IMG/VR virus record: IMGVR_UViG_3300030328_000704
Location: 2,556-24,620 of that record
From: a virus
DNA: 22,065 nt
Strand: one strand, 5' to 3'
The position numbers were made by a program, and so were the translations under genes. The notes beneath the pieces were generated by a model. It searched no databases. It was not told the DNA's origin and saw only the letters and a list, made by a program, of their open reading frames with translations. Position 1 is the first letter of the stretch. Every line of letters begins with the position of its first letter. This document shows, one piece after another, positions 1 to 22,065 of this stretch.

Positions 1-825
1 AAATCTGTTCTGAACTTTACTAATTATTTTTTGTGAGAGTTCATGAATAGGTCCACCTGGTATTCTATATGATTGATCTAACACTTTGATATCATTGACT
101 TCTTCTTTAAGAGCTATGAAATGATCTACATCGGCTCCTGCCCATTTAAATATTGCTTGGTCATCATCGCCTGCTATATATGTTTTCTTTGCATTAGCCC
201 ACATAGATCTAACCATCTCCCATTGTATCAAAGATAAATCTTGTGCTTCATCTATAAATAAAGCTTCAAAACTTTGTTTAGTTTCTTGTGCAATAAAATC
301 TTCTAGTAAGTCTGTAAAATCTTTTAATCCTTTTTCTTTTTTGTATCTTTTTAATTCTTCTGATAACAAGTAGAGGGTGTCTCTTTCGATGTCTAATATG
401 TTTTGTCTTGAATCATAATACTCTAGTAAGTCCATACGTTTAACTCTAGCTGTATTCATTATGGTTAAGTATTCATTGTCTGAATTAAATGTGCCATCTT
501 CTTCTGAATGTTTACCTGTTTTAATAGGAATGCCTACAAGTTTACCAAACTCTTTATAGTCATCACCTGTCATCATTTTTTCCTTTGTCATGGCTAAACG
601 ACTAAAGGCATAAGAATGTAGTGTTCTAAAGTTTTCTAAATCTTTTTCTGCGTCAAGACCAAACTTTTCAGCTGCTCTTGTTGCGGCTTCTCTTGCTGCT
701 TTTCTAGTAAAAGAAAAGTATCCGATCTGTTTTGGCCTAATCCCTTGTTGTATGAACTGATCGACTAAATTTAATAACGTTGTTGTCTTTCCTGTTCCGG
801 GTGGACCTAATATTATGGTTTTCAT
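1..825 (-). CDS. Superfamily 1 DNA helicase (UvrD/Rep/Dda-like), C-terminus beyond window edge
   Basis: ATP-dependent DNA-unwinding motor, expected to act in phage replication or recombination. The 275 residues present carry the ordered SF1 motifs: Walker A GPPGTGKTT at residues 7-15, motif Ia FSFTRKAA at 37-44, a Q/R-rich LHSYAF at 70-74 region, Walker B LFIDEAQD at 189-196, motif III GDDDQAIFKWAGA at 219-231 and a motif IV-like LDQSYRIP at 249-256. Motifs V and VI would lie past base 1. I translated this frame by hand; it is open to the edge. The start at 825 is firm because an in-frame TAA lies three codons upstream and AAGGAGATTAAGGA provides a ribosome site. The first 89 bases overlap the end of the small gene at 737-931. 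It is the last gene seen of the minus-strand replication block, after the primase. Confidence 0.93.
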   Translation of the reverse strand, partial: MKTIILGPPGTGKTTTLLNLVDQFIQQGIRPKQIGYFSFTRKAAREAATRAAEKFGLDAEKDLENFRTLHSYAFSRLAMTKEKMMTGDDYKEFGKLVGIPIKTGKHSEEDGTFNSDNEYLTIMNTARVKRMDLLEYYDSRQNILDIERDTLYLLSEELKRYKKEKGLKDFTDLLEDFIAQETKQSFEALFIDEAQDLSLIQWEMVRSMWANAKKTYIAGDDDQAIFKWAGADVDHFIALKEEVNDIKVLDQSYRIPGGPIHELSQKIISKVQNRF

Positions 826-931
826 ATTTCCTTAATCTCCTTATTAATATATCTATTCTTGTTTCTAATAACTCATTTCTTCCTCTCTCTAAATCGTATC
901 TTAACTTCCAATTGATTCCTAACTTGTTCAT
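737..931 (-). CDS. Small basic coiled-coil protein overlapping the helicase start
   Basis: A 64-aa unknown protein. Its ATG shares a base with the primase TAA stop (TAATG), the same junction used between clear genes elsewhere in this window, which is the main reason to accept it. Residues 10-37 (LRYDLERGRNELLETRID and following) form a charged amphipathic helix, probably a coiled coil. The last 29 or so residues are very basic and polar, and are read in another frame across the SF1 helicase start and its Walker A codons. The region also supplies the helicase ribosome-binding site, so an alternative is that only a short leader is made and that its translation delivers ribosomes to the helicase. 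No function is assigned. Confidence 0.55.
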   Translation of the reverse strand: MNKLGINWKLRYDLERGRNELLETRIDILIRRLRKYENHNIRSTRNRKDNNVIKFSRSVHTTRD

Positions 932-2460
932 TAAAATGCCTCCTTATGGTATTCAACTTTTGAGATACTTGTCTCTACTTTCTTCATTGTTTTAATTTTG
1001 ATTAGTCTTGGGTATTGTTTTTTAATTGGTAATCTGACCTCATCAATAAAAACATCTTCTAATCTTTTTATAAGATTTCCTGTTTTCGTTTTATCTTGAT
1101 CCCAATTATTCTTTTTGCAAAATGCAAAAAAATCATCCATTCTAAAGTATGTAAAACCGTCTTCGGTAAAAGGTAATTTATTAAATATGTCGTCTATAAT
1201 TCTTGCTGATTGTCTATTGGTAGTCCAGTCTTGCAGTAAACCTGTAATTTGATTCATTGGATCTAAAGATTCTAATGGATCTACTTCTTGTAAATTTTGC
1301 ATCATTGGTTTTAAAAAATATTGTTTCCAATCTTTTGCTTTTGGTACTGGCACCACTAGGTTTGCTTGATCTAAACACGCTAGTGCAAATAAAGGTGGAC
1401 TATATAATTGTTCTGATTTTAATTCGATCCGCGTTCCACTTACATCTAAAAACCATTGAGGTGGAGTGGATTTATATTTGGTAAGATTACCTAACACAGG
1501 CATTTCTTCTTCACCATATCCTACACCAAAACGTTTTGTTCTACACAAACCAGATTGACAGACAGAGTTAATAGGTGCGTCTTTACATCTATACTTGTCA
1601 TAACCTTTACGATTAACTGATTTAATTAATTGTTGAACCTCACTATTACTTAGCTTCGGTTCCATATATTTTAAATTAGCCTCTACAATCTTATCTTCCC
1701 AACTGTCTGGGTGTGCTTGTTTATAGTAAACTGCAATATTAAATAATGCGTTATTCCTTGACCCCTCACCAAAACCAGTTGATGCCAACTTGTTTAGACA
1801 AGGAGGTCCAGCAGGAAATGCTTCTTCTATCTTTGTTTCTTCAACTTTAATCTTTTCAACTTCTTCTTTACTGCAGCTGTGAACATCATAGAGCTGATAA
1901 AATTCCTCAAGTGTACAACTGGAGCCATTATCGTTGATAGCATAACGTAATCCTTTCGTTCCATTATAGTAGGGTAAGTTTAAGAAATTACCTGTGTCCC
2001 CACGTTCCACAAGTATTTCTGTTTGTTTAGGAAAAATCTCTGATCCTTCATAACCTAAAACTTTTGCAAATTTTTTGAGTGTTCTCTGCATAAGAGATGC
2101 AGATATAAATTCTTTTGTAAATAAAAATACGTGTGCTCCGCCTGATTTAGAACGGCAGACTATTAATGGGAGGTGAAGAGTTCGAATGCTTTGTATGAGC
2201 TTGCGATGATCAAAATTATATTCATCAATATCAATACACCCCCACCTACACGTAGAATCTTCCCGTATAGGGATGATCCCGAGAGCCGCACCTTTTCCCT
2301 GTAAATGGTTCTCCCACAAATCATCGCTAACATTCTTTCGAACAATGAATGCCTTACCTTGTTGTTTACCATTTCCATTTCTTTCGCCTTTTTGGTATTG
2401 ACCATAAGCTATTTTTAATCCTTCAAATATATTTTTAAATTTTTCTGTCTTCATTATCAT
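931..2460 (-). CDS. Archaeo-eukaryotic-type primase (TOTE/AEP primase-like) with C-terminal accessory region
   Basis: Predicted primase (509 aa) making primers for phage DNA synthesis. The N-terminal half carries the AEP hallmarks: the metal-binding acidic motif CIDIDEYN (Asp77, Asp79), the nucleotide-binding motif SKSGGAHVFLF (104-114, His110), and FLNLPYYNG (159-167), as in the primase domain of TOTE conflict-system proteins. A region at 229-285 (GEGSRNNALFNIA, then a helical stretch) resembles a primase C-terminal (PriCT) helical domain. It is followed by three spaced cysteines (C292, C301, C306), possibly a metal site. The C-terminal 180 residues are unassigned; a helix-turn-helix is possible at about 440-490. 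The ribosome site before ATG 2460 is weak, and Met3 at 2454 is an alternative start. It lies between the gene ending at 2509 and the small coiled-coil gene, and no DnaG or DnaB is present in the window. The family call is from motif recognition. Confidence 0.85.
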   Translation of the reverse strand: MIMKTEKFKNIFEGLKIAYGQYQKGERNGNGKQQGKAFIVRKNVSDDLWENHLQGKGAALGIIPIREDSTCRWGCIDIDEYNFDHRKLIQSIRTLHLPLIVCRSKSGGAHVFLFTKEFISASLMQRTLKKFAKVLGYEGSEIFPKQTEILVERGDTGNFLNLPYYNGTKGLRYAINDNGSSCTLEEFYQLYDVHSCSKEEVEKIKVEETKIEEAFPAGPPCLNKLASTGFGEGSRNNALFNIAVYYKQAHPDSWEDKIVEANLKYMEPKLSNSEVQQLIKSVNRKGYDKYRCKDAPINSVCQSGLCRTKRFGVGYGEEEMPVLGNLTKYKSTPPQWFLDVSGTRIELKSEQLYSPPLFALACLDQANLVVPVPKAKDWKQYFLKPMMQNLQEVDPLESLDPMNQITGLLQDWTTNRQSARIIDDIFNKLPFTEDGFTYFRMDDFFAFCKKNNWDQDKTKTGNLIKRLEDVFIDEVRLPIKKQYPRLIKIKTMKKVETSISKVEYHKEAF

Positions 2461-2476
2461 TTCTAATTAATTTGTA

Positions 2477-2500
2477 AAGGGGAACCTCTCGATTCCCCTT
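2477..2500 (-). terminator. Hairpin between the SSB-like gene and the primase gene
   Basis: AAGGGGAA (2477-2484) pairs perfectly with TTCCCCTT (2493-2500) around an 8-base loop. On the minus strand it is followed by only three T, so it may be a partial terminator, attenuator or RNA-processing/stability hairpin that lowers primase output relative to the upstream gene. It lies in the 48-base gap between the two genes. Confidence 0.5.
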
Positions 2501-2505
2501 CACTA

Positions 2506-2528
2506 AAACTAAAACGGAGTTTTAGTTT
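2506..2528 (-). other. Perfect 10-bp hairpin over the stop codon of the SSB-like gene
   Basis: AAACTAAAAC (2506-2515) and GTTTTAGTTT (2519-2528) form a perfect 10-bp inverted repeat with a 3-base loop. It includes the TAG stop of the gene at 2509-3279 and sits directly before the GC-rich hairpin at 2477-2500. The two together look like a tandem 3'-end structure on the minus-strand transcript. The stem is AU-rich, so its strength alone is modest. Confidence 0.5.
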
Positions 2529-3279
2529 GAGATGTCTCTTCCACATCTGCTTTTGTTCGCACGTTTCCTTTTGAGACGTTACCTGAAAAGTCCTTTGCAT
2601 TTAAATACAAAGTCTTATCTTGTTGTCCCATAATTCTGTCCATGTTTACAACCCAACCATACCAAGAACCTTTATCGTTCTTTTGTAGATTTGATTGAAG
2701 ATTGTAGACTACCCCATGCATAGGTGGTACAGCGAATCCGCCTTTACCATCGTCAATTTGAACAGATTTCATCATTGAATTCCATTTTTTACTGACGCTC
2801 AACTGTGTTGATTTCATAGTAATTAAAGCAGGACTGTATCCTCCTTGTTTGTTTTCTATCATAACATAGTAGTAAGCTGTCTCTTCTATGTAGTTACCGT
2901 TTGGTAATCTAATTTTAGAGCCATCTCTTTTACCTGTTTGAATCACCGGACTTCCTGGTGAGTGTGTAGCCACAGGAGCACCTGGACCATCACCTCTATC
3001 AGACCATTCCGGATAGTCTTTTTTGTAGTAACAAGGAATAACCTTGATACCTTTCTTACCATCGAACAAGTCGTTGGTAACAGTATTGTAGATCATACCA
3101 GCTTTGGCACCTTCTACAAACTTTGCATCACCATCAGTCACCTGTGGCGATAGTTGTCCTAAGATTCTGATAAACGGTAACGCCATATCTTCTTGCGTCA
3201 TGTTTTCAAAACCTTTAGAGAGATCGTCTCCGAATAACGAAACCGATCCGTTTTGTTTAGCTTTTATTTCATTAGCCAT
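2509..3279 (-). CDS. Uncharacterised phage replication-block protein, possible ssDNA-binding protein
   Basis: A 256-aa soluble protein of unknown family. A single-stranded DNA-binding role is suggested by position (directly before the primase), by length, by a body rich in beta-forming and aromatic residues, and by a polar tail with an acidic patch ending ADVEETSQTKTPF. The terminal Pro-Phe recalls the tail end of bacterial SSB, which recruits partner proteins; the acidity is much weaker than in true SSB, so this is only a hint. Residues 75-110 (GIKVIPCYYKKDYPEWSDR) are distinctive, but I do not recognise a named motif. GGAGG precedes the ATG at 3279 with good spacing. A structural or recombination-mediator role is also possible. 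Confidence 0.8.
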   Translation of the reverse strand: MANEIKAKQNGSVSLFGDDLSKGFENMTQEDMALPFIRILGQLSPQVTDGDAKFVEGAKAGMIYNTVTNDLFDGKKGIKVIPCYYKKDYPEWSDRGDGPGAPVATHSPGSPVIQTGKRDGSKIRLPNGNYIEETAYYYVMIENKQGGYSPALITMKSTQLSVSKKWNSMMKSVQIDDGKGGFAVPPMHGVVYNLQSNLQKNDKGSWYGWVVNMDRIMGQQDKTLYLNAKDFSGNVSKGNVRTKADVEETSQTKTPF

Positions 3280-3293
3280 TATACATCCTCCAT

Positions 3294-3893
3294 TTATTTT
3301 TTCCGGCTGATTTTTGTTTTGTCTTTAATCCATAGACTAAAAACATCAGAAGGCATGTCAAGGCCGGCCTTGACACGCTCCTCATATAGGGCTGTCAATG
3401 TATTCCACGCTACATCAGATTTCTGTTGTGGCGTAAACCCATTAGCAACCGCAAGGTCCATCATTTGATTCGCCTTGTTATCTTCTCCTTTACCAAAACT
3501 TACTGTGACATTGTTTTTAATAATATCACCTAACCCCTGGTCTCGAAGCCATTGATAGGCACTTTCTCTTCTTAAATCATCTCTAGGAAGAGTAGCCCTA
3601 AATTCTTTTTTAACAGATACTTTACTACCATCTGCTAGTTTAATTTCTTGTAATCCCTGCTCTTGAAGAAGCTCTGGTATAACTCTAGAACTAATATCAT
3701 CAGCCTCTGCCTTCTTGGCTTTTAGCTTATCTTCTAATTCTGCTATTTGATCTTCTTTCTCTTTTAACAACACACATTGTTGAGCAATGTCTGTTACTTC
3801 TACGTTGTCTAACATATCAGACGTGTCTTTTAACATTTCACTTCTTACGTCAAATGTACCACTGCCTGTAAATGTTTTTATTTTAGTACTCAT
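3294..3893 (-). CDS. Conserved-looking phage protein with N-terminal coiled coil
   Basis: A 199-aa protein of unknown function. Residues about 40-75 (LLKEKEDQIAELEDKLKAKK onwards) form a clear heptad coiled coil. A short beta segment (IKLADGSKVSVKKEFRATLP) follows, then a helical C-terminal half ending in a basic tail. The coiled-coil-plus-small-domain layout is loosely like phage Gam-type nuclease inhibitors, but I see no specific motif and do not assign that role. The AAGGATAACAATG start at 3893 is well placed. It lies two bases after the gene at 3896-4303 and 14 bases before the SSB-like gene, so all three probably share one transcript and act early, around DNA replication. Confidence 0.8.
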   Translation of the reverse strand: MSTKIKTFTGSGTFDVRSEMLKDTSDMLDNVEVTDIAQQCVLLKEKEDQIAELEDKLKAKKAEADDISSRVIPELLQEQGLQEIKLADGSKVSVKKEFRATLPRDDLRRESAYQWLRDQGLGDIIKNNVTVSFGKGEDNKANQMMDLAVANGFTPQQKSDVAWNTLTALYEERVKAGLDMPSDVFSLWIKDKTKISRKK

Positions 3894-3895
3894 TG

Positions 3896-4303
3896 TTATC
3901 CTTTCTGATAGAGATCGAAATTTATTGGATAGTATTTAGCTTCTCTTCGATCCCATTTGAGAAGGTTAAATTTACCGTTTGTTTTATCACAAACGATTGC
4001 ACAAGATATTCCTATAATAGCAGGATCTCCTGTTAACAATACATAGTCTTGTTCTCTAAAGTCTCTTAAGTTTTTTTGCATTTTAAAAACAAAAGGACTT
4101 GATGAGAATATTATCTGTGAATCTGGGCCATAGTTAGGCAAACAAATTACAAGATAACCAAAATCAGACGCACCTAATATGTTTATATTTGCAGGTGGAT
4201 GCTGCAGTACATACACAAATTTCTCTTCAGGATTGTTTTTTTTAAAGTCTAAAAACTCTCTTAAAGAATTTGGTTTATATAATTCAAAAATTTTATTCTT
4301 CAT
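3896..4303 (-). CDS. Hypothetical protein, first gene of the minus-strand replication block
   Basis: A 135-aa protein of no family I can name. It has a helical N-terminus followed by alternating hydrophobic strands and a C-terminal segment DYVLLTGDPAIIGISCAIV then LLKWDRREAKYYPINFDLY, compact and probably globular, with no signal peptide or clear membrane span. As the promoter-proximal gene of the block, about 15 bases after the predicted transcription start, it would be the first replication-arm product made. AGAGAATAATAG provides a modest ribosome site. A DNA-metabolism or regulatory role is guessed only from position. Confidence 0.75.
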   Translation of the reverse strand: MKNKIFELYKPNSLREFLDFKKNNPEEKFVYVLQHPPANINILGASDFGYLVICLPNYGPDSQIIFSSSPFVFKMQKNLRDFREQDYVLLTGDPAIIGISCAIVCDKTNGKFNLLKWDRREAKYYPINFDLYQKG

Positions 4304-4315
4304 TCTATTATTCTC

Positions 4316-4344
4316 TTGACATCTTATATAGTAGTACTTATATC
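4316..4344 (+). promoter_or_regulatory. Sigma70-like promoter for the SNF2 helicase operon
   Basis: A perfect TTGACA (4316-4321) is followed after 17 bases by TATATC (4339-4344), or after 19 bases by TATCAT (4341-4346). The predicted start at about 4351 leaves about 13 bases before the ATG at 4364, enough for the AGAAAG ribosome site. The -10 match is imperfect. The box set overlaps the opposite-strand promoter. Confidence 0.6.
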
Positions 4345-4352
4345 ATTGTCAA
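4325..4352 (-). promoter_or_regulatory. Sigma70-like promoter for the minus-strand replication block
   Basis: On the minus strand a perfect TTGACA (4352-4347) is followed by TATATA after 16 bases (4330-4325) or TATAAG after 18 (4328-4323). Transcription would start near 4317 and reach the ATG at 4303 with a very short leader. It occupies the same DNA as the plus-strand promoter, so one polymerase should exclude the other. Confidence 0.6.
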
Positions 4353-4363
4353 GTAGAAAGAAT

Positions 4364-5797
4364 ATGAATTATAAATTTAAAACGAAACCATATGAGCATC
4401 AGCTTACTGCGTTAGAAAAGTCATGGGATAAAAAAGAATATGGCTATTTTATGGAGATGGGTACTGGAAAATCTAAAGTGTTAGTAGACAATATGTCTAT
4501 GCTTTATGATAAAGGTAAAATAAATGGCGCTTTAATCATAGCGCCAAAAGGTGTTTACACCAACTGGTTGTCTCAAGAAATACCAAACCATTTAGTTGAT
4601 CACATAAAACCCAAAATGGTCTTATGGACTGCGACAACATCTAAAACTAAAGAGAAAGAGTATCAACAATTATTTGAAACTGATCTAGATCTTCATATTC
4701 TTATTATGAATGTTGAAGCATTTAGTACAAAAAAAGGTGTAGAGTTTGCCTATAAATTTTTAAGAACTCATAAAACTCTTATGACTGTGGATGAATCTAC
4801 AACCATTAAAAATCCAAACGCTAAAAGAACTAAAAATATATTGTTGCTTGGCAAACACGCAAAGTACAGAAGAATACTTACAGGTTCACCAGTAACTAAA
4901 TCACCCCTAGATTTATATAGTCAATGTGCTTTTTTAGATGAAGATCTACTAGGACATGTGTCTTATTACACATTTCGAAACAGATATGCTGTAATGGTAG
5001 ATAGAAATTTTGGTGGGAGAAGAGTACAAATCGTAGGATCTTATCAAAGACTAGATGAGTTAGAAGAGATATTAAAAGAGTTTTCATACAGAGTGCAGAA
5101 AAAAGATTGTTTAGATTTACCTAAGAAAATATTTATGAACAGAATTGTTGAGCTAACCAAAGAACAGAAAGAAGCCTATGCTACTATGAAATCAGCGGCC
5201 CTCGCTCAACTAAAAGGTAAGATGGCTACAGCTCCTCATGTATTAACGCAACTTATGCGTTTACATCAGATTACATGCGGTCATTTAAAATCTGATGACG
5301 GTGTTATTACTAATTTTAAACATTCTAGAATTGAAGAATTAATAGATGTTATTGATGAGATGGAAGGTAAAGTTATTATTTGGGCTAATTATGTTCACGA
5401 TATAAAAGAAATAACGAATGCTTTAGAAGATGAATATGAAGAAGGATGTGTTGCTCAATATTATGGAGAAGTATCTACGGAAGACAGGCAAAAAGCTATT
5501 AAAAATTTTCAAGATCCTAAATCAAAAGTTAGATATTTTGTAGGTAATACTCAAACTGGAGGATATGGTATTACTCTTACAGCAGCTAGTAATGTGATTT
5601 ATTATTCTAATAGTTATGATCTAGAAAAAAGATTACAATCAGAAGATAGAGCACACAGAATAGGTCAGCATAAGCCAGTAACATATGTGGATCTCATAGC
5701 AGAAAAAACTGTGGATGAGAAGATTATTAAAGCTTTAAGGAAAAAAATTAATATTGCATCTGAAGTTATGGGTGATACAGTTCAAGACTGGATATGA
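4364..5797 (+). CDS. SNF2/DEAD-like superfamily 2 helicase
   Basis: An ATP-dependent DNA translocase (478 aa) expected to act in replication, recombination or remodelling of phage DNA. Motifs run in order: Q-like KPYEHQLTALEKSW (8-21), Walker A MGTGKSK (32-38), motif Ia LIIAPKGVYTNW, Walker B variant VDESTTIKN, motif III LTGSPV, motif V GGYGITLTAAS, and motif VI RLQSEDRAHRIGQ with its arginine finger. The HRIGQ form is typical of SNF2 proteins. It lacks accessory domains, and its length is usual for phage members. I place the start at 4364 rather than 4316, because the shorter form has AGAAAG upstream and a better N-terminus, and the longer start would lie on the promoter's -35 box. The stop overlaps the next ATG by four bases. 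Confidence 0.93.
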   Translation: MNYKFKTKPYEHQLTALEKSWDKKEYGYFMEMGTGKSKVLVDNMSMLYDKGKINGALIIAPKGVYTNWLSQEIPNHLVDHIKPKMVLWTATTSKTKEKEYQQLFETDLDLHILIMNVEAFSTKKGVEFAYKFLRTHKTLMTVDESTTIKNPNAKRTKNILLLGKHAKYRRILTGSPVTKSPLDLYSQCAFLDEDLLGHVSYYTFRNRYAVMVDRNFGGRRVQIVGSYQRLDELEEILKEFSYRVQKKDCLDLPKKIFMNRIVELTKEQKEAYATMKSAALAQLKGKMATAPHVLTQLMRLHQITCGHLKSDDGVITNFKHSRIEELIDVIDEMEGKVIIWANYVHDIKEITNALEDEYEEGCVAQYYGEVSTEDRQKAIKNFQDPKSKVRYFVGNTQTGGYGITLTAASNVIYYSNSYDLEKRLQSEDRAHRIGQHKPVTYVDLIAEKTVDEKIIKALRKKINIASEVMGDTVQDWI

Positions 5798-5994
5798 AAT
5801 ACCCCTACTATATAAGAATGGCTATACTATTATGCGTTGGAGCCTTTGCTCCTATTTTACTTCATCATATTATAATGAACCTTTGGGATGTTAGTGTTTT
5901 AAGAGCCGCTGAATACACATTTCTTGTATGTGTGCCTGTTGCTTTCTGGATGGCTAGTAAAATAAACGAACGCTGGCATGATGATCAAGAATGA
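5794..5994 (+). CDS. Small two-span membrane protein
   Basis: A 66-aa protein with two hydrophobic segments, about residues 8-28 (IRMAILLCVGAFAPILLHHI) and 40-56 (YTFLVCVPVAFWMA), and a short charged C-terminus (KINERWHDDQE). It should sit in the inner membrane as a hairpin. It overlaps the helicase stop and the next start, each by ATGA, so it is translationally embedded in this operon. Size and topology would fit a small holin, but it lies far from the endolysin and with replication genes, so a membrane-associated host-takeover or metabolic role is as likely. Function unknown. Confidence 0.7.
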   Translation: MKYPYYIRMAILLCVGAFAPILLHHIIMNLWDVSVLRAAEYTFLVCVPVAFWMASKINERWHDDQE

Positions 5995-6206
5995 AACCTA
6001 TAATGATAACATTACTTTATCTCACGTTTGGAGGAGATATAAAATTAGATAGTTTTGAAATACAAACTAGTTGTAGTAGTTGGTTTCATTCTAATATTAC
6101 TACTGTTGAAAAGAAAAAGAAAACCTTTATGAGTAATCATTATTATCACACCTATAAAGGTAAGAAAGTTATAGGATATGTTTGTGGAGGAGAAGAACCT
6201 AGATGA
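5991..6206 (+). CDS. Small hypothetical protein
   Basis: A 71-aa protein of unknown function. Residues 3-14 are hydrophobic (PIMITLLYLTFGG), possibly a short signal or membrane anchor but brief for one. The rest is polar with two cysteines (28 and 65), and the C-terminus HTYKGKKVIGYVCGGEEPR is basic then acidic. It is coupled by ATGA overlaps at both ends, upstream to the two-span membrane protein and downstream to the 2OG oxygenase; GGAGGAG near its end serves as the ribosome site for the next gene. Such small proteins recur in marine phages by my recollection, but I cannot name a family. Confidence 0.65.
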   Translation: MKPIMITLLYLTFGGDIKLDSFEIQTSCSSWFHSNITTVEKKKKTFMSNHYYHTYKGKKVIGYVCGGEEPR

Positions 6207-6796
6207 GCAAATTTATTCCAACGTCACCAAATTTTACTTTTCCATATTTTGGACCTTTAATAGGTAAAACATGTGTTACACCACAACAACTTAAGAATAT
6301 AAAACAAATTTGTAACAAAAAAATAAGTCATCGTAAAAATTTAGCAGGTCATATAAAAGATGAATATATTGTAGATCCTAGGATGTATGACACTATTCTA
6401 GGTCCTCAACTAGAAAGTTTTAAAGGTTGTTATAAAATGTATTATAACAGAGAATTAAAATCTATAAAAACTAAAGTAGCGTGGGTTAATTATATGAAAG
6501 CAGGGGATTTTAATCCTCCTCACATTCATACCAATTGTAGATTTTCTTCTGTATTATTTGTGCATATTCCTAAAGAATTAAAAAAAGAATGTGACAAACA
6601 TGAAGGCACCAGCGAAGGACCCGGCTGTATAGAATTTCGTTATGGAGAAGCTCAATTAAGGGATAATCTTAATGTTCATACTATCTTTCCTAAAGAAGGA
6701 GATATGTTTATATTTCCTGCATTTGTTACACACTTTGTGTATCCGTTTAAAAGTAAAAATGTTAAAAGAATATCTGTGGCTGCCAACTTTGACTAG
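6203..6796 (+). CDS. 2-oxoglutarate/Fe(II)-dependent oxygenase (TIGR02466-like)
   Basis: A predicted non-haem iron dioxygenase (197 aa) coupling oxidative decarboxylation of 2-oxoglutarate to hydroxylation of an unknown substrate. The double-stranded beta-helix signature is visible: NPPHIHTN (His107, His109) as the first iron ligand region, GDMFIFPAFVTHFVYPF with the distal His177, and KRISVAANFD, where Arg189 is placed to bind the 2OG carboxylate. The spacing matches putative 2OG-Fe(II) oxygenases common in marine phages. It is the last gene of the plus-strand operon, joined to the small hypothetical protein by an ATGA overlap, with a strong GGAGGAG ribosome site. The substrate could be protein, nucleic acid or a small molecule; nothing in the sequence decides. 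Confidence 0.85.
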   Translation: MSKFIPTSPNFTFPYFGPLIGKTCVTPQQLKNIKQICNKKISHRKNLAGHIKDEYIVDPRMYDTILGPQLESFKGCYKMYYNRELKSIKTKVAWVNYMKAGDFNPPHIHTNCRFSSVLFVHIPKELKKECDKHEGTSEGPGCIEFRYGEAQLRDNLNVHTIFPKEGDMFIFPAFVTHFVYPFKSKNVKRISVAANFD

Positions 6797-6826
6797 AGAT
6801 TAATAAATGGGATTTTCTAGGACGAG

Positions 6827-6847
6827 CTAATTTTTCTCGAAAATTAG
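6827..6847. terminator. Weak inverted repeat in the convergent intergenic gap
   Basis: CTAATTTT (6827-6834) pairs with AAAATTAG (6840-6847) around a 5-base loop, in the 59-base gap between the convergent oxygenase and SpeD genes. The position suits a two-way terminator, but the stem is AU-rich and no T-run follows on either strand, so termination by this alone is doubtful. Confidence 0.3.
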
Positions 6848-6855
6848 AAATAGCT

Positions 6856-7233
6856 TTATAGGTCTTGTAAACCAGTCTCGCGGTTCAAATATTTATATTC
6901 GATTTTATGAATATCAAAATCATCCATAATTTTTTTACAGATCTCTGTATGGTTAAAGTCCCCACAAGAATAAACATCCATTTGTAATAGAGCAGGCTTA
7001 GGCTCATCCCAAATGTGCATAGCAATGTGTGAAGTTTCTATAATAGCTACTGCAGTGATGCCTCTGTTCCCTGGCATATTACAATACTTTACATAAGGAC
7101 CCATAAATACTTTCATATTTATAGACTCTATAAATTCTCTCATCCAGTTTTGTAATTGTTCTTCGTCTGTCGGTGGTCGACTAGCTTCGGCGCGAATAAT
7201 TAAGTGCTTATGCACCAGAAGACTGTTTTTCAT
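6856..7233 (-). CDS. speD: S-adenosylmethionine decarboxylase proenzyme homologue (SpeD family)
   Basis: SpeD enzymes cleave themselves to create a pyruvoyl group and decarboxylate S-adenosylmethionine for spermidine synthesis; some bacterial homologues act instead on arginine or ornithine. This 125-aa protein has the family core AIIETSHIAMHIWDE (63-77), with the pyruvoyl-forming Ser68 and His69, and ALLQMDVYSCGDF (81-93), with the catalytic Cys90. The usual cleavage site is Glu-Ser; here the residue before the serine is Thr67, with Glu one place earlier, and Trp-Asp-Glu replaces Trp-Pro-Glu, so the substrate is uncertain. I chose ATG 7233, four bases after the endolysin stop, over 7269, which would lie inside the endolysin gene. 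It is last in the late lysis cluster. Phage speD genes are known in cyanophages. Confidence 0.82.
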   Translation of the reverse strand: MKNSLLVHKHLIIRAEASRPPTDEEQLQNWMREFIESINMKVFMGPYVKYCNMPGNRGITAVAIIETSHIAMHIWDEPKPALLQMDVYSCGDFNHTEICKKIMDDFDIHKIEYKYLNRETGLQDL

Positions 7234-7237
7234 GACG

Positions 7238-7690
7238 CTAGATCTCTTCGTATTGAGTCTTGCCAGCATCGTTACGAAAAGCTCTTAAGGTTTGTTTACG
7301 ATTGCCGTCTTCATTATATGACACGTGGATCCATCCGCTGTCGGGAGCTCCTGTGTAAAATTCTAATATTGCTTGATCAAATTCTAGATTCTCAACAATC
7401 CAGTTAAATAATTCATTGTTATCTACGGTATGACATTCGAAGTCTGCCGCTTGGCCTTTGGCGTGTTGCGAATTGACCGAACTGCCTATAGCCACACATA
7501 AGTCTGGAGATCTGTATCCCGAGGATACACTAACTACACCCCACTTATCTCTAACAGGTTGTAGTACATTTTCACAAAGCAACTTTAAATTTTCTACGTG
7601 TTCTTCTGTAGGTTCATTTGAGATGCCTTTACGATCCGCGGTCTGCGATTTGGTAAGCTCTCTTAAAGAAAAGTTAGAACTTAATTTCAT
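7238..7690 (-). CDS. Endolysin, M15-family zinc peptidase (M15_3-like)
   Basis: A predicted peptidoglycan peptidase (150 aa) that cuts the stem peptide to lyse the host. The zinc site is complete: SQHAKGQAADFE (74-85) gives His76 and Asp83, and GWIHVSY (119-125) gives His122. The preceding VSSGYRSPD (55-63) is the usual substrate-side motif of M15 carboxypeptidases. There is no signal peptide, so release should depend on a holin. I place the start at 7690 (MKLSSNF), overlapping the upstream stop by ATGA and preceded by GGAAAGGATGATAGG; the longer form from 7750 would cover the end of the membrane protein gene. The catalytic residues look intact and the length is normal for a single-domain phage endolysin. 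Confidence 0.88.
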   Translation of the reverse strand: MKLSSNFSLRELTKSQTADRKGISNEPTEEHVENLKLLCENVLQPVRDKWGVVSVSSGYRSPDLCVAIGSSVNSQHAKGQAADFECHTVDNNELFNWIVENLEFDQAILEFYTGAPDSGWIHVSYNEDGNRKQTLRAFRNDAGKTQYEEI

Positions 7691-7881
7691 CCTATCATCC
7701 TTTCCAACATAAAGAGTACTGCAGTTCCCGCAACAGTCAAAAGAACCCAATAGAACTTGTCTATCTTACCGCCCAATTTTTCTACATCTTCATGTAAATG
7801 TGCCACGTTTCTTTTTAATCCGGTAATGTATCCATATAAAGATACAATATGTTCTCTAGTTGTTTTAGGTTTTATATTCAT
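7687..7881 (-). CDS. Holin-like small membrane protein (XhlA-like layout)
   Basis: A 64-aa protein with an N-terminal helical charged part, a short coiled-coil segment (HLHEDVEKLGGKIDKFYW, about 28-45), and one membrane span near the C-terminus (YWVLLTVAGTAVLFML, about 44-59). This order of coiled coil followed by a single C-terminal span is that of XhlA-type haemolysin/holin partners. Its place directly before the endolysin, with an ATGA overlap, supports a lysis role. The start at 7881 shares a base with the TAA of the 1419-aa virion gene, after an AGAGGA ribosome site. A spanin-like or other lysis-accessory role is the alternative; the function is inferred from context. Confidence 0.65.
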   Translation of the reverse strand: MNIKPKTTREHIVSLYGYITGLKRNVAHLHEDVEKLGGKIDKFYWVLLTVAGTAVLFMLERMIG

Positions 7882-10800
7882 TAAACCATTCCTCTTTGTT
7901 TTAATCTTATTGCTTGTTCGTCGGGGGATAATAGTGCTGTTTCTGATACTGTCAACCCTGTTTGTGGGATAACTTCAGCAGTGGTTTGTTGAACTATTGG
8001 TGTTGGTTGTTTTGGTAAAGGTGGTGTTTTTATTTCTGGTTGTGGTATTTCTGCTACCTGTTCTACTTCTATATTCTCTGTCGGAGCTTCACTTCTTAAA
8101 TCTTCTCTATCATAATAGAAGTCTTCACTTAAAGAATTATATTTTAAGTTAGATAAAACATCTTTTAATTCATATTTTGGATATAACTCATCATCAGATA
8201 AATTATATGAATAATCAAATTGTGTTTCATTATCTCTAATCTTTTTAATTTTCTTTTTAAATCTTGACTCAGAAAAATTAACAGGTACAAATTCACCGTT
8301 CATTAAACTGTTAATAGTTTTACTACTTATACCTTTTCTTTCTTTAAATTTTTGTCTGATATCATACTCATCAACATCAAATTTTTTAGCTGCTTGAATA
8401 GCTTGATAAACTTCTTTTTGTAATCTAAATGCTTCTTTTTGAACAGCTATAAATTCATCAACTAAAGCGTCTCCAGTTCTTGCTCTAATGTCTAACGGTG
8501 TATAAAACTTTTCAGCCGTATAAACTTCACTTCTAATTTTAGTATAATCTGTAATAATGTTATCTAAACTTGATAGAATATCTACGTTGAATGGTTTAAG
8601 TCCTGTGCTTGCACCAATAGCTACGTCAGAAGATTCTTTTATTGTTCCATACGCAGAAGGTTGTCTTGTTATAGCATCCCTAACTTTTTGACTTGTTGAA
8701 ATTATACCTGGCTCAATTACATCACCTATATGTTTAAGACTTTTTGTAAACTTTGTCCAATCACTATCTGAATCACTCCAAATTCTTCCTCCTGTTTTTT
8801 TTCTTCCGCTAAATACTTCGGCGAAAGGTTGAAAACCAATAGGCTGTGAAATGTAAGGTTCAAGAAAAGTTCTAATAGGACCTCCCTTTCCAAAAATAAT
8901 ATTAGCATAATCTGCAAAATTTAAGTTTTCTTTTAATATTTCTTTTTCTCTTTTCTTTGCAAAGAAAGCTTCAATAGGTTCTGTTACAGCATGTTGAGGA
9001 ATAAAGTCTCCTAAACTTACCGCTTTAAATTTTCCTTTGTCTGCTTTAGTTAACGCAACAATGTTATCGTTTCTTTGATAGTCTGGTGCAAAAAATTGTC
9101 TATAAGCTTCCATGTCTTCTTCATTTAATTTTGTAAATTGACTATACAGTCCTTTTACTCCCATACTCAGTCCACCTAAAGTAGTGTATAAACCAAGCAG
9201 TCCTCGAAGACCCATTGCTCTTAATTCTGGATTAGTTGATGAAGCTTCTTTCATTGATATAAAGAGATTGTTTGAAGTGGTTCTTGTCATTTCTGCAGGA
9301 AAAGCTACGAAGTTACCGAAAGGAGTTCTTCTTAAACCTATGATAGCTTTAGGAACTTTACTGTAAGTTGGAATTGTATTTCTTGTGTACCAAGCAGCTG
9401 CTTGTCTGATGGCTTCGTTAATATCTACTTTTTGTCCAGTTAAAGTTGTATCTAATAATTCTCGTCCTGCTATTTCTTTAAACCATTGTCTAGCATTACG
9501 TATATCATTTTTAAATAAATCTTTTGTAAAAGACTTATACCAATTGTAAGTAAACCATTTCCAAACGTTATCACCTCCAGCATACATTCTTGCTGCTTTT
9601 TCTGTTAAAGGATTTTTTTCTAAAAATTTAGCTAATCCTTCTACACTTGCAAATTTACCATTTCTTACTTCTCTTAATACTGCTTGAAGCTCTGACGCTA
9701 CAATGTTTTCATCTAATACTCCGTATTTAATACCTTCATCTATGTTGTTTAATAATCTTAATTCAGCTTGAGCACTTCCTTTTCCTGCATTCCATATATC
9801 ATCTGCTACCATTGCAATAGCATCTGTCGCTGAAGCTCTTCCACCAATCACTCCTCTTGCAAGAGGGAACATCATAGCAGAATAAAAGTTTCTAACTTGA
9901 GTTTCTGGAGACAATACAGTCTTACCATATTGTGCTCCGGCTTTTAATTGTAAAGCATTTTTATAAACACCACTTTGTAAAAGACCATCTAATATTCCTT
10001 TAGAAGAAGTGATAGCGTCAACTAAATCTGAGGCTCCGTACAAAGGATTTCTTTGTGATTGTAATAATGTTTTCATAGTACCAATACCTTTAGCACCAGA
10101 GACAATTTTCGGAGCAGCAATCCCCGCTCTTTTAGCAGCTTCTTCTGATTTAAATAAAATACCAGCTCTTTGTAATTCTTTAGCCAACCTATCAAACAAC
10201 ATTTTATTTGTTGATTGAGTTACCATTGAAGACATAGTTGTCATAACTGAAGCTTTTAAATTATTTTTTTGTCCTAATAAATTTTTAATAACCGTAGGTA
10301 ATTCATCACCTGTTGCTATAAAGTTTTTTATTCTTAAGTATTTTCCAATTTCGTTTAAATTTTGAATAGGATCATACATATCTATTTTACCTTTTCTTAA
10401 AACTTCTCTCACCATAGCTTCGGCTTGTAGTTCTCTAGCTCTACCTTGAGATACACCCGAACCACCATAAACTTTTCTTGCTTCAACTCTAAATACAGCA
10501 CCGCCTTTTCCATTAATTAAATTAAGAGCAAATTGTTTTGCTTTTTTAAACAACGGTGAAGTTTCTTTTACTGCGTAACCAGGGTTTTCAAATATAGCAA
10601 AAGACTTTCTCATGTATCCTTTTAAATTTTTTAACACTGCAGTTTTTAAATCACCTGATGGTAATAAATCACCAAATGTTTTTCGTATTTGATCTATATC
10701 TTTTTTTAAAGCTTGTGATGTAACCTGTAATTCTTTAGGTAAAGCTTTTAATGTTTTTTGTCCTTTTAAAAATTCCAACACACCATCTAAATAATAGTCT

Positions 10801-12140
10801 TGACTAGCAGGTGAGTTGTGCACTCCTTTGTTGTATCTACCCTCAAAAGATTTAGCTAATCTGTAAGATCTTTTTTGTATGCTTTCTAATAATTTTTCTG
10901 TTCTTCTTGCAGCTCTTTTTATTTCTTGTCTTGCTGCTGTGTTTAAAGAATATTGAACACCTGTTTGAGTATCTAATGATCTAAGATAAGCTAATTTATT
11001 ATCTAATTTTTTTAACGCTGCCTCTATTGGTTTTGCACTTTCAACAGAAAACGTTCTCCATTTAGAAAATTCAGGTAGTGTTGCTTTCCATGTAGCTTTT
11101 GCCGGTGCACCAAACGCAGGTAATACAACTTTTGTTCCTAAGCCGGCTATAAAGTCTGCACCTCTTAATGTTTGTTTTGGAATCTGTCTTAATCCCGGCA
11201 CTCTTGCACCTAGGTATGCTAGGGGACGCACTGCGGTGTCAATAGCTCTTGATCCTATACCCAAGATAAAAGCTCCAGGCTTATACAATCCATATTTAGC
11301 ACCAATAGGTAATGCTTTACCAGCTAATGCAAATCCTATACCAAACGTTGCACCTTCAGCACCAAATTTTAATTTGTTTATAAATTTAGCTACTGCTAAA
11401 TCTTTACCTGTTTTACCCTCTTCACTTACAGGTTGATAAAGTGCGGTTGGTCTATTAGGTTCTGCAACTATAAAGTCCGCTGCACCTAAAGATAAACCAC
11501 CTTGACCCGATCTTCTAGCAATACTTGTAACAGTTTTAGCTGATCTTCTTAAAAATTTGTTTTCTATTTTAGATAATGATGCTCTTAACGCATTATATTT
11601 TTTACGAATATTAAATAGTTTAGGTATTTGATTTACAAGTTTTAATGTTAACGTGCTAGGTAAACCATATTGAGTTCCTATTCTAACAATGTCACCAGTT
11701 AAAGTTTTAGGACTACCATGATCTCTAACAAAATCTGTTTGAGCTTTTTGTAGTTTTTGTGTAAAATTTGTATCAGCAGCATAATCAACAGGTAAAGTTA
11801 ATAAACTTAATGCACCGCCTACAATATTTGCACCTGCTCCTGCTAATGCAGCTTGAAACTCTCTACCGGCTGTTGTTTGATCTGATTCTAGTTGTTCATC
11901 TAAAATTAAATCTTCGCCTCTTTCTTTTCTTTTTTTGTTAACATAATCTAAAGCAAATGTAAAACCCAAGTTTTTAGGATCAGCTCTTAATGATTCTATA
12001 TAGCCGGCTGCTTTTGTTTTTGGTTTAACAACCCTGACTCTGTCACCAGGATTGGTTTCTATTATGTTCTTTCTTGTATCAATATCTTTTACAGTTTGTT
12101 CAAACTCTTTTAAAGTTATATCTTTAAATGGATCGGCCAT
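7881..12140 (-). CDS. Very large virion protein (1419 aa), candidate DNA-ejection/internal core protein
   Basis: I know no firm family. The size, the position at the end of the structural run directly before lysis, and repeated Gly/Ala hydrophobic stretches (about 97-116, AALAGAGANIVGGALSLLTL; about 259-310; about 975-1000) fit a large protein injected into the host envelope, comparable in size and place to the T7 gp16 internal virion protein. I see no lysozyme or transglycosylase active-site motif. The middle is long, helical and Lys/Arg/Glu-rich. The C-terminus (about 1360-1419) is Pro/Gln-rich, then LSPDEQAIRLKQRG. The start at 12140 has an AGGAGG site, and only one base separates it from the preceding stop. 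A tape-measure or adhesin role is possible. Confidence 0.82.
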   Translation of the reverse strand: MADPFKDITLKEFEQTVKDIDTRKNIIETNPGDRVRVVKPKTKAAGYIESLRADPKNLGFTFALDYVNKKRKERGEDLILDEQLESDQTTAGREFQAALAGAGANIVGGALSLLTLPVDYAADTNFTQKLQKAQTDFVRDHGSPKTLTGDIVRIGTQYGLPSTLTLKLVNQIPKLFNIRKKYNALRASLSKIENKFLRRSAKTVTSIARRSGQGGLSLGAADFIVAEPNRPTALYQPVSEEGKTGKDLAVAKFINKLKFGAEGATFGIGFALAGKALPIGAKYGLYKPGAFILGIGSRAIDTAVRPLAYLGARVPGLRQIPKQTLRGADFIAGLGTKVVLPAFGAPAKATWKATLPEFSKWRTFSVESAKPIEAALKKLDNKLAYLRSLDTQTGVQYSLNTAARQEIKRAARRTEKLLESIQKRSYRLAKSFEGRYNKGVHNSPASQDYYLDGVLEFLKGQKTLKALPKELQVTSQALKKDIDQIRKTFGDLLPSGDLKTAVLKNLKGYMRKSFAIFENPGYAVKETSPLFKKAKQFALNLINGKGGAVFRVEARKVYGGSGVSQGRARELQAEAMVREVLRKGKIDMYDPIQNLNEIGKYLRIKNFIATGDELPTVIKNLLGQKNNLKASVMTTMSSMVTQSTNKMLFDRLAKELQRAGILFKSEEAAKRAGIAAPKIVSGAKGIGTMKTLLQSQRNPLYGASDLVDAITSSKGILDGLLQSGVYKNALQLKAGAQYGKTVLSPETQVRNFYSAMMFPLARGVIGGRASATDAIAMVADDIWNAGKGSAQAELRLLNNIDEGIKYGVLDENIVASELQAVLREVRNGKFASVEGLAKFLEKNPLTEKAARMYAGGDNVWKWFTYNWYKSFTKDLFKNDIRNARQWFKEIAGRELLDTTLTGQKVDINEAIRQAAAWYTRNTIPTYSKVPKAIIGLRRTPFGNFVAFPAEMTRTTSNNLFISMKEASSTNPELRAMGLRGLLGLYTTLGGLSMGVKGLYSQFTKLNEEDMEAYRQFFAPDYQRNDNIVALTKADKGKFKAVSLGDFIPQHAVTEPIEAFFAKKREKEILKENLNFADYANIIFGKGGPIRTFLEPYISQPIGFQPFAEVFSGRKKTGGRIWSDSDSDWTKFTKSLKHIGDVIEPGIISTSQKVRDAITRQPSAYGTIKESSDVAIGASTGLKPFNVDILSSLDNIITDYTKIRSEVYTAEKFYTPLDIRARTGDALVDEFIAVQKEAFRLQKEVYQAIQAAKKFDVDEYDIRQKFKERKGISSKTINSLMNGEFVPVNFSESRFKKKIKKIRDNETQFDYSYNLSDDELYPKYELKDVLSNLKYNSLSEDFYYDREDLRSEAPTENIEVEQVAEIPQPEIKTPPLPKQPTPIVQQTTAEVIPQTGLTVSETALLSPDEQAIRLKQRGMV

Positions 12141-12141
12141 A

Positions 12142-13209
12142 TTAGGCCTCCTGTGGTAATACTAATTCGACTCCGTATTTAACATTGAAATTGTCCACGT
12201 CTGCTTGTGTAGAGATCGCAGCAAAATCAGCAAGAGCTTCATAGCTGTTAGCGAGTAATGTTACAATATCATCACCAATTTCTTTTGGTAATCTTGCTCT
12301 TAATTCATCGTATGAAACTTGCATAGGTTGAGGATTATTAGGATCCATTGTTTCTGTTTCTTGTATGTTTACATCAGCAATGCCACCCGGTGTTTGTTCC
12401 ATAACATTAACATCTTCAGTCATTGTTCCTGTTAAACCACCTTCCGCTTTTGTTTCTATCTCTACATTAAATTTAGCTGTCTCTCTTAAAATTCTAAATT
12501 TCTCTTTATTTTTAAGTTCTGTAAACCCTTTATCTGCATCTGTCCAATTTTGACCTGTAGCTGAGTTAATTGTATTTTTAACTATACGTCTTGCATCACC
12601 TTCAGCTTGATCTAGAGCTGTTGGGTTTCTTAAGATTGCAAGGAAGTCTGAATCATCAATACCTCTTATGACATAATCTTTTATGTAAGTTTGTCTTTGT
12701 TTTTTTAAATTCTCAGCAGTCTCTTTATCCCCAGCAGCTATTGCTGCTTCAATGTCAGGATTAAACATTTCGTTTATTTTCTTTTCTATAAATCCAGCAA
12801 CACCTTTAGCTTTTTCTAAACCTACACGATACTCTGCTTCAGCTCCTGTTAAAGTTCTAACTAATTCTTCTCTTTGTTCTCTGCCTTTTGCGTCCCTTGT
12901 GTCGATCGACGTTCCAAGATCTGCTCCTAATTTAGCAAGAGGTTGTGATGCTGTAGCAAGTGTTCCTTTAATACCCCCACCTTCTGAGGGTCTGCCTAAT
13001 ATATCTAAACCTGCGCTAGCTATTCTTAAGTAATCACCAGTTGATAAACCTTGTCTGTTGTACTCCGGAATTTTTTCTTGCATTTGTTCATAGATATCCA
13101 CAACGCCACCATTGTCATAACCTGGTTTACCTAAACCAGATGCAATACCTTTACCGTAGCTAGATACTTTACCGCCTCTGAACATTGGTCTTCTTAAAAT
13201 TCTACTCAT
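12142..13209 (-). CDS. Virion-associated protein with Gly-rich N-terminus (355 aa)
   Basis: Unknown protein in the structural run. The N-terminus RRPMFRGGKVSSYGKGIASG, followed by KPGYDNGG, is a Gly-rich tract that resembles the GGR repeats of the upstream 798-aa protein. The rest is helical: residues about 95-200 are strongly charged with coiled-coil potential, and the C-terminal third is acidic with a Thr/Met/Pro-rich linker (EQTPGGIADVNIQETETM). The ATG at 13209 shares a base with the preceding TAA (TAATG), after an AGAGGA site. Context between the 246-aa and 1419-aa proteins suggests an ejection or core component, by analogy with the internal-protein gene order of T7-like phages. That is inference. 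Confidence 0.78.
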   Translation of the reverse strand: MSRILRRPMFRGGKVSSYGKGIASGLGKPGYDNGGVVDIYEQMQEKIPEYNRQGLSTGDYLRIASAGLDILGRPSEGGGIKGTLATASQPLAKLGADLGTSIDTRDAKGREQREELVRTLTGAEAEYRVGLEKAKGVAGFIEKKINEMFNPDIEAAIAAGDKETAENLKKQRQTYIKDYVIRGIDDSDFLAILRNPTALDQAEGDARRIVKNTINSATGQNWTDADKGFTELKNKEKFRILRETAKFNVEIETKAEGGLTGTMTEDVNVMEQTPGGIADVNIQETETMDPNNPQPMQVSYDELRARLPKEIGDDIVTLLANSYEALADFAAISTQADVDNFNVKYGVELVLPQEA

Positions 13210-13948
13210 TATCTAAATCCTCTCACCGCGCCTGCTAATCCAGCTGCACCAATTCCTAATCCTAATAATTGTTGTGTTGCACTAGGAGGAGGTGTTGATT
13301 GAACTTGTGTTGCTGCAGGGAATCCACCAATAACTGATGCTAATTGTGGACCAATTAATCCTAATTGTGTGTAATCTGCAAACGCTGCTTCTCTAGCTTG
13401 TTCTTGATCCGCTGCTAATTTAGCTTGCTCTATTTGTCTTTGACCAGCACCCAGTTGTTGTTGGTAAGTTCCTAAACCTTGTTGAGCTTGTAATTGTGCT
13501 AATGCTTGTCCTTGAGCTTGTTGAAATCCTGCTTCTCTTAATCTAGCTTCTTCTACTGCTCTACCTATGTCAGCTGTTGCTTGATACTCACCCAAAGCTG
13601 CTGCTTCTCTACCCCCACCAAAAGCTCCTGCTCCGGCTGCTCTTTGTCTTATAGATGTAATTCCTTTTGCTTGTTCTCTATCCATAGCCGCAAGAGAAGT
13701 ATCAATAACTTCTTGTTGGTATGGTGACATAAATTGTTTGTAAGCATCTGATCCAACTAGACTATCTAAACCTGCTGCAGCTGTTGTTGCTTGTTGTTCT
13801 AATGCTGATTGATCTTGTACAAAACTTCTACCTGTATATGTAGATGTAGGAATAGGTGTTTTAAGAAGTCCTAAACCTTTTTCTGTAATACCTAAACCAG
13901 CTGATTCTACAAATGGTTCACGGAGTTGTCTTGTTATTGTTTCAGCCA

Positions 13949-13949
<1 letters not shown>
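13209..13949 (-). CDS. Virion protein, Ala/Gln-rich helical (246 aa), possible ejection protein
   Basis: A small helical protein rich in Ala, Gln and Gly. Residues about 70-125 (FMSPYQQEVIDTSLAAMDR, then AAGAGAFGGGREAAAL) recall a motif common in marine podovirus structural proteins, by recollection only. A long Gln/Ala/Glu helix spans about 130-200. The C-terminus LLGLGIGAAGLAGAVRGFR is a short Gly/Ala hydrophobic segment with a basic end, suited to membrane contact. The size and C-terminal hydrophobic patch are like T7 gp14, the smallest of the three ejection proteins. The start shares a base with the TAA of the 798-aa gene, after AAGGAAAAG. No catalytic motif is seen. Confidence 0.78.
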
Positions 13950-16345
<2,396 letters not shown>

Positions 16346-16409
16346 AATGTGTCTCTAATTAATGTAGTGAAATGCAAGGCAGCCACGCTTGATATATGCT
16401 GTATCTTTC

Positions 16410-16438
16410 ATTTTACTTGTTTTTTTACTCCCAGTCAA
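16410..16438 (-). promoter_or_regulatory. Sigma70-like promoter for the large virion-protein genes
   Basis: On the minus strand TTGACT (16438-16433) is followed after exactly 17 bases by TAAAAT (16415-16410), five of six matches at each box. It lies in the 94-base gap before the 798-aa gene, the largest gap in the structural run. Transcription would begin near 16403, leaving about 58 bases of leader. Nothing else in the gap (16346-16439) looks like a gene. Confidence 0.6.
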
Positions 16439-16439
16439 T

Positions 16440-16688
16440 CTAGAATATATTAGTAGCAGTACCCAAAGGTACGTCTTCAACGGTTACTTTTACGTCTCTT
16501 CTGATGTGTTCAGATTTTGTGCTAGTATTAGGATTTTGCACATCCTGCATAGCCTCTGCATCTGACATATATTCTTGACCTGTTTCTGTGTTTGTCAAAG
16601 TTACCTCACATTTAGGTGTAATTACTGGTACTCTTTTACCATTAATAGTCTCATACCTAACCGAAGCTTCTGTTTCTATAAATGGCAT
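16440..16688 (-). CDS. Small conserved-looking structural-region protein (82 aa)
   Basis: An 82-aa soluble protein with no hydrophobic span. The order is strand-rich N-terminal half (VRYETINGKRVPVITPKCEV), then TNTETGQEYMSDAEAMQDVQ, then a polar linker, and a strand-forming C-terminus IRRDVKVTVEDVPLG. I recall similar small proteins near tail genes of marine phages, usually unnamed. The start at 16688 shares a base with the preceding TAA and follows a strong GGGAGGAT site. Its position among adaptor genes and before the internal promoter suggests a head-tail or tail accessory role; this is not shown by any motif. Confidence 0.75.
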   Translation of the reverse strand: MPFIETEASVRYETINGKRVPVITPKCEVTLTNTETGQEYMSDAEAMQDVQNPNTSTKSEHIRRDVKVTVEDVPLGTATNIF

Positions 16689-17020
16689 TATCTATCCTCC
16701 CTATTTATTTCTAATAGTGATACTACAACATCTACTTGACCACTACTTGCTTGTACTTTTAATATTTCACTTTCTTCCATAATTAAAGGTTCATTCAATA
16801 CTTGTTCTCTTTGATTAGCAGATAAGTTAACATCATTATCCACTACAAAAATAGCTGCAGCTGCATCAACTAAAGTAACTTTAACAACAGCGGCACCACC
16901 ATTATCCTCTGCCACTAATAAAGATTTAACAATAGCTCTTGAGTTAGAAGGTACAGTATACAAAGTTGTAAGTGCTGTACTTGTTAAACTTTTTTTTTCG
17001 TTCTTGTATATATTTGCCAT
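16688..17020 (-). CDS. Small beta-rich structural protein (110 aa)
   Basis: A 110-aa protein, beginning MANIYKNEKKSLTSTALTTL, with alternating hydrophobic strands (TLYTVPSNSRAIVKSLLVAE, VVKVTLVDAAAAIFVV) and a C-terminal strand pair VDVVVSLLEI: a compact beta sandwich common among small phage tail and adaptor proteins. I chose ATG 17020, which shares a base with the stop of the 55-aa gene (TAATG), over 17038, whose first residues would overlap that gene. It follows the 55-aa gene and precedes the 82-aa gene. Its exact place in the particle is unknown. Confidence 0.78.
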   Translation of the reverse strand: MANIYKNEKKSLTSTALTTLYTVPSNSRAIVKSLLVAEDNGGAAVVKVTLVDAAAAIFVVDNDVNLSANQREQVLNEPLIMEESEILKVQASSGQVDVVVSLLEINREDR

Positions 17021-17187
17021 TAACCTAATCCTAACCAAGTAAATCGTTCTTGCTCTTCTTTTTGTTGTGTTAAAAATGTAGAGTTCAATTGTTCTACTAC
17101 TGTAGCAATAGCTCTGTTAATTTGTCTTTGATTATCTTCTGTATATTCTTTTTTAGGTTCTGGTAATCTTACTACTATTTTAGTCAT
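17020..17187 (-). CDS. Small 55-aa protein between tail genes
   Basis: I found this by hand; it is only 55 residues. It reads MTKIVVRLPEPKKEYTEDNQ, then a helix RQINRAIATVVEQLNSTFLT, then QQKEEQERFTWLGLG: a short strand, an amphipathic helix that could form a coiled coil, and an aromatic end. Both ends are TAATG junctions, with the 736-aa protein upstream (17187) and the 110-aa protein downstream (17020), so it fills an otherwise unexplained gap exactly. GGAAGAAG before the ATG is a good ribosome site. Probably a minor virion or assembly (chaperone-like) protein; function unknown. Confidence 0.8.
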   Translation of the reverse strand: MTKIVVRLPEPKKEYTEDNQRQINRAIATVVEQLNSTFLTQQKEEQERFTWLGLG

Positions 17188-19397
17188 TATCTTCTTCCAT
17201 CTGGTTGTAGATCAGCTTGGAATGTACCAAATCTCCAAGATTCACCTGATCCTGTGTTTTCTATTTTTACGTTAGCGTATCTTCCTCTGGCTCTTGTATC
17301 TACTTTAGTTGTTGATGAGGTAATTGTAAAGGGACTTAAAGTACTAGCTGTAGCCGTTTCTGCAGGATAATCTGAAACAGATACTGTTACTTGATTATTT
17401 CCAGTCAACACTTTAAAGTTAGGGAAGAATCTTCTCATAGCCAAAAAGTATTCACCAATACCTTGATCTGTCTGTAAAGCAAAATTGTATGATTGTATAA
17501 ACGAAAGTAAAGCTGTTGTACTACCATTAGGATTTATTTGATCTGTACCTATCTCATGTTCAAATAAAACACTTTGACCTAGTCCTGTTTCTCCTACAAT
17601 TGCAGGGAATGTTCCAGTAGCCGAACTATCGTATGCAGTCGCATAAGGTTTAGGATAGACTAATGAATCAATCCAAGCTGTTCTTTTAAAATTCGTATTC
17701 GTATTTGTATACCAATTACCCATTTCACCTGGAGGAGCTTTTGCTCCATAGTTGAAAACAACAGATCTGTCATTATAGGTAGAGCTTGTTGTTGGGTACC
17801 ACCAAATAACTTCTGTAAATAAGTTATTAATACCTGCACAAACTTGTTGTCCTTTTGTTGTGTTAACATCATCATAAACATAATCTTCTACAGAACATGG
17901 TAAAGAATTAACTGTACCATCAAATGCAAAAAAACCATTATTAGACATCCAGTATGCAACTCCATCTATCTCAACAGCTGCGTTCTGTCCAATCAAACCA
18001 CAGTTTGTACCTACTTGTTCAAATCCAAATGTAAAAGGCGCACCTACAAACTTCATTGTGTATAAAGCATTGTCCGTCCATACTAGAATATTTTCTTTTG
18101 CTACCAATGCACCAATAATCCGCGTTCCGTCCTGAAGTCTTTGTGAGCCAGCTGTATTGGTTGCTTCAATAGTATACTCATTAATACTTTCATCTGCAGA
18201 GAATCTTATAAACATATCATCTTGTGTTGTTGTATCACCAATAGTTATCTCAGTTCCAAAATGAATTAAGTGTCTTGTTGTTGGAGAAATTAAAGTTAAT
18301 CTTGTTGCAGTAGGAGCGTTTGTTGTTTCATATCCAGAAGTTGATGTTGATGCTCTATTATCTGTAGGACTAGCGACACCAGCATCCCATGTAAAAGTTT
18401 TCCCATTTAATATTGTTGCTATTAAAACTTCACCAAAAGAGTTTAATGCCCATAAACCAGGTTCTAATGTAACTGTTGATGCTTCAACAGCACTACCAAA
18501 TCCTGTGTAATCAGTTGCATTTTGAACTGTTGCATTTGTTGAGTGAGCTTGACCATTTGATGTACCAGGAGTTGCTGTTCCGTTTGTACCTCTAGTAATA
18601 CCTAAAAATTGTGTAGAATTTTTTGATGTATATGTAATTAATTCGTTTGCTATTGCAATAGTTCCTGCGGCTGGAAAATCAGTAGTTGAATCTACGGTAA
18701 CAGCAGTTCCTGCCCCACCTGTACCAGCAGTGTCTGCGTTCAACGATCCATCTAATTCTGTTTGTACAACACCAGTAATTGTTCCGCCGTAGTTTCCAAT
18801 ACCAAAACCATAACCATATGATTGTGCTGATGGTCCAACTGGTTCATAAGGTTTTAAAGTTATACTACCGCCAGCTGATACTGTACCGGTTGCAGCTGAT
18901 CCCATTGTAATTGTAAAAGTTGTAGGACTCGGAGTTGTAATAACCTGAAATTTTTTATCTTCAAAATCTGTTGAAGCTGTGTATCCTGTACCACTTGGTA
19001 AAGTTACAGCATCAAATAAAACTATATCACCCACATTCATTCCATGTGCAGCAGAAGTTGTAATGGTAACAGTTGTTGTTGAATTAGTTGATAATTGTGC
19101 ACCAGTGATACTTGTCTTTAAAGGAGTAATATCAAACAATTGGCCTTCAAAATAAACTAATAAAAATTTATCTGTGCCTAATGCAACATATCTATTTCCA
19201 TCTAGATCTACGAAGGCAAATTCTTTTCTTACTACACCAACAATTGTATCTGTAAGTAGGGATTGCCAACCACCTACTTTTTCTGGTAGTCCATATCTAA
19301 ATCGCGCTAAATCAGAATCAGTCCAACGACCAACGGCACCAACAGAAGTATCCTGTCGATCTATTCCTGGCGCAAATTTAATTTGTTGAAGAGCCAT
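17187..19397 (-). CDS. Large tail protein, beta-propeller/stabilisation-protein-like (736 aa)
   Basis: A beta-rich virion protein. The N-terminus is IKFAPGIDRQDTSVG then DLARFRYGLPEKVGGWQS. A region at about 100-170 (SAAHGMNVGDIVLFDAV) and another at about 220-300 (VDSTTDFPAAGTIAIANELI, then FLGITRGTNGTA) look like inserted modules. The later part has propeller-like blades: LVWTDNALYTMKF, VAYWMSNNGFFAFDG and EVIWWYPTTSSTYND. The arrangement resembles P22 gp10-type packaged-DNA stabilisation/tail hub proteins, which seal the connector; the resemblance is by layout, not a proved homology. The start at 19397 follows AGGAG, ten bases after the fibre-like gene. It joins the 55-aa gene by TAATG. 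Confidence 0.75.
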   Translation of the reverse strand: MALQQIKFAPGIDRQDTSVGAVGRWTDSDLARFRYGLPEKVGGWQSLLTDTIVGVVRKEFAFVDLDGNRYVALGTDKFLLVYFEGQLFDITPLKTSITGAQLSTNSTTTVTITTSAAHGMNVGDIVLFDAVTLPSGTGYTASTDFEDKKFQVITTPSPTTFTITMGSAATGTVSAGGSITLKPYEPVGPSAQSYGYGFGIGNYGGTITGVVQTELDGSLNADTAGTGGAGTAVTVDSTTDFPAAGTIAIANELITYTSKNSTQFLGITRGTNGTATPGTSNGQAHSTNATVQNATDYTGFGSAVEASTVTLEPGLWALNSFGEVLIATILNGKTFTWDAGVASPTDNRASTSTSGYETTNAPTATRLTLISPTTRHLIHFGTEITIGDTTTQDDMFIRFSADESINEYTIEATNTAGSQRLQDGTRIIGALVAKENILVWTDNALYTMKFVGAPFTFGFEQVGTNCGLIGQNAAVEIDGVAYWMSNNGFFAFDGTVNSLPCSVEDYVYDDVNTTKGQQVCAGINNLFTEVIWWYPTTSSTYNDRSVVFNYGAKAPPGEMGNWYTNTNTNFKRTAWIDSLVYPKPYATAYDSSATGTFPAIVGETGLGQSVLFEHEIGTDQINPNGSTTALLSFIQSYNFALQTDQGIGEYFLAMRRFFPNFKVLTGNNQVTVSVSDYPAETATASTLSPFTITSSTTKVDTRARGRYANVKIENTGSGESWRFGTFQADLQPDGRR

Positions 19398-19407
19398 CTG
19401 TTAGCTC

Positions 19408-20130
19408 CTATGCTGTGTTTGTTTTATAAGCCCAACCCCTTGTCGCATCTACATAAACAAGTGTAAAAGATTGACCTGCCGTACTTATGGTTAGGTTAGA
19501 AGTTCCTGTATTAATAGGTTTACCATTTCTATCAATTATCAAATTGTTAGAAGCAAATGTTCCTCTTGCATCTAAAAATGAAATCTCATCACCTGTAGCT
19601 GGTGAAGCGGGTAATGTAACTGTTATTGGGTTAGTTGTTGTATTTGCTAAAATTTGATCACCTGCCACAGCTGTGTAAGCTGTTATTGATGATGAATCAA
19701 TTGTGTAATATCCTTTTTGTATAATTGTTGTAGTTGTATTTGTTCCATCTGATACACATAAAAGAGTTGCTGCGTTAGGAACAGGTACTGCTGTACCACT
19801 AGCTGTTGTTACACTTAACGTATATTTAGATGCACCTCTATTTGTTTCATCACTAATTACCCAGACTCTTTCAGAACCCGAAGGCATTGTTAGAGTTGTA
19901 TTAGTAGATAAATTTCCTGATAATTTTAAATAAAAGTTTTTACCGTTTGAAGATGCACCATCGGATAAAAGTAAAGTTACGCTACCACTAGCCATACTTA
20001 AGTCTAAATATCCACTAACACCTTGTTCTAATATTTGTAAATTTGTATTTGTAATAGTTCCCCAAAGACCCGCTTTTTCTCCAGTTGCTACTAATTCTAA
20101 TTTTAAATCTGATGAATATGTTGATGCCAT
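19408..20130 (-). CDS. Tail fibre- or spike-like protein (240 aa)
   Basis: A Ser/Thr/Gly-rich, beta-strand-dominated protein. The N-terminus SSDLKLELVATGEKAGLWGT, continuing to TNTNLQILEQGVSG, is a recurrent start of short fibre-like proteins in marine phages (recollection). It then holds strand repeats such as SMASGSVTLLLSDGASSNGK and TTNPITVTLPASPATGDEIS, and ends FTLVYVDATRGWAYKTNTA. The body is a repetitive beta structure suited to a trimeric fibre or spike base; no catalytic depolymerase motif is visible. It is short for a full receptor-binding fibre, so it may be one segment or an adaptor. It lies four bases after the 149-aa repeat gene, before the large tail protein. Confidence 0.75.
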   Translation of the reverse strand: MASTYSSDLKLELVATGEKAGLWGTITNTNLQILEQGVSGYLDLSMASGSVTLLLSDGASSNGKNFYLKLSGNLSTNTTLTMPSGSERVWVISDETNRGASKYTLSVTTASGTAVPVPNAATLLCVSDGTNTTTTIIQKGYYTIDSSSITAYTAVAGDQILANTTTNPITVTLPASPATGDEISFLDARGTFASNNLIIDRNGKPINTGTSNLTISTAGQSFTLVYVDATRGWAYKTNTA

Positions 20131-20134
20131 AATT

Positions 20135-20584
20135 TTAACTTGGATCTATTGGTGTCCAAACCATATTTGCTCCTGGTATAATTTCATTCCACGTAATTAT
20201 ACCTACGTCGTTAGTACTTAATGTCAAACCACTTCCTGTAGGATTTACTAAAGCAGTTCCTGTTACTGTAACATTTCCAGTTGCTAACGTCAATGCGTTT
20301 CCAGTGACTGTGTGATTAGCGTCTGCTGTTACTGTAAATGAGCCTATACCTAAAGATGTAGCGTTTCCTGTAACGCTGAAATTAGCATTACCCGAAATTG
20401 TTAAAGTTCCAAGACCTAATGTTACTTGATTTGGATCTGGATCTTGAACAACAGAATCAGCAATAATACCTATACTACCGATTGTAATAGTAAGTCCATT
20501 ACCAACTACGGATACTTGTACATCACTATCGGGTCCTGATGTAGCGAATGGTAATGCTGATATTGCGTCAAATCCTAAACTCAT
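20135..20584 (-). CDS. Repeat protein of 22-residue beta units (149 aa)
   Basis: A 149-aa virion protein made of repeating beta units. Residues 70-91 (SVTGNATSLGIGSFTVTA, then DANH) and 92-113 (TVTGNALTLATGNVTVTG, then TALV) are two clean 22-residue copies, with degenerate copies before (24-45, 52-69) and after (114-130). The C-terminus WNEIIPGANMVWTPIDPS is a likely capping segment. The pattern suggests a small beta-solenoid or fibre segment. It is first in the structural run after the terminator-like hairpin at 20600-20635, which sits just before its AAGGA ribosome site. No membrane or enzyme feature is seen. Confidence 0.75.
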   Translation of the reverse strand: MSLGFDAISALPFATSGPDSDVQVSVVGNGLTITIGSIGIIADSVVQDPDPNQVTLGLGTLTISGNANFSVTGNATSLGIGSFTVTADANHTVTGNALTLATGNVTVTGTALVNPTGSGLTLSTNDVGIITWNEIIPGANMVWTPIDPS

Positions 20585-20599
20585 AAATAATCCTTAAAA

Positions 20600-20635
20600 G
20601 GAGACAGTGAGGTATGTGGTGGATTCACTGTCCCC
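20600..20635 (-). terminator. Terminator-like hairpin before the structural genes
   Basis: Arms 20600-20610 (GGAGACAGTGA) and 20625-20635 (TCACTGTCCCC) pair over 11 positions, ten Watson-Crick and one G-U on the minus strand, around a 14-base loop. Four T follow on the minus strand, immediately before the AAGGA site of the next gene. It fits a partial intrinsic terminator or an mRNA-processing/stability structure separating the oxygenases from the structural genes. Confidence 0.6.
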
Positions 20636-20649
20636 ATTTAAAGACTATA

Positions 20650-21303
20650 TCACTTTTTAAACCAGGCTGGAAGTCCTAAATGAAGTCTTCCGTCATTTAT
20701 GTTTTTATCCGCGTCTTTGGATTTTTGGTCGTTATAGTGTAGAAATACTTGGGCACAGTTATCACCTTGAAACTCTTCTCTCCAATGTTCTAGCTCCATA
20801 CCTCTATAAACTAACATATCTCCAGGTTTTAAATTAATAGATATGCCTTTATTATTACTATTAACTGTAAATTTTTTACCATCAGGTATACCAACATTTT
20901 TCTTTGGCTCTAAATGAATAGGCCAAGGGTCACCTCCTAGATTTAAAGTTGTAGATATTTCACAACTAAACCTATCTTTATGTCTTTTTAATACATCTCC
21001 TGTTTTATAAATTCTAGCGTAAGAATAAGTAGGATATAATTTTAGTCCTGTTTTCTTTTCCATAATAGGTAAAGTTCTCATAAGCAAAGTTTCCATAGCT
21101 ATATCTCCATAGTGAGAATATGTATTTGGAACTTGTCCTTCTGCCCACGTTCCCCATTCCTCTGTAAATTGAGAGATATATCTTTGATCAAATAAAGTTC
21201 TTGCAACAGTTCTTTTAAGTAAAAAATAATTGTAAACAAATTCAGCTAGATCTTTTGGTACAGCTTCTCTAATAACTATATATTTATTTTTTTTAAAACT
21301 CAT
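20650..21303 (-). CDS. 2OG/Fe(II)-dependent oxygenase, prolyl-4-hydroxylase-like
   Basis: A predicted 2-oxoglutarate-dependent hydroxylase (217 aa). The HxD iron motif is KRHKDRFSCEISTTLNLGG (106-124; His108, Asp110), followed by INLKPGDMLVYRGMELEHW (156-174) with the distal His173. The C-terminal NCAQVFLHYND (182-192) continues the core in the usual phage P4H-like form. The N-terminus (IREAVPKDLAEFVYN) is a helical lid region. The HxD motif distinguishes it from the other two oxygenases here, which have HxH-type TIGR02466 motifs, so they are probably not recent copies of one another. The start overlaps the upstream stop by ATGA. Substrate unknown; phage protein or host targets are both possible. 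Confidence 0.87.
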   Translation of the reverse strand: MSFKKNKYIVIREAVPKDLAEFVYNYFLLKRTVARTLFDQRYISQFTEEWGTWAEGQVPNTYSHYGDIAMETLLMRTLPIMEKKTGLKLYPTYSYARIYKTGDVLKRHKDRFSCEISTTLNLGGDPWPIHLEPKKNVGIPDGKKFTVNSNNKGISINLKPGDMLVYRGMELEHWREEFQGDNCAQVFLHYNDQKSKDADKNINDGRLHLGLPAWFKK

Positions 21304-22019
21304 TTAACACTCTTTTCTTTTGATATTGCTGTTTCAACTACTTTAGCATTCCAATGTATAAATCTAAAAGGTTCTAAACCTACATCTACTGCATATTCGT
21401 GTGGAACATAACCTGGAAATATAATCATAGTTCCAGGTGTTGGTTTATAATGCACTTGATTAGTTCCCATTGTAATTTGTTCTTGATTTTTTAAAGGCAA
21501 CTTAGTCATTAGAGCACCAGGTCTTGGATCATGAAATATTGGGTAAGATGTTTTTTCATTACACTTTAAAAAATAAAAACCTGATACGTGTTGATTCCAA
21601 TGCACGTGAGTTGAATGATGTCCTCCACCTTTCTCACTAAACTCTTGAACCCAAAATTCTGTAAAATGTAAGCTGTGGTTTCTTAAATCAAAACCTTGCC
21701 AATCTAAAAATTCATAAGATCGTTGTCCTGCAAATTGTACTAAATCTTTTAGTTTAGGATCATTAGACATACTTTCACTATGATAAGACGAGCCAAACGT
21801 ACCTATGTCTCTCTTCCATTTAGGTTCATTTTTTAATTTATCTCTTAAATTTTTTTCTGCTTTCTTTATATATTTATCTGTTACTTTAATTGCATTTTTC
21901 AAAAACATAGGAGCTTCTGCAGTCCACACAGGTGTTTGAAAATAAAATGCAGATTTAAAATCTACATGTCCTTTTGGTTTTTGTGGTGTACTACTTCCGC
22001 CTTGTTTTATATCATTCAT
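21300..22019 (-). CDS. 2OG/Fe(II)-dependent oxygenase (TIGR02466-like), 239 aa
   Basis: A predicted non-haem iron oxygenase. The core includes GGHHSTHVHWNQHVSGFYFL (132-151), with His138/His140 in the first ligand region, YPIFHDPRPGAL (159-170), PGTMIIFPGYVPHEYAVD (195-212) with the distal His207, and FRFIHWNAK (218-226), where Arg219 should bind 2OG. The first 20 residues are polar and Pro/Gly-rich. The order of elements matches the putative 2OG oxygenase family typical of cyanophages and marine phages. It overlaps the P4H-like oxygenase by four bases, so the two are co-translated and may modify the same target. No clear Shine-Dalgarno precedes the ATG at 22019, which suggests coupling to the gene upstream. 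Substrate unknown. Confidence 0.87.
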   Translation of the reverse strand: MNDIKQGGSSTPQKPKGHVDFKSAFYFQTPVWTAEAPMFLKNAIKVTDKYIKKAEKNLRDKLKNEPKWKRDIGTFGSSYHSESMSNDPKLKDLVQFAGQRSYEFLDWQGFDLRNHSLHFTEFWVQEFSEKGGGHHSTHVHWNQHVSGFYFLKCNEKTSYPIFHDPRPGALMTKLPLKNQEQITMGTNQVHYKPTPGTMIIFPGYVPHEYAVDVGLEPFRFIHWNAKVVETAISKEKSVK

Positions 22020-22020
22020 A

Positions 22021-22065
22021 TTATTTAAATGGATAACCTAGATTCCATATCACTAGACTATTCCT
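22021..22065 (-). CDS. C-terminal end of an upstream gene, possibly another oxygenase
   Basis: The minus strand is open from the edge to a TAA at 22023-22021, giving the last 14 codons RNSLVIWNLGYPFK, one base before the next ATG. The spacing matches other gene junctions here. The RxSxxxWN pattern resembles the C-terminal Arg-containing strand of the neighbouring oxygenases (RISVAANFD, RFIHWNAK), so a further oxygenase is possible. Fourteen residues are too few for a firm call. Confidence 0.45.
   Translation of the reverse strand, partial: RNSLVIWNLGYPFK

Follow-up and report, generated by a model that had tools for sequence, protein, structure and literature searches.

The SpeD homologue of pelagiphage HTVC201P is an experimentally proven pyruvoyl-dependent L-arginine decarboxylase with a kcat/Km of 290 M-1 s-1 (PMC9992855, PNAS 2023). 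The enzyme has no detectable ornithine or lysine activity, and an E. coli speD mutant did not regain spermidine with it (PMC9992855). The SpeD of cyanophages such as S-PM2 is a proven AdoMet decarboxylase (AdoMetDC). In bacteria and archaea, SpeDA and SpeDC are substrate-shifted pyruvoyl decarboxylases derived from SpeD (PMC10407285), to which the protein studied here is likened by description only. The catalytic residues of T. maritima SpeD are S63, H68 and C83, the histidine being situated five residues past the serine (PMC10407285).

The SpeD homologue and its predicted active site

The window, i.e., the whole stretch of 22,065 nucleotides analyzed here, is part of a 29,203-base viral record. 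Its plus strand is full of stops at 6856..7233, and the speD open reading frame is read from the minus strand. The 125-aa product was assigned as a SpeD-family pyruvoyl-dependent decarboxylase proenzyme on the basis of PF02675, PHROG 3125 (S-adenosylmethionine decarboxylase), an AlphaFold model and a phylogenetic tree. It matches Pfam AdoMet_dc (PF02675) at the superfamily level with 62.4 bits (E 6e-17, cut-off 25), and scores 50.8 bits against the AdoMetDC equivalog NCBIfam TIGR03330, below the cut-off of 75.65. AlphaFold modeling with 34 aligned relatives as input gave a mean pLDDT of 92.5; the best PDB matches of the model are T. maritima AdoMetDC 1vr7/1tlu (E 1e-5, TM 0.74), with A. aeolicus AdoMetDC also among the best and 2iii among the top matches. 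The predicted structure has the AdoMetDC fold. Comparison with relatives yielded dN/dS values of 0.03-0.11, approximate because synonymous sites are near saturation, which indicate purifying selection. A chance reading frame or an artefact is ruled out by the Pfam profile, the fold and dN/dS, and speD is a real gene encoding a SpeD homologue. The first-pass annotation, made from the sequence alone, had placed such a homologue at 6856-7233, four bases after the endolysin gene; the reading frame, the Pfam match and a gap of exactly four bases (7234-7237) agree with it.

The self-cleavage bond is predicted to lie between Thr67 and Ser68 (7030..7035, minus strand), the latter being the putative pyruvoyl serine; this Thr-Ser pair is common to the relatives, HTVC201P included. 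The candidate catalytic cysteine is Cys90 (6964..6966, minus strand; T. maritima C83), and the catalytic and processing histidine would be His73 (7015..7017, minus strand; T. maritima H68), both invariant across the SpeD types aligned. Trp75-Asp76 (7006..7011, minus strand) replaces Trp-Pro, and Trp-Asp is common to the phage homologues. The protein possesses the serine for the pyruvoyl group together with the catalytic His and Cys (S68, H73, C90). The earlier annotation had listed Ser68, His69 and Cys90 as catalytic; the serine and the cysteine stand, whereas the histidine has to be reassigned to His73, because the histidine of the family sits five residues after the serine. H69 is conserved too and corresponds to T. 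maritima H64; in the alignment of all SpeD types, only S68, H69, H73 and C90 are invariant.

Thr at the bond to be cut and Trp-Asp in place of Trp-Pro had been read correctly at first pass, but the idea of an altered cleavage site as a peculiarity of this gene was mistaken. Thr precedes Ser in 83 of 84 phage homologues, with Lys in the remaining one, and Asp follows Trp in all 84 (the window protein, those of 80 IMG/VR loci, and HTVC201P, S35-C6 and HTVC115P). Both motifs also occur in further pelagiphage isolates and in nearly every marine bacterial relative from a scan of 84,980 species genomes, the patterns for which included IETSHI and hence favour such sequences, half of the scan resting on the N-terminal HKH pattern. 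As judged from these alignments, Thr-Ser with Trp-Asp is the normal signature of the clade, not an oddity of the window gene. A new self-cleavage chemistry unique to Thr-Ser is out, since the pair is the clade norm and is found in the active enzyme of HTVC201P, which, to judge from its activity, must self-process at Thr-Ser. E. coli AdoMetDC is cleaved at Lys-Ser; thus, a Glu preceding the serine is not required for processing.

A proline is fully conserved in bona fide AdoMetDCs, and its loss marks arginine decarboxylases according to the authors who described it (PMC10407285). In the AdoMetDC-active proteins of S-PM2 and P2559S, Pro follows Trp, where the window protein has Asp. A second candidate Pro, located before Gly-x-Thr in cyanophages, aligns near P54 of the window protein and is not conserved in its relatives. 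Thermus phage phiYS40 (L143), whose SpeD is AdoMetDC-active (PMC9992855), displays Trp-Ile-Asp-Glu where others have Trp-Pro-Glu. Given the phiYS40 sequence, the Pro rule as published may have exceptions, or may refer to another Pro.

Relatives and phylogenetic position

The HTVC201P enzyme (AXH71538) resembles the window protein in family, length, HKH N-terminus, ETSH cleavage site, WDE motif, catalytic His and Cys, and pelagiphage carrier; it differs in sharing 40% identity with it and in having Phe where the window protein has Met72 before the catalytic His. The closest homologues among named phages, those of HTVC103P, HTVC109P and HTVC115P, are of the SpeD type, show the same motifs at 45-50% identity and are annotated as S-adenosylmethionine decarboxylase. 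Cyanophage SpeD shares the fold family and the Ser, His and Cys with the window protein, but is shorter, carries Glu-Ser and Trp-Pro and belongs to a separate clade. Marine bacteria (Pelagibacteraceae, HIMB59, Candidatus Thioglobus and streamlined gammaproteobacteria) encode SpeD proteins with the same Thr-Ser and Trp-Asp motifs at about 45-55% identity; unlike the window gene, theirs are chromosomal, and in one gammaproteobacterial group the gene adjoins that of spermidine synthase.

IQ-TREE with the LG+C20 model was applied to 72 proteins and 124 columns, with the validated phage ornithine decarboxylases (ODCs) left out. A branch supported at 99/95 separated all Thr-Ser/Trp-Asp proteins from cyanophage, Thermus, Croceibacter and further Glu-Ser proteins. 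Within the Thr-Ser/Trp-Asp clade, the window protein falls in with phage sequences from IMG/VR and HTVC201P with other pelagiphages, with bacterial sequences in between. The alignment is short, the branches on the Glu-Ser side are very long and the deeper forks are weak, and this tree does not place the window group nearer to an arginine decarboxylase (ADC) or to an ODC ancestor. A phylogeny had been proposed as a check at first pass; in it, the window protein does not join the cyanophage AdoMetDCs, and clustering with them is excluded by the tree and by the motif, which is Glu-Ser there.

A window-type speD (77% identity) was also observed beside a phage helicase gene on a contig titled Thermoplasmatales archaeon MAG (L146), which probably stems from a phage and was assigned to the wrong genome bin. 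Microcystis phage MaAM05 (L093), together with L094, L205 and L206, represents a separate large-phage SpeD group with the pattern TQPYVFPY...PED.GITG...AESH..H(S/T)F; in MaAM05, two SpeD-type genes adjoin speE and constitute a candidate SpeDC/SpeD pair.

Gene order around speD

In the window, speD follows the gene of an M15 peptidase endolysin (7238..7690, minus strand; Peptidase_M15_3, E 5e-15; PHROG 894 endolysin, E 6e-41). The start of the latter is overlapped by the gene of a 64-aa protein with a C-terminal hydrophobic stretch (7687..7881, minus strand), which is conserved upstream of the endolysin in relatives, yielded no family match and could possibly be a holin or part of a spanin. Upstream and in the same direction, the structural module includes a 1419-aa virion protein (7881..12140, minus strand), which in tblastn matches a structural protein of Pelagibacter phage HTVC027P and a protein of 023Pt_psg01. 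A convergent block meets this operon from the other side; its last gene encodes a 2OG-Fe(II) oxygenase (6203..6796, plus strand; PF13759, E 1.2e-16), and it also contains a SNF2-type helicase gene (4316..5797, plus strand; PF00176, E 2.9e-23). The structural/lysis operon ends with speD, after which no convincing terminator hairpin was seen.

The nearest annotated phage is 023Pt_psg01, which by its name belongs among the HTVC023P-type genomes (PMC9599517). In that phage, the convergent block that ends in the helicase gene comes right after the M15 endolysin gene, without speD; because a close relative has no speD there, it is an optional gene at the operon end. Across 80 viral relatives, speD follows an M15 endolysin gene at a distance of -11 to +18 nt in 41, and a convergent helicase gene lies downstream of speD in 60. 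The endolysin gene is situated downstream of speD in 17 others, where the neighbours also look like late genes; 14 loci have no M15 endolysin in the flanking stretch examined, and 8 are too short to tell. Unlike the window gene, speD sits between exonuclease and ribonucleotide reductase genes in HTVC201P and near DNA polymerase/exonuclease genes in HTVC103P, HTVC109P and HTVC115P, and a setting among polymerase, exonuclease and ribonucleotide reductase genes is found in HTVC201P, HTVC109P, HTVC115P and others.

Late expression had been put forward at first pass. The operon placement behind it recurs, as the 41 of 80 loci demonstrate, while late timing itself is plausible only: as the last gene of the structural/lysis operon, speD is probably expressed late in this lineage, gene order being the guide. 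Placement next to the endolysin is only a small novelty, though a recurrent and possibly informative one.

Several other genes of the window were recognized. The product of 931-2460 is a primase that combines PriCT-1 with a primase domain of the AEP-TOTE type (PF22548, E 2.7e-15). Three adjoining genes at 2509-4303 belong to the families of cyanophage Pam3 gp34, gp33 and gp32 and are kept downstream of the helicase in most speD loci. Two proteins are of the 2OG-Fe(II) oxygenase family (PF13759; 6203-6796 and 21300-22019), and the product of 20650-21303, without a Pfam family, matches a 023Pt_psg01 gene annotated as ferrochelatase/Fe(II) oxygenase. The 798-aa protein encoded at 13949-16345 has an aspartate run, glycine-rich tracts and repeated GGRVGF-like motifs, and no Pfam match.

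Substrate and role of the enzyme

We consider it probable that the window gene encodes a self-processing arginine decarboxylase, likely made late in infection by an HTVC023P-type pelagiphage, the agmatine of which would become putrescine in the host. The class-1b-like SpeD proenzyme would cut itself between Thr67 and Ser68, Ser68 would be converted to the pyruvoyl cofactor, and His73 and Cys90 would take part in processing and catalysis. Once matured into two chains, the enzyme would decarboxylate a basic amino acid; the likeliest is L-arginine, which would give agmatine, and agmatine-using enzymes of the host would lead from there to putrescine and polyamines during infection. With its gene at the end of the structural/lysis operon, the product would probably appear late.

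The change of substrate suspected at first pass is well supported, as the HTVC201P enzyme, which carries these motifs, acts on arginine rather than on AdoMet. The window protein falls in the HTVC201P clade, apart from the AdoMetDCs (99/95), and its Thr-Ser/Trp-Asp residues are identical to those of HTVC201P. The counterpoint is that this sole kinetically tested homologue is only 40% identical: family, active-site residues, clade, gene order and purifying selection come from the present analysis, arginine activity comes from the homologue, and we infer the processing of the window protein, its timing and that the host makes use of agmatine. For Pelagibacter, a PLP-dependent arginine decarboxylase was reported together with agmatine-using genes (PMC9992855), a gene content consistent with agmatine being useful to the infected SAR11 cell. 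An onward polyamine pathway encoded by the phage is disfavoured: among 25 of the 37 families matched by 114 selected open reading frames of the window record and three near-complete speD phage records, AdoMet_dc is the only polyamine enzyme. With no second polyamine enzyme among these families and no thymidylate synthase of the hypermodification type in 18 speD-bearing records (see below), the enzyme most likely ties in with host metabolism.

Alternatively, the protein might be a SpeDC-like pyruvoyl-dependent L-ornithine decarboxylase that yields putrescine directly, which we regard as possible but unlikely. The phage homologues LBP and UCP01-04, called similar to HTVC201P, are ODCs, and one of them is substantially active on both substrates (PMC9992855); moreover, in the authors' own tree HTVC201P falls within SpeDC (PMC10407285). 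Direct comparison with HTVC201P nevertheless favours arginine. Gln, Thr, Phe and Tyr were named as diagnostic of SpeDC (PMC10407285); a guessed SpeDC motif, Q-T-S-H-x-x-F-H-x-W, returned none or chance matches only in the viral contigs. A further point for ornithine comes from the bacterial relatives, for which 44 genomes bearing a Thr-Ser/Trp-Asp SpeD, some of them possibly incomplete, were searched for partner genes. In every one of the 15 genomes with speE, all titled gammaproteobacterial (L182, L188, L194 and 12 more), this spermidine synthase gene directly adjoins the Thr-Ser speD in divergent orientation, a setting reported for SpeDC genes. The speE-type clusters in the literature hold genes of SpeDC (or true AdoMetDC) rather than SpeDA, and in our analysis nothing speaks more strongly than this adjacency for ODC activity in at least some members of the Thr-Ser clade.

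An agmatine deiminase-like or arginase/agmatinase-family gene is present in 41 of the 44 genomes. As a control, agmatine deiminase was counted in the family of one such genome and found in 6/6 members with speD versus 38/46 without. A specific co-occurrence with Thr-Ser speD is therefore not discriminating, and agmatine deiminase represents background capacity with no link to speD, being nearly as common without it.

Help with DNA packaging or lysis timing had been suggested for a polyamine at first pass. An accessory role in lysis or packaging, in which a late amine would condense head DNA or affect the envelope or the timing of lysis, is compatible with either substrate and seems doubtful to us. 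Its basis is the recurrent adjacency to the endolysin gene (directly after it in 41 of 80 loci, with the endolysin downstream in 17), which has to be set against the 14 loci without M15 endolysin in their flanks and the other pelagiphages in which the neighbours of speD encode exonuclease, polymerase and ribonucleotide reductase. Cargo genes can, besides, be taken up at the convergent end of a long operon, and 023Pt_psg01 has no speD there. The stronger form of this proposal, that the HTVC023P-type lineage fixed an arginine/ornithine decarboxylase as a late, endolysin-coupled gene whose amine would serve DNA condensation, packaging or lysis control and not replication, is equally doubtful.

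It is very improbable that the window protein is a true AdoMetDC with unusual motif residues, although it has the same fold and catalytic residues, its relatives lie beside speE in 15 genomes and Trp-Pro is absent from the active phiYS40 enzyme. The HTVC201P protein, in which these motifs are identical, lacks AdoMetDC activity (PMC9992855), and the clade stands apart from all Glu-Ser enzymes. The N-terminal domain of spermidine synthase was not found in 29 of the 44 bacterial genomes, where an AdoMetDC would accordingly have no partner. Thirteen of the 15 genomes with speE encode another SpeD in addition, class-1a-like and about 250 aa long, which scores far below the TIGR03331 cut-off; the one copy read out, from L204, has Glu-Ser. 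In these 13 genomes, either the Thr-Ser copy is not the AdoMetDC or both copies are. Finally, the idea that the enzyme provides putrescine to hypermodify thymine in phage DNA is hardly credible: some HTVC023P-type phages do carry thymidylate synthase and alpha-glutamyl/putrescinyl-thymine pyrophosphorylase (PMC9599517), but 18 speD-bearing records of 27-75 kb yielded no thymidylate synthase of the thymine-hypermodification type.

By its sequence, the window enzyme is a member of a phage enzyme family known from earlier work. Pelagiphages rank with the most abundant viruses on Earth, and pipelines annotate such genes as AdoMet decarboxylase. The marine Thr-Ser/Trp-Asp clade, which spans phages and several streamlined bacterial groups, is probably mis-annotated and would have arginine or ornithine, one step further back, as its substrate. 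With speD recurrently linked to the endolysin gene, it can be tested when phages make such amines and what for.
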